From Pseudomonadota bacterium (GTDB taxonomy: Bacteria > Pseudomonadota > Gammaproteobacteria > Burkholderiales > Rhodocyclaceae), in contig JAGTRU010000026.1 in the NCBI GenBank assembly GCA_018261905.1, positions 1 through 64,000 on the forward strand: a stretch of DNA of 64,000 bases, written 5' to 3'. The notes under the pieces are model-generated. The model worked only from the letters and a program-made list of their open reading frames with translations, searched no databases and had not been told where the DNA came from. Numbering within the stretch: the first letter of the stretch is position 1; every line of letters starts with the position of its first letter. The translations under genes were made by a program, and so were the position numbers. Shown piece after piece: positions 1 through 64,000 of this stretch.

Positions 1-44
1 ATGATAGTGAGCTTCCGCTCGCGAAAGTAGGTCACCGCCAGGCT
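1..44 (+). rRNA. rrf: 5S ribosomal RNA, 3' end only
   Basis: The first 44 bases match the 3' part of a betaproteobacterial 5S rRNA: GATAGTG near the start, GAAAGTAGGTC at 22-32 and the closing CCGCCAGGCT. The gene is cut by the window edge, so the rest of an rRNA operon should lie immediately upstream. A strong terminator follows ten bases later, as expected at the end of an rrn operon. Confidence 0.85.
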
Positions 45-53
45 CCCAATGCT

Positions 54-87
54 CAGCCCCGTTACTTCTCAGTAACGGGGCTGTTTG
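54..87 (+). terminator. Rho-independent terminator of the rRNA operon
   Basis: A perfect 13-bp stem (54-66 paired with 71-83, CAGCCCCGTTACT in the left arm) closes on a four-base loop and is followed by TTT. It sits directly after the 5S rRNA end. The facing permease gene on the minus strand ends at 116. Confidence 0.85.
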
Positions 88-115
88 CGTTTCGGGCGGC
101 GGGAAAGTGCCAGGT

Positions 116-1363
116 TCACAGCAAGATACCGACGACCGCAGCGGTCAAGCAGGTTGCCAGGGTTCCGGAAATCAGCGTTTTGCCGCCGAGCTGGACGATT
201 TCGCGGCGCCGTTCCGGGCACATGGTGCCCATGCCGCCGATCAGGATGCCGAGGCTGCCGAGATTGGCGAAGCCGCAAAGGGCGTAGGTCATCAGGATGC
301 GGCTGCGCTGGCTGAGTTCGCTGTCGCTGAGGCGGGCCAGGTCGAGGTAGGCGATCAACTCATTGAGGACGGTCTTGGTGCCCATTAGTTGGCCGGCGGT
401 CAGGGCTTCGTTCCACGGCACCCCGACGAGCCAGACAATGGGCGCCATGAGGATGCCGAGCATGGCCTGCAGCGTTACCGGCTGACCGTCGACGGGAGGC
501 AGCAGGCCGAGCCCACCGTTGATCAAATGGACCAGCGCGAGCAGGACGATGAGCATGGCGATGATGTTGAGCAACAGCTTTACCCCTTCTTCCGTACCCT
601 GGGTAATCGCGTCCATGCTGCTGTGGGCGGCCACCGGCGGTACCAGCTTGCCGCTGACCATGGCGGTTGTCGGGGGAATCATCAGGACGCTGACGACGAT
701 GGCCGCCGGGACGCTGATGATGGAGGCGGCCAGGATGTGTCCCATCGCATTCGGCACCACCGGTCCGAGGATGCTGGCATACAGCACCATCACCGTCCCG
801 GCGACGCCGGCCATGCCGCAGCTCATGGTGATGAAGAGTTCCGTTCGGCTCATCTCCCTGAGATAGGGGCGAACGAACAGCGGCGCTTCGACCATGCCGA
901 GGAAGACGTTGGCCGCGGCGCCCAGGCCGACGGCGCCGCCGATACCCATGACCTTCTCGAGCACCAGGGAAAAGCCTTTGACGATCAGCGGCAGGATGCG
1001 CCAGTAAAAGAGCAGGGCGGACAAGGCGCTAACCACCAGGACCAGGGGCAGGGCGCGAAAGGCGAAGACAAAGCTGGCGGCGGGCTGACTGCTCTCGAAA
1101 GGGGCGGGGCCGCCGCCGAGATAGCCGAAAACGAAGCTGGTGCCGGCGCGGGTCGCGCTTTCGATGGCATTGGCCGCGGCATTGAGGGCGAGGAAAAAGT
1201 TCTGGCAGATGGGCAGCTTGAGCACCGCCAGGGCGAGGATAAATTGCAGGGCGAGTCCGGCGAGTATCGTTCGCCAGGCGATCAGGCGCCGACTTTCGCT
1301 CAGGCTCCAGGCAATCAGCAAGAGGGCCAGGATACCGAACAGGCCTTGCAGTGCGGGGGGCAT
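116..1363 (-). CDS. nupC: Concentrative nucleoside transporter (CNT/NupC family)
   Basis: This is a 415-residue polytopic inner-membrane protein of the CNT family, which imports nucleosides by H+ or Na+ symport. Hydrophobic helices run along the whole length. The family core is visible as NVFLGMVEAPLFVRPYL in the middle, followed by the glycine-rich MSCGMAGVAGTVMVLYAS helix and the conserved C-terminal block beginning HSSMDAITQG. Length is normal for the family. It is transcribed away from a secreted 5'-nucleotidase whose gene starts 147 bases away. Together they fit a scheme in which extracellular nucleotides are dephosphorylated and the nucleosides imported. Substrate preference cannot be read from the sequence. 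Confidence 0.9.
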   Translation of the reverse strand: MPPALQGLFGILALLLIAWSLSESRRLIAWRTILAGLALQFILALAVLKLPICQNFFLALNAAANAIESATRAGTSFVFGYLGGGPAPFESSQPAASFVFAFRALPLVLVVSALSALLFYWRILPLIVKGFSLVLEKVMGIGGAVGLGAAANVFLGMVEAPLFVRPYLREMSRTELFITMSCGMAGVAGTVMVLYASILGPVVPNAMGHILAASIISVPAAIVVSVLMIPPTTAMVSGKLVPPVAAHSSMDAITQGTEEGVKLLLNIIAMLIVLLALVHLINGGLGLLPPVDGQPVTLQAMLGILMAPIVWLVGVPWNEALTAGQLMGTKTVLNELIAYLDLARLSDSELSQRSRILMTYALCGFANLGSLGILIGGMGTMCPERRREIVQLGGKTLISGTLATCLTAAVVGILL

Positions 1364-1509
1364 TCTGGGTTTTCTCCCTGGTCCTTCCGTTGCCCCGATC
1401 TTCGGGGCAAGCCGGCAGCAATGACAGAATGCTTATTGTGCCTTGTTTGGCACGTGATGGATCGGCGAAAATCGGTCCCGATCCGTTCACGCCCCCAGAG
1501 GAGCACGTC

Positions 1510-3156
1510 ATGCGTCATTCGCTCATTGCCCTTGTTGTTGCCGTCGCCACCCTGGCCGGCTGCGCGACTCGGCCGCTCGAACCGGTTGCGGTGCGCGTGC
1601 TGGCGATCAACGATTTTCATGGCAACCTGAAGCCGCCGAGTGGCGGGATTCAGGTCCGCGCCCCGGGTGATCCGGAGCAAACCGTGGCTATCGCCGCTGG
1701 CGGCGCCGAATATCTGGCGACGGCGCTTGCTACCCTGGGCGGCGGTCATTCGAACCGGATCTTTGTCGCTGCCGGCGACCTGGTCGGCGCATCGCCATTG
1801 CTCTCGGCCTTGTTCGACGATGAACCGAGCGTCGAGGCGCTCGGCCTGATGGGGCTGGAAGCGTCGGCGGTGGGCAATCACGAATTCGACAAGGGGGCCG
1901 CCCACCTGCTGCGTCTCCAGCACGGCGGCAGCGCCGCCGGCCGTGGCCGTCGGTCGGCTATTCCCTATCCGGGGGCGCGCTTTCAATACCTGGCGGCCAG
2001 CACGGTTGACGAGCGGTCCGGCCAGACCCTGCTCCCCGCCTACTACATCAAGCGTTTCCAGGGCATTCCCGTGGCCTTCATCGGCCTGACGCTGCAGGCC
2101 ACGGCCGGCCTCGTCGCGCCTGACGGCGTGCCGGGGCTGCGCTTTCGCGATGAAGCTGAGACGGTGAACCAACTGGTCCCCGAACTGCGGCGCCAGGGCA
2201 TCGAAGCGATCGTCGTGCTGCTCCACGAAGGCGGCGTGCCGAGCGGCGATTACAACGAATGTCCGGGGATCAGCGGCCCCCTCGTGGATATCGTCGGCAA
2301 GCTCGACCGGGCCGTCGATGTCATCATCAGCGGCCATACCCATCGCGCCTACAACTGCCGGATCGACGGTCGGCTAGTGACCAGTGCCGACCGCTATGGC
2401 ACCGTCGTCAGCGCTATCGACTTAAGTCTCGACCCGCTTAGCGGCGATGTGATCAGCGCCCGGGCCGACAACGTCATCGTGCGCCACGACCGTTTCGCCA
2501 AAGAGCCGCAACAGAGCGCGCTGATCGCCCGCTACGAGGGGCTGGCCGGGCCGCTGGCCGGACGCCTCGTCGGGCGCCTGGCCGCCGCCTTGCCGCGGGA
2601 GTTCAACGCGGCCGGCGAGAGTGCGCTCGGCCAGCTCATTGCCGATGCCCAACTCGCCGCCACGCGGGCGGCCGGCGCCCGTCTGGCGCTGACCAATCCC
2701 GGCGGCATCCGTAGCGGGCTGGCCATGCCGGCCGATGGACTGGTCCGCTATGCCGACCTCTTTGCCGTGCAGCCGTTTTCGAATCATCTGGTCACCTTGA
2801 CCTTGAGCGGTGTCCAGCTCACCCGCCTGCTCGAGCAACAATGGCTCAACCAGCCCTATCCGCGCATCCTGCAGGTCTCCCGCGGCTTCACCTATGTCTG
2901 GGATGCCGGGCGCCCGCTCGGGCAGCGTATCGTGCCGGGCAGCCTGCGCCTGGACGGCCAGCCCATTGCGCCCGAGAGCCGGCTGCGGGTTACCGTTAAC
3001 CGCTACCTCGCCAGCGGGGGCGACAACTTTACGGTCTTGCTGGAAGGCGAGGCGGCCAGCACCGGGGTAATGGATGTCGAGGCGCTGGAGTCGTATGTCA
3101 AAAGCCATCCGGATCTGCGGCCCGGCGCCCTGGAGCGTATCCGGCGGATGCATTGA
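1510..3156 (+). CDS. 5'-nucleotidase / UshA-family metallophosphatase lipoprotein
   Basis: This is a 548-residue secreted enzyme that should hydrolyse nucleotides (5'-nucleotidase, UDP-sugar hydrolase or 2',3'-cyclic phosphodiesterase activity) at the cell envelope. The start at 1510 follows a GAGGAG ribosome site and gives a short signal sequence ending in the lipobox LAGC, so the mature protein is probably lipid-anchored. The calcineurin-like domain shows INDFHGNL, a GDLVG block, GNHEFD and SGHTH metal-ligand motifs. The second half is the 5'-nucleotidase C-terminal domain with NPGGIRSGL and SGGDNF. It is divergent from the nucleoside permease gene, which supports a role in nucleotide scavenging. 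The exact substrate is uncertain. Confidence 0.88.
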   Translation: MRHSLIALVVAVATLAGCATRPLEPVAVRVLAINDFHGNLKPPSGGIQVRAPGDPEQTVAIAAGGAEYLATALATLGGGHSNRIFVAAGDLVGASPLLSALFDDEPSVEALGLMGLEASAVGNHEFDKGAAHLLRLQHGGSAAGRGRRSAIPYPGARFQYLAASTVDERSGQTLLPAYYIKRFQGIPVAFIGLTLQATAGLVAPDGVPGLRFRDEAETVNQLVPELRRQGIEAIVVLLHEGGVPSGDYNECPGISGPLVDIVGKLDRAVDVIISGHTHRAYNCRIDGRLVTSADRYGTVVSAIDLSLDPLSGDVISARADNVIVRHDRFAKEPQQSALIARYEGLAGPLAGRLVGRLAAALPREFNAAGESALGQLIADAQLAATRAAGARLALTNPGGIRSGLAMPADGLVRYADLFAVQPFSNHLVTLTLSGVQLTRLLEQQWLNQPYPRILQVSRGFTYVWDAGRPLGQRIVPGSLRLDGQPIAPESRLRVTVNRYLASGGDNFTVLLEGEAASTGVMDVEALESYVKSHPDLRPGALERIRRMH

Positions 3157-3180
3157 GGGGCGAGCCGGGCAAGGCTTGGC

Positions 3181-3519
3181 CTATGACGCCGCTGCCTGAT
3201 GAAATACCAGTTCCTCGACGACCTGCCCGTTTTTCAGGTGCTGCTCGACGATGCGTTCCAGGTTGGCCTCGGTGACGTTGTAATACCAGGTGCCGTCCGG
3301 CTGCACGCACATCACCGGGCCGCCCTTGCAGGCGGCGAAGCAGCCGACCTTGGTGCGTTTGACGCGCAGTTCGCCCTGGTCCAGCCCGGCTGCTTTCAAT
3401 GTTTCACCGAGGCGGCCGAAAAGTGCCTCGGATTCGCCGTTCACCGTACAGCGCGGGCCGGTGCACACCAGCAGGTGGCGCTTGTAGGCGCCGATCTTGG
3501 GCTTGATGACTTCGCTCAT
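3181..3519 (-). CDS. Thioredoxin-like [2Fe-2S] ferredoxin of the cobalamin cluster
   Basis: This 112-residue protein has the thioredoxin-like 2Fe-2S ferredoxin pattern: CTGPRC in the N-terminal third and CFAACKGGPVMC about forty residues later supply four cysteines. It is the last gene of the cob operon, and its ATG overlaps the cobJ stop codon (ATGA), so the two are probably translationally coupled. Electron transfer for a corrin-modifying or reducing step is the likely job, but this is inferred from position only. Homologous ferredoxins are seen in other proteobacterial cob clusters. The in-frame reading extends upstream through cobJ, but the coupled ATG is the obvious start. Confidence 0.8.
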   Translation of the reverse strand: MSEVIKPKIGAYKRHLLVCTGPRCTVNGESEALFGRLGETLKAAGLDQGELRVKRTKVGCFAACKGGPVMCVQPDGTWYYNVTEANLERIVEQHLKNGQVVEELVFHQAAAS

Positions 3520-4502
3520 GCTTCGACCTCGTTGGCTTCGCCTTCGGCCGGAATTTCCGTCGCCAGCACGGCGGCGATGTAGTCCGCGGGCAGGCGATAA
3601 TCGACGGCCAGTTCGGCGGCCGTCCTGCCGCTCGCCTGGATTTCCGCCATCCAGCCATTGAGGCCGGTGGACAGCGAGCGGCCGGCCTTTTCGCCGGCGT
3701 GCGTGTTGCGCTCGCCGTCGGCCACCGCGTATTTGTTGGCGTAGCCGCGCGGCGTCACCATCAGGCCGTGCTGCACGAAGGTGTTGGAATTGCCGATCAG
3801 CACCGTGGTCAGCATGCCGATATCGGCCTCGGCCATCTTTTCCAGGGTGGTGAATTCGATGCGCTGCTTCGGGCGGTAGGCCGACTTGACGATCGCCACC
3901 GGCGTCTGCGGATCGCGATGGCGCAGGAAGAGGCGCTGCGCTTCGACGATCTGCTGCGTGCGCCGGCCGCTCTTCGGGTTGTACAGCGCGACGACGAAAT
4001 CGGCATAGGCCACGGCATCGAGCCGGCGGGCAATGGTCGGCCACGGCGTCAGCAGGTCGGACAGCGAAATGGCGCAGAAATCGTGGGTCAGCGGCGCGCC
4101 GACCAGCGCCGCGCAGGTGTTGAGCGCCGAGGCACCGGGCACGATCTCAACCTCGATGTCGGAGTCCGGCGTCCAGCCGGCCTGGAACAGCACCTCGAAG
4201 GTCGGCCCGGCCATGCCATACACGCCGGCATCGCCCGACGACACCAGCGCCACCTTCTTGCCCTGGCGGGCGCGGTCGAGCGCCTCGATGGCGCGGTCGA
4301 GTTCTTCGGTCATCGACTTCTTGATGACTTCCTTGCCCTCGACCAGGTCGGCGACCAGGCGGATGTAGGTGACGTAGCCGATCACCGTGTCGGCCTCGGC
4401 AATCGCGGCGCGGGCGCGTGCCGTCAGGTGGTCGTGGCTGCCCGGGCCGAGGCCGACGAGCATGATCTTGCCGGTTTTAGGAGTGCTTTCAGATGCGTTC
4501 AT
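3516..4502 (-). CDS. cobJ: Precorrin-3B C17-methyltransferase (CobJ/CbiH)
   Basis: This is a 328-residue SAM-dependent tetrapyrrole methyltransferase, the ring-contraction enzyme that methylates C17. The glycine-rich SAM loop VGLGPGSHDHLT is at residues 16-27, and the second family signature SSGDAGVYGMAG follows at about residue 95. The matching methyltransferase core usually ends near residue 250. Here there is an extra tail of roughly 60 residues (from about NGWMAEIQ) that is rich in Ala and Glu and has no function I recognise. The ATG at 4502 overlaps the stop of the upstream cobE-like gene. Early steps of this cluster are of the cobalt-early type, so the real substrate is probably cobalt-precorrin-3. 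Confidence 0.9.
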   Translation of the reverse strand: MNASESTPKTGKIMLVGLGPGSHDHLTARARAAIAEADTVIGYVTYIRLVADLVEGKEVIKKSMTEELDRAIEALDRARQGKKVALVSSGDAGVYGMAGPTFEVLFQAGWTPDSDIEVEIVPGASALNTCAALVGAPLTHDFCAISLSDLLTPWPTIARRLDAVAYADFVVALYNPKSGRRTQQIVEAQRLFLRHRDPQTPVAIVKSAYRPKQRIEFTTLEKMAEADIGMLTTVLIGNSNTFVQHGLMVTPRGYANKYAVADGERNTHAGEKAGRSLSTGLNGWMAEIQASGRTAAELAVDYRLPADYIAAVLATEIPAEGEANEVEA

Positions 4503-4894
4503 GCGGGGATCCTTGCAATGGAGACGGTGGCGTTGCGGCCGTCTGGGCCGCGCAGCTTGTGTTTTTCGATGAGCAGATGGCTTTTGTCGGCGCCGGCCGC
4601 GAGCAGCGCCGCCGCTTCCGAGACGGATGGCGTGCCGGTGTATTTGCGGACGGTTTCCGACGGGTTTGGTACGTCGACCGCTGCCAGTTCGGCCGCCGTG
4701 TAGAACAGGCACGGCCAGCCGTGGCTTTCGATGACATGCAGCAGTCCGGTTTCGTTGGCCTTCAGGTCGATGCTGGCCGCGGCCCAGACGTCAGCAAACG
4801 AAGCGCCGCAGGCGGCGAGCGCCTGGGCGATGCAGCGTTCGATGGTGATGGCGGGAGTGTCGCGGTCGCAACCGAGGCCGAGGGCGATTTTCAA
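4499..4894 (-). CDS. cobE: CbiG C-terminal domain / CobE-like protein
   Basis: This stand-alone 131-residue protein corresponds to the C-terminal domain of CbiG, also known as CobE, a small protein of corrin synthesis. The start IALGLGCDRDTP and the TPSVSEAAAL stretch near the end match the family. No ATG precedes the domain. The best start is TTG at 4894, preceded by GGGAG. The other part of CbiG is encoded upstream at 5278-6021, and a repeat element fills the gap. Salmonella CbiG is a single protein of about 350 residues, and the two pieces here add up to a similar length. Its ATGA overlap with cobJ keeps it in the operon. Confidence 0.78.
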   Translation of the reverse strand: MKIALGLGCDRDTPAITIERCIAQALAACGASFADVWAAASIDLKANETGLLHVIESHGWPCLFYTAAELAAVDVPNPSETVRKYTGTPSVSEAAALLAAGADKSHLLIEKHKLRGPDGRNATVSIARIPA

Positions 4895-4952
4895 AAGGAA
4901 AGCTCCCGAACCGAACAATATTGACCAAAACGAGAACGGAGTGCGGACAAAA

Positions 4953-5226
4953 CCCTCTTCGAGAGCGCCGAGCAGCGCAGGCCAATTGGTAATGGACTGG
5001 TCTCTTGTTTGACTGCTGCTTTCCGCCGTGGCGCGGCGTCTCCCTTTCTTTGCTTCGCCAAAGAAAGGAAGCAAAGAAAGGCGACCCCCGCGTTCGCGCC
5101 GGGCCGTTGGCCCGGTCCCCTGTGCTGCTCGACCGGGCGGGCAGCTCGCAAAACTCGCCTGCGGCTCAAACATTGCTCGCTGACTTCCCCCGCCCGGCCT
5201 GTGCTGCTCGGCGCTCTCGAGGGGGA
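4953..5226. repeat. Interspersed element with terminal inverted repeats inside the cob operon
   Basis: A roughly 270-bp gene-free element lies between the two cbiG pieces. Its ends are near-identical inverted repeats: 4959-4983 (core GAGAGCGCCGAGCAGC) and 5197-5222 (core GCTGCTCGGCGCTCTC). Inside is a strong hairpin, CTTTCTTTGCTTCGCC followed by its near complement AAAGAAAGGAAGCAAAG, at about 5044-5081. No transposase is encoded. This resembles the non-coding interspersed repeats that are frequent in betaproteobacterial intergenic regions; a MITE origin is possible but not shown. The remaining bases 4895-4952 and 5227-5277 hold nothing I can identify. Confidence 0.6.
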
Positions 5227-5277
5227 TGAAAGACGGGCGTTTGCCTTGGTTTCGACTAAAGACATTTGTTTTCTATT

Positions 5278-6021
5278 TCAGTTTTCTTGGCCTGGCCGAT
5301 ACGTCACCTGCCGCCCTGCCAGCCGCGCCGCGTACTCCGCCGGCATCGCCCGCTCGCTGATCCACAGCACCGCCGCGTAGCGGTCGACATCGATTTCCTC
5401 GAGTTTTTCAAACAGCGTGACGTTTGCCGGCAAGGGGCCGGTCCGGCCGTTGGCGTGGTTGAACCACCAATTGCGCGAACCCGTTTCCTGGACCAGCGCG
5501 ACCGCTTCGTCGTTGACCATCGCGGCGCTGACCCGGACCAGTTCTTCGTGCGTCGCCTCGAAGGTCCAGCCCAGTTCGCGGCCGAGGAGGTCCACGCCTA
5601 TGGTCTGGCGGGCGTCCGAGGCGGTGGTCAGCACCGCCTGGGCGCCGAGCGCGGTGGCGAGGTGGCCGGCCAGCGCGTTGGCGCCGCCGAGGTGGCCGGA
5701 GAGCACGGGAATCGAGAAGCGGCCGGCTTCGTCGATGACGACGACGGCCGGGTCGCTTTCCTTGTTTTTCAGGTGTGGTGCGATCAGGCGCACGACGGCG
5801 CCGAGCGAGACGATGGCGATGATCCCGTCGAAGGCGGCGAACAGCGCCGGGATCTGGTCGCCGACCTTGCCTTCATAGCAATGGGCGGCACCCGGTGCGG
5901 CGGCCTCGGCTTCGCTGCGGAATTTTTCGGGCGCGAACAGTTGCGCCCCGGGCAGTGCGGCAACGACTTTCGCGGCCAGTGCGATGCCATGTTTGGTGAT
6001 GGAGACGACGGCGTATTTCAT
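5278..6021 (-). CDS. cbiG: Cobalt-precorrin-5A hydrolase, CbiG N-terminal and central domains
   Basis: This 247-residue protein carries the N-terminal and middle parts of CbiG, which opens the delta-lactone of cobalt-precorrin-5A and releases acetaldehyde in the anaerobic cobalamin pathway. Recognisable blocks are the start YAVVSITKHG, the central IIAIVSLGAVVRLIAPHLK and the VLSGHLGGANALA motif near residue 115. The usual C-terminal domain is absent and is found as the separate downstream gene at 4499-4894. Presence of CbiG together with CbiD supports oxygen-independent corrin synthesis. The 70 bases to the upstream cobI gene consist of short degenerate repeats. Confidence 0.88.
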   Translation of the reverse strand: MKYAVVSITKHGIALAAKVVAALPGAQLFAPEKFRSEAEAAAPGAAHCYEGKVGDQIPALFAAFDGIIAIVSLGAVVRLIAPHLKNKESDPAVVVIDEAGRFSIPVLSGHLGGANALAGHLATALGAQAVLTTASDARQTIGVDLLGRELGWTFEATHEELVRVSAAMVNDEAVALVQETGSRNWWFNHANGRTGPLPANVTLFEKLEEIDVDRYAAVLWISERAMPAEYAARLAGRQVTYRPGQEN

Positions 6022-6108
6022 TGGTTGTTAGTCGGTAGTCGGTGGTTGGTAGTCGGAATGTGTGGTTTTTGCTTTTGCTAGCAACTAATGACTAGCTACT
6101 CGCGACTA
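6022..6108. repeat. Degenerate short-repeat tract between cbiG and cobI
   Basis: This tract is built from variants of TAGTCGG and GACTAGC: TAGTCGGTAGTCGG at about 6030-6043, another TAGTCGG near 6051, and ACTAGCTACTCGCGACTAGC at 6091-6110. The repeat runs into the 3' end of cobI and supplies its stop codon and last few codons (Leu-Val-Ala-Ser-Ser). I see no gene or clear regulatory site in it. Confidence 0.5.
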
Positions 6109-6871
6109 GCCTTTTGCGGCAACCGCGCCGCAGTTCGCCGCGCACGCGCTTGGGGTTCTGGACGAGCAGCAGCGACAGGTAATTGACCTTTTCGCCGCGC
6201 AGGCTGGCGACGTCGCGCACGATGCGCTCCTGCGGCGAGCCGACTTTTTCGATGAAGACCGAGCTGGCGAGCAGTTCGCGGCGCTCGAGCAGGTCGAGGA
6301 TCTCGTCGAGCAGCGGTTTCACTTTCAGCAGCGCCAGCGTGTCGAACTCGTCGAGCAGGTGGTCGATGACGCCGACGCCGTAGGCGGCCGGGATGATGGC
6401 GAAGGTTTCGTCCTCCTCGGCGAGCGTCGTGCCGGTGGTCGCCGCGGCGGCGGCAAACGAGGAGACGCCGGGAATGGTCTCCACTTCGACCTCGGGCGCC
6501 AGTTCGCGCACGACGCGGGCGAGGTGGCCGAAGGTGGCGAAGGTCGAGGTGTCGCCTTCGACCAGAAAGACGAGGTCGCGGCCTGCGGCGAGCAATTCGA
6601 CGGTCTGCATCGCAGCGCGCGCCCAGGCCTTGGCCAGGATTTCGGCATCGCGCGTCATCGGGAAGACCAGCTCGACCGCGTCGGTCGGCACGGCGATGCC
6701 GCCGCGCTCGACGATGGCCAGCGCGTAGGACGATTCCTCGGCCTTCTTGACCGGGTACAGCCAGCGCGCGCCGGATTGCAGCGCCGCCCAGGCGCGGCGG
6801 GTGATCAGTTCGGGGTCGCCGGGGCCGAGCGAGGCGCCGATGAGTTTCCCGTAGCGTTTGGATTCAGTCAT
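6092..6871 (-). CDS. cobI: Precorrin-2 C20-methyltransferase (CobI/CbiL)
   Basis: This 259-residue SAM-dependent methyltransferase methylates C20 of (cobalt-)precorrin-2. The SAM loop SLGPGDPELIT is at residues 14-24, FLVEGDTSTFATFGH lies near residue 110, and TIPGVSSFAAAAA comes shortly after, all typical of CobI/CbiL. The ATG at 6871 overlaps the cobL stop codon (ATGA), which shows operon coupling. The last five residues are encoded by the adjoining short-repeat tract, so the native C-terminus may have been trimmed or extended by the repeat. In an early-cobalt pathway the substrate would be cobalt-factor II or cobalt-precorrin-2. Confidence 0.9.
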   Translation of the reverse strand: MTESKRYGKLIGASLGPGDPELITRRAWAALQSGARWLYPVKKAEESSYALAIVERGGIAVPTDAVELVFPMTRDAEILAKAWARAAMQTVELLAAGRDLVFLVEGDTSTFATFGHLARVVRELAPEVEVETIPGVSSFAAAAATTGTTLAEEDETFAIIPAAYGVGVIDHLLDEFDTLALLKVKPLLDEILDLLERRELLASSVFIEKVGSPQERIVRDVASLRGEKVNYLSLLLVQNPKRVRGELRRGCRKRLVASS

Positions 6872-8157
6872 GCGTTTTCCTTGTTTTGCGCCCAGGCGGT
6901 GACGATCCACACCGGGTTCTGCGCCGCCATGCGGTGCATGTCGAGAATCGGCTGGCTGCGGCTGGCCTGTAGTTGCACCACGTCCCAGCCGGCGCCGACG
7001 GCCTTGAGGGTGGCGGTTGCCGTCGCCAGGTTTTCCAGCGTGACGAAATTCATTACCAGCCGGCCGCCGGCTTTCAGGCGGGCGAGGATCTGGCGGATCA
7101 GCTCGTCCAGTTCGCCGCCCGAGCCGCCGATGAACACCGCGTCCGGGTCCGGCCAGGTGTCGAGCAGCGCCGGCGCCTTGCCTTCGCACAACGTGTAGTT
7201 GCCGACGCGGAAGCGTTCGGCGTTGGCGCGTGCGTTGGCGGCGTCGGCGGCGTTCTTCTCGATCGCCCAGACGTGGCCCAGTGGCGCCAGGCCGGCGGCT
7301 TCGAGGCCGACCGAACCGGAACCGGCGCCGATGTCCCAGACCACGGCATCGGGCTTGATCTGCAACTTGGCGAGCGACAGCGCGCGCGCTTCCTGCTTGG
7401 TGATCAGGCCCTTCTCGGGCGAGCGCTGGATGTAGGCGAGATCGTCGCGCCCGAAGGCCGGCGCGCTTTCCGCCGGGCGTTCGACCAACACGACATTGGG
7501 GCCGGAAAAGGCCATTTTTGCCGCGTCGACCGCTGCCAGGCCGAGATGGATTGCCTCGTCGGGCAGCAGCAGCCGGCAGGCCACCGACAGCCGCGCCTCG
7601 GGGTAGCCTGCGATCAACAGCGCCCGCGCCAGGCGCGCCGGATCGTTCTGCGGGCTGGTGAACAGCGCGACGCGCGGGTACAGCGCAATGGCGCGCATCA
7701 GCGGGTAGAGGCCGTGCGTCGGCGGCGCGCCAACCACCCATTCGCCGGCATCGGCGCTGTGGCAGGAAGCGATCTTGATGTCCGCCCAGGGCGTCTGAAA
7801 GCGGGCAAAGGCGAGTTGCAAGGTCGAGACGGCGGGAATGACGGTCAGCGCCTCCGCCCCGAGCTTGCCGCCCAGCCAGCCGGCGATGCCGTGGCAGAGC
7901 GGATCGCCGGTGGCGAGCACGACGACACGCCGGCCGGCGGACGTGGCTGCGGCAATCCAGCCCGGCACGGCGGCGAGTTGGCCGTCCATGTCCTGCGCTT
8001 CGCTGCCGGCGGCGAGATGGGGACGCACCAGATCCAGTGTGCGGCCGGCGCCGATCACCAGGTCGGCCGCGTGCAGATGCTGGCGGGCGGCGTCGGAAAG
8101 GCCGGCCCAGCCGTCATCGAGGATGCCGAGCAGGATGCAATTTTTGGTTTTCGTCAT
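6868..8157 (-). CDS. cobL: Precorrin-6Y C5,15-methyltransferase (decarboxylating), CbiE-CbiT fusion
   Basis: This 429-residue protein joins two enzymes. The N-terminal CbiE-type tetrapyrrole methylase covers about residues 1-210, with LATGDPLCHGIA at 81-92. The C-terminal CbiT domain from about 240 has a Rossmann SAM site, VWDIGAGSGSVGLEAA, at 273-288. The pair methylates C5 and C15 and removes the acetate carboxylate at C12. Fused CobL is common in aerobic-pathway organisms, yet here it sits with CbiD and CbiG. The chosen ATG at 8157 overlaps the cbiD stop (ATGA), and the stop overlaps the cobI start. Confidence 0.92.
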   Translation of the reverse strand: MTKTKNCILLGILDDGWAGLSDAARQHLHAADLVIGAGRTLDLVRPHLAAGSEAQDMDGQLAAVPGWIAAATSAGRRVVVLATGDPLCHGIAGWLGGKLGAEALTVIPAVSTLQLAFARFQTPWADIKIASCHSADAGEWVVGAPPTHGLYPLMRAIALYPRVALFTSPQNDPARLARALLIAGYPEARLSVACRLLLPDEAIHLGLAAVDAAKMAFSGPNVVLVERPAESAPAFGRDDLAYIQRSPEKGLITKQEARALSLAKLQIKPDAVVWDIGAGSGSVGLEAAGLAPLGHVWAIEKNAADAANARANAERFRVGNYTLCEGKAPALLDTWPDPDAVFIGGSGGELDELIRQILARLKAGGRLVMNFVTLENLATATATLKAVGAGWDVVQLQASRSQPILDMHRMAAQNPVWIVTAWAQNKENA

Positions 8158-9302
8158 GCTTCTTCTTCCTCGACGCGGCAGATGAAATTGCCGTCGAAAT
8201 CGCAGACCAGCACGGTCAGGCGGTAGGGGCCGGGGTGCATGCCCTTGAGGCTGCGGATCGCCTTGATCGCCAGCCGGCGGTGGAATTCGACGGCGAGGCC
8301 GAGGCCGGCCAGGCGTTCGGCGGCGAAGCGGGCGGTTTCGGCGGCGCGGATTTCCTCGACGAGGTCGGGCGGGGCGCCGACTTCCTGTGCCGATTCGGCG
8401 AGGATGTCGCGGTCGACTTCGGCCTTCCAGGCATGCGTCACGGCCAGGTCCTGACACATCTTGGTCAGCTTGCCGACCATCGCGCCGACATAGACATTCG
8501 GCAATTTGCGCTTGATGGCGCTGGCGAAGGCTGCCTTGACGAAGTCGCCCATCTGCACGAAGCAGGATTCATCAAGCTTCGGCAACTGGGCCATGGCGAA
8601 TTTTTCGGTACGGCCGCCGGTGGTGAATACGGCGCTGGTCTGGCCCTGCTTGGCGGCGACATCGACCGCCTGCACGACGCTGGCGCGGAAGGCGGCGGTC
8701 GAGTAGGGGCGGACGATGCCGGTGGTGCCGAGGATGGAAATGCCGCCGAGGATGCCGAGCCGGGCGTTCAGCGTCTTTTTCGCCATCTCCTCGCCGCCGG
8801 GCACCGAAATCCTGACTTCCAGCCCGTCGTGGTCGAGCAGTTCGCCGGCGACGGCGCGCACGTTGTCGCGGATGTTGCGTTGCGGCACCGGGTTGATCGC
8901 CGGGCCGCCGACTTCCAGGCCGAGGCCGTCCTTGGTCACGATGCCGACGCCGGGGCCGCCGGCCAGCACGATCTCGCCGGCGCGGTGGGGCAGAAGGCGG
9001 ACATCGGCGGTCAGGTGGGCACCGTTGGTGGCATCCGGATCGTCGCCGGCATCCTTGATGACCACGGCGTGCGCTGTGCCGGACGACTCTTCGACGCAGC
9101 CATCGGTCACCGCGAAGCTGACATCGCTGCCGTTGGGCAGGTGGCAGACAATCGTCTCCGGTACTTCGCTCTGCACCAGGCCGAGCGTCGCGGCGCGCGC
9201 CGCGGCGGCCGCGCAGGCGCCGGTCGTGAAGCCGCTGCGGTTGCCGCGCTGGCGCTTGCCGTCGCCCTTGCGGACCTTGTCCGGTTTTGCGTTTTCAGCC
9301 AT
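8154..9302 (-). CDS. cbiD: Cobalt-precorrin-5B C1-methyltransferase (CbiD)
   Basis: This 382-residue enzyme methylates C1 in the oxygen-independent cobalamin pathway. The signature RSGFTTGACAAAAARAA is at residues 22-38, and IVLAGGPGVGIVTKDGLGL and the later ILGGISILGTTGIVRPYS are typical CbiD blocks. CbiD is not used by the aerobic route (there CobF is the equivalent), so it is a good marker of the early-cobalt pathway. The gene follows cbiC without any gap (the cbiC stop begins at 9303) and its own stop overlaps cobL. Confidence 0.94.
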   Translation of the reverse strand: MAENAKPDKVRKGDGKRQRGNRSGFTTGACAAAAARAATLGLVQSEVPETIVCHLPNGSDVSFAVTDGCVEESSGTAHAVVIKDAGDDPDATNGAHLTADVRLLPHRAGEIVLAGGPGVGIVTKDGLGLEVGGPAINPVPQRNIRDNVRAVAGELLDHDGLEVRISVPGGEEMAKKTLNARLGILGGISILGTTGIVRPYSTAAFRASVVQAVDVAAKQGQTSAVFTTGGRTEKFAMAQLPKLDESCFVQMGDFVKAAFASAIKRKLPNVYVGAMVGKLTKMCQDLAVTHAWKAEVDRDILAESAQEVGAPPDLVEEIRAAETARFAAERLAGLGLAVEFHRRLAIKAIRSLKGMHPGPYRLTVLVCDFDGNFICRVEEEEA

Positions 9303-9980
9303 TTAACTCAGGCTGCCGTGCTGTTCGGCTTCGGCCAGCGACAGCATGGCGTGGATGGCGGCGACGACCAACGTCGAACCGCCCTTGCGGCCCTTGATCG
9401 CGACCCAGGGCACTTCGTCCACGGTCATCAGCAGGTCCTTCGATTCGGCGGCCGAGACGAAGCCGACCGGCATGCCGACGACCAGCGCCGGGCGCACGCC
9501 TTCTTCACGGATCAAGCGGACCAGTTCGATCAGCGCGGTCGGCGCATTGCCGATGCCGACGATGGCGCCATCGAGCTTGCCCAGGCGCTGCGCCTTGCGC
9601 ATGGCCTGAACGGCGCGCGTCGTGTCGGCGGCCTGGGCGGCGGCGATCACGTCGGGGTCGGAAATGTAGTGGTGCGTCGTCAGGCCGAAATGCTGCAAAC
9701 GCGGTTTCGACAGACCGACGCAGATCATCTCCACGTCGGCAACGATGGGCGTGTCGCCGCGCAACACGGCCTGGAAGCCGGCACGCATCGCGTCCGGGTG
9801 GAAAGCGGTGAGGCCGTTGAATTCAAAATCGGCGTTGGCGTGGATCATGCGGCGCACCAGCGGCCATTGCTCGGCGCTGTAATTGTGCGGGCCGGCCTCG
9901 GCGTCGATGACGACGAAGGAATCGTGCTCGATGGCACGGCCGGCAGCGGTCAACTGCTCGGTGACTGTGTTTTTGCTCAT
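9303..9980 (-). CDS. cbiC: Precorrin-8X methylmutase (CbiC/CobH)
   Basis: This 225-residue enzyme moves the methyl group from C11 to C12, producing (cobalt-)hydrogenobyrinate/cobyrinate. Diagnostic pieces are VADVEMICVGLSK and the GIGNAPTALIELVRLIREEG stretch followed by VVGMPVGFVSAAESK, near residues 145-180. Length is normal. The gene lies between cbiX and cbiD in a tight same-strand operon: nine bases separate it from cbiX and none from cbiD. Confidence 0.94.
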   Translation of the reverse strand: MSKNTVTEQLTAAGRAIEHDSFVVIDAEAGPHNYSAEQWPLVRRMIHANADFEFNGLTAFHPDAMRAGFQAVLRGDTPIVADVEMICVGLSKPRLQHFGLTTHHYISDPDVIAAAQAADTTRAVQAMRKAQRLGKLDGAIVGIGNAPTALIELVRLIREEGVRPALVVGMPVGFVSAAESKDLLMTVDEVPWVAIKGRKGGSTLVVAAIHAMLSLAEAEQHGSLS

Positions 9981-9989
9981 GTCTTTTTC

Positions 9990-10901
9990 TCAGACGTGCG
10001 CGCAGGCATGGCCGTGCTCGTGCGGGTGGTCATGCGGGTGATCGTGGCCATGGGCGCAGGCGTTGCCGGCGGTATGGCTGTGGTCGTGCAAGTGTTCTGC
10101 CTCGGCCAACTCGCGGTATTTGCAGCCGTCGCATTCGAGCATGCCGTCGCTGGCGCTCGCTGTGACGCGCTGATCGAGCAGGTCGAAGATGCCGTTATCG
10201 AAGCCGAAATGGCCGGCCAGCGCGAAGGCGATCTGCGGGTACTGGGCGCGCAGGCGCTCGACCTGGGCCTGGATGCGCTCGATGAGCACGCCGGTGAACA
10301 AATACACCGGGACGATGCAGACCTGCATCATGCCCAGCCGTACCTGGCGCTGCACGACGGCTTCGAGGCGCGGCCAGGTGACGCCGGTGAAGGCGAGATC
10401 GACCAGTTCGTGCTCGTTGTCCTCGAAAATCCAGCGCGCCATCTTGGCCAGCTCGCCATTGGCGGCGGCATCCGACGAACCGCGACCGAGCAGCACGACG
10501 CCGGTGGTGGTCGGGTCGGGCACGGCGAGTTGCTTCATCAGGCCGTCGAGCCGGCCTTGCAACACGGCAAAAATCTCGCGCCCCATGCCGAGGTGGCGGG
10601 TCAGGCTGAACTCGACTTGCGGGTGACGCTGGCGGGCTTCTTCGACGGCAGCCGGCAATTCCATCTTGACGTGACCGGCGGCGTTGAGGATGAAGGGAAT
10701 CACCTTGACCGCACGGGCGCCCTGCGCGGCGCGGTCGAGGCCGGCGTCGAGCAGGATTTCGGCGTGTTCGATGAAACAGACTTCAATGCGCCAGTCGGGA
10801 TGGCGGGCCCGCCAGAGGGTGGCGAATTTCTGAGTTTCGTCGTTGCCGTCGCGCTTGCGCGAGCCGTGGCCGACGAGCAGCAGCGTGGTTTCCTTATTCA
10901 T
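9990..10901 (-). CDS. cbiX: Sirohydrochlorin cobaltochelatase, two-domain CbiX with His-rich tail
   Basis: This 303-residue protein has two CbiX-type chelatase repeats. The first starts at LLLVGHGSRKRDGN (residues 7-20) and the second covers GVVLLGRGSSDAAAN and onwards. The tail (about 270-303) is strongly histidine-rich, with HLHDHSH and HGHDHPHDHPHEHGH, and could hold cobalt before insertion. The two-domain form inserts Co2+ into sirohydrochlorin at the entry of the anaerobic cobalamin route. A second, single-domain chelatase lies far away at 61844-62224, probably for siroheme. The start overlaps the cobM end, which reaches 10894. Confidence 0.92.
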   Translation of the reverse strand: MNKETTLLLVGHGSRKRDGNDETQKFATLWRARHPDWRIEVCFIEHAEILLDAGLDRAAQGARAVKVIPFILNAAGHVKMELPAAVEEARQRHPQVEFSLTRHLGMGREIFAVLQGRLDGLMKQLAVPDPTTTGVVLLGRGSSDAAANGELAKMARWIFEDNEHELVDLAFTGVTWPRLEAVVQRQVRLGMMQVCIVPVYLFTGVLIERIQAQVERLRAQYPQIAFALAGHFGFDNGIFDLLDQRVTASASDGMLECDGCKYRELAEAEHLHDHSHTAGNACAHGHDHPHDHPHEHGHACAHV

Positions 10902-11685
10902 GGTCGTTCTCCGTAGCCTTGCGGAAGCGGTGGGTAAAAGTCGGGTCGTAAAGTTTCGAACGGATCAGTTCCGGCCAGTCGGCGGCGCCCAGGGTCGGGC
11001 TGGCGACGATCATGGCCTGGCTGGCGATCTTCGCGTCCTGGCAGCGGCGCTTGATGTCTTTGATCGTGCCGCGCACGATCTTTTCCTCGCCCGGCCAGCT
11101 CGCTTTCTGGACGACCAAAATCGGGGCATCTTCGGCCCAGCCGGCGGCGCGCAGCGCGTCCTGAACCTTGTGCAAGAGCGTGATCGACAGGTAGATGCAC
11201 AGCGTCGTCTTGTGCGCGGCCAGGGCTTCGAGTTCCTCGCCCGGCGGCATCGGCGTGCGCCCGGCAACGCGGGTCAGGATCACCGTCTGCGTCACTTCCG
11301 GCAGGGTCAGCGTTTCGCCAGCCGCGGCCATCGAGGCCATCGCCGACGACACGCCGGGCACTATGGCCCATTCGATGCCGGCGGCGGTTAGCGGCCGCGT
11401 CATTTCGATCAGCGCGCCATAGAGGCCGGGATCGCCGGTTTGCAGGCGAACCACCGTTTCATGACGAGCGGCGCGTTCGATCAGCCAGGCGCTCATTTCT
11501 TCGAGCGTCATGTCCTTGGAGTCGCGGATTTCGCAATCGGGCGGGCTGAACAGCGTCGCCGCCTGGTCGACCAGCGAGCCGGCGAAAAGCACGGCACCGG
11601 CCGCTTCGAGCAGCTTGCGGCCCTTGACGGTCAGGAGGTCGGGATCGCCCGGGCCGGCGCCGACAAACCAGATCTTGCCGGGCAT
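10894..11685 (-). CDS. cobM: Precorrin-4 C11-methyltransferase (CobM/CbiF)
   Basis: This 263-residue SAM-dependent tetrapyrrole methylase methylates C11. The N-terminal VGAGPGDPDLLTVKG is at residues 8-22, LQTGDPGLYGALIEM follows near residue 80, and PGVSSAMASMAAAGETLTLP is also typical. The ATG at 11685 directly follows the stop codon of a 15-codon in-frame minigene that overlaps the 3' end of cbiO. CobM is the first enzyme gene after the transporter genes and overlaps cbiX by eight bases. Confidence 0.93.
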   Translation of the reverse strand: MPGKIWFVGAGPGDPDLLTVKGRKLLEAAGAVLFAGSLVDQAATLFSPPDCEIRDSKDMTLEEMSAWLIERAARHETVVRLQTGDPGLYGALIEMTRPLTAAGIEWAIVPGVSSAMASMAAAGETLTLPEVTQTVILTRVAGRTPMPPGEELEALAAHKTTLCIYLSITLLHKVQDALRAAGWAEDAPILVVQKASWPGEEKIVRGTIKDIKRRCQDAKIASQAMIVASPTLGAADWPELIRSKLYDPTFTHRFRKATENDHE

Positions 11686-11733
11686 TTAGCGGCTTTCCAG
11701 GCGGTCGACCGCCAGAATCAGGCAAATTTGCAT
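11686..11733 (-). CDS. Possible 15-residue leader peptide before cobM
   Basis: A short reading frame, MQICLILAVDRLESR, starts at 11733 after a good GAGGAAAACAC ribosome site and ends with TAA immediately before the cobM ATG in the same frame. It overlaps the last codons of cbiO. It could couple cobM translation to upstream ribosomes, or it may be a chance frame whose ribosome site in fact serves cobM. There is no direct evidence of expression. Confidence 0.25.
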   Translation of the reverse strand: MQICLILAVDRLESR

Positions 11734-12581
11734 GTGTTTTCCTCTTGTTTGAGCAGGCTGGCGAGTTCGCCCAGGCTGCGCGGTACGGGTGATGCCGCGA
11801 GGCGACCAAGGCGGCACAGCGACAGGTGCAGGTTGACGACGGCGGGCAGCGGCTGGCCGGCGGCGTGCAGGGCGCTCGCCTGTTGCGGTAATTGATCGGC
11901 AGCGAAGGACGCGATACAGCGCCCGGCCGCCAGCAGGTGGATCTGTTCGGCCCAGCGATAGGCGAAATCGACGTCGTGCGTGGATAGCAGGATGGTGATG
12001 CCGCGCGCCGACAGCGCGTCGAGCACGGCGAGCAGTTCGTTCTGCATGCCGGCATCGAGCCCGGCCATCGGTTCGTCGAGCAGCAGCACTTCGGGCTGCA
12101 TGGCGAGCACGCCGGCGATGCAGACGCACTTCTTCTGGCCGAAACTCAGGTGATGCACCGGCTTGTCGGCGAGATCGGCGAGGCCGACGGCGGTCAAGGC
12201 TTTGGCGACGCGCTGGCGCACTGTCGCTTCGTCGAGGCCGAGATTGAGCGGCCCGAACGAAACATCCTCGACAACGCTGGCCGAGAACAACTGCCGGTCG
12301 GGATTCTGGAAGACGAGGCCGACCCGGCGGCGCAGCGCGTTGAGTCCATCGCGCCCGGCGGCGAGCGGCTGGCCGGCGAAATCGATGCGCCCGGCACAGG
12401 CCTGGAGCAGGCCGTTGAGATGCAGCAGCAGCGTCGTCTTGCCCGAGCCATTGGCGCCGAGCAGGGCGTTGCGGCTGCCCGGCGCGATGCGCAACGAACA
12501 GCCATCGAGACCGGCGCTGCCGTCCGGATAGCGATAGTCGACCGCGTGGAGTTCGATTAAAGGCGCGATCAACGGGCTCAT
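11718..12581 (-). CDS. cbiO: Cobalt ECF transporter ATPase (CbiO)
   Basis: This 287-residue ABC ATPase energises the CbiMNQO cobalt uptake system. Visible motifs are the Walker A GANGSGKTT near residue 42, the Q-loop in GLVFQNPDRQLF, the signature LSFGQKK and the Walker B VLLLDEPMAGLD, followed by the switch histidine in LLSTHDVDF. The ATG at 12581 overlaps the cbiQ stop (ATGA). The position in a riboswitch-led operon with corrin genes makes cobalt the expected metal. Confidence 0.93.
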   Translation of the reverse strand: MSPLIAPLIELHAVDYRYPDGSAGLDGCSLRIAPGSRNALLGANGSGKTTLLLHLNGLLQACAGRIDFAGQPLAAGRDGLNALRRRVGLVFQNPDRQLFSASVVEDVSFGPLNLGLDEATVRQRVAKALTAVGLADLADKPVHHLSFGQKKCVCIAGVLAMQPEVLLLDEPMAGLDAGMQNELLAVLDALSARGITILLSTHDVDFAYRWAEQIHLLAAGRCIASFAADQLPQQASALHAAGQPLPAVVNLHLSLCRLGRLAASPVPRSLGELASLLKQEENTCKFA

Positions 12582-13330
12582 CGGGCGCAGGCTCCAATCA
12601 CCAGCAGCAGGCAGCCGGCCAGCCCGGCCAGCGCCGTGTCGCGGCCGGCATGCTGGAATTGTGGCGTCAGAAAACGCAGCGTGCCGCTGCCGCAACGCGC
12701 TTCGGCGGCGAGGTGCAGGGCACGGGCGCGTTGCCAGACCTGCACGCTCAAACCGGCGGCGAGCAGGCCGAGCGAATTCAGGCTGCGGCGCGGCGTGCTG
12801 TAGCCGAGGCGGGCCGCCTGGGCGGTGCGTGTTTCTTCTATGGCAGTCGAAAAGACGAACAGCATGCGGTAACAGAGCACCATCAGGTCGAGCAGCACAT
12901 CCGGGACGCGCAGGCGGCGGAGCAGGGCGATCAGGTCGGGCAGCGGCGTCGTCAGGACGAGGCCGAGCAGGGCGGCGAGTGCGGCCAGCGAGCGAGCGCT
13001 GACGGCGGCGATGTTGGCTGCGGCGTTCGGCGCCATCTGCCAGGACAGGTTGCCGGTCGCATCGGCACTCAGCGAAAAGAGCAGCGACAGGCTGGATAGC
13101 GCGAGAAAGCCGAGGGCCGGCGTTGCGACGCGCAGGTAGAGCGCAAGCGGCACCGCGGCGCCGAGTACGCTCGCCAGCATGAGCAGGCCGGCGATGGTCG
13201 CGGCCGTCGCTGGCGAGCCGGAGAACAGCGCGGCAAGCAAGCCGGCCAGCGCGAACAGTCCTTTGGCGGCAGGGCTGACGCTACGCCAGCGATTGCCGTA
13301 GGCGGCGCGTTCAATCAGCATGCGCAGCAT
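12578..13330 (-). CDS. cbiQ: Cobalt ECF transporter transmembrane subunit (CbiQ)
   Basis: This 250-residue integral membrane protein is the T component that links the ATPase to the CbiM substrate-binding part. Several hydrophobic helices are clear. The C-terminal half has the coupling-helix region VQVWQRARALHLAAEARC, which resembles the Ala-Arg-Gly-type motifs of CbiQ/EcfT. Two ATG codons are possible: 13330, and 13321 (MLIERAAYG). GGAAG lies better placed for the latter. Either start overlaps the cbiN end at 13311. Confidence 0.9.
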   Translation of the reverse strand: MLRMLIERAAYGNRWRSVSPAAKGLFALAGLLAALFSGSPATAATIAGLLMLASVLGAAVPLALYLRVATPALGFLALSSLSLLFSLSADATGNLSWQMAPNAAANIAAVSARSLAALAALLGLVLTTPLPDLIALLRRLRVPDVLLDLMVLCYRMLFVFSTAIEETRTAQAARLGYSTPRRSLNSLGLLAAGLSVQVWQRARALHLAAEARCGSGTLRFLTPQFQHAGRDTALAGLAGCLLLVIGACAR

Positions 13331-13688
13331 CTTCCGCCGTCTGGGCGCTGCTTTCCTGCCCCGCTGCCTTCTCGTTCATTTCCCGGCGCAGCCGTTCGCG
13401 CGTCACCGAGGCGCCCAGCCAGTAGCCGATGACGCCGGCGCCGAGCGCTGCCTGCAAGGCGAAAAGCAGCGAGGCGATTTCGCCGCTCGCCGGTTCGAGC
13501 AGTGGCGAAAACCACGGCTTGTAACCCGGCGCAATCTCGCCGATGGCTGCCTGCGCCTTGTTGTCGGCGCCGCCGAAAGCTTCGCCGGGGATGCCGTCCG
13601 GGCCGATCGCCGGCGGCGCGGCGAGCCACAGCGGCAGCACGGTCAACAGCACGACGGCGGCCAGAATCAGCCAGTTGCGCAGTTTCAT
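13311..13688 (-). CDS. cbiN: Cobalt transport protein CbiN
   Basis: This 125-residue small membrane subunit of the cobalt transporter has one N-terminal helix and one near residue 80, the expected CbiN topology. The conserved pieces are [26 protein letters not shown] and [17 protein letters not shown]. The acidic and polar C-terminal tail (from about residue 100) is longer than in many homologues. The start overlaps the cbiM stop by four bases. Confidence 0.92.
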
Positions 13689-14362
13689 GCCTTGGCCCCG
13701 CGTTGCCCGAACAACGGCAGCTTCTGCAGCTCATCGGCATTGAAGCGGCGCAGTGCATTGACCACCAGCACGGTGAGCAGGCCTTCGCTGATCGCCAGCG
13801 GGATCTGGGTGATCGCGAAAATGGCGCCGAACTTGGCCAACGAGCCGGCAAAGCCGCCGGCCGGATCGGGAAAGGCCCAGGCGAGCTGGATCGCCGTCGT
13901 CACGTAGGTGGCTAGGTCGCCGAGCGCGGCGGCGGCAAAGACGCAGGCAGAAAGCGGCAGGGCCAGGGCGCGGCCGGCGCGGAACAGGCCGGCGGCGACG
14001 AAAGGCCCGACGATGGCCATCGAGAACAAATTGGCGCCGAGCGTGGTCAGCCCGCCGTGCGCCAGCAGCAGGGCCTGGAAGAGCAGCACGACGAGGCCGA
14101 CCGGCACCATCGCCGCCGGCCCGAACAACAGCGCGCCGAGGCCGACGCCGGTCGGGTGCGAGCAACTACCGGTTACCGACGGCAGTTTCAGCGCCGACAG
14201 CGTGAAGGAAAAGGCGGCGGCGACGCCGAGCAGCATGCGCTGTTCCGGTTTTTCCCGCAGATGCTTCTTGATCGACTGCAGGCCCCAGGCGATAAAGGGC
14301 GTCGCGGCGATCGTCCAGCCGAGCGCGTGCTCGAAGGGCAAAAAGCCTTCCATGATGTGCAT
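13685..14362 (-). CDS. cbiM: Cobalt ECF transporter substrate-binding subunit (CbiM)
   Basis: This 225-residue polytopic protein binds Co2+. Its N-terminus, MHIMEGFLP, contains the His2 metal ligand typical of CbiM, and [17 protein letters not shown] near residue 67 and [13 protein letters not shown] near residue 105 are family hallmarks. It is the first gene of the operon and lies about 160 bases downstream of the cobalamin riboswitch. A GGGAGAG ribosome site precedes the ATG. Confidence 0.95.
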
Positions 14363-14520
14363 GATTCTCTCCCACAGCGAGAAATGGCAAACAGCACCAG
14401 GCCGCGGGGTTCCTGCAGTTCGGAAGAGTGGCGCCGGTCGGACCTTAGCCCGGGAAAGGCCGGCAGCAAATCAACAGAACCTCGCCCACACCCCGGGGAT
14501 CGGTACTTCGTTGATTTGGG

Positions 14521-14697
14521 CCGGTCTTCTGGCTCGCCTTCATGCTTCTCCACCAACCTTCCCATGCCTGGCACAGTGGCGTGAGGTGGAGTCGTCAGGC
14601 TTACAGCAGCGGGGGCTGCGCCGGACTGTCTGCTCGCGCAGAGTCACCGGCTTCCCGTTTCACCCGCCCCACGATCGTGAGGCAAGGCACCCAAAAC
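14521..14697 (-). promoter_or_regulatory. Cobalamin (AdoCbl-type) riboswitch
   Basis: Read on the minus strand, the leader contains the ordered landmarks of a cobalamin riboswitch: GGTGCC near the 5' end, GGTGAAACGGGAAGCCGGTG, GCCCCCGCTGC followed by GTAAGC, the B12 box GCCACTG, and the closing GCCAGAAGACCGG. It is placed to turn down the cbiM-to-ferredoxin operon when cobalamin is plentiful. A -10-like TACAAT lies at 14705-14710, immediately before the riboswitch. The 158 bases between it and cbiM are probably the expression platform, but I cannot assign a terminator with certainty. Confidence 0.93.
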
Positions 14698-14737
14698 GGG
14701 GGCGATTGTACATCAAGTTTCTATGCGCCTGGATTGG

Positions 14738-15226
14738 TCATGCCGCGCCGATCGGCAGTTCGGTTTTGTATTTGACCTGCTTCAGCGCAATGCTGGAGCG
14801 GATGCTGGCGATGTGGGGAACGGTCGCCAGGCGATTGACGATGAATTTTTGCAGGGCATCGAGATTGGGCGCGACGACGCGCAGCAGATAGTCCGCATCG
14901 CCGGTCATCAGATAGCACTCCATGACTTCCGGGCAGGCCTCGATGGTTTCCTCGAACGTCCGCAAGGCGCTGCCGATCTGCTTTTCCAGGCGGATCTGGA
15001 TGAATACCGAGACATCGAGACCGAGCGCTTGCGGATCGAGCAAGGTGACATGGCGGCGGATGACCCCGGCACTTTCCAGGTCGCGGACGCGGCGCAGGCA
15101 AGGGGCCGGCGACAGATTGACGCGCTCGGCCAGGGCGACGTTGGAGATGCGCGCGTCGCGCTGGAGCTGGTCGAGAATGGCACTGTCGAACGGGTCGAAG
15201 CCGGGGATGGGGTGTTTGTTGCGCAT
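14738..15226 (-). CDS. Lrp/AsnC-family transcriptional regulator
   Basis: This 162-residue protein has an N-terminal helix-turn-helix (about residues 11-60, with [19 protein letters not shown]) and a C-terminal RAM ligand-binding domain ([18 protein letters not shown] near residue 105). The ATG at 15226 is preferred because the upstream in-frame extension is a low-quality, promoter-like stretch. It is divergent from a pyruvate-dehydrogenase-like E1/E2 pair and most likely controls it, in the way MdeR sits beside MdeB in Pseudomonas. It is also upstream of the cob operon on the same strand, but the riboswitch separates them. Confidence 0.88.
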
Positions 15227-15246
15227 AAGGGGATTGGGTCGATCAA

Positions 15247-15288
15247 ATATTGCGCACCAGGGGCTTTTCGGTTCGCTTTTTGCAATAT
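15247..15288. promoter_or_regulatory. Inverted repeat between the Lrp-type regulator and aceE-like gene
   Basis: ATATTGC (15247-15253) and its exact complement GCAATAT (15282-15288) are separated by 28 bases, giving 35-bp centre-to-centre spacing. The 136-bp divergent region also has a -10-like TACAAT at 15308-15313 for the aceE-like gene. Lrp/AsnC proteins bind AT-rich imperfect palindromes, so this is a plausible operator, unproven. Confidence 0.4.
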
Positions 15289-15362
15289 ATCCGCCCCCCG
15301 CCCTGACTACAATGAATTTACGCAACGAGGGGTTCGGGGCGCTTCGCTAGAGGAGGTGGGAA

Positions 15363-18086
15363 ATGGAGCAGGGCGCCAGGTTCAGTAGCATCGGTTCCGA
15401 AAATTCCGATGTCGATTGCGATGAAACGCAGGATTGGACGAGCAGTCTGGCCGCGGTTATCGAGCGTGACGGACTGGCCCGGGCCGAGTTCCTGGTGGAC
15501 CGGCTGATCGAGTCGGGGCGCCGGGCCGGTGGCCGCTTTCATACCCGCCATACGACGCCCTACCGGAACACCGTCGGGCTGGCGGAGCAACCGCCCTATC
15601 CCGGCGATCTCGACCTGGAGGCCCGGATCACCGCCATCCACCGCTGGAACGCCCTAGTCATGGTGATGCGCGCCAATCAGGCACACCCCGAACTGGGTGG
15701 GCACATTGCCACCTATGCCTCGATTGCCGATGTCTTTGAAGTCGGCTTCAACCATTTTTTCCGGGCGGCCAGCGAGCAGCATCCCGGCGACCTGGTCTAT
15801 TTCCAGCCCCACGCGGCGCCCGGCATTTATGCCCGGGCCTATCTCGAGGGGCGTCTCAGCGAAGACAATCTCAACTACTTCCGGCGTGAGGTTTCGGGGG
15901 GCATCGGTCGCGGTTTGTCGTCCTATCCCCATCCGACGCTGATGCCCAATTTCTGGCAGTTTCCGACCGGCTCGATGGGCCTTGGCCTGCTTTCCGCCAT
16001 TTACCAGGCGCGTTTCCAGCACTACCTGCAGCATCGCGAAATCATGCCGGCCAATGACCGCAAGGTCTGGGCCTATGTCGGCGACGGCGAAATGGATGAA
16101 CCGGAATCGCTGGCCGGTATTTCGCTGGCGGCGCGCGAGCAACTCGACAACCTGATCCTGGTCGTCAATTGCAACCTGCAGCGGCTCGACGGTCCGGTGC
16201 GCGGCAACGGCAATATCGTCCAGGAACTGGAAACCCTCTTTGCCGGAGCCGGCTGGAACGTCATCAAGTGCTTGTGGGGGAGCAATTGGGATCTCCTCTT
16301 CGCGCGCGACAGCGAGGGCTGGCTCCTCAAGCGCATGGCCGAAGCGGTGGATGGCGAGTTCCAGAAATTGTCCGCCACCGACGGTCATTACAACCGCGAA
16401 CACTTCTTCTCGCGCTACCCGGAATTGGCGGCGCTGGTGGCCAACATGTCGGACAAGGAGATCGATGCGCTGAAGCGCGGCGGTCACGACCCGGTCAAGA
16501 TCTACGCCGCTTATGCGGCAGCGGCCAAGTGTCCCGGGCACCCCTCGGTCATCCTGGTGCACACCACCAAGGGTTACGGTATGGGCGCCTCCGGCCAGGG
16601 GGCCAATACCTCGCATCAGACCAAGAAGCTGGCCGCCGACGATCTGCGCCATTTCCGCGAGCGCTTCGACCTGCCGCTCAGCGACGAGGATCTCGATCAG
16701 GCGCGGTTCTATCACCCCGGCGCCGACAGTCCGGAAGTCCGCTATCTGCAAGAACGGCGGGCCGCACTCGGCGGTTACCTGCCGCAGCGCCGCTCCCGGA
16801 TGACGCCGCTCAAGCTCGCCCCCCCCGATTTCTATGCCGCTTTCCATGGCGCTACCGGGGAGCGGGAAATATCGACCACCATGAGCTTTGTCCGCCTCCT
16901 CAGCAAGTTGATGCGCGACAGCGTGCTGGGCTCCCGGGTCGTGCCGATCGTTGCCGACGAAGCACGAACCTTCGGCATGCAGGACATGTTCCGCCAGTTC
17001 GGCATCTACTCGCCGTGGGGACAGCGCTATACGCCGCAGGATTCGGAGCAACTCGCCTTCTACCGCGAGGATGTCACGGGCCAGATCCTCGAGGAGGGGA
17101 TTTCCGAAGCCGGCGCGCTGGCTTCGTGGATTGCGGCCGGCACGGCCTGGTCGCACAGCAATCAGCCGATGCTGCCCTGTTACATTTTTTATTCGATGTT
17201 CGGCTTCCAGCGCGTTGCCGATCTGATCTGGAACGCGGCCGATAGTCAGGCGCGCGGCTTTCTGCTGGGGGCCACCGCCGGCCGCACGACGTTGTCCGGC
17301 GAGGGGCTGCAGCACGAGGACGGCCAAAGCCAGGTCTATGCTGCCACCATTCCGACCTGCCGCGCCTACGATCCGGCCTTCTCCTACGAAGTGGCGGTGA
17401 TCGCCGAGGAGGGCGTCCGGCGCATGATGGGCGAAGGCGAGAACGGCTTTTACTATCTCACCTTGTACAACGAGAACTATCCGCAGCCGGCCATGCCGGC
17501 CGGTGCGGCAGAAGGCATTCGGCGCGGGATCTACCTGCTGCAGGGGGTGCCGCCCGGCGACGAGCGGCCGCGCGTGCAGTTGATCGGCAGCGGCAGCATC
17601 CTGCGCCAGGTGCTGGCCGCGGCGATGCGCCTGGCGGAGGAATTCGGCGTCGCCGCCGAGGTCTGGAGCGCCACCAGTTTCGGAGAACTGCGCAAGGACG
17701 GCATCGCCTGCGATCGGTGGAATCTATTGCACCCGGACGAGGCGCCACGCCTGCCCTATCTCAGCCAACAGATGCAGGGCCGGAACGGCCCCTTCGTCGG
17801 CGTCAGCGACTTCGTGCGGGCTTACCCGGACCTCATCCGCAATTGGCTGCCCGGTCCTTACTGCGTCCTCGGCACCGATGGTTTCGGGCGGTCCGATACG
17901 CGTGCGGCCTTGCGCGACTTCTTCGAGATCGATGCCCGCTACATCGTGCTCGCCGCGCTGAGCAGCCTGGCCCGCAGCGGCGAGCTGCCGGGCCGGGACT
18001 TGAGCGCGGCGATCGCCCGCCTGGGCATCGCCGTCGATAAACCCAGTCCGATCGAATGCCCAGTGCAGGATCTGCCCCATGATTGA
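15363..18086 (+). CDS. Homodimeric 2-oxoacid dehydrogenase E1 component (AceE-like)
   Basis: This 907-residue thiamine-diphosphate enzyme is of the single-chain AceE type (E. coli AceE is 887). The ThDP motif begins with GDGEMDEPES at residues 240-249 and ends at NCNLQRLDGPVRGNG. The second half carries the transketolase-like pyrimidine and C-terminal domains, with GQRYTPQDSEQL and LYNENYPQPAMP. It oxidatively decarboxylates a 2-oxoacid. Because the neighbouring regulator is Lrp-type, 2-oxobutyrate (as for MdeB) is as likely as pyruvate. GAGG precedes the ATG. The stop overlaps the E2 start by eight bases. Confidence 0.9.
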   Translation: MEQGARFSSIGSENSDVDCDETQDWTSSLAAVIERDGLARAEFLVDRLIESGRRAGGRFHTRHTTPYRNTVGLAEQPPYPGDLDLEARITAIHRWNALVMVMRANQAHPELGGHIATYASIADVFEVGFNHFFRAASEQHPGDLVYFQPHAAPGIYARAYLEGRLSEDNLNYFRREVSGGIGRGLSSYPHPTLMPNFWQFPTGSMGLGLLSAIYQARFQHYLQHREIMPANDRKVWAYVGDGEMDEPESLAGISLAAREQLDNLILVVNCNLQRLDGPVRGNGNIVQELETLFAGAGWNVIKCLWGSNWDLLFARDSEGWLLKRMAEAVDGEFQKLSATDGHYNREHFFSRYPELAALVANMSDKEIDALKRGGHDPVKIYAAYAAAAKCPGHPSVILVHTTKGYGMGASGQGANTSHQTKKLAADDLRHFRERFDLPLSDEDLDQARFYHPGADSPEVRYLQERRAALGGYLPQRRSRMTPLKLAPPDFYAAFHGATGEREISTTMSFVRLLSKLMRDSVLGSRVVPIVADEARTFGMQDMFRQFGIYSPWGQRYTPQDSEQLAFYREDVTGQILEEGISEAGALASWIAAGTAWSHSNQPMLPCYIFYSMFGFQRVADLIWNAADSQARGFLLGATAGRTTLSGEGLQHEDGQSQVYAATIPTCRAYDPAFSYEVAVIAEEGVRRMMGEGENGFYYLTLYNENYPQPAMPAGAAEGIRRGIYLLQGVPPGDERPRVQLIGSGSILRQVLAAAMRLAEEFGVAAEVWSATSFGELRKDGIACDRWNLLHPDEAPRLPYLSQQMQGRNGPFVGVSDFVRAYPDLIRNWLPGPYCVLGTDGFGRSDTRAALRDFFEIDARYIVLAALSSLARSGELPGRDLSAAIARLGIAVDKPSPIECPVQDLPHD

Positions 18087-19332
18087 TATTTGTGTGCCGG
18101 ATATCGGCGACTACCAGGATGTGCCGATCATCGAGGTGATGGTGGCGGTTGGCGACACGATAGGCGTCGATACGCCGCTCCTGATCCTGGAATCCGACAA
18201 GGCGACCATGGAAGTGCCGGCTTCAGCGGCCGGTACGGTGAGCGAGATCATCGCCCGGGTCGGCCAACGGGTGTCCCGGGGGAGCCTGATCCTGCGCCTC
18301 GCGCCAGCCCTCGCGGCGAGCTGCGCGCCGGCCGATGAACGGCTCGCCGTTTCGCCGCCCGCCGCCAGCGGCCCGGCCGCGGTCGCCGTAGCGGCGGCGC
18401 TGCCGATTGGGCCGCCGCCCGGGCTTATGCCGCGCTGCGGTCCGGCGGTCCGCAAGCTGGCGCGCGAGCTCGGCGTCGATCTGGCCCAGGTTGTGGGCAG
18501 CGGTCCTCAAGGCCGCTTGCAGAAAGAGGACGTCCTGGCCTGGGTCAAGCACAGCTTGCTCAGCCCCGTTGCGCCAACGGCCGCGCCGTCAGCGGGCGGT
18601 CTCGACCTGCTGGCCTGGCCGAGCGTCGACTTTGAAAAATTCGGCCCGGTCGAGCGACGAGCGCGCAGCCGCCTCCAGAAAATGTCGGCCGCCAATCTGC
18701 ATCGCAACTGGGTGATGATTCCGCATGTCACCAATTTCGACGCAGCGGACATCACCGAACTCGATGCTTTCCGTCAGCAGATTAACGGCGAACCGGGCGC
18801 GGATGGCGTCAAGCTCACGTTGCTGGCCTTCCTGATCAAGGCCGTGGTCAGGACCTTGCAGGCCTATCCGGCCTTCAACAGCTCGCTCGACGGTACTGAG
18901 ATGGTGTACAAAAACTACTGGCACATCGGCTTCGCCGCCGAAACGGCCGACGGCCTGGTCGTCCCGGTGATTCGCCATGCCGACGGCAAGAGCCTGCAAC
19001 AAGTGGCCCGCGAGTGCGCCGAACTGGCGGGGCTGGCGCGGCTCGGCAAACTCAAGCCGGAACAGATGCAAGGCGGCTGTTTCACGATTTCCAGTCTGGG
19101 CGGCATCGGTGGTACGGCTTTCACGCCGATCATCAATGCGCCGGAAGTGGCCATCCTCGGCGTGACGCGAGCCAGCCTCCAGGCGCGCTGGACAGGCAGC
19201 GTTTTTGCACCGCGCCTGATGCTGCCCCTTTGCCTCTCCTGGGACCACCGGGCCGTCGATGGCGCGGCGGCGGCCCGTTTCCTGGTGCATTTGTCGAGTC
19301 TGCTGAGCGACCTGCGACGCATGATCGTGTAG
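18079..19332 (+). CDS. Dihydrolipoamide acyltransferase, E2 component
   Basis: This 417-residue E2 has one lipoyl domain (residues 1-75, lipoyl lysine K41 in ESDKATMEV), an Ala/Pro linker, a peripheral subunit-binding domain (about 118-155, AVRKLARELGVDL), a second linker and the catalytic domain. The active-site motif SWDHRAVDG is at 387-395 (H390, D394). With one lipoyl domain it is shorter than E. coli AceF. No E3 gene follows, so dihydrolipoamide dehydrogenase must come from elsewhere. Overlap with the E1 gene indicates a coupled operon. Confidence 0.92.
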   Translation: MIDICVPDIGDYQDVPIIEVMVAVGDTIGVDTPLLILESDKATMEVPASAAGTVSEIIARVGQRVSRGSLILRLAPALAASCAPADERLAVSPPAASGPAAVAVAAALPIGPPPGLMPRCGPAVRKLARELGVDLAQVVGSGPQGRLQKEDVLAWVKHSLLSPVAPTAAPSAGGLDLLAWPSVDFEKFGPVERRARSRLQKMSAANLHRNWVMIPHVTNFDAADITELDAFRQQINGEPGADGVKLTLLAFLIKAVVRTLQAYPAFNSSLDGTEMVYKNYWHIGFAAETADGLVVPVIRHADGKSLQQVARECAELAGLARLGKLKPEQMQGGCFTISSLGGIGGTAFTPIINAPEVAILGVTRASLQARWTGSVFAPRLMLPLCLSWDHRAVDGAAAARFLVHLSSLLSDLRRMIV

Positions 19333-19401
19333 TAAATGCCCAGTTCCGGGGGCGGAAGCGGCCAGTCGCTGGCGGGCTCGGTCGCCTCTTCGCCCATGTT
19401 C

Positions 19402-20577
19402 CTACCCGTAAGCCCGCAGGCTTTGCGAAAACTGGCGGAGGGCGGCGATGCCACTGGCTTCGGCGCGCTGACACCAGTTTTCGAGGTGGCGGACCAGTTG
19501 TTCGGGGGCCGCGGCATGGTTCCACAAGGCGGCCAGTTCCTGGCGCATCGTGTAGATGGTTTGCAGCACCGGACTGACGCGCAATACCCGGTGCAACGCC
19601 TCTTCTTCGGTCGGCGGCAGGGTCGCCGTTTCGCGTTGCAGCCAGTGCCTGATGGCGGCCACCGCCGTGCGGTCCCGGCCACCCGCCGCGGGGTCGGAAC
19701 GCAAGGCGGAGAACTCACCGCGCACGGTGCGTCGGAGCGCCCGGGCATACTTGGCGAGGACGGTGAAGCGGTGGCTGATCACGGCATGGACGGTGTCGGC
19801 ATCGCAGCAGGTCTTGCCGGGATGGCTGCGCAGGCGCGGGGCGACCTTGCGCACGGTGGCCAGGCCGAGCGTTTCAAGGAGACGGATGTAAGCCCAGCCG
19901 AGATCGAATTCCCAGCGGCGGCTGGAAAGTTTGGCCGAGGCCGCGTGAGCGTGATGGTTGTTATGCAGTTCCTCGCCGCCGACCAGGATGCCCCAGGGCA
20001 GGATGTTGCGCGAGGCGTCGCGGGTGGCGTGGCCGCGGTAACCCCAGAAGTGCCCGAGGCCATTGATGATGCCGGCCGCGAAGAGCGGAATCCAGATCAT
20101 CTGCACGGCCCAGACGGCGACTCCGGCGGCGCCGAAGAGCGTGACTTCGGCAATCAGCAGGGCGGCAATGCCGAGCATCGAATGCCGGGAATAGACCCGG
20201 TGTTCGAGCCAGTCGTCCGGGGTTTTCTGGCCGTATCGGGCCAGCGTCTCGGCTTGCTTCGCCGCCCGCCGGTAGAGCAGCGCGCCGCCCAACAGCACAT
20301 GGTAGATGCCGAAGCGCACCGGGCTGTGCGGATCTTCCGCGGTATCGCAGGTGGCGTGGTGCTTGCGGTGAACCGCCACCCATTCGCGGGTGATCGTGCC
20401 GCTGGTCAGCCACAACCAAAACCGGAAGAAGTGGCTGACGGCGGGATGCAGGTCGAGGCTGCGATGCGCCTGATGGCGGTGCAGGTAGATGGTGACGGCG
20501 GCAATCGTGACGTGAGTGAGGCCCAGGGTCAGCAGCACGAAGCCCCACCAGGGGAGCTCGGAGAAGGGGAATTGCAT
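19402..20577 (-). CDS. Acyl-CoA / acyl-lipid delta-9-type fatty acid desaturase
   Basis: This 391-residue membrane di-iron desaturase shows three histidine boxes: HRHQAHRSLDLH near residue 34, HRKHHATCD near residue 71, and EELHNNHHAH near residue 206. Hydrophobic segments lie between them. The desaturase core ends around residue 270. The remaining 120 residues are soluble and helical, ending with WCQRAEASGIAALRQFSQSLRAYG. This tail reminds me of the C-terminus of ISL3-type transposases and is also known from some proteobacterial desaturases, which is recollection and unchecked. The gene is convergent with the E2 gene. It would introduce double bonds for membrane fluidity control. Confidence 0.88.
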   Translation of the reverse strand: MQFPFSELPWWGFVLLTLGLTHVTIAAVTIYLHRHQAHRSLDLHPAVSHFFRFWLWLTSGTITREWVAVHRKHHATCDTAEDPHSPVRFGIYHVLLGGALLYRRAAKQAETLARYGQKTPDDWLEHRVYSRHSMLGIAALLIAEVTLFGAAGVAVWAVQMIWIPLFAAGIINGLGHFWGYRGHATRDASRNILPWGILVGGEELHNNHHAHAASAKLSSRRWEFDLGWAYIRLLETLGLATVRKVAPRLRSHPGKTCCDADTVHAVISHRFTVLAKYARALRRTVRGEFSALRSDPAAGGRDRTAVAAIRHWLQRETATLPPTEEEALHRVLRVSPVLQTIYTMRQELAALWNHAAAPEQLVRHLENWCQRAEASGIAALRQFSQSLRAYG

Positions 20578-20716
20578 GGCACTCTTTGGCAAGGGGAAGC
20601 AGGCGGCGAAGAACGCTTCACCGGTCGAGCCGTGGCGGGCACTCGAACTCGGTTTCGACAGCGCCCTCAGGTGGGAGTTCAGCCCGTCCGGTGGGTGGCG
20701 AAGGCGGCCTTCGGCG

Positions 20717-22810
20717 TCAGGCGATCCGGCGCGGCGGGCGGGCCATGTCGCGCAGGGTTTCGGCAATCTGGTCGATGCCCCAGTCGAGCGTCGGCTGGTC
20801 GATGATCAAGGGCGGCGCGATGCGCAGCACGGTCTGGTGCGTGTCCTTGCTGAGGATGCCGCGCTGCAGCAGTTGTTCGGCCAGTTGCCGGGCGTCGGCC
20901 CGGCTCGGCTCGAGTTCGATGCCGGCGAACAGCCCGACGCCGCGCACGGCGCGAATCGCCGGCAACTCGGCGGCCAGGGCCGCCAGACGTTGCTGCAGGT
21001 GGCGGCCGAGTTGTGCCGCGTGCTCGACCAGGTTTTCGTCTTCCAGCAGGTCGAGGGCGGTGAGGGCGACGGCCGCCGCCAGCGGATTGCCGCCGAAGGT
21101 CGAACCGTGGTCGCCGGGCGTGAATACCTGCATCACCGCATCGTCGGCGAGAAAGGCGGAGACCGGCAGCAAGCCGCCGCCCAGCGCCTTGCCGAGGATG
21201 ATGCCGTCCGGCCGCAGCGCTTCGTGCTGGTAGGCGAACAGGCGGCCGGTACGGCCGAGGCCGGTCTGCACTTCGTCGACGATGAGCAGCACGTTCTGCC
21301 GGCGACAGAGCGCGGCGCAGGCGCTGAGGTAGCCGGCGGGCGGCACGATGACGCCGCCTTCGCCCTGGATCGGCTCGACCAGGAAAGCGGCGGTATTCGG
21401 CCCGATGGCCGCGGCCAGGGCGCCGATATCGCCGTAGGGCACGATTTTCAGGCCTGGCGGGAAGGGGCCGAAGCCATCGCGATACTGCGCTTCCGAGGAC
21501 AGGCCGACGATGGCGATCGAACGGCCATGGAAATTGCCCTGGCAGGCGATGATCTCGGCTTGGCCGGGGGGGACGCCCTTGATCCGGTACGCCCATTTGC
21601 GCGCCGCCTTGAGCGCCGTTTCGACCGCCTCCAGCCCGGTATTGACCGGCAGCACCCGCTGGTAGCCGGAAAGCAGGGACAGGCGGCGGAGCAGCAAGGG
21701 CAGACGGTCGTTGGCATAGGCGCGGGAGGTCAGGGCGAGCCGGCCGGCCTGATCGGCGAGGGCGGCGAGCAGGCGGGGATGGGCATGGCCGAAACTGTTG
21801 GCGGAATAGGCCGACATCAGGTCGAGGTAGCGCCGGCCCGCGGTGTCGCTGACCCAGCAGCCGCTGCCCTGGCTGAGGACGACCGGCAGCGGGGCATAGT
21901 TGCGGGCGCCGAAACTGTTTTCCCAGCGCTGCAGGACGGCGTCGTCGGGGGCTGCGATGGCGTCGATCAGGGCCTCGATCAGGCGGGCGGTCCGGCCATC
22001 CGGATCGGCGGCCGGGTTGTATTCGGCAATCTCGAAACCGATGCAGTCGCGCTCGCGCAGCAGGCCGCGCAAGGCCGGCAGCAACTTGTTGGCGGCCAGG
22101 CCGGCGGCGACGGGGGTATTGACGCCGGGCGCCGCCGCCGGGTCGATGGCGTCGACATCGAGGCTGACGCCCCACGGTCCGGTGCCGAGCAGGCGGCGGG
22201 CCTCGGCCAAAACGGCGGGCAGGCCGCGGCGGGCGACCTCGTCGGCGCTGAAGATGCGCACCCCGAGGCGGTCGAGAAAGGCGCGCTCGGCCGTTTCAGA
22301 ACTGCGCACGCCGATCATCACCAGGCGTTGCGGGTTGAGCTTGGGGCCGGGAATGTCGACCAGGTCGGGATCGCCGGCGCCGAGCAGGGCGGCGACCGGC
22401 ATGCCATGAAGATTGCCGGTCGGCGAGGTGGCCGGCGTGTGGGCGTCGAGATGGGCGTCGATCCAGATCAGGCCGGGCATCGCCCCGCGCGCCCGGGCGA
22501 TGCCTTTCCAGGTGCCGGCGGCGATAGCATGGTCGCCGCCGATCACCAGCGGCCGTTCGCCGGCCAGGATGGTGCCTTCCGTGCGTTCGGCCAGGGTCAG
22601 CAACAGCTCATGCAGCGGCGCGGCGTGGACCAGCCGGGGGTGGAGGATAGTGTCGAGGCGGCAGGTCAAGCCCTGATGGCGCAAACTGGCGCCGATCGAT
22701 TGCCCAAACAGGACTGCCGGTGCCCGTTCGCTACCGGCGGCCGGCGCCCCGAGTGCCGAAGCGACGCCGATGCAGCGCACGGTCGGGTTGAGCGGCAGCA
22801 GTTGGCGCAT
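20717..22810 (-). CDS. Bifunctional arginase-ornithine aminotransferase fusion
   Basis: One uninterrupted 697-residue frame encodes two consecutive enzymes of arginine breakdown. Residues 1-290 are an arginase: Mn ligands are visible in GGDH (91-94), DAHLD (118-122) and SLDVDAIDP (216-224), with the arginase-specific SPTGNLHGMP and AEYNP (E263). Residues about 295-697 are a class-III ornithine aminotransferase: SAYSANSFGH, NTGLEAVETALKAARKW, VEPIQGEGG, DEVQTGLGRTG (D512) and the PLP lysine K541 in LGKALGGG. The start follows an AAGGAG site. The enzyme should turn arginine into urea and glutamate-5-semialdehyde. These are normally two genes (rocF and rocD). There is no sign of a frameshift artefact at the junction. 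Confidence 0.92.
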   Translation of the reverse strand: MRQLLPLNPTVRCIGVASALGAPAAGSERAPAVLFGQSIGASLRHQGLTCRLDTILHPRLVHAAPLHELLLTLAERTEGTILAGERPLVIGGDHAIAAGTWKGIARARGAMPGLIWIDAHLDAHTPATSPTGNLHGMPVAALLGAGDPDLVDIPGPKLNPQRLVMIGVRSSETAERAFLDRLGVRIFSADEVARRGLPAVLAEARRLLGTGPWGVSLDVDAIDPAAAPGVNTPVAAGLAANKLLPALRGLLRERDCIGFEIAEYNPAADPDGRTARLIEALIDAIAAPDDAVLQRWENSFGARNYAPLPVVLSQGSGCWVSDTAGRRYLDLMSAYSANSFGHAHPRLLAALADQAGRLALTSRAYANDRLPLLLRRLSLLSGYQRVLPVNTGLEAVETALKAARKWAYRIKGVPPGQAEIIACQGNFHGRSIAIVGLSSEAQYRDGFGPFPPGLKIVPYGDIGALAAAIGPNTAAFLVEPIQGEGGVIVPPAGYLSACAALCRRQNVLLIVDEVQTGLGRTGRLFAYQHEALRPDGIILGKALGGGLLPVSAFLADDAVMQVFTPGDHGSTFGGNPLAAAVALTALDLLEDENLVEHAAQLGRHLQQRLAALAAELPAIRAVRGVGLFAGIELEPSRADARQLAEQLLQRGILSKDTHQTVLRIAPPLIIDQPTLDWGIDQIAETLRDMARPPRRIA

Positions 22811-22955
22811 GGAAGACTCCTTGTCGGCACACCTGCCCATTGGAACGTGGGCGGCCCGGGGAGTTCTGTTCATGCCGGCGGGAAGGGGATTGGCCGGCGG
22901 GGGAGTGGGGAAAAGGGGAACGGGGCGGCGCTGCCGACGGCCCGTGATCGTCGGC

Positions 22956-23228
22956 TTACTTTTGCAGACAGGCTTCGAAGGCCGCTTCGGCATGGCCCGG
23001 GAAGTTGTATTTGGCGAACAGGCGCTGCAACTGGTTGGAGCGAATCTTGGCGGTGGCGGCAAACCAGATTCCGATCCGCGTGCCCTGCTTGACCAGGGTG
23101 CTGAAGGCGTAGTGCCATTCGCGGGCTTCGGCGAGGCGCTCGATGACTTCCCGTTCGTTGCCGATCGCAATGCCGGCGCGTTTCAGCGAGTGGATGAACA
23201 GCGTTGATTCGTTTTGGTTCACAAACAT
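22956..23228 (-). CDS. Hypothetical small protein
   Basis: This 90-residue protein is not recognised. It starts at 23228 after a strong AGGGAG site and is basic and mostly helical, with no signal peptide, membrane segment or cysteine motif. Its sequence (FIHSLKRAGIAIGNE, EWHYAFSTLVKQGTRIG) looks like a genuine compact domain. It lies 145 bases upstream of the arginase fusion on the same strand and could be cotranscribed with it. Nothing identifiable lies in the intervening bases 22811-22955. Confidence 0.6.
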   Translation of the reverse strand: MFVNQNESTLFIHSLKRAGIAIGNEREVIERLAEAREWHYAFSTLVKQGTRIGIWFAATAKIRSNQLQRLFAKYNFPGHAEAAFEACLQK

Positions 23229-23387
23229 TTTAATCTCCCTGAATAGTCTTGCTATGCCCAAATAACGGGAGGGGAGGGGTTTCGTTGACGGCAAAGTGTC
23301 GCGTTTGTGTAACCGACGGGCGGGAACCTGGGGCGGTGTGCCATATCCAATTTACCGAGGACTCCAGGTAACAAAGCGAGGTCACTC

Positions 23388-23570
23388 ATGGGCAAATTCG
23401 GGTTTTTCATCTTGTCGATGCTGTTCTCGGGACTCGCCAACGCCGATGCCTATCGCGATCAGATTTTGCAGCAGCAACGGCTCCAACCGCAGCAGGGCCT
23501 GTCGCTGCAACCGGCGCCAGGGCGCCCGCCAGAGGAGCGGCGAGCGACGGTGGGCGGCTTCGCTGGCTTA
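23388..23570 (+). pseudogene. Possible truncated secreted-protein gene
   Basis: A frame opening at 23388 begins with a convincing signal peptide, MGKFGFFILSMLFSGLANADA, and a Gln-rich stretch of about 25 residues. After about residue 55 it continues only as the antisense of the DUF998 gene that ends at 23568, where its composition becomes meaningless. I read this as the 5' remnant of a small periplasmic-protein gene, or a short gene whose end has been lost. It is divergent from the 90-residue gene at 22956-23228. The rest of 23229-23387 holds no gene. Confidence 0.3.
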
Positions 23571-24257
23571 CTTTTCGGCCACCAGGACTCGCCGGAGTCG
23601 CAGCGCGCCGACGAAAATCCACAGCGTCAGCACCCCGGAGGCCAGGCGTTCGTAGAGCCCGGGGTAAGGGCCGGCCGCCGCGCCGGACGACATCAGCCAG
23701 AGAAAGAACAGGCCGGCCCCGCCGCTGGCGAAAGAATAGGCGGCCAGGTTGCGCAGTCGGTCATCGGTTCGGAACAGCAGGCTAGCGAGGATGGCGGCCA
23801 TCGCCAGCGCCAGGAAGGCGATGCTCGCCGCCAGGTGGTGCAGGTGCTGGCTCAGGACTTCCGGCGCGGCGCAACCCGGTTCGCAGGCAAAAACCCCGGC
23901 GCCGATCCGCCCCAGACCATTGAGCCCGATCAGCAGGGCGACCAGCAGCGTCAGGCGGCGCTGGGCCGAAACCTCGATCAGGCTGCCATGGAAGGCCGCG
24001 GCGTAGCCGAGGTGCATGAATCCGGTCGTCACGAAGCCGGCGTAGCGCATGAAGATTTCGGTGCTGCTGCCGCGTTCGCCAAGTTCGCTGATGTACTGGC
24101 TGAAATGGTCAAAGCCGGGGCGCAGTTCGCCGGCGATGGTGATGGTGGCGGCCCAGAGTAGCGGCGCCAGCAAGCCGGCCAGGAGGCCGAGGTGAACCAT
24201 CGGCGATGCCCGGCGGGCGGCTCCGTATTCAGCTTCGCTTCTGCCATCGGTGGTCAT
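23568..24257 (-). CDS. DUF998 family integral membrane protein
   Basis: This 229-residue protein has about six hydrophobic helices and the arrangement of the DUF998 family. The HFSQYISELGERGSSTEIFM stretch after the first helix and FACEPGCAAPEVLSQHLHHLAA near the middle are typical. No enzymatic role is established for the family. It lies ten bases downstream of the pirin gene on the same strand and is probably in one transcript with it. Confidence 0.8.
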   Translation of the reverse strand: MTTDGRSEAEYGAARRASPMVHLGLLAGLLAPLLWAATITIAGELRPGFDHFSQYISELGERGSSTEIFMRYAGFVTTGFMHLGYAAAFHGSLIEVSAQRRLTLLVALLIGLNGLGRIGAGVFACEPGCAAPEVLSQHLHHLAASIAFLALAMAAILASLLFRTDDRLRNLAAYSFASGGAGLFFLWLMSSGAAAGPYPGLYERLASGVLTLWIFVGALRLRRVLVAEK

Positions 24258-24267
24258 GTCTGGCGCT

Positions 24268-25149
24268 TCAGTAGCCGCTCCAGGGCAGCGGCGGTGCTAC
24301 CAGGCGCCGTCCGCTATCGCCGGCAACGCGACCGAAACGCTCGCTGCCGGCCTCCCATTCGCGCTGTGCCCGGGCGATCTCGCCCTTGCTGAGGCCGACG
24401 AAGTTCCACCACATTACAACCGGCTCGCCGAAGGGGCGGCCGCCGAGCAGCAGGATGCGACTGCCGACGGCCAGGTCGAGGGCGAGCTGCTGGCGACCCG
24501 TGCCGAGGTAGGCGAATTCATTGGTCGCGAACCTTTCTCCGGCGATCCCGATGGAGCCTTCCAGGGACAGGATGCCGTACTCGAATTCAGGGTCGAGCGG
24601 CAAATCGATCCGGCCGCCCGACTTGCTGCACAGGTCGAGCCCGACCAGCGGCGAATGAAAGATCGCCGGCATGTGCCGCCCGGCAAAACGGCCGGCCAGT
24701 AGGGTGATGGTGCAGCCGGCCTGATCCCAGCGCGGCAGTTCCGGATAGTGTTCGAAGCCCGCCGGGCAATCGCTCGCCTCGGCCGGCAGGGCGATCCACA
24801 ATTGCGCGGCATGCAGCCGCTGGCCGTCGTTCAGCGAGTCCTCGCTATGCACGATGCCGCGTCCGGCCGTCATCAGGTTGACCTGGCCGGGCCGGATAAT
24901 CTGCTCGTTGCCCAGGCTGTCGCGGTGCAGCACCTCGCCCTCGATCAGCCAGGTGAAGGTCTGCAGGCCGGTGTGCGGATGGGCGCCGACATGCATCCCC
25001 TGGCCCGCGGCAAACTGCACCGGGCCGAGATGATCGAGAAAGCACCAGGCGCCGACCATGCGCCGCTGGCGGCTGGGCAAGGCGCGCAGGACCATCATGC
25101 CGTCGCCGATATCGGACAAGCGTCCGCCGATCCGCTGAATTTGTTCCAT
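24268..25149 (-). CDS. Pirin family protein
   Basis: This 293-residue bicupin has the metal-binding cupin motif GAHPHTGLQTFTWLIEGEVLHRDS (residues about 56-79) and the downstream DLMTAGRGIVHSE-like segment (read here as NLMTAGRGIVHSE), both characteristic of pirin and YhhW proteins. The His residues and the acidic ligand needed for the metal centre are present. Some bacterial pirins have quercetinase activity or modulate metabolism; the actual role here is unknown. It starts at an ATG at 25149. Confidence 0.88.
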   Translation of the reverse strand: MEQIQRIGGRLSDIGDGMMVLRALPSRQRRMVGAWCFLDHLGPVQFAAGQGMHVGAHPHTGLQTFTWLIEGEVLHRDSLGNEQIIRPGQVNLMTAGRGIVHSEDSLNDGQRLHAAQLWIALPAEASDCPAGFEHYPELPRWDQAGCTITLLAGRFAGRHMPAIFHSPLVGLDLCSKSGGRIDLPLDPEFEYGILSLEGSIGIAGERFATNEFAYLGTGRQQLALDLAVGSRILLLGGRPFGEPVVMWWNFVGLSKGEIARAQREWEAGSERFGRVAGDSGRRLVAPPLPWSGY

Positions 25150-25254
25150 CGCATCCCTCCTGCCGCTGTGGTCTGTTTAGAACCCTTTATCGGCCGCTCT
25201 GTTCTGGATTTTTGCAGAAAGAATGAAAACAGCCGCGCTGCGAACAATGAAGCT

Positions 25255-26028
25255 TCAGCGAGCGACGGCCGCGCTGATCGGGACCGGCGAAACCGCCGCC
25301 GGTTCCTGGAAGGGGTTGCCCTGGATCAGGACGATCGCCGCCGTGGGCGCGGCGGACAGGGCGAACAGCAGGGTGGCGACGAGCGAGGCGCGGGCGTTCT
25401 CGGCATGCACCGCGGCAATCGAAAGCAGGGTCAACAATCCGAGGAAGGCCATGCCCAGCCATTTCAGCGGATTGACATGGGTCCGGCTGAGACTGATGCG
25501 CAGATTTCGCTGATCGCGAATTTCCGTCGCTTCGCGCAGCATCAGCGCCTGTACATTGACGCCGGCCGCTTCGGCCAGTTGCTTGCTCGCCAACAGGCTG
25601 AGTATCCGGTCGCCCTTGGCGTCGACTGCCTCGCTGACCCGGCGCTGCCCGAGCAGCGGCCATTCCGCGACGGTGTTTTGGGCGTAATCGGCGAGCCGCT
25701 CGCTCAATTGCGGACGCCAGGTGTCGTCTAGGCCATTGACCAGCACCAGCAGGCTGCGCAGGCCATCGGCTTCCTTGTAGACGGCGTTCATCGCGCGGTC
25801 GTGGGCGCTCCAGGTGTCGTTGGCAAGAAAGGCCAGCGTCAGGCCGAACAGCACCCCGATAATATTGATGAAAGGCGGCACCACCCCGCTCAAGGAGCGA
25901 ATCCAGGGCGTCAGGGGCGAACGACTCATCAGCCGGTGGATCACCGCGACCGCGGCGAAGGTTCCGACGATGGCGACGATGGCGTAGCCGTAGTGGTCGT
26001 AGGCTTGCCAGTTATTCCAATTTATCAT
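25255..26028 (-). CDS. DUF4239-like membrane protein
   Basis: This 257-residue protein has an N-terminal helix at about 15-35, a second near 48-70 (PPFINIIGVLFGLTLAFLAND) and two at the C-terminus, with a roughly 115-residue soluble helical region between. The NDTW motif and the layout match the DUF4239 (bestrophin-like) family. Function is unknown. It is divergent from the RNase H-like gene at 26099, with about 70 bases between them. Confidence 0.7.
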   Translation of the reverse strand: MINWNNWQAYDHYGYAIVAIVGTFAAVAVIHRLMSRSPLTPWIRSLSGVVPPFINIIGVLFGLTLAFLANDTWSAHDRAMNAVYKEADGLRSLLVLVNGLDDTWRPQLSERLADYAQNTVAEWPLLGQRRVSEAVDAKGDRILSLLASKQLAEAAGVNVQALMLREATEIRDQRNLRISLSRTHVNPLKWLGMAFLGLLTLLSIAAVHAENARASLVATLLFALSAAPTAAIVLIQGNPFQEPAAVSPVPISAAVAR

Positions 26029-26098
26029 GCCGGACGGCCTTGTCGTGCCTCATTGAGGCCGCGAAGTATAGCGCTTGAATACATGGAGAAATACACCG

Positions 26099-26749
26099 AT
26101 GGATAACCTCACCTGGCACGCCTGGTTCGACGGCGCAACGAAGCACACCAATCCGGGTATTCGCGGCATCGGAGCGGTCCTCAAGGGGCCGGCCGGGCAG
26201 ATCATCGAGATTGCCCAGGAAATCGGTGAAGGCACCAACAACGAGGCCGAATACTGCGCGTTGATGGCGGTGCTCGATGCCGCCGTCGACGCCGGGGTGC
26301 AGGACCTCGTCGTCTATGGCGACAGCCAACTGGTGATCAAGCAGGTCAGCGGCGAGTGGCTGATCAACGCCCAGGCGCTGGTGCCGCTGTGCAAGACGGT
26401 CATCGAACTGAAGGCGCAGATTCCGAAAGTTGCCCTGCGCTGGATTCCGCGCGAGGAAAACAGCGCAGCCGATGCCCTGTCGAAACGCGCCATCGGCGTC
26501 GCCGCGGCGCAGCCCATCGATCGAACCGTGTGGATGAAGATTACCGAAATCGGCAAACCCTTCGGCCTCTCCGGCGTGGCGCTGGGCAAACGGATGGACG
26601 CCGCCAAATTGCGGGAAGGCGGCAAGCCGACGCAACTGGCCCTGGAAAAGGGCTGCGCGCTGCGCGTCGAAAACAATTTCGGGCATGAGGATTTCTGGCA
26701 CCGGAAGCTGCTGCCGGCGGCGCTGAAGGAAGCAATGTTGCTGGATTGA
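26099..26749 (+). CDS. RNase HI-like protein with extra C-terminal domain
   Basis: This 216-residue protein has an RNase H fold over residues 1-130. WFDGATK supplies the first catalytic Asp, NNEAEYCALMAVL the Glu, YGDSQLVIKQV the next Asp and REENSAADALSK the last Asp region. This is the type found in rnhA-like proteins without the basic handle. The final 75 residues (from about WMKITEIGKPFGLSGVALG) form a separate region I do not recognise; it looks like a compact winged-helix or 'ready-to-bind' domain. It should cleave RNA in RNA-DNA hybrids. GGAG precedes the ATG. Confidence 0.85.
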   Translation: MDNLTWHAWFDGATKHTNPGIRGIGAVLKGPAGQIIEIAQEIGEGTNNEAEYCALMAVLDAAVDAGVQDLVVYGDSQLVIKQVSGEWLINAQALVPLCKTVIELKAQIPKVALRWIPREENSAADALSKRAIGVAAAQPIDRTVWMKITEIGKPFGLSGVALGKRMDAAKLREGGKPTQLALEKGCALRVENNFGHEDFWHRKLLPAALKEAMLLD

Positions 26750-26839
26750 GCGATTGGTCGATTTGGCGGGGAAAAGTTGCGGGGCCTCCGTCGGCCGTTA
26801 GTGCAGTGAGCACCCAATTCATCCCAGAAAACGCAATTG

Positions 26840-26973
26840 AACCGCGGAGAGGCAGAGATGCCGAGGAAAAACAAAGGCTTGCCCGGATTGTTCGGCACCC
26901 CTTTCGGGGGAGCCGAAAAACCTTGCAGGCCACTGTTTTCATGTTCTTCTCCGGTCCTTTGCGACGCCGCGGT
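26840..26973. repeat. Dispersed repeat with inverted ends, copy 1
   Basis: The element begins ACCGCGGAGAGGCAGAG at 26841 and ends with the imperfect complement GCGACGCCGCGGT at 26961-26973. A homologous copy is at 62275-62416: both share the left arm with GCAGAGATGCCGAGGAAA and an internal TTCGGCAC hairpin. No protein is encoded. This is the only structure I see in the 403-base gene-free stretch 26750-27152, apart from the AGGAGG-type site before the next gene. Confidence 0.65.
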
Positions 26974-27152
26974 AAGGCTTTTAGGTTGATTCTTCCGAGC
27001 GCACTTCGAATCGGAACTGGCGAACTTTTTATCGGCGCTTCGGTTCTAATTTCCTGCCGAACGATTGAATAATCGCCGGGAGATGCGCCTGACCCGGCAT
27101 CGCGAAGCACGGGCCGGTCGATAGTGCGGCAAGCATTCCAGGAGGATAAGGC

Positions 27153-27659
27153 ATGAGCATCTCAATGTATCAGGCGAGCGTTCCCCAATTCGTCCGCATG
27201 CTGGAAAATCTCGACGCTATCCTGGTTAAGGCGCAGGAGCATGCCTTGGCCAGGAAAATCGAGCCGTCCGTCCTGCTCTCGGCGCGCCTGTTTCCGGACA
27301 TGTTCCCATTTCTCAAGCAGGTGCAGATCGCCTGCGATCACGCCAAGGGAGCTGTTGCCCGCCTGGCCGGGATAGAGGTACCGAAGTACGCCGATGTCGA
27401 ACAGACTTTCGACGCGCTGCGCGCCCGGGTTGCCAAAACGCGGGCCTTCGTTCAATCGATCGCGGCCGGACAGCTCGACGGGGCCGAGGAGCGGGAAATT
27501 TCGCTCAGCATCGGCGGCCATGACTTGAGTTTCCAGGGCTTGCCCTACCTGCTGGGCTTTGCCTGGCCAAATTTCTATTTCCATCTGGTAACCGCCTACG
27601 ACATTCTCCGTCACAACGGCGTGGTGATCGGTAAGCAAGACTACATCGGCAGCCCGTAG
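27153..27659 (+). CDS. DUF1993 family protein
   Basis: This 168-residue soluble helical protein matches DUF1993. It begins MSISMYQASVPQFVRMLENL, has RLFPDMFPFLKQVQIACDHAKGA in the middle and ends with PNFYFHLVTAYDILRHNGV, the family pattern resembling a DinB/YfiT-like four-helix bundle. Function is unknown. The start follows a clear AGGAGGA site. No operon partner is nearby. Confidence 0.88.
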   Translation: MSISMYQASVPQFVRMLENLDAILVKAQEHALARKIEPSVLLSARLFPDMFPFLKQVQIACDHAKGAVARLAGIEVPKYADVEQTFDALRARVAKTRAFVQSIAAGQLDGAEEREISLSIGGHDLSFQGLPYLLGFAWPNFYFHLVTAYDILRHNGVVIGKQDYIGSP

Positions 27660-27713
27660 GTCGGCGCGGAGCGGCCGTACACCGGCCGCCAGGTGACGGG
27701 CGCTACTTCCGCA

Positions 27714-28412
27714 TCAGCCGACGGTCGAAGCATCCTGGCCGAAGAGCAGCCGTTTTGACGCTTCGTCAACGACCGGTGCGGTATTGATTTCGGCGGCCCG
27801 CCGGTAAGCCCGCTCGGTGGCCGGGCGGGCTTCTACCCGAGCGAACCAGCCCGCCAGGTGCGGAAAATCCTCGAGTTTCTGCATCTGCCGCTGGTGCGGC
27901 ACGATCCACGGGTAACAGGCGATGTCGGCGATCGAGTACGGGCCGGCAATGAACTCGCGACCATCGGCCAGATGCTTGTTCAGGACGGCATAGAGGCGCG
28001 CTGTTTCCTTGACGTAGCGCTCGATTGCGTAAGGAATTTTTTCCGGCGCGTATTGGGTGAAATGATGGTTTTGGCCGGCCATCGGCCCAAGTCCGGCCAT
28101 CTGCCAAAATAGCCATTGCAGGGTGAGGTTGCGGCCGCGCAGATCGGACGGGATGAAACGCCCGATCTTGTCGGCAAGATAGAGCAGGATGGCGCCCGAC
28201 TCGAACACCGGGAGCGCCGTGCCGCCATCGGCCGGCGTGTGGTCGACGATGGCCGGGATGCGGTTGTTGGGCGACAGGCGCAGGAAGTCGGGAGCGAACT
28301 GCTCGCCCCGGCCGATATTGATCGGCACGATGCGATAGGGCAGTTCCGCCTCTTCCAGGAACATCGTGATCTTGTGGCCGTTGGGGGTGGTCCAGTAATA
28401 AAGGTCGATCAT
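27714..28412 (-). CDS. Glutathione S-transferase, YfcG/YghU-like
   Basis: This 232-residue protein has a thioredoxin-like N-terminal domain (LYYWTTPNGHKITMFLEEAELPY, residues 4-26) and a helical GST C-terminal domain (RLYAVLNKHLADGREFIAGPYSIADIACYPW). TTPNGHK in place of a catalytic Tyr or Ser corresponds to the Nu-class YfcG/YghU group, which has disulfide-bond reductase activity with glutathione. The ATG at 28412 fits the domain start; the long upstream in-frame extension is not credible. The gene stands alone. Confidence 0.88.
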   Translation of the reverse strand: MIDLYYWTTPNGHKITMFLEEAELPYRIVPINIGRGEQFAPDFLRLSPNNRIPAIVDHTPADGGTALPVFESGAILLYLADKIGRFIPSDLRGRNLTLQWLFWQMAGLGPMAGQNHHFTQYAPEKIPYAIERYVKETARLYAVLNKHLADGREFIAGPYSIADIACYPWIVPHQRQMQKLEDFPHLAGWFARVEARPATERAYRRAAEINTAPVVDEASKRLLFGQDASTVG

Positions 28413-28560
28413 CGTCAGGCTCCGCTTTATTCCGGCCAGCGCCGGGCATGCATGGGGAATGGGGTAATTTGGCCGGGATTGCCTTCCCGGAGCCCGGTAG
28501 ACGGGCCGGAAGTGGGCTTGGTTCCTCGTTTCGGCCGACGCTTCCCGGGGGCGGGCGAGA

Positions 28561-29091
28561 TCAATGCGAACACCAGCAAACCCCGGTCGGGCCGCATTCT
28601 TCCCGGCGCCCCAAGGTGCTGCGGACGATGTCCTTGCTCCCGTCGAAAAGCACGTCAAAGCGCGCCAACTGGTTCAGGTCGTCGCAATATCGCCATTCCC
28701 AGACCAGTTCGTCGCGCGCCTTGAAATAGACGGTCCATGTCGGTTCCGGCGGTCCCAGGGTCCGCAACACCTGCTCCCGGCTCATGCCGGCGGTGATGCG
28801 CCGGAAACCGGCGGCGCTCAGGACATTTTCCAGGCTTGTCAGTTTGCCGTCCTGGCCGATCCGCAGCATGTAGGTATGGGTGCCCATCGGTCCGCGCGGA
28901 TAGGCGAGAAGCCGCGAACCGTCGGGGTCGTTCCATTGCTGGCGTGGCTCGCCCATGATCCGGGTCACCTCGCTCAATTCCGATTGGCCGACCACCAGAC
29001 CCCGGCCGCCGTAACTGGCGCAGGAGGCCAGCAAGACGGCCAGGCCGAGGCTTAGCAAACGATGTGGCGGACGATCAATGAGCGCGACCAT
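28561..29091 (-). CDS. SmpA/OmlA (BamE)-like lipoprotein
   Basis: This 176-residue protein has an N-terminal signal with the lipobox LLASC, so it is an envelope lipoprotein. Two copies of a BamE-like motif follow: LSEVTRIMGEPRQQW and MSREQVLRTLGPPEPTW. It is therefore probably a small tandem SmpA/OmlA-fold protein that may help with outer-membrane maintenance. The first ATG at 29091 is preferred over an upstream TTG at 29103. It is not the core bamE, which is shorter. The gap to 29274 contains no gene. Confidence 0.72.
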   Translation of the reverse strand: MVALIDRPPHRLLSLGLAVLLASCASYGGRGLVVGQSELSEVTRIMGEPRQQWNDPDGSRLLAYPRGPMGTHTYMLRIGQDGKLTSLENVLSAAGFRRITAGMSREQVLRTLGPPEPTWTVYFKARDELVWEWRYCDDLNQLARFDVLFDGSKDIVRSTLGRREECGPTGVCWCSH

Positions 29092-29274
29092 GAGCAGTTC
29101 CAAGGATAGGGGTGACGAAGCTTAGCAGCCCGCTTCATCGCTTCGACAACAGTCGCGGGCAGAAATTCGGGGGAGGGCGGCTTGTTGCATTCGGTAACAA
29201 AGCAGAAGTGGCAGGGAGATGGATTGGTCCTATAACGAGAACAGGCGCCATTTCAGGACGCCGGGAGTCGGACC

Positions 29275-29508
29275 ATGAAATTCCCCAGGATCATTTTGGC
29301 AGTGCTCGGCTTGTCAGCCCTCGCCGGCTGCGTCGCCGTTCCCTATTCGACGCCGTATCAGTATTCCTATCCCTACAACGACACGCAGGTTTACCGGTCA
29401 TCTCCAAGTTACAACTATGTTCCCGGCCCGTGGTTGTATCCCGGCGTGGTGATTGGCCGCCATTGGGGCGGGCACCGCCATGGGCATGGCGGCGGATGGC
29501 GTCGATGA
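29275..29508 (+). CDS. Small Tyr/Pro-rich lipoprotein
   Basis: This 77-residue protein has a signal peptide ending in the lipobox ALAGC, then a Tyr/Ser/Pro-rich segment (PYSTPYQYSYPYND) and a His/Gly-rich C-terminus (GRHWGGHRHGHGGGWRR). It is probably exported and lipid-anchored. Similar short Tyr/Pro-rich lipoproteins occur in many betaproteobacteria without known function. GGGAG precedes the ATG. Confidence 0.7.
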   Translation: MKFPRIILAVLGLSALAGCVAVPYSTPYQYSYPYNDTQVYRSSPSYNYVPGPWLYPGVVIGRHWGGHRHGHGGGWRR

Positions 29509-29535
29509 ATCTCGTCGCGGGTTGGGCGGGGGCCT

Positions 29536-29697
29536 TCAGAAGGACTCGGGGTCGTCGGCCCCGAGCGAAAGGTGCATCCGGCGGTGGCTGTCTTGTTCTT
29601 CGATCTGCGGACCTTTCCAGATAAAGGTGATCCACAGCAAGACCAGCACAAAGAGGGCAGTCATCGCGACGAGGCCGAGTACCAGTTCTTGCAGCAT
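29536..29697 (-). CDS. Small single-pass membrane protein next to the acetone regulator
   Basis: This 53-residue protein starts at 29697 after a strong GAGGAGG site. An N-terminal helix (VLGLVAMTALFVLVLLWI) is followed by a soluble charged tail (WKGPQIEEQDSHRRMHLSL). Size, ribosome site and a clean hydrophobic helix suggest a true gene. It lies downstream of, and on the same strand as, the sigma-54 activator, 131 bases away. Function is unknown; I do not recognise the family. Confidence 0.6.
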   Translation of the reverse strand: MLQELVLGLVAMTALFVLVLLWITFIWKGPQIEEQDSHRRMHLSLGADDPESF

Positions 29698-29828
29698 GAT
29701 TGATGACCTCCTCGCCGGATAAAGGAAGGCATCATCGCATTGAAATTAGCTGTTTGGAATATCACAAAGGTGATATGGGCTGGTCGATTGGCCCGCTATG
29801 CGGCTTTCCCGTTCGTCTGTCGGGGCCG

Positions 29829-31790
29829 CTAAGCGCGCATTGCCGCCAACTTGACGTACAGCGTGCTGCGCGAAATGCCCAGGGTGCGCGCCGCCATCGA
29901 GAGATTGCCATGGGCGCTGGCAACCGCGGCGTTGATCGCACTACGCTCCATCTCGACCAGCCGACCGGCGCTCAGCGCCGGGCTCGGCGCACTGTGGGCG
30001 AGCACGGCATCGACGGTGGCGGTGGCAATATGCGGCGGCAGTAGCGAGCCATCGATAGCATTGCCGTCGCTCAGCGCAAACATCGCTTCGAAGACATTCT
30101 GCAATTCGCGGATATTGCCCGGCCAGCGATAGCGCAGCAGGTGCTGCAGGACTTCCGGCGCCAGGCTTTTCGGCGGGCAGCCGTATTTTTGCGCCAGCCG
30201 CTGGTTGAGGTGCTTGATGATCGCTTCGGTGTCGGCCGGCCGATCGCGCAAGGGCGGCAGATTCAGGCTGACGACGCACAGTCGGTGAAAGAGGTCCTCG
30301 CGAAAACGCCCCGCCGCCGCCTCGTTCTGCAAATCGCGATTGGTCGCGGCGACGATGCGCACGGCCACTTTGCGTTCCCGCGTATCGCCCAGCCGGACGA
30401 CAATGCCATCCTGCAGCACGCGCAACAGGTGCGGCTGCATGTCGAGCGGCATTTCGCCGATTTCGTCGAGGAACAGGGTGCCGCCGTCGGCCTGCTCGAA
30501 CTTGCCGGGCAAGCCGCCGCGCCGGGCGCCGGTGAAGGCCCCTTCGCTGTAGCCGAACAATTCGCTGGCCAGCAATTCGCGGGTCAGCGCACCGCAATTG
30601 ACGGCGATGAACGGCCCCTCCGGTTTGGCGCTGGCCTTGTGGATGGCACGGGCAAAAACCTCCTTGCCCGCCCCGGTTTCGCCGAGCAGCAGCACCGGCA
30701 GATCGAGCGGTGCGATGCGCCGGGCACGTGCCTTGGCCGTCGTGATCGCCTGGCTGGTGCCGATGATTTCGCCGAAGACGTCATCCGTGGCCGGCGAGCA
30801 CGGGGCACTGCCCCCCTGCCGCGCCGGCGTGCCGATCGGGATGACCAGCAGGGTACCCAGTTCGCCGTCACGCGAGCGCACCGGCTGCAGCCATTCCGGG
30901 CGTAGCCAGAGCGGCGTCAGGCGCAGGCGCTCGGCCGGATGGACGGCGAAATCGAGGGCCGGCACCTGGCCGCCGATTTCGAAGGGCAGGCGGACGCCGT
31001 ACATCTCGCGCGCCTGCTGCATGCTGCCGCTGGTCTTGACGATGCGGCCGCGCTGATCGAAGAGCACGACACAATCGTTGCCGTAGCGGCTGAAGCCGTC
31101 CATTGCCTGGGCCAGCAGCCGACCGTGCAGTTCGGCATCGCGCCGGGCGAGGACGCCTTCGATCTGCTTGGCAGCCGAAATGACCAGGCCCAACGTATGG
31201 CCGTGGAAGGTTTCCTTGACGCCGGAGACATCGACCACACCCAGCAGGTTCTTGCCGAGCGGATCGAGAATCGGGGCGGCGGCGCAGGTCCAGTGCTTGA
31301 CGTCGATGCAGTAATGCTCGCTGGCGTAAATCTGCACCGGCTCATGGGTGACGATGGCGGTGCCGATGGCGTTGGTGCCGATCAACTGCTCGCCCCAACA
31401 ACCGCCGGGCGCCAGGTTGATCTGCTCGCCGGCGTCGCGGGCGCGCGATTCGCCGTTGAGATCGAGAATGGTGCCGCTCGGGTCGCTGAGCATGATCAGG
31501 GTGCCCGACTCGCGCAGGATTTCGCGCAGGGTTTCGAGCACCGGCTTGGCCGCCTCGTACAGGTCGCGGGAGCGCTCCCGCAGCTGGCGGATTTTTTCCG
31601 CATCGGCCGCCGGTGCGCTGCTGCTGGCCGGATCGACGGCTTCCGAACGGCTGCGCCGCCACGAATCGAGGACGACATTACGCACCCCGGAGGCGGCCAG
31701 CGGCCGGTCCTGAAGGAAGCTTTCCCAGGAGTTGGCGACGACCGACTCGTCGCCGATGCGCGGAATAAGAAGATTGCTGTTGGGGCTCAC
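29829..31790 (-). CDS. acxR: Sigma-54-dependent activator of the acetone carboxylase operon (AcxR/AcoR-like)
   Basis: This roughly 653-residue enhancer-binding protein has an N-terminal GAF-type sensor region (about 50-340), an AAA+ domain with Walker A GETGAGKE near residue 370, the sigma-54-contact loop GAFTGA near residue 415 and an arginine-finger region, and a C-terminal Fis-type helix-turn-helix ([20 protein letters not shown]). It matches AcoR/AcxR proteins. It is divergent from acxABC, which has a -24/-12 promoter, so it should activate acetone carboxylase in response to acetone or a related ketone. The start is uncertain: GTG at 31790 is chosen, and TTG at 31832 is also open. Confidence 0.9.
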
Positions 31791-31930
31791 CTTGGGCTCG
31801 TCTCGGGCTCCGGAATTACGGCAATGGAACAATCAATTAACTTAATCGTAACCGTAGCCATTGGCGGAAACAAAGTCAATAAAGTCTTTTTTATCAATAT
31901 GTTGTGCGCCGCAACAAAAGGCCGGCGAAG

Positions 31931-31947
31931 TGTCCGGTTTCCGGACA
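31931..31947. promoter_or_regulatory. Palindromic upstream activator site candidate (acxR-acxA)
   Basis: TGTCCGGTTTCCGGACA is a perfect 7-bp inverted repeat with a 3-bp spacer. It lies about 155 bases upstream of the expected acxA transcription start and inside the divergent control region. A half-site, CGGACA, recurs near 31994-31999. The position is typical for an enhancer bound by a sigma-54 activator, here presumably AcxR. Confidence 0.6.
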
Positions 31948-32076
31948 GATGGAAATTGGCGTCGTCTTTCAGGACGTTTTCCGAATCTTTATCGGACAGT
32001 TGCCAGTTTTTGCATATTTTCTCCAAGCCGATGATTCCACGGAAATTTTTACGGCAGCGGCGGCTTTTGCCGAGCC

Positions 32077-32091
32077 TGGCCCGGCCCTTGC
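32077..32091 (+). promoter_or_regulatory. Sigma-54 (-24/-12) promoter of acxABC
   Basis: TGGCCCGGCCCTTGC has GG and GC at exactly the required spacing of a sigma-54 promoter (TGGC-N7-TTGC). It lies 54 bases before the acxA ATG and is coupled with a divergent sigma-54 activator gene. Transcription would start near 32103. Confidence 0.8.
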
Positions 32092-32144
32092 CATTAACTC
32101 GGCGTGGGATCACTCACCACAAACACCAATGACAGGAGACAAAA

Positions 32145-34292
32145 ATGCAAATCCAGCAGTCAAACGTACAGGTGATGGGCATCGATGCCGGCGGCACGAT
32201 GACCGATACCTTCTTTGTCCGGGCCGACGGCCGTTTCGTCGTCGGCAAGGCGCAAAGCAATCCCGGCGACGAGTCGCTCGCCATCTACAATTCGTCGGTG
32301 GACGCCCTCGAACACTGGGGGCGCAAGGTCGACGACGTCTATCCGGAACTGGCGACCTGCGTCTATTCCGGCACCGCCATGCTCAACCGCATCCTGATGC
32401 GCAAGGGCCTCGATGTCGGCCTGATCTGCAACAAGGGCTTCGAGCAGATCCATTCGATGGGCCGCGCCCTGCAGAGCTATCTGGGCTACGCCCTGGAAGA
32501 TCGCATCCACCTCAACACCCACCGCTACGACGAGCCGCTGGTGCCGGTTTCCCGCACCCGCGGCGTCACCGAGCGCACCGACGTGCAGGGCAAGATCGTC
32601 ATTCCGCTGCGCGAGGACGAAGTGCGCCAGGCCACCCGCGAACTGGTCGAGGCCGGTTCCCAGGCCATAGTCATCTGCCTGCTGCAGTCCCACAAGAACG
32701 AAGCCAGCGAGCAACGGGCGCGCGATCTGGTGCGGGACGAACTGAAGAAGCTCAAGTCGGACATTCCGGTCTTCGCTTCGGTGGACTACTACCCGTCGCG
32801 CAAGGAAAGCCACCGCATGAACACCACCATTCTCGAAGCCTACGGCGCCGAACCGTCGCGCCAGACGCTGAAGAAGGTCAGCGACCGCTTCAAGAAACAT
32901 GGCGCCAAGTTCGACCTGCGGGTGATGGCGACGCACGGCGGGACGATCAGCTGGAAGGCCAAGGAACTGGCCCGCACCATCGTTTCCGGCCCGATCGGCG
33001 GGGTCATCGGCTCCAAGCTGCTCGGCGAATACCTCGGCGACGAGAACATCGCCTGTTCCGACATCGGCGGCACCAGCTTCGACGTGGCGTTGATCACCAA
33101 GGGCAACTTCGCCATCAAGTCGGACCCTGACATGGCCCGCCTGGTGCTCTCGCTGCCGCTGGTCGCCATGGACTCGGTCGGCGCCGGCGCCGGCAGCTTC
33201 GTCCGCCTCGACCCGTACAGCAAGTCGATCAAGCTTGGCCCGGACAGCGCCGGTTACCGCGTCGGCACCTGCTGGCCGGAAAGCGGCCTGGATACGGTCT
33301 CGGTTTCCGACTGCCACGTCGTGCTCGGCTACCTCAATCCGCAAAATTTCCTCGGCGGTGCCATCAAGCTCGATGTCCAGCGCGCCCGCGACCACATCAA
33401 GGCGCAGATCGCCGATCCGCTCGGCCTCTCGGTGGAAGATGCGGCAGCCGGCGTCATCGAACTGCTCGACCTGACGCTGTCTGAATACCTGCGTGCCAAT
33501 ATCAGCGCCAAGGGCTACAACCCGGCCGAATTTACCTGCTTCTCTTACGGCGGCGCCGGCCCGGTGCATACCTATGGCTACACCGAAGGCGTCGGCTTCA
33601 AGGATGTCGTGGTGCCGGCCTGGGCGGCAGGATTCTCGGCTTTTGGCTGCGCCTGTGCCGACTTCGAGTACCGCTACGACAAATCGGTCGATCTGGGCGT
33701 CGCCCAGTTCGCCAGCGACGAGCAGAAAGCGGCCGCCTGCGCGACCCTGCAGGAAGCCTGGGGCGAGCTGGCGGTCAAGGTCATCGACGAGTTCGTCATC
33801 AATGGCTACAAGCCGGAGGACGTGCTGCTGATCCCCGGCTACAAGATGCAGTACATGGGCCAGCTCAACGACCTCGAAATCGTCTCGCCGGTGACCAGCG
33901 CCGCCACCGCCGCCGACTGGCAGCAGATCATCGAGTCCTTCGAGAACACTTATGGCCGCGTTTACGCCAATTCGGCGCGCTCGCCGGAACTGGGCTTCTC
34001 GGTCACCGGCGCCATCCTGCGCGGCATGGTCGTGACGCAAAAGCCGGTGCTGCCGGAAGACGCTGATGCCGGACCGACAGCGCCCAAGGAGGCCTATCTC
34101 GGCACCCGTCCGTTCTACCGCCACAAGAAGTGGGTCGAAGCGGCGCTGTGGAAGATGGAGTCGCTGAAAGCCGGCAACCATATTGTCGGGCCAGCCATCA
34201 TCGAATCCGACGCGACGACCTTCGTCGTCCCCGACGGCTTCGAAACCACGATTGACAAGCATCGCCTGTTCCATCTCAAAGAAGTCAAGTGA
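32145..34292 (+). CDS. acxA: Acetone carboxylase beta subunit (AcxA)
   Basis: This 715-residue HyuA/hydantoinase-A-type subunit of acetone carboxylase carries the ATP-binding fold. MGIDAGGTMTDTFFVRADGR at residues 8-27 starts the actin-like domain, and SGPIGGVIGSK plus CSDIGGTSFDVALI in the middle complete it. Acetone carboxylase (alpha2-beta2-gamma2, ATP- and Mn-dependent) converts acetone and bicarbonate to acetoacetate. The Xanthobacter beta subunit is nearly the same length (recalled, about 717). It is the first gene of acxABC, behind a sigma-54 promoter. Confidence 0.94.
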   Translation: MQIQQSNVQVMGIDAGGTMTDTFFVRADGRFVVGKAQSNPGDESLAIYNSSVDALEHWGRKVDDVYPELATCVYSGTAMLNRILMRKGLDVGLICNKGFEQIHSMGRALQSYLGYALEDRIHLNTHRYDEPLVPVSRTRGVTERTDVQGKIVIPLREDEVRQATRELVEAGSQAIVICLLQSHKNEASEQRARDLVRDELKKLKSDIPVFASVDYYPSRKESHRMNTTILEAYGAEPSRQTLKKVSDRFKKHGAKFDLRVMATHGGTISWKAKELARTIVSGPIGGVIGSKLLGEYLGDENIACSDIGGTSFDVALITKGNFAIKSDPDMARLVLSLPLVAMDSVGAGAGSFVRLDPYSKSIKLGPDSAGYRVGTCWPESGLDTVSVSDCHVVLGYLNPQNFLGGAIKLDVQRARDHIKAQIADPLGLSVEDAAAGVIELLDLTLSEYLRANISAKGYNPAEFTCFSYGGAGPVHTYGYTEGVGFKDVVVPAWAAGFSAFGCACADFEYRYDKSVDLGVAQFASDEQKAAACATLQEAWGELAVKVIDEFVINGYKPEDVLLIPGYKMQYMGQLNDLEIVSPVTSAATAADWQQIIESFENTYGRVYANSARSPELGFSVTGAILRGMVVTQKPVLPEDADAGPTAPKEAYLGTRPFYRHKKWVEAALWKMESLKAGNHIVGPAIIESDATTFVVPDGFETTIDKHRLFHLKEVK

Positions 34293-34303
34293 GGAGACCC
34301 ACC

Positions 34304-36628
34304 ATGAATATGATGAGCACAAAAGAAATCGGCCTCGGCAACCTGCTGGCCAGCGGCATGACGCTCAAGCAGCACCGCGATGCGATCCTCGAGCGCACCC
34401 AGTCGACGGGTTACTACAACGGCCTGGAAAAACTCGAATTCCGCGACAGCGACCCGATCGGCTACGAGAAGCTCTTTTCCAAGCTGCGCGGCGGCCTGGT
34501 CCACGCCCGGGAAACGGCCAAGAAGATTGCCGCCAGCCCGATCGTCGAGCAGGAAGGCGAACTCTGCTTCACGCTTTACAACGCCGCTGGCGACTGCATC
34601 CTGACGTCGACGGGGATCATCATCCACGTCGGCACCATGGGGGCGGCGATCAAGTACATGATCGAGAACAACTGGGAAGCCAACCCGACGATCAACCCCG
34701 GCGACATGTTCACGACCAATGACTGCGCCATCGGCAACGTGCACCCCTGCGACATCGCCACCATCGTGCCGATCTTCTGGGCCGGCAAGCTGATCGGCTG
34801 GGTCGGCGGCGTCACCCACGTCATCGATACCGGTGCCGTCACGCCGGGCTCGATGTCCACCGGTCAGACCCAGCGTTTCGGTGACGGCTACATGATCACC
34901 TGCCGCAAGACCGGTATCAACGACGAACCGCTGCGCGACTGGCTGCATGAGTCGCAGCGTTCGGTGCGCACGCCGAAATACTGGATTCTCGACGAAAAGA
35001 CCCGCATCGCCGGTTGCCACATGATCCGCGAACTGGTCGAGGAAGTGATCAAGGCCGACGGTTTGGAAGCCTACGAGAAGTTCTCGGCAGAAGTCATCGA
35101 AGAAGGTCGCCGCGGCCTGATGAGCCGGATCAAGGCGATGACCCTGCCGGGCAAATATCGCAAGGTGTCCTTTGTCGATGTGCCTTTCAAACACGAGGAC
35201 ATCCAGGTGTCCAACGCCTTCGCCAAGCTCGACTCGATCATGCACTCGCCAGTCGAGATGACCATCAAGCCGGACGGCAAGTGGCGGCTCGACTTCGAAG
35301 GCGCCAGCCGCTGGGGCTGGCATACCTTCAATGCCCACCAGGTGGCCTTCACCTCGGGCATCTGGGTCATGATGTCGCAGACGCTGGTGCCGACCCAACG
35401 CATCAACGATGGTGCCTACTTCGCCACCGAGTTCCACCTGCCCAAGGGCACCTGGTGCAACCCGGACGACCGCCGCACCGGTCACGCCTATGCCTGGCAC
35501 TTCCTGGTCTCCGGCTGGGCGGCCTTGTGGCGCGGCCTGAGCCAGTCCTACTTCAGCCGCGGCTATCTGGAAGAGGTCAATGCCGGCAACGCCAACACCT
35601 CCAACTGGCTGCAGGGCGGCGGCATCAACCAGGACGGCGAGATCCACGCGGTCAACAGCTTCGAAGCTTCGTCGTGCGGTACCGGTGCCTGCGCCGTCAA
35701 GGACGGTCTGAACCACGCCGCCGCCATCTGGAACCCGGAAGGCGACATGGGCGACATCGAAATCTGGGAAATGGCCGAGCCGCTGCTGTACCTGGGGCGC
35801 AACGTCAAATCCAACTCCGGCGGCTACGGCAAGTACCGTGGCGGCTGTGGTTTCGAAACCCTGCGCATGGTCTGGAACGCCCAGGACTGGACGATGTTCT
35901 TCATGGGCAACGGCTACATGAACAGCGACTGGGGCATGATGGGCGGCTACCCGTCGGCCACCGGCTACCGTTTCGAAGCGCACAACACCGGTCTCAAGGA
36001 ACGCATCGCCATCGGCGACTCGCTGCCACTGGGCGGCGACATCGATCCGAGCGCGCCCGACTACGAGCGTCACCTCGATGCGACGGCCGTGGTCAAGCGC
36101 GACAAGCAGTGCATGACCACCGAGGACTGCTATGAAAACCACGACCTTTACCTGAACTACCTGCGCGGCGGCCCGGGCTTCGGCGATCCGATCGATCGTG
36201 AAGTTAGTGCCATCGAGAACGACCTCAACCAGAAATTCCTGCTGCCGGAATTCGCCGAAAAGGTCTACGGCGCCGTGTTCACCCAGGATGCCAAGGGTGT
36301 GTTCAGCATCGATGCCGAACTGACCCGGCAGCGCCGCACGGAAATCCGCAAGGAACGCCTGGCCCGTGCCCTGCCGACCCGCGAGTGGATGAAGGAAGAG
36401 CGCGAACGGATCATCAACAAGCATGCCGCGGTGCAGGTCCAGCACATGTTCGCCACCAGCTTCGGACTGTCCGAGAAATTCACCCAGGAGTTCAAGGATT
36501 TCTGGAGCCTGCCGGCTGACTGGCAACTGCTCGAAGACGAACTGGGCGTGCCGACCTACGGCTCGAAGCACCGTATGGATCTCTCGCTGATGCCCGACGT
36601 GAAGACCGTCGTCCAGGTCGAAGAGTAA
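34304..36628 (+). CDS. acxB: Acetone carboxylase alpha subunit (AcxB)
   Basis: This 774-residue HyuB-type subunit provides the catalytic Mn-containing part of acetone carboxylase. It starts MNMMSTKEIGLGNLLASGMT after a GAGGAG site. The central regions FTTNDCAIGNVHPCD and EVNAGNANTSNWLQGGG are typical of the large subunits of the acetone/acetophenone carboxylase family. The frame is open slightly upstream across the acxA stop, but the ATG at 34304 has the proper ribosome site. It is cotranscribed with acxA (11-base gap). Confidence 0.93.
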   Translation: MNMMSTKEIGLGNLLASGMTLKQHRDAILERTQSTGYYNGLEKLEFRDSDPIGYEKLFSKLRGGLVHARETAKKIAASPIVEQEGELCFTLYNAAGDCILTSTGIIIHVGTMGAAIKYMIENNWEANPTINPGDMFTTNDCAIGNVHPCDIATIVPIFWAGKLIGWVGGVTHVIDTGAVTPGSMSTGQTQRFGDGYMITCRKTGINDEPLRDWLHESQRSVRTPKYWILDEKTRIAGCHMIRELVEEVIKADGLEAYEKFSAEVIEEGRRGLMSRIKAMTLPGKYRKVSFVDVPFKHEDIQVSNAFAKLDSIMHSPVEMTIKPDGKWRLDFEGASRWGWHTFNAHQVAFTSGIWVMMSQTLVPTQRINDGAYFATEFHLPKGTWCNPDDRRTGHAYAWHFLVSGWAALWRGLSQSYFSRGYLEEVNAGNANTSNWLQGGGINQDGEIHAVNSFEASSCGTGACAVKDGLNHAAAIWNPEGDMGDIEIWEMAEPLLYLGRNVKSNSGGYGKYRGGCGFETLRMVWNAQDWTMFFMGNGYMNSDWGMMGGYPSATGYRFEAHNTGLKERIAIGDSLPLGGDIDPSAPDYERHLDATAVVKRDKQCMTTEDCYENHDLYLNYLRGGPGFGDPIDREVSAIENDLNQKFLLPEFAEKVYGAVFTQDAKGVFSIDAELTRQRRTEIRKERLARALPTREWMKEERERIINKHAAVQVQHMFATSFGLSEKFTQEFKDFWSLPADWQLLEDELGVPTYGSKHRMDLSLMPDVKTVVQVEE

Positions 36629-36664
36629 GCCGCGCAATCGATTATCTGAATCAAGGAGACAAAA

Positions 36665-37168
36665 ATGTCATATACCAATGAACAGGTTTCACATCTGGTC
36701 GAAGGCTCGCTGGACTGGGAAACGACCTTCCGCATGCTGTCGATGCCCAAGGACAACAGCCGCTTCGAGCAGTACCTCGCGGCGCTGCAGGCCAAGGTCG
36801 GCTTCAAGGATCGCATCGTCCTGCCGCTGGCCCCGCACATGTACATCGTGCAGTCGGCCAAGACCAAGCAGTGGCTCATCAAGTGCGACTGCGGCCACGA
36901 GTTCTGCGACTACAAGGAGAACTGGAAACTGCATGCCTCGATCTACGTGCGCGACACCGAAGAGGCGATGACCGAGGTCTATCCCAAGCTGATGGCGCCG
37001 GATACCCAGTGGCAGGTCTATCGCGAGTACTACTGCCCGACCTGCGGCACGCTGCACGACGTCGAGGCGCCGACCCCGTGGTACCCGGTGATCCACGACT
37101 TCGAGCCGGATATCGAGGCTTTCTACAAGGAATGGGTGCACCTGCCGGTACCGGAGCGGGTTGATTAA
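36665..37168 (+). CDS. acxC: Acetone carboxylase gamma subunit (AcxC)
   Basis: This 167-residue subunit completes the complex. A zinc-binding pair of motifs is visible: CDCGHEFC at about residues 77-84 and CPTCGT at about 125-130. Length matches the 20-kDa gamma subunit of known acetone carboxylases. The ATG follows AAGGAGA. The three acx genes and their order A-B-C agree with the canonical operon. Confidence 0.93.
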   Translation: MSYTNEQVSHLVEGSLDWETTFRMLSMPKDNSRFEQYLAALQAKVGFKDRIVLPLAPHMYIVQSAKTKQWLIKCDCGHEFCDYKENWKLHASIYVRDTEEAMTEVYPKLMAPDTQWQVYREYYCPTCGTLHDVEAPTPWYPVIHDFEPDIEAFYKEWVHLPVPERVD

Positions 37169-37174
37169 GACCGC

Positions 37175-37305
37175 ACTGCTCCTCCCCCTTGCCCGCAGGA
37201 AATCCCCTTGGGGGACAAGGGGGAGGCCGGGTGGGGGATGGGGGTGTAGCGGCGTCCTCATAACCCATCCCCACCCCAGCCCTCCCCTTGAAGGGGAGGG
37301 GGTGC
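37175..37305. repeat. Nested inverted-repeat element between acxC and the CoA-transferase
   Basis: Three stems lie in succession: CTCCCCCTTG (37181-37190) with CAAGGGGGAG (37216-37225); an imperfect stem GGGTGGGGGATGGG (about 37229-37242) with CCCATCCCCACCCC (37264-37277); and CCCTCCCCTT with AAGGGGAGGG (37280-37300). The layout resembles the G/C-rich palindromic repeats common in bacterial intergenic spaces. It may attenuate or stabilise the acx transcript before the CoA-transferase gene. Confidence 0.55.
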
Positions 37306-37348
37306 AGACACGTCTGCTCGACACTAACCCCATGGAGACAGCCTTGAA

Positions 37349-38740
37349 ATGAACAAAGTTTATGCAACGAGCGAGGCCGCACTGGACGGCCTGCTTTTCG
37401 ACGGCATGACCGTCGCCGCCGGCGGCTTCGGCCTGTGCGGCATTCCGGAAAACCTGATCGCCGGCCTGCTGCAGGCCGGCACGAGCGATCTGACCATCGT
37501 TGGCAACAATGCCGGCGTCGACGATTTCGGCATGGGGCCGTTGCTCAAGACGCGGCAGGTCAGGAAGGTCGTCGCGTCATACGTCGGCGAGAACAAAGAG
37601 TTCGAGCGTCAGGTGCTGGCCGGCGAACTGGAACTCGAACTGGTGCCGCAGGGCACCCTGGCCGAGCGTCTGCGCGCCGGTGGGGCCGGCATCCCGGGTT
37701 TCTACACGCGGACTGCCTTTGGCACCCGATTGGCCGAAGGCAAGGAAACCCGCCATTTCGACGACCAGGAATACGTGCTGGAACCGGCTATCCGCGCCGA
37801 CGTCGCCATCGTCAAGGCCTGGAAGGGCGATCATGCCGGCAACCTGGTCTTTCGCAAGACGGCGCGCAATTTCAACCCGATGATCGCCACCTGCGGCCGG
37901 GTCACCGTCGCCGAAGTCGAGGAGCTGGTCGCGCCGGGCGAACTCGATCCGGACCAAATCCACACGCCGGGCATTTATGTGGACCGCATCATCCAGGGCG
38001 CCGGCTACCAGAAACGTATCGAGTTCCGCACCACGGCCGGCGGTGCGACGCCGGGCAAGCAGGACCCGCTGCGCGAACGGATGGCCCGGCGGGCCGCGCA
38101 GGAATTGCGCAGCGGCTATTACGTCAATCTCGGCATCGGCATTCCGACGCTGGTCGCCAACTACATTCCCGAAGGCATGCACGTCACGCTGCAGTCGGAG
38201 AACGGCCTGCTCGGCATCGGCCCCTTTCCGCCCAGCGAACAGGTCGACGCCGACCTGATCAACGCCGGCAAGCAGACCATCACCAGCATTCCCGGCAGCA
38301 GTTTCTTTTCCAGCGCCGATTCTTTCGCGATGATTCGCGGCGGCCATGTCGACCTCTCCATCCTCGGCGGTCTGGAAGTCTCGGAGAACGGCGACCTGGC
38401 CAACTGGATGGTCCCCGGCAAGATGGTCAAAGGGCCCGGAGGTGCCATGGACCTGGTCTCCGGCGTCGGGCGGGTGATCGTGCTGATGGAACACACGGCC
38501 AGGGACGGCGCGCCGAAAATCCTGCCCCGTTGCAATCTGCCGCTGACCGGCCGGGGGGTGGTGGATATGATCATCACCGAGCTCTGCGTGTTCACCGTGA
38601 ACGAGGGCGGCGGCTTGACGCTGAGCGAACTGCAGCCCGGGGTGTCGGTAGACGAAGTGCGGGCGAAAACCGGCTGCGCCTTCGTTCTGTCGTCCGGACT
38701 GGCCGCGGCCGTCGCGCTGGAGCGCGCCGCGCGGCAATGA
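37349..38740 (+). CDS. Fused succinyl-CoA:3-ketoacid CoA-transferase (A+B)
   Basis: This 463-residue protein joins the two SCOT subunits. The A part, residues 1-225, has [16 protein letters not shown] and [12 protein letters not shown]. The B part, about 240-463, has [17 protein letters not shown] and the catalytic Glu E284 in QSENGLLG. Mammalian OXCT1 has this single-chain form, but bacteria usually have two genes (scoA and scoB). Lying directly behind acxABC, it most likely activates acetoacetate from acetone with succinyl-CoA to acetoacetyl-CoA. A linker rich in Gly and Thr ([13 protein letters not shown]) joins the halves. Confidence 0.92.
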
Positions 38741-38934
38741 ACGGGGCGTCCGTTGCCGTCGGGAAAGGGCCGTCGGAAGTCCACACCGGCCGCGCCACCA
38801 TCGATCTGGTCTGCGACCTGTGGGCGATCGAGTGTCGGCACCAGCTTGGTATCCTTTCCCGGGCGGCCTATCTGCAGGCCGTCGCGGCCCGCCGGCGGGC
38901 CGCCCAACCGAGAGAGGAAAACAAGGATGAGTGA
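38737..38934 (+). CDS. Small coupled ORF between the CoA-transferase and PcaC-like genes
   Basis: This 65-residue frame starts at an ATG that overlaps the CoA-transferase stop (ATGA) and ends eight bases inside the next gene. It reads as a plausible soluble protein, with [19 protein letters not shown] and a basic, Ala-rich helix toward the C-terminus. No family is recognised. The double overlap suggests translation in the same operon. Confidence 0.5.
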
Positions 38935-39310
38935 TGCTTACACTGATGGTCTGAAAATTCGCCGCCAGGTCATGGGCGACGATTTTGTCGATCAGGCTTT
39001 TGCCAATGCCAGCGAATTTACCCGGCCCTTGCAGGATTTCATTACCGGCCATGCCTGGGGTGCCGTCTGGGGACGGCCCGGTCTCGACCTGAAGACCCGC
39101 AGCCTGATCACCGTTGCCATGCTGACGGCGCTCGGGCGCCAGGCGGAATTGCGCGGCCACCTGGGCGGCGCCCTCAATAACGGCGTCTCGCCGACGGAAA
39201 TCCAGGAAGTTCTCCTGCACGCCGCCGTCTATTGCGGCGTGCCGCTGGCTGCCGACGCCTTTCGCACGGCCGAGCCGGTACTCGCCGCGGAGCTGGCCAA
39301 AGGTGCCTGA
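38927..39310 (+). CDS. Carboxymuconolactone decarboxylase (PcaC) family protein
   Basis: This 127-residue protein belongs to the CMD/AhpD-like fold. LDLKTRSLITVAMLTALGR and LRGHLGGALNNGVSPTEIQEVLLHAAVYCGVPLAADAF (in parts) are the signature. The start at 38927 follows AGAGAGGAAAACAAGG. No protocatechuate genes are near, so it is probably not a classical PcaC. Close homologues occur by acetone or ketone degradation genes, but the activity is undefined. It is the last gene of the acetone island. Confidence 0.85.
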   Translation: MSDAYTDGLKIRRQVMGDDFVDQAFANASEFTRPLQDFITGHAWGAVWGRPGLDLKTRSLITVAMLTALGRQAELRGHLGGALNNGVSPTEIQEVLLHAAVYCGVPLAADAFRTAEPVLAAELAKGA

Positions 39311-39364
39311 CCGGGGGCGGGCGCCGGGCCGCCATGCCCGGCGGTGCAATTGCGGCTTCCGGGC

Positions 39365-39775
39365 TCAATCCAGCCGGTGCAGCGGCGCCAAGCCGATCTG
39401 CTGGCGCAGTCTCTGGCACTCGGGATTGGGCGTGCCGTCTTCCAGCCAGTTGGCAAATTCGCGACAGGGCGAGGGGCGGTTCGGGTAGATCCGGCAGCCG
39501 ATTCCCGGCTGACCGAGCGTGCCGCTCAGGGCGATGCATCTGGCGTGACCGCTTTCAGTGCCTTTCATGCAGACCATCAGAGCATTGATCTGGCTGACCA
39601 GTTCGGCCGGAACGACGCCGCCGGAGCCCTCGCTCAGTTCGCCGCAGTAGAAGGAGACGCGGTAGTGGGCGCAGCAGGCGCCGCAGGACGTACAGGGATT
39701 GTCCGGGCCGTCCGGCATGTCGATGAAAACTCGGTTGTCGTCGAGCGTGCGACGGATCGGGATGCTCTTCGCCAT
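39365..39775 (-). CDS. YkgJ-like Cys-cluster (Zn/Fe-binding) protein
   Basis: This 136-residue protein has the YkgJ pattern: CTSCGACCAHYRVSF at about residues 28-42, then a separated C in GIGCRIYPNRPSPCREF. The four to five Cys could bind an Fe-S cluster or zinc. Function is unknown in the family. It begins MAKSIPIRRTL at 39775. Its ribosome site reads AGGAGA. Confidence 0.85.
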   Translation of the reverse strand: MAKSIPIRRTLDDNRVFIDMPDGPDNPCTSCGACCAHYRVSFYCGELSEGSGGVVPAELVSQINALMVCMKGTESGHARCIALSGTLGQPGIGCRIYPNRPSPCREFANWLEDGTPNPECQRLRQQIGLAPLHRLD

Positions 39776-39927
39776 GAAAATGTCTCCTGTTGCGGGCGGT
39801 GCTGCAGTATCTGCCCCCAAGGGGCAAGATGGAAATGTTAGCAAAGGCCGGCGGCGGGTCCGCCCTCTCGTCGATCTGGCAATTCGCCCCAGGCTGGCGG
39901 TAAACTGCCCTTTTCCCCTCCGAGTCG

Positions 39928-40509
39928 ATGAGCATGGAACGCTGCCCCTGGTGCGAAGCCTTTCCCCTCTACCGTGAATACCATGACCGGGAATGGGGCG
40001 TGCCGCAATACGACGATCGGGCGCTGTTCGAGCTGCTGATCCTGGAAGGGGCGCAGGCCGGCTTGTCGTGGGCGACCATCCTGAAGAAGCGGGCAAACTA
40101 CCGGCGTGCCTTCGATGCCTTCGATCCGGCCCTGATCGCCCGTTACGATGATGAAAAGGTCGCCGCCCTGCTGGCCGATCCGGGCATCGTGCGCAATCGC
40201 CTGAAGATCGCCGCGGCCATCCAGAACGCCCGGGCCTACCTGGCGCTCGTTGCCGGCGGACAATCGCTCAGCGATTTTCTCTGGCAATTCGTCGATCGGC
40301 AGCCGATTGTGCACCGCTGGACGGCGCTGACCGAGGTGCCGGCCCGTACCATGCAGTCGGATGCGATGAGCCAAGCCTTGCGCCAGGCCGGCTTCAAGTT
40401 CGTCGGCTCGACCATTTGCTATGCCCTGATGCAATCGACCGGCATGGTCAACGACCATCTGCTCAGTTGCCCTCGGCACGCCGAAGTTCAGGCCGGCGGC
40501 CGGCCCTGA
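39928..40509 (+). CDS. tag: DNA-3-methyladenine glycosylase I (Tag)
   Basis: This 193-residue base-excision repair enzyme removes 3-methyladenine. Zinc ligands are visible: C in CPWCE at the start, H in YREYHDREWG, and H and C near the C-terminus (NDHLLSCPRHAEV). ILEGAQAGLSWATILKKRANYRRAFDAFD (in parts) forms the recognition helices. Start 39928 (MSMERC) or 39934 (MERC) are both possible. Confidence 0.93.
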   Translation: MSMERCPWCEAFPLYREYHDREWGVPQYDDRALFELLILEGAQAGLSWATILKKRANYRRAFDAFDPALIARYDDEKVAALLADPGIVRNRLKIAAAIQNARAYLALVAGGQSLSDFLWQFVDRQPIVHRWTALTEVPARTMQSDAMSQALRQAGFKFVGSTICYALMQSTGMVNDHLLSCPRHAEVQAGGRP

Positions 40510-40608
40510 GATCGATGCCGGCTTGTCGGTCGGGACAACTCGATGCTGGCGGCGACGAGTTTGGCAGGTACTATCTGCCTTTACCCATCGAAGAGAAGCC
40601 CCCCAGGA

Positions 40609-41916
40609 ATGCCAAGCGAAGTCAAAGAGAAGCCCATTTACGCCGTGGCGGCGGCCGTCCAGTTACCGACCGTCAGCGACAGCGAATTCGAGGCCTCGCT
40701 GGCCGAATTGCGCGAACTGGCCAAAACGCTGGGCTTCACGGTGCTCCGTACCTTCATTCAGAAGCGTGCCAGTTTCGATACGACGGGTTATCTCGGCATC
40801 GGCAAACGCCAGGAAATCGAGCACTACGCAGCGCACGAAGCCGGTTGCGAAATCGAAGCCATCCTTGTCGATCATGAAATCTCGCCGTCGCAGGCGCGCA
40901 ATCTCGAAAAGGAAACCGGTTGCGGCGTGATGGACCGCACCATGGTCATTCTCGAAATTTTCCACAACAATGCGCGTTCCCGCGCCGCCAGGGCACAGGT
41001 TGAAATCGCCCGCCTCGGCTACATGGCGCCGCGTCTGCGCGAGGCGGCCAAGCTGGCCGGGTCGCAGGGGCGGCAGCGCAGCGGCGTCGGCGGCCGCGGG
41101 GCCGGCGAGTCGCACACCGAACTGGACCGGCGCAAGATCCGCGACCGGATCGCCGAGTTGCAGCTCGAAATCGTCGCCATGGAAGCCGAGCGCAAGACGC
41201 AGCGCGCCCGCCGCCAGGAACGCCAGGGCCTGGCCAGCGTCGCCCTGGTCGGCTACACCAATGCCGGCAAATCGACCCTGATGCGGGCGCTGACCGGCAG
41301 CGAGGTGCTGGTTGCCAACAAGTTGTTCGCCACGCTCGATACCACGGTGCGCACCCTGCATCCGGAAAGCGTGCCGCGCGTGCTGGTCAGCGATACCGTC
41401 GGGTTCATCAAGAACCTGCCGCACGGCCTGGTCGCCTCCTTCAAATCGACCCTCGACGAGGCGCTGGATGCGGCTTTGCTGCTCCATGTCATCGATGCCA
41501 GCGATCCCGGTTTCGAGCGCCAGCTCGAAGTGACCGATACGGTGCTGGCCGAGATCGCGGCCGATGTCGTGCCGCGCCTGCGCATCTTCAACAAGATCGA
41601 CCACGTCGGCGATGCCGCGGCGCAAGCCGAATGCACCGCCGCATTGCGGGCGAAGTACCCGGATTGCGTCGTGATGAGTGCCCGTCGTCCGGATGAGGTG
41701 GCGCTGCTCCGCCAGACCATCCTGGCCTTTTTCCGGCAAAATCTGGTCGAGGCCGAGCTGTTCCTGCCTTGGTCGGCCCAGCAACTACGCGGCGAAATCT
41801 TCGCCCAGTGCGAGGTGCTGGAGGAGCGAGCCGATGCTGCGGGGGCGTTCTTCCGCGTGCGGGGCGAGAGCGATAGCCTGAGCCGGCTGCGCGAGCAGTT
41901 CGACCTGGTGAGCTAA
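40609..41916 (+). CDS. hflX: GTPase HflX
   Basis: This 435-residue ribosome-associated GTPase has an N-terminal HflX domain (TGYLGIGKRQEIE, VDHEISPSQARNLE, DRTMVILEIFHNNARSRAA), a middle coiled segment and the G domain from about residue 205. G1 is VGYTNAGKST, G3 DTVGFI and G4 NKID. Start 40609 (MPSEVKEK) is followed by a normal HflX N-terminus. The usual hfq-hflX-hflKC neighbourhood is not seen here. HflX splits 70S ribosomes under stress. Confidence 0.93.
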   Translation: MPSEVKEKPIYAVAAAVQLPTVSDSEFEASLAELRELAKTLGFTVLRTFIQKRASFDTTGYLGIGKRQEIEHYAAHEAGCEIEAILVDHEISPSQARNLEKETGCGVMDRTMVILEIFHNNARSRAARAQVEIARLGYMAPRLREAAKLAGSQGRQRSGVGGRGAGESHTELDRRKIRDRIAELQLEIVAMEAERKTQRARRQERQGLASVALVGYTNAGKSTLMRALTGSEVLVANKLFATLDTTVRTLHPESVPRVLVSDTVGFIKNLPHGLVASFKSTLDEALDAALLLHVIDASDPGFERQLEVTDTVLAEIAADVVPRLRIFNKIDHVGDAAAQAECTAALRAKYPDCVVMSARRPDEVALLRQTILAFFRQNLVEAELFLPWSAQQLRGEIFAQCEVLEERADAAGAFFRVRGESDSLSRLREQFDLVS

Positions 41917-41970
41917 CGCAGCGGCGCCGCCAGCGCTGGGGGAAGGGCCGCAAAGCCCCCGCGGTAGACG

Positions 41971-41996
41971 AAAAAAACCCCGCCAACCTGGCGGGG
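41971..41996 (-). terminator. Terminator downstream of the phasin gene
   Basis: On the minus strand a stem formed by CCCCGCC (41978-41984) and GGCGGGG (41990-41996) is followed by a run of seven T's. It ends the phasin transcript. It may also act for hflX, whose stop is about 55 bases away on the other strand. Confidence 0.8.
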
Positions 41997-42022
41997 CGGG
42001 GTGTTGCCGAGGGGGAAGGGAA

Positions 42023-42559
42023 TTACTTGCTCTTCTTGACCGCGGCCGTCGCTGCCTTGGTCGCCGTGGCGATATTGGCCTGCGCCACTTCGGAGAATTG
42101 CTTGGCCGCCGTGTTCATGTTGCCGAAGGCGGAATTGGCCGCGGCGATGGCGCTCTGGATGGCGGCGAAGGCGCTTTCCGAGCCGGCCGGGGCGGACTTG
42201 GCGGCTTGCTCGAGAAGGCCGGACACCGTCTTCTGGAAGCCACTGAACTGGGCTTCGACCAGCTTGGCCAGTTCCTGCTGGGTTTGGGAAGTGATTTCAT
42301 ACATCGACTTGGAGTAGGCAATGGCCTTGTCGACGGCCGGTTGGGCCAGCGCAGTCTGCGCTGCAATGGCCGCCTGCGGGTCCTTGGCATTGAGGATGGC
42401 CTTGATCCCGGAGACGTTTTCTTCCAGTGCCGAACGGGCGGTGTTCAGGTTCAGCGAAGCGATTTGTTCGGCCGAGGCGAGTGCCGTATTGGCCACGGCC
42501 AGCAGCGAATCGATGGTCTCTTTGTTGGCGGCGACGAATTTTTCATTGTTGAAGGTCAT
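42023..42559 (-). CDS. phaP: Phasin (PHA granule-associated protein)
   Basis: This 178-residue amphipathic helical protein is rich in Ala, Gln, Glu and Lys. The start MTFNNEKFVAANKETIDSLL and the block ASLNLNTARSALEENVSGIKAILNAKDPQ (in parts) are the phasin pattern. The C-terminus AATKAATAAVKKSK-like is Lys-rich. It should coat polyhydroxyalkanoate granules, which indicates PHA storage. An ATG at 42559 is preceded by AGGAG. A GC-rich palindrome lies in the promoter region. Confidence 0.93.
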   Translation of the reverse strand: MTFNNEKFVAANKETIDSLLAVANTALASAEQIASLNLNTARSALEENVSGIKAILNAKDPQAAIAAQTALAQPAVDKAIAYSKSMYEITSQTQQELAKLVEAQFSGFQKTVSGLLEQAAKSAPAGSESAFAAIQSAIAAANSAFGNMNTAAKQFSEVAQANIATATKAATAAVKKSK

Positions 42560-42623
42560 GGGTAACTCCTAAGTTAAGGCGACGAATTTATTCTCGGGTT
42601 GGTATAAGGCGCACATCTCAATA

Positions 42624-42638
42624 TGCTGCTGGGCAGCA
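42624..42638. promoter_or_regulatory. TGC-rich palindrome upstream of the phasin gene
   Basis: TGCTGCTGGGCAGCA is a perfect 6-bp inverted repeat with a 3-bp spacer, 65 bases before the phaP start. A related TTGCTGC occurs near 42659. PhaR repressors bind TGC-rich sequences near phasin genes, so this is a candidate PhaR operator. The rest of 42560-42766 shows nothing further. Confidence 0.45.
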
Positions 42639-42766
42639 ATTTATTTGTATCGCATTTTTGCTGCGGTAGGCAAGCGACTTCACGACAAAATCTGAGCGCC
42701 ATGGCCTAGGGCCGTTCGTCTGCTGCGCGATGGGAGCGGTTCGGCTACCCCAAGGGGCCGCGGCGG

Positions 42767-43093
42767 CTAATGCGTGAAGCTGCTGCTGCCGCTCTCCTCG
42801 CTGCGGCGATTGTTGCGTAGGTTGTCCGGGCGCCGCTTGCGTCCTTCCTGGGGGTGGGCCTCATTGACCAGCAGGTTGCGACCGGCAAAGTCCTTGCCAT
42901 TGAGCCCGGCAATCGCGGCTTGGGCTTGCTCGGCGGTGCTCATTTCGATAAAGCCGAATCCCTTGGAGCGTCCGGTTTCGCGATCCGTGATGACCTTTGC
43001 CGAGCGGACCTTGCCGTACAACGCGAACAACTGTTCGAGGTCGTTGTTTTCAATGTTGTAGTTCAGGTTGGCGACATAAAGGGTGATATTCAA
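42767..43093 (-). CDS. RRM-type RNA-binding protein
   Basis: This 108-residue protein has one RNA-recognition motif: LYVANLNYNI (RNP2) near the N-terminus and GFGFIEM (RNP1) near residue 46, followed by a basic, Arg/Asn-rich tail. Such small glycine/arginine-tail RRM proteins are cold- or stress-induced in many bacteria. The start is a TTG at 43093 with a strong GAGGAG seven bases upstream; there is no ATG in position. The 257-base leader before it may be regulatory. Confidence 0.9.
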   Translation of the reverse strand: MNITLYVANLNYNIENNDLEQLFALYGKVRSAKVITDRETGRSKGFGFIEMSTAEQAQAAIAGLNGKDFAGRNLLVNEAHPQEGRKRRPDNLRNNRRSEESGSSSFTH

Positions 43094-43350
43094 GGCGATT
43101 CTCCTCTAATTGGGAAATTGGGCTGGGCACTCTTCAATCCACCCTTTTTGGCGAGAATTTCCGAGCAAGACGCCCCTCTGTTGAGTATTTTGTTTGGCAT
43201 ATCCGACGGGGCAAAGCCTAGCGCATGGCGAGTGGTTTTTCTGTCAGCCGATTCCGTGAGCTGAGTCAGAAAACGACTACATATACCGAAAAAATATTCG
43301 GGATTGGCGCCCATTGCCCCGCGGCGATGACTCGCCGTCAGTCCGGGCGC

Positions 43351-44715
43351 TCAGCGCTTCTCGTGCCGCCGATTGGTGACGGGCGGGCGTTGGCTGCGCC
43401 GCAATTTCCGGCGGGCATAGAGATTCATCAGCGGCGTCACGGAAATGCCGTGGACGACGATGGAGACGGCGACCGTGCTCAGCGTCAGACTGATGATCTG
43501 ATCGATCAGCGGCGCCGGCAGGCCGTGGTGGATGGCGAACATCAGGTAGTAGATGGAGCCGATGCCACGAATGCCGAACCACGAAATGAGCGCCCGTTGA
43601 TCTCCCGAAACCGCCGCCCCGAGCAGGCCGAGCCACACCGCCAGCGGCCGCAGCACGACGAAGAGCAGCGCAATGAAGGCCAGGGTGGCGCCGTCGATCC
43701 GGCAGTAGGGCAGCATGGCGCCGACGATGAGGACGACGACCAACTCGACGATGCGTTCGAGCTGTTCGTTGAAGCCGCGTACGGCCTGCATCATGTAGGC
43801 CCCGGCCAAGTCGGGATGGGTGGCTACCGCGAGGTGCTCTTCCTTGCCTTGCAAGCCGGCCGGCCCGGATTTCGGCGGCGGTTTACTGCGCGCATCTTCC
43901 TTGACGCGCTGCAGCGCCAGACCGGCGGCAAAAACCGCGAGAAAGCCCGAGGCCGCGACGATTTGCGCCACCCCGAAGGCCAGCGCGATAAGGCCGAGGG
44001 CCAGGAATTCGTCGAGCCCGAGAGCCTCCTGGTGATGGGTGCGCAAATAGACGACCAACTGGCCGATCATGGTGCCGAGCAGCGCTCCGACCAACAGCCC
44101 GCCGGCCAGCGACCACCCGACATCGAGCGCCAGCCAGCGCCAGCCCATGTGTCCCAGGTCATGCTGGCCGAGCAGGCCGAGGCCGAGCATGACGAAGGGG
44201 AAAGCGGCGCCGTCGTTGAGGCCGCCTTCGCCGGTCAGGCTGAAACGCAGGCGGTCGCGGTCGCCCGGTTCGTCGACCTGGACATCGGCGGCGAGAACCG
44301 GGTCGGTCGGCGCCAGGATGCCGCCGAGCAGGATGGCCGCGGCGAGGGGGAGATGGAGAAGATAGACGCCGACGACAGTGATCAGGGCGATGGTCAGGAC
44401 CATCGACAGCAGTGCCAGGCGCAATGGCAGGCGCCATTGCCGGCTGGCCAGCGGGAGCCCGAGCTTGAGGCCGACCGAGAACAGCGATATGAGCAGCGCG
44501 ATTTCTGCCACCCGTTCGAGGAGTAGCGGCATCAGGCGCGGATTGGGTGTCATCAGACCCCAGCCGGCGCTGCCCAGGCCGTAACCGACCGCCAGATAGA
44601 GCATCGAGGCGCTGAGCGGCAGGCGTTTGAGCAGAGAGCCGGCGAGCGCCATGGTGATGAGCAGGGCACCGATAATCAGCGCCCAGATTGAGAAAGAGAT
44701 CGTTGCCGGTTCCAT
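43351..44715 (-). CDS. Na+/H+ antiporter, CPA1 family
   Basis: This roughly 454-residue membrane protein has 12 or so hydrophobic helices. LGGILAPTDPVLAADVQV carries the CPA1 ion-site Asp, FSLTGEGGLNDGAAFPF is the second family motif, and WFGIRGIGSIYYLMFAIHHG is the late conserved helix. It exchanges Na+ (or K+) for H+ and so helps pH and salt homeostasis. The start is chosen at 44715 (MEPATISFSIW). The frame stays open to an ATG at 44853, but that adds a Pro-rich segment unlike the family. Confidence 0.85.
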   Translation of the reverse strand: MEPATISFSIWALIIGALLITMALAGSLLKRLPLSASMLYLAVGYGLGSAGWGLMTPNPRLMPLLLERVAEIALLISLFSVGLKLGLPLASRQWRLPLRLALLSMVLTIALITVVGVYLLHLPLAAAILLGGILAPTDPVLAADVQVDEPGDRDRLRFSLTGEGGLNDGAAFPFVMLGLGLLGQHDLGHMGWRWLALDVGWSLAGGLLVGALLGTMIGQLVVYLRTHHQEALGLDEFLALGLIALAFGVAQIVAASGFLAVFAAGLALQRVKEDARSKPPPKSGPAGLQGKEEHLAVATHPDLAGAYMMQAVRGFNEQLERIVELVVVLIVGAMLPYCRIDGATLAFIALLFVVLRPLAVWLGLLGAAVSGDQRALISWFGIRGIGSIYYLMFAIHHGLPAPLIDQIISLTLSTVAVSIVVHGISVTPLMNLYARRKLRRSQRPPVTNRRHEKR

Positions 44716-45033
44716 GTGCTTTTCGCCGCTGCCGTCGGGCAAATTTTTCGGGAGCTGATCGGGCGCCATAGGCAAAGGCCGCAGCGAGATGCGGGCGGTG
44801 CCGGATAACGGAGCCGTTACCGGGAATGCCGGTGGTCGATGCGCTTCGTCCATGGCTAGGCCACGCCGCGCCGGAATGGTTCAGTCGGTCCGGAATAATT
44901 CGCGCCATTTGCCTTGCTCGGTAAGGCGGTCGAAGCAGATTTGCCGACGCAAGGTGCGCTTAGGCGTATGGTGGTGGATTGCACCTATTCCCCAACGGAC
45001 TGTCCACCAGTTCCCCTTGCCGGCGAGATCAGA

Positions 45034-46662
45034 ATGAAAACAGCAGCCCAACTGGCGGAACTCTTTCCCCACGCCGACGACGTTCCCGCCGATTACCGCA
45101 TCCTGGCGCCGATTCACCAGCGCGCCATCCTCATCAACGGCGAGATGCGCATCTGGAAAGGCGCGACGCGCGCCGTCCATTCGCCGGTCTGCGTCAGCGA
45201 CGGCGACGGGCATTTGGCTCATGTCGAGCTGGGCAGTGTGCCGGTGACCGGCACGGTCGAGGCCGATGCGGCGCTGGCCGCGGCCGTCACCGCCTACGAT
45301 CACGGCCGCGGCCAGTGGCCGAACCTGTCGGTGGCCGAGCGCATCGCCTGTGTCGTCGATTTCACTGGCCAGATCGTTGCTCGCCGACGCGAGATCGTGA
45401 ACCTGATCATGTGGGAAATCGGCAAGAGCCTGGCCGATTCGCAGAAGGAATTCGACCGCACCATCGACTACATCCGCGCCACCATCGAGGAACTGAAGCG
45501 CCTCGACAACAGCAATTCGCGCTTCGAGATCGTCGACGGCACGATCGCCCAGATCCGCCGCTCGCCGGTCGGCATCGCGCTGTGCATGGGGCCCTACAAC
45601 TACCCGATGAACGAGACTTTCAGCACCCTGATCCCGGCGCTGATCATGGGCAATGTCGTGCTCTTCAAGCCGCCGCGCTTCGGCGTGCTGCTCTATTACC
45701 CGATGCTCGAGGCCTTCCGCAGCGCCTTCCCGCCCGGCGTCATCAATATCGTCTACGGCCAGGGGCATGTCGTCGTGCCACACATCATGGGCTCCGGCCA
45801 GGTCAATGTGCTGGCCCTGATCGGTTCCTCGGAAGTGGCCGACCAACTCAAGAAATCGCACCCGAAAACCAACCGCTTGCGCGCCATCCTTGGTCTCGGC
45901 GCCAAGAACGCGGCGATCATCATGCCGGATGCCGACATTGAACTGACGGTCAAGGAATGCATTACCGGCGCGCTGTCCTTCAACGGCCAGCGCTGCACGG
46001 CGATCAAGATGATCCTCGTCCACCAGTCGATCGCCGAAACCTTCCTCCGGCGTTTCTGCGAGGAGGTCGGCAAGCTGGCCATCGGCATGCCGTGGGAGCC
46101 GGGCGTCATGCTGACGCCCTTGCCCGAGATGGAAATGGTCGCCTACATGAACGAATGCATCGCCGATGCCGTGGACAAGGGCGCCAAGGTGATCAATCCC
46201 GGCGGCGGCACGACGGTCGAGACGCTGTTCTATCCGGCGGTACTTTTTCCGGTCAAGGAGGGCATGAAGCTCTACCGCGAGGAACAGTTCGGACCGATCA
46301 TCCCGGTCGCCACCTTCGAGGACATCGAAACGCCGCTCGACTACGTGATCACCTCCGACCATGGCCAGCAGGTGGCGATTTTCGGCAGCAATCCGGAGCA
46401 GATCGCCTCCCTGGTCGACACCCTGGTTAACCAGGTTTGCCGGGTCAATATCAATTGCCAGTGCCAGCGCGGCCCCGACGTCTTCCCCTTCGTCGGGCGC
46501 AAGGATTCGGCCGAAGGAACCTTATCCGTTCACGATGCCCTGCGCGCCTTCTCGATCCGCACCATGGTCGCCGCCAAGCAGACCGAAGCCTCGAAAAAGC
46601 TGCTCGATGCCATCGTGCTCGGCAACAAGTCGAATTTCATCAATACCCACTTCATTCTTTGA
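45034..46662 (+). CDS. gapN: NADP-dependent glyceraldehyde-3-phosphate dehydrogenase-like aldehyde dehydrogenase
   Basis: This 542-residue member of the aldehyde dehydrogenase superfamily resembles GapN (NP-GAPDH) enzymes. Catalytic Cys C321 is in SFNGQRCTAIK, and the oxyanion-site Asn-containing block is GPYNYPMNETF. The ELGGK motif, with its general-base Glu, is replaced by LGLGAKN, leaving Gly287 at the Glu position. The substrate is therefore uncertain; oxidation of glyceraldehyde-3-phosphate without phosphorylation is the family assignment. It is divergent from the antiporter and has no operon partner. Confidence 0.82.
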   Translation: MKTAAQLAELFPHADDVPADYRILAPIHQRAILINGEMRIWKGATRAVHSPVCVSDGDGHLAHVELGSVPVTGTVEADAALAAAVTAYDHGRGQWPNLSVAERIACVVDFTGQIVARRREIVNLIMWEIGKSLADSQKEFDRTIDYIRATIEELKRLDNSNSRFEIVDGTIAQIRRSPVGIALCMGPYNYPMNETFSTLIPALIMGNVVLFKPPRFGVLLYYPMLEAFRSAFPPGVINIVYGQGHVVVPHIMGSGQVNVLALIGSSEVADQLKKSHPKTNRLRAILGLGAKNAAIIMPDADIELTVKECITGALSFNGQRCTAIKMILVHQSIAETFLRRFCEEVGKLAIGMPWEPGVMLTPLPEMEMVAYMNECIADAVDKGAKVINPGGGTTVETLFYPAVLFPVKEGMKLYREEQFGPIIPVATFEDIETPLDYVITSDHGQQVAIFGSNPEQIASLVDTLVNQVCRVNINCQCQRGPDVFPFVGRKDSAEGTLSVHDALRAFSIRTMVAAKQTEASKKLLDAIVLGNKSNFINTHFIL

Positions 46663-46798
46663 GAACGGGAATGCCGGATAGTCTTGCCTAAATTAATCCG
46701 AACATTGGAACAGCTTGACATATTTGAGCAACAGTCCTCGGGCATAATATGACGAAGTGCCGCCCGGCGCTTCGTGCAATTGCCTTCAGGAGCCTGTC

Positions 46799-46972
46799 AT
46801 GACGGCGCAACGTCCCGTTTGTCCGGAATGCGGTGAGCGGAGTCTGATCAGAATTCACCGCCGCATGATCGACCGCTTGTTGGGCATATTCGTCAAGGTG
46901 CATCGTTATCGTTGCGAGGAATTCCCCTGTCGCTGGGAAGGTCGGCTGAAAGTGCCGAAAGTGTCCGGCTGA
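46799..46972 (+). CDS. Small zinc-ribbon-like protein
   Basis: This 57-residue protein begins MTAQRPVCPECGERSLI and ends with YRCEEFPCRWEGRLKVPKV. Cys pairs CPEC and C-x5-C suggest a zinc ribbon. The ribosome site CAGGAG fits the ATG at 46799. It is transcribed alone, between gapN and proQ. The function is unknown. Confidence 0.65.
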   Translation: MTAQRPVCPECGERSLIRIHRRMIDRLLGIFVKVHRYRCEEFPCRWEGRLKVPKVSG

Positions 46973-47040
46973 GTGCGGGTTTGGCCAAGGCGGTCGAGGC
47001 TGTTTCATGCATCGTCGTTTCGCCCTGGCGGGCCGGGGAT

Positions 47041-47487
47041 TTAGCCGGGGCGCCCGAACTTGGCGAGTAGCTGATCCATTTTTTCCGTGCGCTGGCGCTC
47101 GGCCTGGGCTGCTTTCTCGGCGGCCACGGCCGCTTCTTTTTCCGCCCGCCGCTTGTCGGCTTCCTTTTTCAGGCGCTCGCGAATGGCTTCCAGGGCGTAT
47201 GCCCGGTGCACCTCCGTCACTTCGTCGGCGGTGTTGCCGTCGAGATCGAAGCGTACCGTCGCTTTTTCCATGACTTTCAGATAGCGCAACGAGTTGGTGT
47301 GAATGCCGAGGGCGATACGCAGGGTCTTGCGTTCCAGATCCGGCAAGCGGGCCTGCAACTGTTTGTCGATGCCGATGGCCAGTGGCTGGCAATCACGGAA
47401 AACCGCGAAATCGGCCTGCAGTTTCTTGAGCAGGGCGCGCGGACTCTGGCTGGGAGCGGCGTCGGGTGTGGCAGTGGCGGTGTTCAT
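47041..47487 (-). CDS. proQ: ProQ/FinO-family RNA chaperone
   Basis: This 148-residue protein has the FinO/ProQ domain over residues 15-105 (ALLKKLQADFAVFRDCQPLAIGIDKQL, in parts, and LRIALGIHTNSLRYLKVM). A charged, Ala/Glu/Lys-rich helical tail follows. ProQ proteins bind structured small RNAs and 3' ends. It is divergent from ugpB. The short form lacks the C-terminal Tudor-like domain of E. coli ProQ. Confidence 0.88.
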   Translation of the reverse strand: MNTATATPDAAPSQSPRALLKKLQADFAVFRDCQPLAIGIDKQLQARLPDLERKTLRIALGIHTNSLRYLKVMEKATVRFDLDGNTADEVTEVHRAYALEAIRERLKKEADKRRAEKEAAVAAEKAAQAERQRTEKMDQLLAKFGRPG

Positions 47488-47607
47488 CGTTCGCGAAAGT
47501 CATATGGGATGTGCGGAGGGGTGGAGCGTATCACACCGCGTGTGGAGCGAGTGATTCGGCAGGTGGTGTTTGCCCGGCCGCGGCCGGCAACTGTCAGATT
47601 CGAGCGC

Positions 47608-47613
47608 TATAAT
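47608..47613 (+). promoter_or_regulatory. Sigma-70 -10 element before ugpB
   Basis: A consensus TATAAT at 47608-47613 lies 30 bases before the ugpB start. The matching -35 region is weak. The promoter drives the ugpB-ugpQ pair. Confidence 0.5.
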
Positions 47614-47642
47614 CAGACGCTTTGCGATTCACAGGAGTCTTC

Positions 47643-48941
47643 ATGTCGTATCTGATTCGTCCTCTGCTAGCCGCCTGCGGCCTGGCCGTGGCCTTCTCTG
47701 CCAGTGCCGCCAAGCCGGCCAAGTCTGCTGCCAAGCAGCCCGTGGCCCCCGTCGCCGCGGCCGATTTCGAACTGGCGCACAATCTTGGTCCGACGGGCGA
47801 AGAGCAGTTGCGCGCTGTGGTCGAGCGCTTCAACAAGGAAAAAGGCGGCAACCTGAAACTGGTTCGCCTGGAAAAAGATGCGAAGCCGGTCGGACTTAAC
47901 CTGATACGGCGTTACGACATGGGCGACGTGCTGACCCTGCCGAAGAATTTCCTGCCCTTGTATGCGGTCATGGCCAAGGCTGGTCAGCCCTTGAACGGCA
48001 ACGATTTCTCGGCCGATCTGAAAGCCGGTGTGGTCGATGGCAAGGGGCGCGTGGTTGCCCTGCCGCTGGTTTATTCGACCCCGGTCCTCTTCTACAACAA
48101 GAACGCCTTCCGCAAGGCCAAGCTGGATCCGGATCAGCCGCCGAAGACCTGGTTCGAGATGCAGGGCATGCTCGACAAGTTGCAGGATGCCGGTTATGCC
48201 TGTCCGTATACCTCGTCCTGGCCGGTCTGGGTGCATCTCGATAACGTCAGCGCCATTTCCGGCGTGCCGGCGGTAAGCGACAAGGGACAACTGATTTTCA
48301 ACGGTCTGCCCCAGGTCAAGCATGTCGCCATGATGGCGACCTGGAGCAAAGCCGGCTATTTCCGTACCTTCGGCCGACGGGCCGAAGCCAGCGACAAGTT
48401 CCGTGATGGCGAATGCGCGATGATCACCACCGACTCCCGCGAACACGTCGATTTCCGTGATGCCAAGGGCGTCGAACTGGGCGTTGCGGCGCTGCCTTAC
48501 CATGACGACGTCTATGGCGGTCGGCAGAACTCGCTGGCCGACGGTGCTTCGTTGTGGGTCGGGGCCGGGCGTTCGCCGGCCGAATACAAGCAGGCGGCAA
48601 AGTTCGTTTCCTTCCTGCTGTCGCCGGAAATCCAAATCGAAATGGTCCGCGTCTACGGTGGTCTGCCGCTCACTTCGGCCGCCCGGGCGGCGGCGCGCAG
48701 CAAGATCCTGCGCGATGGCGACCAGACGCTGGAGATTGCCTACGCCTCGCTACGTGGTCGCGGTGCGAACCCGGCGGCGCACGTCTCCGATACCGACCCG
48801 GTGCGCATTGTCGCCAACGAGGAACTGGAAGCCGTGTGGTCCGACAAGAAGCCGGCCAAGGCGGCACTCGATACCGCCGTCAGCCGGGGCAATGCGGTGC
48901 TCAACGCCAAGCCGGCGCTGAAGAAGACGCAACCCTTCTGA
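47643..48941 (+). CDS. ugpB: Glycerol-3-phosphate-type ABC transporter substrate-binding protein (UgpB-like)
   Basis: This 432-residue periplasmic protein has a signal peptide cleaved after about residue 22. The body has the UgpB pattern: LVYSTPVLFYNKNAFRKAKLDPDQPPKTWFEM (in parts) and FVSFLLSPEIQIEMVRVYGGLPLTSAARAA (in parts). It should bind sn-glycerol-3-phosphate or glycerophosphodiesters. The ATG at 47643 follows CAGGAG. ugpQ follows with a one-base overlap. The usual ugpA, ugpE and ugpC are missing from this location. Confidence 0.88.
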   Translation: MSYLIRPLLAACGLAVAFSASAAKPAKSAAKQPVAPVAAADFELAHNLGPTGEEQLRAVVERFNKEKGGNLKLVRLEKDAKPVGLNLIRRYDMGDVLTLPKNFLPLYAVMAKAGQPLNGNDFSADLKAGVVDGKGRVVALPLVYSTPVLFYNKNAFRKAKLDPDQPPKTWFEMQGMLDKLQDAGYACPYTSSWPVWVHLDNVSAISGVPAVSDKGQLIFNGLPQVKHVAMMATWSKAGYFRTFGRRAEASDKFRDGECAMITTDSREHVDFRDAKGVELGVAALPYHDDVYGGRQNSLADGASLWVGAGRSPAEYKQAAKFVSFLLSPEIQIEMVRVYGGLPLTSAARAAARSKILRDGDQTLEIAYASLRGRGANPAAHVSDTDPVRIVANEELEAVWSDKKPAKAALDTAVSRGNAVLNAKPALKKTQPF

Positions 48942-49684
48942 TGTCGGTGCCGCTGCCGCGCTGGTTGGCTCATCGCGGTGGCGGCTCGCTCGCCCCGGAA
49001 AATACCCTGGCCGGCATCCGCCTGGCGGCCCGTCTGGGCTATCGGGCGGTCGAGTTCGATGTCATGCTGAGTGGCGACGGCACGCCGCTCCTCATCCATG
49101 ACGAGACCCTGGAACGGACCACCAACGGTACCGGTCGTGTCGGCGAGACGTCGGATGCGCGGCTTTTTTCGCTCGATGCCGGGAATGGCGAACGTCTCCC
49201 CCGTTTGTCCGAGGCGGCCGCCCTGTGTCGCGCCTACGGTCTGCTGGCCAATGTCGAAATCAAGCCGAGCAGCGGCTGCGAGGTGCCGACGGCGGAAGTC
49301 GTCGCCCGCCAGTGTGCCCTTCTCTGGCAGGGGGCGGCAGTGCAGCCGGTGCTGTCGTCCTTTTCGCTGGCTGCGCTGGAGGTTGCCCGCGACCTGGCGC
49401 CCCAGATCCGACGCGGCGTGCTGTGGGAGACGCCACCGGCCGACTGGCCGCGGGACGTCGAGCGGCTCCGGGCGTCTTCGCTGCATTGCAGCGCCGCTCG
49501 GTTGAGCGACGAGGTGCTGGGCGAAGCGCAGGCCCGGGGCATCCCGCTGCTCTGTTACACGGTCAATGCGCCGGACGTCGCGGCCGGACTATTCGGGCGC
49601 GGCGTCAGCGCCCTGTTTACCGATCGCCTGGACCTCTTCGCAGCGGAAACAGGTGCTTACAAAGCCTTGCATTTGGGCGGCTGA
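48941..49684 (+). CDS. ugpQ: Glycerophosphodiester phosphodiesterase (UgpQ/GlpQ-like)
   Basis: This 247-residue cytoplasmic-type enzyme has no signal peptide. LAHRGGGSLAPENTLAG (residues 9-25), EFDVMLSGDGTPLLIHDETLERTTNG (in parts) and NVEIKP are the GDPD catalytic blocks, with HRG...E, ExD and HD residues. It hydrolyses glycerophosphodiesters to glycerol-3-phosphate and alcohol. The ATG overlaps the ugpB stop, indicating coupling. Confidence 0.92.
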   Translation: MSVPLPRWLAHRGGGSLAPENTLAGIRLAARLGYRAVEFDVMLSGDGTPLLIHDETLERTTNGTGRVGETSDARLFSLDAGNGERLPRLSEAAALCRAYGLLANVEIKPSSGCEVPTAEVVARQCALLWQGAAVQPVLSSFSLAALEVARDLAPQIRRGVLWETPPADWPRDVERLRASSLHCSAARLSDEVLGEAQARGIPLLCYTVNAPDVAAGLFGRGVSALFTDRLDLFAAETGAYKALHLGG

Positions 49685-49746
49685 TTTTCACCCGGTTTTA
49701 CCTTCTAATTCGCTTCAGGGAATTCACCCGCTCTGAGGAGAAAAAC

Positions 49747-50100
49747 ATGAAGCAGATTAAAGTCCTGGTCGCCATCGCCCTGGCAGTTCCCCTGTTCGCC
49801 TTGGCCCAGGCCAATACGCCGCGCGTCGATCAGCGCGCCGCCAATCAGCAGCAGCGCATCGATCAGGGGGTCGCCTCGGGTAGCCTGACGCCGCGCGAGG
49901 CCAATCGTCTGGAGCGGGGGCAACTGCATGTCGACAGGATGGAAGCCCGGGCCAAGGCCGACGGCGTGGTGACCAACCGGGAGCGAGCCCGCCTGCATCA
50001 GGCCCAGGATGTGCAAAGTCGCCGCATCTACAGCCAGAAGCATGACCGGCAGCACGATTACAACCATAACGGCTTGCTCGATCGGCCGCGTCGTCGCTGA
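49747..50100 (+). CDS. Small periplasmic protein with charged repeat-like body
   Basis: This 117-residue protein has a signal peptide (MKQIKVLVAIALAVPLFALAQA) and a mature region rich in Arg, Gln, Ala and Glu (RVDQRAANQQQRIDQGVASG, HVDRMEARAKADGVVTNRER). The form resembles short EF-hand-free periplasmic proteins of unknown function found in betaproteobacteria. GAGGAG precedes the start. A terminator follows. Confidence 0.75.
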   Translation: MKQIKVLVAIALAVPLFALAQANTPRVDQRAANQQQRIDQGVASGSLTPREANRLERGQLHVDRMEARAKADGVVTNRERARLHQAQDVQSRRIYSQKHDRQHDYNHNGLLDRPRRR

Positions 50101-50123
50101 TTACCGCGCCGAGCCGGCCCGCC

Positions 50124-50152
50124 GACCCGCCTTGTGGCGGGTCTTTCGTTTT
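50124..50152 (+). terminator. Terminator after the small periplasmic-protein gene
   Basis: An 8-bp perfect stem GACCCGCC (50124-50131) / GGCGGGTC (50136-50143) with loop TTGT is followed by a T-rich tract (TTTCGTTTT). It separates this gene from alaS. Confidence 0.85.
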
Positions 50153-50239
50153 GGCTGTTGCGTAGAGCCTGCACTGCTGGCGGGTGGTTTCATTTAAAAT
50201 CACGCCTTTCGAATTCCATGCCTTTAGGGCCGCCAGCTT

Positions 50240-52861
50240 ATGAAAAGCTCAGAAATCCGTCAGCAATTCCTCGACTTCTTCGCCTCCAAGGGCCATCAGA
50301 TCGTCGCTTCCAGCTCGCTGGTGCCGCACGAGGACCCGACCTTGCTGTTTACCAATGCCGGGATGAACCAGTTCAAGGACGTTTTTCTTGGCTTTGACAA
50401 GCGGCCTTATTCCCGTGCGACCACCTCGCAGAAATGCGTGCGGGCCGGCGGCAAGCATAACGATCTCGAGAATGTCGGGTATACCGCGCGTCACCACACC
50501 TTTTTCGAAATGCTCGGCAATTTCAGCTTTGGCGATTATTTCAAGCACGATGCCATCAAATACGCCTGGGAACTGCTGACCGACGTCTACAAGCTCCCCA
50601 AGGACAAGCTGACGGTCACCGTCTATGCCGAGGACGACGAGGCCTACGACATCTGGACCAAGGAAATCGGCGTGCCCGCCGAGCGGGTCATCCGCATCGG
50701 CGATAACAAGGGGGGGCGTTACGCTTCCGATAATTTCTGGATGATGGGCGATACCGGTCCTTGCGGGCCTTGCACGGAAATTTTTTACGACCACGGCGAA
50801 CAATACTGGGGTGGCCCTCCGGGAAGCCCGGAAGAGGACGGCGACCGTTTCATTGAAATCTGGAACAACGTCTTCATGCAGTTCAATCGTGATGAGGCAG
50901 GTGTCATGCACCCGTTGCCCAAGCCATCGGTCGACACCGGCATGGGCCTGGAGCGTATCTCGGCCGTGCTGCAACAGGTGCACGCCAATTACGAAATCGA
51001 CCTGTTCCAGTCGCTGATCAAGGCCGCCGCCCGTGAAACCAGTGCCGCCGATATGGATACGCCGTCGCTCAAGGTGCTGGCCGACCATATCCGGGCCTGT
51101 TCCTTCCTGATCGCCGACGGCGTCATTCCCGGCAACGAAGGCCGCGGCTACGTGCTGCGCCGCATCATCCGCCGCGCCATCCGCCATGGTTATAAACTCG
51201 GCGCCCGTGTCGCCTTCTTCAACAAGATGGTGCCGGATCTCGTCGCCGAAATGGGCGCTGCCTACCCGGAGCTGGTGCAGCACCAGTACAAGGTCGTCGC
51301 CACCCTGAAGCAGGAAGAGGATCGCTTTTTCGAAACCATCGAGCATGGCATGGCCATCGTCGAAGCCGAACTCGCCGCGTTGCAGGCGGCCGGCAACAAG
51401 GTGTTCAATGGCGATGCTGCCTTCAAGCTGCACGACACCTACGGCTTCCCGCTTGACCTGACGCAGGATATCTGCCGCGAACACGACGTCACCGTCGATG
51501 CTGCCGCCTTCGATGCCGCCATGGCGCGTCAGAAGGAGCAGGCGCGCGCCGCCGGCAAGTTCAAGATGGCGACCAACCTGGAATACAACGGCCCGGCGAC
51601 GACATTCCACGGTTACGAGGCGCTCGAATTCAAGGGTAACGTGCTGGCGCTGTACAAGGATGGTGCGGCGGTCAATCAACTGAACGAGGGCGAGCAGGGT
51701 GTCGTCGTCCTCGACAACACGCCGTTCTATGCCGAGTCCGGCGGCCAGGTCGGCGATTGCGGCGTGCTGCAGTCGATGCATGGCATCCTTGCCGTCGAGG
51801 ACACGCAAAAAATCCAGGCCACCGTCTTCGGTCACCACGGCGTTGTTAAGACCGGGGCGATCAGCGTTGGCAATGGCGTCACCGCCAAGGTCGATGTGCC
51901 GGCTCGCCTGCGCACGGCCCGTAACCATTCGGCGACTCACCTGCTGCACAAGGCGTTGCGCGAAGTGCTCGGCGACCATGTGCAGCAGAAGGGCTCGCAG
52001 GTCGATCCGGAGAAGACCCGTTTCGACTTCGTGCATAACCAGCCCCTGAGCGACGAGGAAATCCGCCGCGTCGAGCATATCGTCAATGCCGAAATTCTCG
52101 CCAATACGGCCAATGCCACCCGCGTCCTGCCTATTGCCGAAGCCCAGAAACTGGGCGCCATGATGTTGTTCGGCGAAAAGTACGGTGACAGCGTGCGCGT
52201 GCTCGATATCGGGTCGTCGCGCGAGTTGTGCGGCGGCACGCACGTTTCCCGGACCGGCGATATCGGCCTCTTCAGCATCTTGGCCGAAAGCGGCGTGGCG
52301 GCCGGCGTGCGGCGGGTGGAGGCGGTGACCGGCGATAACGCCTTGAACTCCCTGCAGGCGATGGAAGATGCCCTCGGTGCTACGGCTGCGGCCCTGAAAG
52401 TCTTGCCCAGGGACGTCCCGGCCCGGGTCGTTGTGGTCCTTGACCAGGTGCGTAAACTGGAGCGCGAACTGGCGGCCCTCAAGGGCAAGTTGGCGTCGGC
52501 CCAGGGCGATGAGATGCTGGCTCAGGCGGTCGAGGTCAAGGGGGCCAACGTACTGGCGGCCAAGATGGAGGGCGCCGATCTCACCGCCCTGCGCGAAACC
52601 ATGGACAAGTTGAAGGATAAGCTGAAGTCGGCGGCCATTGTTCTGGCTTCGGTGGTCGATGGAAAAGTGACGCTGATCGCCGGCGTTACAGCCGGTCTGA
52701 CCGGTCAGATCAAGGCCGGCGAACTGGTCAATATGGTCGCCCAGCAGGTCGGTGGCAAGGGGGGCGGGCGTCCCGACATGGCGCAGGCCGGCGGTACCCA
52801 ACCGGAGAACCTGGCGCCGGCATTGGCTTCGGTTGCCGCCTGGGTGGCGGGAAAATTGTGA
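50240..52861 (+). CDS. alaS: Alanyl-tRNA synthetase
   Basis: This 873-residue class II synthetase charges tRNA-Ala. The N-terminal catalytic domain shows [15 protein letters not shown] and the motif-2 region [19 protein letters not shown] (in parts). The editing domain has [11 protein letters not shown] and [13 protein letters not shown] with the zinc-binding His and Cys residues. The C-terminal coiled region and DHHA1-like domain are present. Length is as in E. coli (876). A -10-like TAAAAT lies at 50195-50200. The stop overlaps the next GTG. Confidence 0.97.
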
Positions 52862-53166
52862 AAAAGACGCTGTGTGTCTTGGTCCTGGGCTGGGCGGCCG
52901 GTGCCGCCGGTGCCGCCGAACTCGACCGCACGCCGCTGGAGGCGGTGACGGCGAGCGGCGACAAAGTTCGGCTTTTCCCGAATGGCCGTTGGGAATTTGC
53001 CGATGCCGCCAAGGCGGCCGCTGCCCAGCAAGCCGCCGCTCACTATCCGGAAAATAAGACCCGTCCGCTTGAGGCCCAGGGCGGGCTGTTCGGCGGCATC
53101 GGCCGAAGCATCATGCCGGGCGACAAGGATTACAACCGGGGCAGTCTGAACCCGAAGGCGCACTGA
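52858..53166 (+). CDS. Small exported hypothetical protein
   Basis: This 102-residue protein starts with GTG at 52858, overlapping the alaS end. An N-terminal signal peptide ([20 protein letters not shown]) precedes a short body with [20 protein letters not shown], a DUF3157-like segment: 'the response of an assigned product to the envelope'. It is probably periplasmic. Translation coupled to alaS is likely. Function is unknown. Confidence 0.7.
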
Positions 53167-53221
53167 TTGTTCGGAGTTGTTGTGATCTCGGTAGAAGAGC
53201 AATCTGATATAAGTGATTATC

Positions 53222-53235
53222 TTGATTTAAGTCAA
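53222..53235 (+). promoter_or_regulatory. FNR/ANR box in the ompW promoter
   Basis: TTGATTTAAGTCAA differs from the FNR consensus TTGAT-N4-ATCAA in one base. A -10-like TAGCAT at 53257-53262 would give a start near 53269, so the box centre lies close to -41, the classic position for an activating (class II) FNR site. Confidence 0.7.
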
Positions 53236-53295
53236 AATCAGAGCTCGCGGCACGAGTAGCATGCCCTTTTTTAGTCAAAAAAGAGGGAGTGCCGT

Positions 53296-53910
53296 ATGAA
53301 AAATAAGATTCTCGTTGCTGCTCTTGCTGTTGCTGGCTTGATCTCGGTCAATGTTGCCCAGGCGGCGGAGGAAGGTTCTTTCCTGGTTCGAGCGCGAGCC
53401 GTGAATATTTCCTTTGACAATGGTCAGGCAGACAATCTGCAGGCAACGGCCTTGGTTGAAGCGAAAGACCGCTGGATTCCGGAAGTGGACCTGAGCTATT
53501 TCATCACCAAGAATATCGCCGCCGAATTGGTGCTGACGTATCCGCAAACTGTCGATATCAAGGTAAATGGCGTCGAGAGAGGCAAGATCAAGGCGCTGCC
53601 GCCTTCCCTGTTGGTGCAATACCATTTCACCGAGCTGGGGGCCTTTAAGCCTTATGTTGGCGCCGGTCTGAACTATACGATTTTCACCAGCCGGAACAAT
53701 ATTCTGAGCGGCGCTGCTTCGGTCGATTCTTCCAGTTTCGGTCTGGTCGGCCAGCTGGGTTTTGACTATGCGTTGACCAAGAACTGGCTGCTCAATCTGG
53801 ATGTGAAGTACATCCAGATGGATACCGACGTGAAAGTTGGTGGGAATAAGGTGGGTAAGCTTGAGCTGAACCCGGTCACTGCTGGTGTCGGTGTCGGCTA
53901 TCGTTTCTAA
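53296..53910 (+). CDS. ompW: Outer membrane protein OmpW
   Basis: This 204-residue protein has a signal peptide (cut after AQA, about residue 23) and an eight-stranded barrel of the OmpW family: FLVRARAVNISFDNG at the start, PPSLLVQYHF and GAFKPYVGAGLNYTIF in the middle and the terminal phenylalanine in VGVGYRF. It allows small hydrophobic molecules through the outer membrane. OmpW in E. coli is FNR-regulated, in line with the FNR-like box upstream. Confidence 0.95.
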   Translation: MKNKILVAALAVAGLISVNVAQAAEEGSFLVRARAVNISFDNGQADNLQATALVEAKDRWIPEVDLSYFITKNIAAELVLTYPQTVDIKVNGVERGKIKALPPSLLVQYHFTELGAFKPYVGAGLNYTIFTSRNNILSGAASVDSSSFGLVGQLGFDYALTKNWLLNLDVKYIQMDTDVKVGGNKVGKLELNPVTAGVGVGYRF

Positions 53911-53930
53911 GCTTCCCGGCTGAACAAAAG

Positions 53931-53957
53931 CGGGGCGCCAAGCGGTGCCCCGTTTTT
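53931..53957 (+). terminator. Terminator after ompW
   Basis: A GC-rich stem GGGGCGCC / GGTGCCCC with loop AAGC is followed by GTTTTT. It lies 20 bases after the ompW stop. Confidence 0.88.
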
Positions 53958-54006
53958 CATTGTGCGGACAGTCAGTCTCCGGCGATTCGGTGTTAGAATT
54001 CGCCCC

Positions 54007-54102
54007 GGCGGGTCTCCCCGCATTGCAGGGTGGTGAATCTGGTCAGGTCCGGAAGGAAGCAGCCACAGCTACTTACTGCAAGTGCCGGGGGTTAGGCTCG
54101 CC
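54007..54102 (+). ncRNA. ffs: Signal recognition particle 4.5S RNA
   Basis: The bacterial SRP RNA core GGTCAGGTCCGGAAGGAAGC (with the GGAA tetraloop and the asymmetric loop) is at 54041-54060. The flanks pair: CTCCCCGCATTGCAG on the left with CTGCAAGTGCCGGGG on the right. A -10-like TAGAAT at 53994-53999 precedes it. It binds Ffh and directs membrane-protein targeting. dnaX starts 15 bases downstream, the normal arrangement in proteobacteria. Confidence 0.93.
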
Positions 54103-54116
54103 ATTTTGTGGGGCGC

Positions 54117-55745
54117 ATGAGTTATCAGGTTCTTGCCCGCAAGTGGCGGCCGCGCAATTTTTCTACGCTCGTCGGACAGGAACACGTTGTCCGCGCACTG
54201 ACCCACGCGCTTTCCGAAAAGCGCCTGCATCACGCCTATCTGTTCACCGGCACGCGCGGCGTCGGCAAGACGACCATCGCCCGCATCCTTGCCAAGTCGC
54301 TGAATTGCGAAAGCGGTATCACAGCGACCCCGTGCGGCACCTGTTCGGCCTGCCAGGAGATCGACAGCGGCCGCTTCGTCGATTTGCTCGAAGTCGACGC
54401 GGCGACCAATACCAAGGTCGACGAGATGCGTCAGCTCCTGGAAAACGCTGTCTATGCGCCGACGCGCGGGCGTTTCAAGGTCTATGTCATCGACGAAGTG
54501 CACATGCTTTCCAATTCGGCCTTCAACGCCATGTTGAAGACCCTGGAAGAGCCGCCGGAGCACGTCAAATTCATTCTGGCGACGACCGATCCGCAGAAAA
54601 TTCCGGTCACCGTGTTGTCCCGCTGTCTGCAATTCAACCTGAAGCAGATGCCGGTCGGTGCCATCACCACGCATCTGGCGCAAATTCTCCAGGCTGAAGG
54701 CATTCCTTTCGAAGCCGGGGCGCTGGCTTTGGTTGCCCGTTCTGCCGCCGGTAGTATGCGCGATGCCTTGTCCCTGCTCGATCAGGCGATCGCCCACGGG
54801 GCCGGCAAGGTCGAGGAGGGGCAAGTGCGCAGCATGTTGGGGACGGTCGATCTCGATTATCTGTTCGCCATCCTCGAAGCCTTGCCGGAGGGCGACGCCT
54901 CGGCCCTGCTCCGGGTGGCGTCCGATCTGAGCGTGCGCAGTCTGTCTTTCGGGGCGGCCTTGCAGGAACTCGGCGCCCTGTTGACGCGAATACAGATTGC
55001 CCAGTGCGTGCCGGGGGCGGTCGATGACGAAGATCCAGAGCGCGAGGCGCTACTTAAATTCGCCGCCGCGCTCAGTCCGGAATTTGTCCAGTTGGCCTAT
55101 CAGATCGTCAATGTCGGGCGCAGCGAATTGTCGTCGGCGCCGGACGAGTATGCCGGCTTCGTGATGACCCTGTTGCGCCTGCATACCTTCCGTCCGGCCT
55201 CGGTTGCCGATGTTGTCGCGGCAGCGACGCCGCGGGCTAGGGTGCAGCCGTCCGGGCGTGCCGTTGCCGAGACCCCGGTGCCGGCCGTTCGTCGGCCGGA
55301 GCCGCCGCCGACGCCGGCTGAGCCGGTCAAGGCCCCGCCGCGGCGGGCGGCGCCAGTGGCCGGCGAAGCGTCGGACTGGCACGAGATCGTTGCGGGTCTG
55401 CAATTGAGCGGACTGGCCAGAACGCTGGCTCAGCACTGCGAATTGCGCCAGTTGAATGAGGCCGATTGCCTGCTGCGCCTGTCGCCGGCGCACGGCCATC
55501 TGCAGATGAAGCCGGCGCCGGATAAATTGCAGCAGGCGCTCAGCGAATATTTCGGGCGGCCGTTGCTGGTCCGCTTCGAGCTGGCCCAGAACGAGGTCGA
55601 TACGCCAGCCGAAACCGCCGGCCGGGAAAGGCGTGAGCGCCAGGACCGGGCCATCGCCTCGATCGAGGAAGATTCCTTTGTACGCGACGTGATCGAAACC
55701 TTCGATGCGTCACTCGTTGAAACATCCATTAAACCGATCGCCTAA
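54117..55745 (+). CDS. dnaX: DNA polymerase III subunits tau/gamma
   Basis: This 542-residue clamp-loader ATPase has Walker A GTRGVGKTT (residues 44-52), four Cys for zinc (LNCESG, PCGTCSAC), Walker B VYVIDEVHML and sensor/SRC motif LSRCLQF. Domain III follows, and a Pro/Ala linker with a short C-terminal tau-like domain. It is shorter than E. coli tau (643). I did not identify a slippery frameshift signal. The ffs-dnaX-ybaB-recR order is conserved. Confidence 0.95.
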   Translation: MSYQVLARKWRPRNFSTLVGQEHVVRALTHALSEKRLHHAYLFTGTRGVGKTTIARILAKSLNCESGITATPCGTCSACQEIDSGRFVDLLEVDAATNTKVDEMRQLLENAVYAPTRGRFKVYVIDEVHMLSNSAFNAMLKTLEEPPEHVKFILATTDPQKIPVTVLSRCLQFNLKQMPVGAITTHLAQILQAEGIPFEAGALALVARSAAGSMRDALSLLDQAIAHGAGKVEEGQVRSMLGTVDLDYLFAILEALPEGDASALLRVASDLSVRSLSFGAALQELGALLTRIQIAQCVPGAVDDEDPEREALLKFAAALSPEFVQLAYQIVNVGRSELSSAPDEYAGFVMTLLRLHTFRPASVADVVAAATPRARVQPSGRAVAETPVPAVRRPEPPPTPAEPVKAPPRRAAPVAGEASDWHEIVAGLQLSGLARTLAQHCELRQLNEADCLLRLSPAHGHLQMKPAPDKLQQALSEYFGRPLLVRFELAQNEVDTPAETAGRERRERQDRAIASIEEDSFVRDVIETFDASLVETSIKPIA

Positions 55746-55760
55746 CGGAGAACTCAGAAG

Positions 55761-56084
55761 ATGATGAAGGGTGGCTTGGGTGGCCTGATGAAACAGGCCC
55801 AGATGATGCAGGAAAACATGAAGAAGGCCCAGGAGCAGCTAGCCCAGGTTGAAGTCGAGGGCCAGTCGGGGGCCGGTATGGTCAAGGTGGTGATGACCTG
55901 CGCCCACGACGTGCGCCGGATCAGTATCGATCCGTCGGTGATGGATGACCGCGAAATGCTCGAGGATCTGGTAGCGGCCGCGGTCAATGACGCCATTCGG
56001 CGCGGCGAAGCGCTGAGCCAGGAAAAAATGGCCGGCTTCACTGCCGGCCTCAATCTGCCGGCCGGCTTCAAGCTGCCGTTCTGA
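55761..56084 (+). CDS. ybaB: YbaB/EbfC nucleoid-associated protein
   Basis: This 107-residue DNA-binding protein matches YbaB/Ebf[21 protein letters not shown] and [20 protein letters not shown]. It is a homodimeric 'tweezer' fold protein. It is encoded between dnaX and recR in the canonical arrangement, with an AGGAG-like site. Confidence 0.95.
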
Positions 56085-56092
56085 TCGAGTAA

Positions 56093-56692
56093 GTGAATCC
56101 CTCGGGCCTTGAGGCGCTGATCGAAGCCCTGCGTTGCCTGCCCGGTGTCGGGCCGAAGTCGGCCCAACGCATGGCTTATCATCTCTTGCAGCGCGACCGC
56201 AAAGGGGCGCGCCAGCTCGGTGACACGCTGTTGCACGCGCTGCGTTCGATTCGTCATTGCCAGCGCTGCAATACCTTTACCGAAGCCGAAATCTGCGAAC
56301 GTTGCGCCTCGCCGCGCCGCGATCCGTCCTTGTTGTGCGTCGTCGAGACGCCGGTCGATATGAACATGATGGAGCAGACGCTGGCTTACCAGGGGCTCTA
56401 TTACGTGCTGATGGGGCGGATTTCGCCGCTCGACGGTATCGGTCCGCGCGAACTCGGGCTGGAACAGGTCACGGCGCGCGCCCTCGATGGGGTGGTGAAA
56501 GAGGTTATTTTGGCCACCAACTATACCAACGAGGGGGAAGCGACCGCTCACTACCTGGCAGCGATGTTGCGCCCCAAGGGGGTTAGCGTGACGCGCATTG
56601 CACGTGGGGTACCGGTTGGCGGCGAGTTGGAATACGTCGATAGCGGCACTTTGGCGCAGGCCTTGCGGGAGAGAAAGTCCTCTCAAAGCTGA
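56093..56692 (+). CDS. recR: Recombination protein RecR
   Basis: This 199-residue protein acts with RecFO in recombinational repair. The N-terminal helix-hairpin-helix has [20 protein letters not shown], the C4 zinc finger CQRC...CERC is at about 58-75, and the Toprim domain begins with [10 protein letters not shown]. The start is GTG at 56093, eight bases after ybaB. Confidence 0.95.
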
Positions 56693-56700
56693 CAGCGGCT

Positions 56701-56728
56701 TTGATCGCGGGTTCCAATGTCGTATAAT
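56701..56728 (+). promoter_or_regulatory. Sigma-70 promoter of the petABC operon
   Basis: TTGATC (56701-56706) and TATAAT (56723-56728) are spaced by 16 bases and lie 48 bases before the petA start. Confidence 0.65.
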
Positions 56729-56775
56729 TTAGCGTTTATTTTTAATCCCATCCAATTCCTTTAGGGGTCAGCGTT

Positions 56776-57372
56776 ATGAGCAAACAAGGAAAAATGGACT
56801 GCGGCAGACGGCGCTTGATCGTCGCAACCGCAGCCGTGGGCGGGGCGGGGGCAGTCGCCGCGCTCGTTCCGTTCGTCTCCAGCTTGCTTCCGTCCGAGCG
56901 TGCCAAGGCAGCAGGCGCACCGGTAGAAGTCGATATCAGCAAACTTGAACCGGGCCAGATGATGACCGTCGAATGGCGCGGCAAACCGGTGTGGATCATC
57001 AATCGCACCAAAGACATGCTGGGTACGCTGACCAAGCTGGCTGACCAGGTGGCTGATCCGAAATCCGAGAAAAACCAGCAACCGGTCTATGCCCAGAACG
57101 ATACCCGCTCGATCAAGCCGGAAATCATGGTCGCTGTCGGCATCTGTACGCACCTTGGCTGCTCGCCGGGCTCGAAGTTCAAGCCGGGGGCCGAAGAAGG
57201 CATGGGCGCTGATTGGCTGGGTGGTTTCCTCTGTCCCTGTCACGGCTCGACTTTCGACTTTGCCGGCCGCGTCTTCAAGGGCAAGCCTGCCCCGACCAAC
57301 CTCGAAGTACCGCCGCACGTGTATCTGTCCGATACCCGTATCATGATCGGCGAAGACAAGAAGGGAGCATAA
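56776..57372 (+). CDS. petA: Ubiquinol-cytochrome c reductase iron-sulfur subunit (Rieske)
   Basis: This 198-residue Rieske protein has a Tat-like N-terminus (CGRRRLIVATAAVGGAGAVAAL) that stays as a membrane anchor, and the 2Fe-2S domain with CTHLGC (C124, H126, C129) and CPCHG (C153, C155, H156). It is part of the bc1 complex that passes electrons from quinol to cytochrome c. It is followed four bases later by petB. Confidence 0.96.
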   Translation: MSKQGKMDCGRRRLIVATAAVGGAGAVAALVPFVSSLLPSERAKAAGAPVEVDISKLEPGQMMTVEWRGKPVWIINRTKDMLGTLTKLADQVADPKSEKNQQPVYAQNDTRSIKPEIMVAVGICTHLGCSPGSKFKPGAEEGMGADWLGGFLCPCHGSTFDFAGRVFKGKPAPTNLEVPPHVYLSDTRIMIGEDKKGA

Positions 57373-57375
57373 GAA

Positions 57376-58636
57376 ATGGCTGCTGGCAATTTCGAAAAAT
57401 ACAAGTCTGACGGCTCCATTGGGGGCAATGTCCTGGAGTGGGTCGATGCCCGCTTCCCGGCGACTTCCCTGTGGAAGGGTCACCTGTCCGAATACTATGC
57501 CCCGAAGAATTTCAATTTCTGGTATTTCTTCGGTTCGCTCGCCCTGCTGGTTCTGGTCATCCAGATCGTCACCGGCATTTTCCTGGTCATGCACTACAAG
57601 CCGGATGCCGCCCTGAACGCCAATGGCGTGCCGGTCGCCTTCGCCTCCGTCGAGTACATCATGCGCGACGTGCCCGGTGGCTGGATCATCCGCTACATGC
57701 ACTCGACCGGCGCCTCGGCCTTCTTCATCGTGGTTTACCTGCACATGTTCCGTGGCCTGCTCTACGGTTCCTATCGCAAGCCGCGTGAGCTGACCTGGCT
57801 GTTCGGCGTCGGCTCTGCTGCCCTGGGGCCAGATGTCCTTCTGGGGGGCGCAGGTGATCGTGAATCTGTTCGGTGCCATCCCGGTGATCGGCAACGACCT
57901 GTCGATCATCATTCGCGGCGATTTCGTCGTCGGCGATGCGACCCTGAACCGCTTCTTCTCCTTCCACGTCATCGCCTTCCCGCTCGTGCTGCTCGGCCTG
58001 GTTGCCGCGCACGTGCTGGCGCTGCACGAAACCGGTTCGAACAACCCGGACGGCGTCGAAATCAAGGCCCTCAAGGACGAACACGGCATTCCGCTCGACG
58101 GCATCCCCTTCCACCCGTACTACACGGTCAAAGACATCGTCGGCGTTGTGGTCTTCCTGATGGCTTTCTCGGCGGTGATGTTCTTCGCCCCGGAAGGCGG
58201 CGGTTACTTCCTCGAGTACAACAACTTCTTCCCGGCTGACCCGCTGAAGACCCCGCCGCACATTGCGCCGGTCTGGTACTTCACGCCGTACTACTCGGTG
58301 CTGCGCGCCATGGTCTGGAACTTCTTCGGTCTCGAAGCCAAGTTCTGGGGTGTCGTCGGCATGGGGGCTTCGGTCGTGATCTTTGCCTTCCTGCCCTGGC
58401 TGGATCGTAGCCCGGTCAAGTCGATTCGCTACCGTGGTCCGATCTACAAGACCTTGCTCAGCCTGTTTGTGGTCTGCTTCGTCGTTCTCGGCTATCTCGG
58501 TACGCAACCGCCGTCGCCGCTGTATCAGTTGCTTTCCCAGATCTGCACGGTGTACTACTTCGCATTCTTCCTGGCCATGCCCTGGTGGTCGCGGATGGAC
58601 AAGTTCAAGCCGGTTCCTGAGCGCGTGACGAAGTGA
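57376..58636 (+). pseudogene. petB: Cytochrome b of the bc1 complex, with internal deletion and frameshift
   Basis: The gene is split into two frames. The first starts at 57376 (MAAGNFEKYKSDGS) and runs correctly through helices A and B (with heme His residues) to RELTWLFGV at about residue 145. The second frame resumes with [13 protein letters not shown] at 57815 and runs to 58636. In homologues about 21 residues separate these anchors, but only 25 bases do so here, so roughly 38 bases (helix C) are missing and the frame shifts. As written the protein could not be made. petA and petC flank it intact. An assembly or sequencing error is as likely as a real mutation. Confidence 0.85.
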
Positions 58637-58647
58637 GGGTGAAAAAA

Positions 58648-59358
58648 ATGAAAAAATTTCTGATCGCTTTGCTTTTTGCCCCGCTGGTCGCTCTGGCCAA
58701 TACGGGCGTTCATCTGGACTCCTGGCCGGGTTCGGTCGGTGACAAGCCGGCGCTGCAAAACGGCGCCAAGGTTTTCGTCAACTACTGCCTGAACTGTCAC
58801 GGTGCTTCCTACTTCCGCTACAACAAGCTGATGGAACTCGGTCTGAGCGAACAGCAGGTCAAGGAAAACCTGATGTTCACCTCGGACAAGATCGGTGAGC
58901 AGATGCGCGTATCCGCCCGCAGTGATGAACAGAAGATCTGGTTCGGTGCTGCACCGCCGGATCTGACCATCATCGCCCGGGCCCGTGCTTCGGCCGATGG
59001 TTCGGGGGCCGACTGGCTTTACACCTACCTGCGTTCCTTCTATCGTGACGAAACCCGTCCGACCGGCTGGAACAACGTGGTGTTCGACAAGGTCGCCATG
59101 CCGCACGTCCTCAATGCGCTGCAGGGCCAGCAAGTGCTGAATCATGAGTCGCACAAACTGGAACTGGCCGTGCCGGGACAGATGGCACCGGCCGATTACG
59201 ACAAGACGGTTTCCGACCTGGTCGGTTTCCTGGTCTGGATGGCCGAGCCGCAACAGGAATTCCGTCAAAAGTTAGGTCTTGGCGTTTTGGCTTTCCTGGC
59301 TGTGCTCTTCGTCTTCGCTTACGCGCTGAAGAAGGAATACTGGAAAGATATTCACTGA
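58648..59358 (+). CDS. petC: Ubiquinol-cytochrome c reductase cytochrome c1
   Basis: This 236-residue protein has a signal peptide (MKKFLIALLFAPLVALA), the heme-binding CLNCH (C47, C50, H51), and a C-terminal membrane anchor (LGVLAFLAVLFVFAYALKK). The axial Met lies in the later AMPHVL stretch. It receives electrons from the Rieske protein. The start at 58648 follows GAGGGTG; a GTG at 58633 is also in frame. Confidence 0.94.
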   Translation: MKKFLIALLFAPLVALANTGVHLDSWPGSVGDKPALQNGAKVFVNYCLNCHGASYFRYNKLMELGLSEQQVKENLMFTSDKIGEQMRVSARSDEQKIWFGAAPPDLTIIARARASADGSGADWLYTYLRSFYRDETRPTGWNNVVFDKVAMPHVLNALQGQQVLNHESHKLELAVPGQMAPADYDKTVSDLVGFLVWMAEPQQEFRQKLGLGVLAFLAVLFVFAYALKKEYWKDIH

Positions 59359-59441
59359 TCCATTTCGGATCAGCTAACGGCATCGCGGGTTTGGCTTCGG
59401 CCGGCCCCCGGTGCCGAATCTCATTTTGAGGGTTACCACAA

Positions 59442-60038
59442 ATGATGAACCTCTACTCGGGCACGACCTGCCCCTTTAGTCACCGTTGCCGGATTGTCCT
59501 GTTCGAAAAGGGCATGGATTTCCAGGTCATCGACGTCGACATGTTCAACAAGCCGGAAGAAATGGCCGCGATCAATCCGCACAATCGCGTGCCGGTCCTG
59601 GTCGAGCGCGATCTCGTCCTGTTCGAGCCGAATATCATCAACGAATACATCGACGAGCGCTTCCCGCATCCGCAACTGATGCCGGCCGATCCGATCATGC
59701 GCGCCCGCGCCCGCCAGTTGCTGGTCGGCATGGAGCGCGAGATCTTTTCCTTCATGGAAGTGATCGAAAAGAACAGCAAGACGGCCGACAAGGCGCGTCA
59801 GGAAATCAAGGCCCGGTTGACCGAGATCATTCCGATCTTCAACAAGCAGAAATTCATGCTGGGTGACGAGTTCTCCATGCTCGACGTGGCCATCGCCCCG
59901 TTGCTGTGGCGCCTTGACCACTACGGTATCGATCTCGGCAAGGCCGCCGCACCGCTGATGAAGTACGCCGAGCGCATTTTCAGCCGGCAGGGTTTCATCG
60001 ATGCGCTGACGCCGTCCGAAAAAGCGATGCGCAAGTAA
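59442..60038 (+). CDS. sspA: Stringent starvation protein A
   Basis: This 198-residue GST-fold protein binds RNA polymerase. The N-terminal MMNLYSGTTCPFSHRCRIVL and the conserved PNIINEYIDERFPHP match SspA. It is followed two bases later by sspB, the usual operon, and preceded by petC as in many betaproteobacteria. Confidence 0.93.
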   Translation: MMNLYSGTTCPFSHRCRIVLFEKGMDFQVIDVDMFNKPEEMAAINPHNRVPVLVERDLVLFEPNIINEYIDERFPHPQLMPADPIMRARARQLLVGMEREIFSFMEVIEKNSKTADKARQEIKARLTEIIPIFNKQKFMLGDEFSMLDVAIAPLLWRLDHYGIDLGKAAAPLMKYAERIFSRQGFIDALTPSEKAMRK

Positions 60039-60040
60039 GA

Positions 60041-60475
60041 ATGGAGCTGCCGTCCACCAAGCCCTATCTGTTGCGCGCCATCTGGGAGTGGTGCTGCGAT
60101 AACGGTTTGACGCCGCATATCGCCGTCACCGTCGATTCCCGCACCCGCGTCCCGCGCGAGTTCGTGCGGGACGGCCAGATCGTGCTCAATGTCGGGCCGG
60201 ATGCCACCAACAAATTGCAGATTGGCAACGAGTTGGTCGAATTCCAGGCGCGTTTCGGCGGCATCGCCCGCGAACTGTCGGTGCCGGTCGGCCAGATCAC
60301 CGCCATCTATGCCCGTGAAAACGGGGCGGGTATGTCTTTCGAGCTGGAAGATGGCGCAGCGCCGGGGGCCGGGAATGTCTCCGGTCTTGGCGCGGCAACG
60401 GTCGAGCCGCCAGATGAGCCCCCCGAGCCGCCGCGCCCGGAGGCGGGGCGGCCAAAGCTGCAGCGCATCAAATAG
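60041..60475 (+). CDS. sspB: ClpXP protease adaptor SspB
   Basis: This 144-residue adaptor delivers ssrA-tagged proteins to ClpXP. The folded N-terminal domain has STKPYLLRAIWEWCCDNGLTPH, in parts, and VPREFVRDGQIVLNVGP. A Pro/Glu-rich linker ends in the ClpX-binding tail KLQRIK. It is coupled with sspA. Confidence 0.94.
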   Translation: MELPSTKPYLLRAIWEWCCDNGLTPHIAVTVDSRTRVPREFVRDGQIVLNVGPDATNKLQIGNELVEFQARFGGIARELSVPVGQITAIYARENGAGMSFELEDGAAPGAGNVSGLGAATVEPPDEPPEPPRPEAGRPKLQRIK

Positions 60476-60502
60476 GGACTCGGTCGGGTCCGGATGCACC
60501 AG

Positions 60503-60535
60503 AATGGGGAAATTCCACTGCGGAATTTCCCCATT
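60503..60535. repeat. Long perfect palindrome between sspB and ybiB
   Basis: Arms of 14 bp, AATGGGGAAATTCC (60503-60516) and GGAATTTCCCCATT (60522-60535), are separated by five bases. No T-run follows, so it is either a terminator-like hairpin after sspB or a binding site for a regulator of the sigma-54 promoter 30 bases downstream. Confidence 0.6.
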
Positions 60536-60563
60536 TGTCATGCAAGTCCATGATTTTGCGACT

Positions 60564-60578
60564 TGGCACGCCTGTTGC
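60564..60578 (+). promoter_or_regulatory. Sigma-54 (-24/-12) promoter before ybiB
   Basis: TGGCACGCCTGTTGC is a full consensus match (TGGCACG-N4-TTGC). The start of transcription would be near 60590, leaving a leader of about 184 bases to ybiB. The gene-free region 60476-60773 contains only this promoter and the palindrome. Confidence 0.82.
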
Positions 60579-60773
60579 TCGAAGCGGTAATCGTGAAAAC
60601 CGAATTTCAATCCAGTTGTCGCACGTCTGCTCGCTACCGAAGCGGACGACGAGCTGACCGTCACGGCCAGTAGGCCAGTGCGCTGGGCCAGGGGCTGGCT
60701 TGGTTTGAGCAAGGGTATTCACAAAATATCGATGGCAACAGACCGCGTCCTTTGAGTGCGGCAGGAGGAAACA

Positions 60774-61766
60774 ATGAGCTACGCCCACTACATCAGAGAA
60801 ATCGGACGCGGCGCCCAGGGGGCGCGTGACCTGTCGAGTGATGACGCCCGCCAGCTTTACGCCGCCATTCTCGATGGCGGCGTTGCCGATCTCGAGCTGG
60901 GTGCCATCCTCCTTGCCTTCCGCGTCAAGGGTGAGTCGCTCGATGAAATGCTTGGCTTCCTGGCGGCCGCCGACGAGCGCACGCAACATCTGGAGATGCC
61001 GCATGGCCGGGTGCGGCCGATCGTGCTGCCGAGCTATAACGGGGCCCGCAAGGAAGCCAATTTAACGCCGCTCCTCGCCCTGCTCCTGCAGCGTTTCGGC
61101 GTGCCGGTCCTGGTCCATGGCCTGCTCGAGGGCTTTGGCCGGGTGACTACCGGTCATGTATTCCGCGAACTTGGCATCATGCCGGCCGTCAGCACCACGC
61201 AGGCGCAGGGCATGCTGCAGGAGAGCGGGCTGGCTTTCGTGCCGCTCAGCGCCCTGGCGCCGGGGATGCACAACATGCTCGCCCTGCGGGCTCGTCTCGG
61301 GCTGCGCAACAGCGCCCACAGCCTGGTCAAGATGCTCAATCCCTTTGCCGGCGAGGCAGTTTTGGTGGCGCCGGCGACGCATCCCGAATTTGTCGACCTG
61401 ATGCGCAACATGCTGCTCGGTCGCGGCGAAAGGGCGATTCTCCTGCGCGGTACGGAAGGGGAGCCCTTTGCCAACCCGAAACGGCGCCCCCGCCTGGAAT
61501 ATCTTCACGACGGCATGGTCGAGGTACTGTTTGAGGCCGAGCACGAAAGCCTGCGTGCCCTGCCCAATCTGCCGGATGGCGCGGATGCCGTAATGACGGC
61601 GAAATGGACCCAGCGCGTGCTCGACAAGCAGTCCACCATCCCCAAGCCGATCGCCAATCAATTGGCCTGCCTGCTTTATGCCAGTGGCTACGCCGAAGAC
61701 TTCAATCAGGCCAAGGCCATTGTTGCCGTCGAAGCCAATGCGTTGGCGGCGACCAATGGCGGCTGA
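60774..61766 (+). CDS. ybiB: YbiB-like protein (TrpD2 family)
   Basis: This 330-residue protein has the fold of anthranilate phosphoribosyltransferase. YIREIGRGAQGARDLSSDDA at the start, HGLLEGFGRVTTGHVFRELG (in parts), and LLYASGYAEDFNQAKA at the end match the YbiB group, which bind nucleic acid and lack the TrpD reaction. AGGAGG precedes the ATG. It lies behind a sigma-54 promoter and before a sirohydrochlorin chelatase gene, as in some nitrate assimilation clusters. Confidence 0.86.
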   Translation: MSYAHYIREIGRGAQGARDLSSDDARQLYAAILDGGVADLELGAILLAFRVKGESLDEMLGFLAAADERTQHLEMPHGRVRPIVLPSYNGARKEANLTPLLALLLQRFGVPVLVHGLLEGFGRVTTGHVFRELGIMPAVSTTQAQGMLQESGLAFVPLSALAPGMHNMLALRARLGLRNSAHSLVKMLNPFAGEAVLVAPATHPEFVDLMRNMLLGRGERAILLRGTEGEPFANPKRRPRLEYLHDGMVEVLFEAEHESLRALPNLPDGADAVMTAKWTQRVLDKQSTIPKPIANQLACLLYASGYAEDFNQAKAIVAVEANALAATNGG

Positions 61767-61843
61767 CCGGCGCCGACCGAAAAACTTTCCGGGATGGCCG
61801 TGGTCGACAGAGAATTGCCCCAATTTGGGATAAAGTTCCTGCG

Positions 61844-62224
61844 ATGAAAACTGCTCTCGTCCTCTTCGCCCATGGCGCCCGCGATCCCGAGTGGGCTGCT
61901 CCACTGCGCCGGGTTCGCGCCAGTATCGTGCAGCGCTCGCCGGCTATGCCGGTCGAGCTGGCTTTCCTCGAATTCTTGGCGCCAACCCTGCCCGAATGCG
62001 CCGCCGAACTGATCCGGCAGGGCGCCGACAAAGTGGTGATCCTGCCCATGTTCATTGCCCGCGGAGGCCATCTGAAGCGCGAAGTGCCGGAAATGCTCGA
62101 CGCCCTGCGGCAGGTCTACCCCGATGTCGAATTTGTCCTGCAGCAAGCAGTCGGTGAAAACGCAGCGGTGATCCGGGCGATGGCCGATGTCGCGCTCGAG
62201 TTGGCCGAGCTGCCGCCCGCCTGA
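61844..62224 (+). CDS. cbiX: Sirohydrochlorin chelatase, short single-domain CbiX/SirB type
   Basis: This 126-residue single-domain chelatase begins ALVLFAHGARDPEWA (catalytic His) and has VVILPMFIARGGHLKREVP with the second His. In CbiX-S proteins two chains form the active unit. Since a long CbiX is dedicated to the cob operon, this copy more likely puts iron into sirohydrochlorin for siroheme, needed by assimilatory nitrite reductase. It is downstream of ybiB by 77 bases and probably in its transcript. Confidence 0.85.
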   Translation: MKTALVLFAHGARDPEWAAPLRRVRASIVQRSPAMPVELAFLEFLAPTLPECAAELIRQGADKVVILPMFIARGGHLKREVPEMLDALRQVYPDVEFVLQQAVGENAAVIRAMADVALELAELPPA

Positions 62225-62274
62225 GCGAAGCCGCTTGGCCGCGTTCGCTCCCGTTGCTCCTGGAAAAAGCATTT

Positions 62275-62416
62275 GAACCGCGCAGACGCAGAGATGCCGA
62301 GGAAAGTCAATGACTGACCCGGTTTATTCGGCACACCATCTGGGTGTGCCGCAAAACGACGCAGGCGCCGGTTTTTCCGATCTTCTCTGCGACTCTGCGC
62401 TAGGGTTTCGCGGTTG
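62275..62416. repeat. Dispersed repeat with inverted ends, copy 2
   Basis: The left end AACCGCGCAGACGCAGAGAT and the right end TCTCTGCGACTCTGCGC with a terminal CGCGGTT form an imperfect inverted repeat. An inner hairpin GGCACACCATCTGGGTGTGCC lies in the centre. The left half aligns with 26840-26873 (shared GCAGAGATGCCGAGGAAA). No gene is present. Confidence 0.65.
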
Positions 62417-62424
62417 ATGCCGGC

Positions 62425-62452
62425 GAAAAAAACCCAGCCGCTCGGGCTGGGT
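62425..62452 (-). terminator. Terminator of the small conserved-looking gene at 62502
   Basis: On the minus strand the stem ACCCAGCC / GGCTGGGT is followed by a run of seven T's. It lies about 50 bases after the stop of the 91-residue gene. Confidence 0.85.
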
Positions 62453-62501
62453 CGTGGCCGGCAGGTTGCCGGTCAAGGGCCCCCTAGGGACGAGGGGGAT
62501 T

Positions 62502-62777
62502 TCAGGTTGGCGTGGCGGAGGGAATCGGGTGAGTGCGCTGCAGGTGCTGGTAGGTCTTGGACAAGTCCTGCGCTCGGTCATAACGCCCACATTCGAGAGC
62601 GTGGGCCATGTTTTCGATAATCATCGAGTGCAGACGACAGACGCCTTCCGGTGAGCAGAGCAGCACCTCGCTCAGTTCGGCTGCCACGGTTACGGGGATA
62701 TGTTCGTGTTCGGCAATGGCTTCAATCTCGCCAGTGTCCAGATCACAGTAATCAAGAACATCTTGCATAGACAGCAT
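62502..62777 (-). CDS. Hypothetical small protein
   Basis: This 91-residue soluble protein is acidic in its first half (DVLDYCDLDTGEIEAIAEHEHIP, in parts) and helical in the second (HSMIIENMAHALECGRYDRA). It has a strong GGAGGA ribosome site and its own terminator, so I regard it as real. No family is recognised. Position near nitrogen genes hints at a shared context but proves nothing. Confidence 0.65.
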   Translation of the reverse strand: MLSMQDVLDYCDLDTGEIEAIAEHEHIPVTVAAELSEVLLCSPEGVCRLHSMIIENMAHALECGRYDRAQDLSKTYQHLQRTHPIPSATPT

Positions 62778-62912
62778 GTCTTCCTCCTTCGATAGGCAAG
62801 GCGATAAGGTCGCCTATCAATCAACGGCCGGTTATTGTGTGGTGTCCGCCTTGTGATTTTTATCGGTGGTGGATCATCTATTTCTAGCCCAGTTGGCCGA
62901 TAAAGCAAGACT

Positions 62913-63689
62913 TCAAATCCGCAGCTGGTGGCCGGCCAGTAGTGGGCTCGCGGCGAGTCGTTCGAGCATCGGCAGAAGGTTGAGGCGGAAGTCTTTTTTC
63001 AGTTGTTTGGCCCGTTCGAGCATTTCATCGAGGGTTACCTCGACGGCCAGTCCGCCGGTCGCGTAAGCGATGGTGTTGCCGCTGTCGCAGGGCGGCAAGA
63101 CGGCGATACGGCCGTCAAACGCGGCCTCGATCAGGGCAATGCTGCCCTGAAAATTCTTGTTGCCGCCGAGCAGATTGACCGCGAGCAAGCCGCGCTCGCT
63201 GAGGCGGGCCCGACACGCCGAATAGAACGGCGCGGTATCGAGGGCGCCGGCCCGGGCTTCCGGATCGTAGCCGTCAACCAGAATGAGGTCGAACGGGCGC
63301 TCGCCGGCCAGCATGTAATCGGCGCCGCAGCCGATCACCACGTCCAGACGGCGCGGGTCGTCGGGCAGTTTGAAATATTGCCGGGCGACAAATTCGACCT
63401 GTGGGTTGATTTCGACGACGGTGATCCGGCAATCCGGCAGGTAGCGGTAGATGAACTTGGCCAGCGAGCCGGCGCCGAGGCCGACCAGCAGTGCCTGGCG
63501 TGGCCACTGGGCGGGGGGGCGAAGGAGCAGGCCGGCCAGCATTTCCCGGGTGTAGGCGAGTTCCAGTGACCAGGGACGGGCAATGCGCATGGCGCCTTGT
63601 ACCCATTCCGAACCGAAATGCAGGTAGCGAATGCCGGCTTCTTCGCTGATGTCTACGGAGTGGCGAGGGGTTTTTTTTGCGTGGCGCAT
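62913..63689 (-). CDS. Spermidine synthase-like (PABMT-fold) protein
   Basis: This 258-residue protein has the Rossmann SAM/dcSAM fold: ALLVGLGAGSLAKFIYRYLP near residue 66, VVEINPQVEFVARQYF and LILVDGYDP. It lacks the N-terminal beta domain's typical spermidine synthase length, so it is better named spermidine-synthase-like. The ATG at 63689 is chosen. The 207 bases to nasT contain no gene. Confidence 0.78.
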   Translation of the reverse strand: MRHAKKTPRHSVDISEEAGIRYLHFGSEWVQGAMRIARPWSLELAYTREMLAGLLLRPPAQWPRQALLVGLGAGSLAKFIYRYLPDCRITVVEINPQVEFVARQYFKLPDDPRRLDVVIGCGADYMLAGERPFDLILVDGYDPEARAGALDTAPFYSACRARLSERGLLAVNLLGGNKNFQGSIALIEAAFDGRIAVLPPCDSGNTIAYATGGLAVEVTLDEMLERAKQLKKDFRLNLLPMLERLAASPLLAGHQLRI

Positions 63690-63896
63690 GAAGTGAGCGG
63701 GAAAAGGGCCGTCAGCGCGGCAGCGCGAGCACGGCAAAAATAATGAAAAAACTCGGAGTGGCAAGACAGAACAGTTTGCCGCGGGATGTTGAAAGAGGCG
63801 ACATACTGCCACGAATCCGCTTGGCTTCGGGCATCGGAGCGTGGCAGGCGGGCTGTTGGCGGGATCGAGGGGAATGGTTATTGCTTGATTCTCGAC

Positions 63897-64000
63897 ATGC
63901 TACGTATCCTGGTCATCGATGAATCGCAATCCCGTGCCGCCGAACTCTGTGCGGGGCTGATACGCGCCGGGCACCAGGTGGCGGCGGTGCTTTCCTCGGC
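63897..64000 (+). CDS. nasT: NasT-type response regulator, 5' end only
   Basis: The first 34 residues, starting MLRILVIDESQSRAAELC and continuing LIRAGHQVAAVLSS, match the receiver domain of AmiR/NasT antitermination regulators, where the acidic D/E pair near the start forms part of the phosphorylation pocket. The C-terminal ANTAR domain would lie beyond the window. NasT controls nitrate assimilation genes by antitermination. Confidence 0.7.
   Translation, partial: MLRILVIDESQSRAAELCAGLIRAGHQVAAVLSS

Follow-up and report, generated by a model that had tools for sequence, protein, structure and literature searches.

The window, by which the whole stretch of DNA that was analysed (64,000 nucleotides) is meant, contains a gene for an arginase-ornithine aminotransferase fusion on the minus strand at positions 20717 to 22810, identified by its reading frame, by Pfam and NCBIfam models and by its relatives. 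It consists of one uninterrupted frame of 697 residues, with an ATG at 22810 and a stop codon ending at 20717; the plus strand is open over this interval too, and the first-pass annotation had named no strand. The frame extends open 5' of this ATG, with a further candidate start at 23170. In a comparison of starts, relatives from the genus begin where the ATG at 22810 falls, and a Shine-Dalgarno-like AAGGAG, read from the sequence, is located 6 bases 5' of it (22817-22822, minus strand). The N-terminal domain (residues 14-284; 21959-22771, minus strand) matches the Pfam family Arginase PF00491 with 184.2 bits against a gathering cut-off of 22, and the solved structures most closely related to it are those of arginases, for example 1cev. 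The C-terminal domain (residues 301-686; 20753-21910, minus strand) matches Aminotran_3 PF00202 with 393.4 bits against a cut-off of 30.5 and is assigned to ornithine aminotransferases by TIGR01885 and the solved structure 3ruy. No domain besides these two was found in the Pfam search of the 697-residue protein. The single frame with an arginase followed by an ornithine aminotransferase, as first described, is thus confirmed by both Pfam domains and the lack of any interruption.

The two Pfam domains are separated by 16 residues. This junction (residues 285-300; 21911-21958, minus strand), defined by the Pfam bounds, a structure model and the sequence, is without an in-frame start codon. In the predicted model (a monomer built from 28 sequences; mean pLDDT 88.9, pTM 0.79) the last arginase helix comprises residues 273-286 and the first transaminase helix residues 290-300, which leaves a short junction with helices on either side and agrees with the linker of only a few residues noted at the outset. 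The best 50 matches listed by a fold search were all transaminases, and the arginase half was assigned by sequence. E263 and Y305 are 42 residues apart in 69 of 79 rows and 43-45 residues apart in six of the seven rows from outside the family; a spacing of 35 residues occurs only in the four rows with a dead arginase half (see below). Arginases form trimers or hexamers. For human ornithine aminotransferase (OAT), a hexamer in the crystal, of uncertain relevance, is described in PMC5372011.

An internal start that yields a free transaminase would speak against a fusion. Between codons 256 and 331 of the window gene there is no in-frame ATG, GTG or TTG from which translation of the transaminase half could begin within the linker, and this possibility was rejected for the gene. 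Among the relatives, an ATG is found in the junction region (codons 267-306) in 16 of 80 rows, and an ATG, GTG or TTG in 57 of 80; an internal start may be used there.

Regarding the arginase half, the manganese motifs were located as GGDH (residues 91-94), DAHLD (118-122) and SLDVDAIDP (216-224). H94, D118, H120, D122, D218 and D220, which we take to be the ligands of the two manganese ions, align with 1cev, and all six are invariant in an alignment of 28 fusion rows, as are H135 and E263. The best NCBIfam model was the arginase equivalog TIGR01229, which gave 160.6 bits over residues 1-297 and missed its cut-off of 227.6 bits; the next best was formimidoylglutamase with 88.2 bits, and none of the equivalog cut-offs for arginase, agmatinase and formimidoylglutamase was reached. 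His124 sits at the place of Asn130 of human arginase; the four solved arginases compared by alignment have Asn there, and His occurs at this position in 53 of 59 rows of the family draw. Glu172 sits at the place of Asp183, where the solved arginases carry Asp in three cases and Glu in 8d27. According to PMC9224512, the substrate carboxylate is held by N130, S137 and N139 in human arginase, the efficiency of the enzyme is reduced by N130D or by a loop change with N130Y, and published changes of Asn130 either reduce efficiency or let agmatine in. The initial statement that neither half lacks a key residue therefore stands with respect to the six manganese ligands, all of which are present, but fails with respect to the carboxylate-binding Asn130, which is replaced by His124.

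In the tree, the arginase half is placed in a subfamily that a long branch sets apart from canonical arginases. Second, separate arginase-family genes of the DAHLDSHTP or DAHLDAHTP kind occur in this genome and in the 15 genus relatives whose gene was fetched; these 16 genes group in a single clade, which falls among the domains from fusions and from adjacent genes and lies far from canonical arginases. The separate His-type gene of this genome (L001; G000:C26:260852-261694) scores 161.7 bits with TIGR01229, below the cut-off. Judged by sequence, the arginase half belongs to a His-type subfamily, which together with the domain combination constitutes the new part of the family. In view of the missed equivalog cut-off and the altered amino-acid-binding loop, we infer the substrate, which is likely to be arginine. 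The remodelled carboxylate loop (His124, Glu172), the long branch and the failure to reach any of the three equivalog cut-offs could also be explained if this half preferred another guanidino compound (agmatine, guanidinobutyrate or homoarginine) and the second half took the amine product. This explanation is considered improbable, because TIGR01229 scores far ahead of the next model, the loop T/S-G-N-x-H-G-M-P resembles that of the aligned solved arginases, the second half carries ornithine-type residues, and loss of the first half accompanies a canonical arginase, as described below. Cleavage of arginine is accordingly preferred as the activity of the first half.

The transaminase half passed the ornithine aminotransferase model TIGR01885 (485.3 bits, cut-off 378.4) and missed the stricter model NF003145 (513.8, cut-off 656). 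The nearest solved chain, by sequence as well as by fold, is the RocD structure 3ruy, with an identity of 51% and a TM-score of 0.96 by target length. The pyridoxal phosphate (PLP) residues K541 and D512 were found where the first reading had put them. In the alignment with human OAT, residues Y305, Y335, R430, E484, D512, K541, G569 and R663 correspond to Y55, Y85, R180, E235, D263, K292, G320 and R413, and all of them are invariant in the 28-row fusion alignment. Y55, Y85 and G320 are the residues altered in the mutant structure 2byl (Y85I Y55A G320F), and some of these positions presumably set the specificity for ornithine. The two consecutive catabolic enzymes on one chain, as originally proposed, thus represent a real fusion with catalytic residues in both halves.

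Within the genus, a full-length fusion in one frame without internal stop was found in 16 of 76 genomes (G063, where a piece is cut by a contig end, was counted as being without a fusion). Within the family, matches were obtained in 60 of 199 genomes, representing 25 of 68 genera (E up to 1e-100). Every family match includes sequence of both halves within a single open frame; three are cut by contig ends (G151, G178, G235), one (G210) was judged by motifs only, and four rows first listed with a stop were single frames on re-reading. No free transaminase of this type was found in the 199 family genomes at E up to 1e-100. Regarding the order, 17 of 300 genomes yielded a match (E up to 1e-105), nine of them fused (two of this genus and seven from four other families); the remaining eight matches are essentially confined to the transaminase half, which in one case (G555) lies in the same frame as another domain. 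Regarding the phylum, 21 of 398 genomes matched and a fusion was found only in this genome; G807 has two genes with a stop between them, and the other 19 matches consist, by matched range, of the transaminase half only. The best 80 of at least 593 matched loci in a genome collection contained eight one-frame fusions and one cut by a contig end, including those of Zoogloea dura and Aromatoleum diolicum; some of these loci look like contigs already in the draws. Among 72,556 plasmid records, 24 matched (E up to 1e-100), and the three matches covering 80% of the query were separate rocF and rocD frames.

The frame in G555 (L236:6313-8670, same order, 786 codons) is open throughout and joins a transaminase of this family to a DDAH-type domain (PF19420), with an AGGAG-preceded ATG at the junction. 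It may represent two genes without a stop between them, or another fusion of an arginine enzyme.

In place of a stop or frameshift between the domains, which the first-pass annotation had named as evidence against a fusion, the relatives showed the same one-frame architecture, and the genome counts point to a conserved family rather than a peculiarity of this genome. As adjacent separate rocF-rocD pairs occur elsewhere, a sequencing or assembly error could in principle have joined two genes; the identical one-frame architecture in dozens of other genomes makes this exceedingly improbable, and the preservation of the architecture in relatives shows that neither chance nor a local sequencing error is responsible. 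The fusion is real and represents a conserved family of bifunctional enzymes.

In four loci from metagenome-assembled genomes (MAGs) of Proteobacteria (L067, L073, L079 and L083), an arginase gene of the same subfamily lies directly 5' of the transaminase gene and separate from it, with a stop between the genes in L067, a different frame in L073, L079 and L083, and an overlap of 8 bases in L083; as these are MAGs, a frame error is possible in single cases. The probable ancestor of the fusion is a pair of neighbouring rocF and rocD genes like those that other Proteobacteria still have as separate genes; to fuse such a pair, it would have been enough to lose the stop between them and, where necessary, to change the frame. 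One origin of the fusion, tested with 23 fusion rows, gave p-AU values of 0.53 (OAT) and 0.23 (arginase). In the free OAT tree the row L201 (genus g25) stands apart; without g25, the other 21 fusion rows form one OAT clade with a support of 96. In the free arginase tree, the fusions from other families are interspersed with separate arginases and with those encoded by adjacent genes. Several origins, for which the position of L201 might speak, were set aside since a single fusion clade is not rejected by p-AU. A single origin is thus allowed by both sequence trees, not proven.

The 59 family-draw fusions that were read by residue have all six manganese ligands in 54 cases and not in four, and one lacks that part because of a contig end; in the 60th (G210) the motifs are present. 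The ligands are also intact in all 13 further genus rows and in all seven rows from outside the family. The metal-less form corresponds to one genus, g50, in which it was found in all four genomes with a fusion; a fifth genome (G124) yielded no match. The respective loci, L183 (G265), L184 (G213), L181 (G178) and L189 (G242), each encode a natural pseudo-arginase. The ligand strings read QDREDS in three and QDRDDS in one, versus HDHDDD, and E263 is lost. The frames are nevertheless open (693-738 residues), and the transaminase residues lying within the contig are kept. Ratios of dN/dS, obtained by a simple Nei-Gojobori count, were 0.19-0.38 for the arginase half and 0.08-0.17 for the transaminase half in six g50 pairs, and well below 1 for both halves in seven pairs. 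All four g50 genomes with the fusion, as well as G124, carry a separate arginase above the TIGR01229 cut-off. In G017, a genome of the genus under study, the fusion is decayed by a stop and frame changes, and a canonical arginase is present. With the loss in g50 considered as one evolutionary event, the arginase half was lost twice independently, each time beside a separate canonical arginase, which suggests that the domain in the fusion fulfils the role of an arginase.

A canonical arginase was found in none of the 16 genus genomes with a full-length fusion, in 11 of 59 without and in the one with the decayed gene. In the family draw it was present in three of 56 genomes with a fusion outside g50 (G119, G128, G239), in four of four with the dead form and in 21 of 139 without a fusion. 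(Note that the genus and family sets share the fusion genomes G000, G006 and G029, and that the two family draws were taken as the same 199 genomes on account of equal size and shared handles.) With the dead and decayed genes left out, the association was not significant (Fisher p 0.09 in the family and 0.11 in the genus, phylogeny uncorrected), and mutual exclusion of the fusion and a canonical arginase was therefore dismissed.

The g50 proteins, which are devoid of metal ligands in all four cases and yet retain an open frame and a constrained arginase half, are what would be expected if this half served the transaminase chiefly in structure or regulation and its own catalysis were dispensable. 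The intact ligands in the great majority of family-draw fusions and in all genus and outside rows argue against such a role, which is regarded as unlikely for the family, and a catalytic arginase half remains preferred.

Gene context was compared for six neighbour families in 28 fusion loci (the window, L141-L159, L061-L066, L069 and L070); the neighbour regions comprised 19 fusion loci from the draw (a 20th region holds the decayed gene) and eight named loci, some of which resemble draw contigs. Apart from the window there are 27 fusion loci, of which 13 have prkA downstream on the same strand and six have gltD (glutamate synthase) upstream; in some relatives prkA, yeaH and spoVR are neighbours. 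PrkA is taken here to be the YeaG family. In E. coli, yeaG is described as acting in sustained nitrogen starvation (PMC4664914). A piperideine-6-carboxylate-type dehydrogenase is located 36-70 bases downstream in L153, L154, L156 and L062, three of these four scoring 700-713 bits, under the model cut-off of 730; in L070 such a gene lies divergently upstream and scores 756 bits, over the cut-off. PutA is found directly upstream in L155 and L157, below the cut-off of the PutA model, with both Pfam domains in L157. These neighbours in some relatives would fit a catabolism of arginine to glutamate. None of the six neighbour families was found at the window locus, nor in L144, L145, L158, L061, L063 and L069. 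The neighbours in the window are a pyruvate-dehydrogenase-type E2, a desaturase, DUF998 and pirin. One frame on the minus strand (19402-20766) encodes a fatty-acid desaturase domain and, after it, a partial ISL3-type transposase domain.

This genome itself encodes a PutA-type P5C dehydrogenase (687 bits), the urease alpha subunit (970 bits) and a cyanophycin synthetase (986 bits), so arginine, possibly derived from cyanophycin, could reach glutamate and ammonia. At G000:C31:30699-35466 the cyanophycin synthetase gene (over the cut-off) adjoins a second synthetase-like gene (below the cut-off). Co-occurrence was uninformative as a link to cyanophycin, a synthetase over the cut-off being present in 65 of the 76 genus genomes.

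With a probability of roughly 0.8, the protein is one bifunctional catabolic enzyme that converts arginine via ornithine to glutamate semialdehyde. The N-terminal di-manganese ureohydrolase would cleave its presumed substrate arginine to ornithine and urea, and the C-terminal PLP enzyme would transfer the delta-amino group of ornithine to 2-oxoglutarate, yielding glutamate and glutamate semialdehyde, which cyclises to P5C. PutA or another P5C dehydrogenase would then oxidise P5C to a second glutamate, and urease would split the urea, both enzymes being encoded in this genome; the catabolic direction and any gain from proximity are likewise presumed. Selection of the fusion for ornithine channelling or for shielding of the intermediate, and not just for equal dosage, is put forward tentatively. 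The junction is short and conserved in length, and adjacent genes stay separate proteins elsewhere, so co-expression alone needs no fusion; the clade with the dead arginase, however, retains the fusion, and channelling cannot be the sole reason for keeping it. More speculatively, the Rhodocyclaceae and their neighbours may possess an undescribed enzyme family that takes arginine to glutamate semialdehyde on one chain, with an uncharacterised arginase subfamily that has its own arginine-binding loop, with ornithine handed between the sites, and with a pseudo-arginase in one genus that still shapes or regulates the transaminase.

Separate RocF and RocD, encoded for example by plasmid pSM-2 of Skermanella mucosa (rocF followed by rocD), catalyse by annotation the same two reactions, and their genes have the same order; there, however, they are two proteins, and the loop of the arginase is DAHADFNTP, in which Asn takes the place of the His of the fusion. 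AgrE of cyanobacteria is described as working in a similar way, a single chain first taking the guanidino group off arginine and then using up the ornithine (PMC8262935). AgrE differs in its catalytic domains, an arginine dihydrolase and an ornithine cyclodeaminase, and in its products, proline and ammonia (PMC8262935), whereas glutamate semialdehyde and urea are predicted for the fusion. The domain families of AgrE are absent from the 697-residue protein, in which Pfam recognises only PF00491 and PF00202. PutA, composed of proline dehydrogenase and P5C dehydrogenase, likewise combines consecutive catabolic enzymes in one chain at a neighbouring pathway step, and differs from the fusion in its domains and reactions. 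PutA channels its intermediate. Among the open-licence PMC papers listed by literature searches, no title or beginning of an abstract describes an arginase-ornithine aminotransferase fusion. Both parts of the protein are enzymes of known kinds; their combination and the arginase subfamily are new.

As the family illustrates, catalytic residues can disappear from a fused domain without any break in the reading frame, and a loss of this kind would escape annotation based on family names. The fusion joins AgrE and PutA as an arginase-transaminase example of fused catabolic enzymes. A comparative set is at hand, comprising separate neighbouring genes, fusions that are intact, the metal-less form and the decayed gene; its natural sequences allow tests of channelling versus dosage versus structure.
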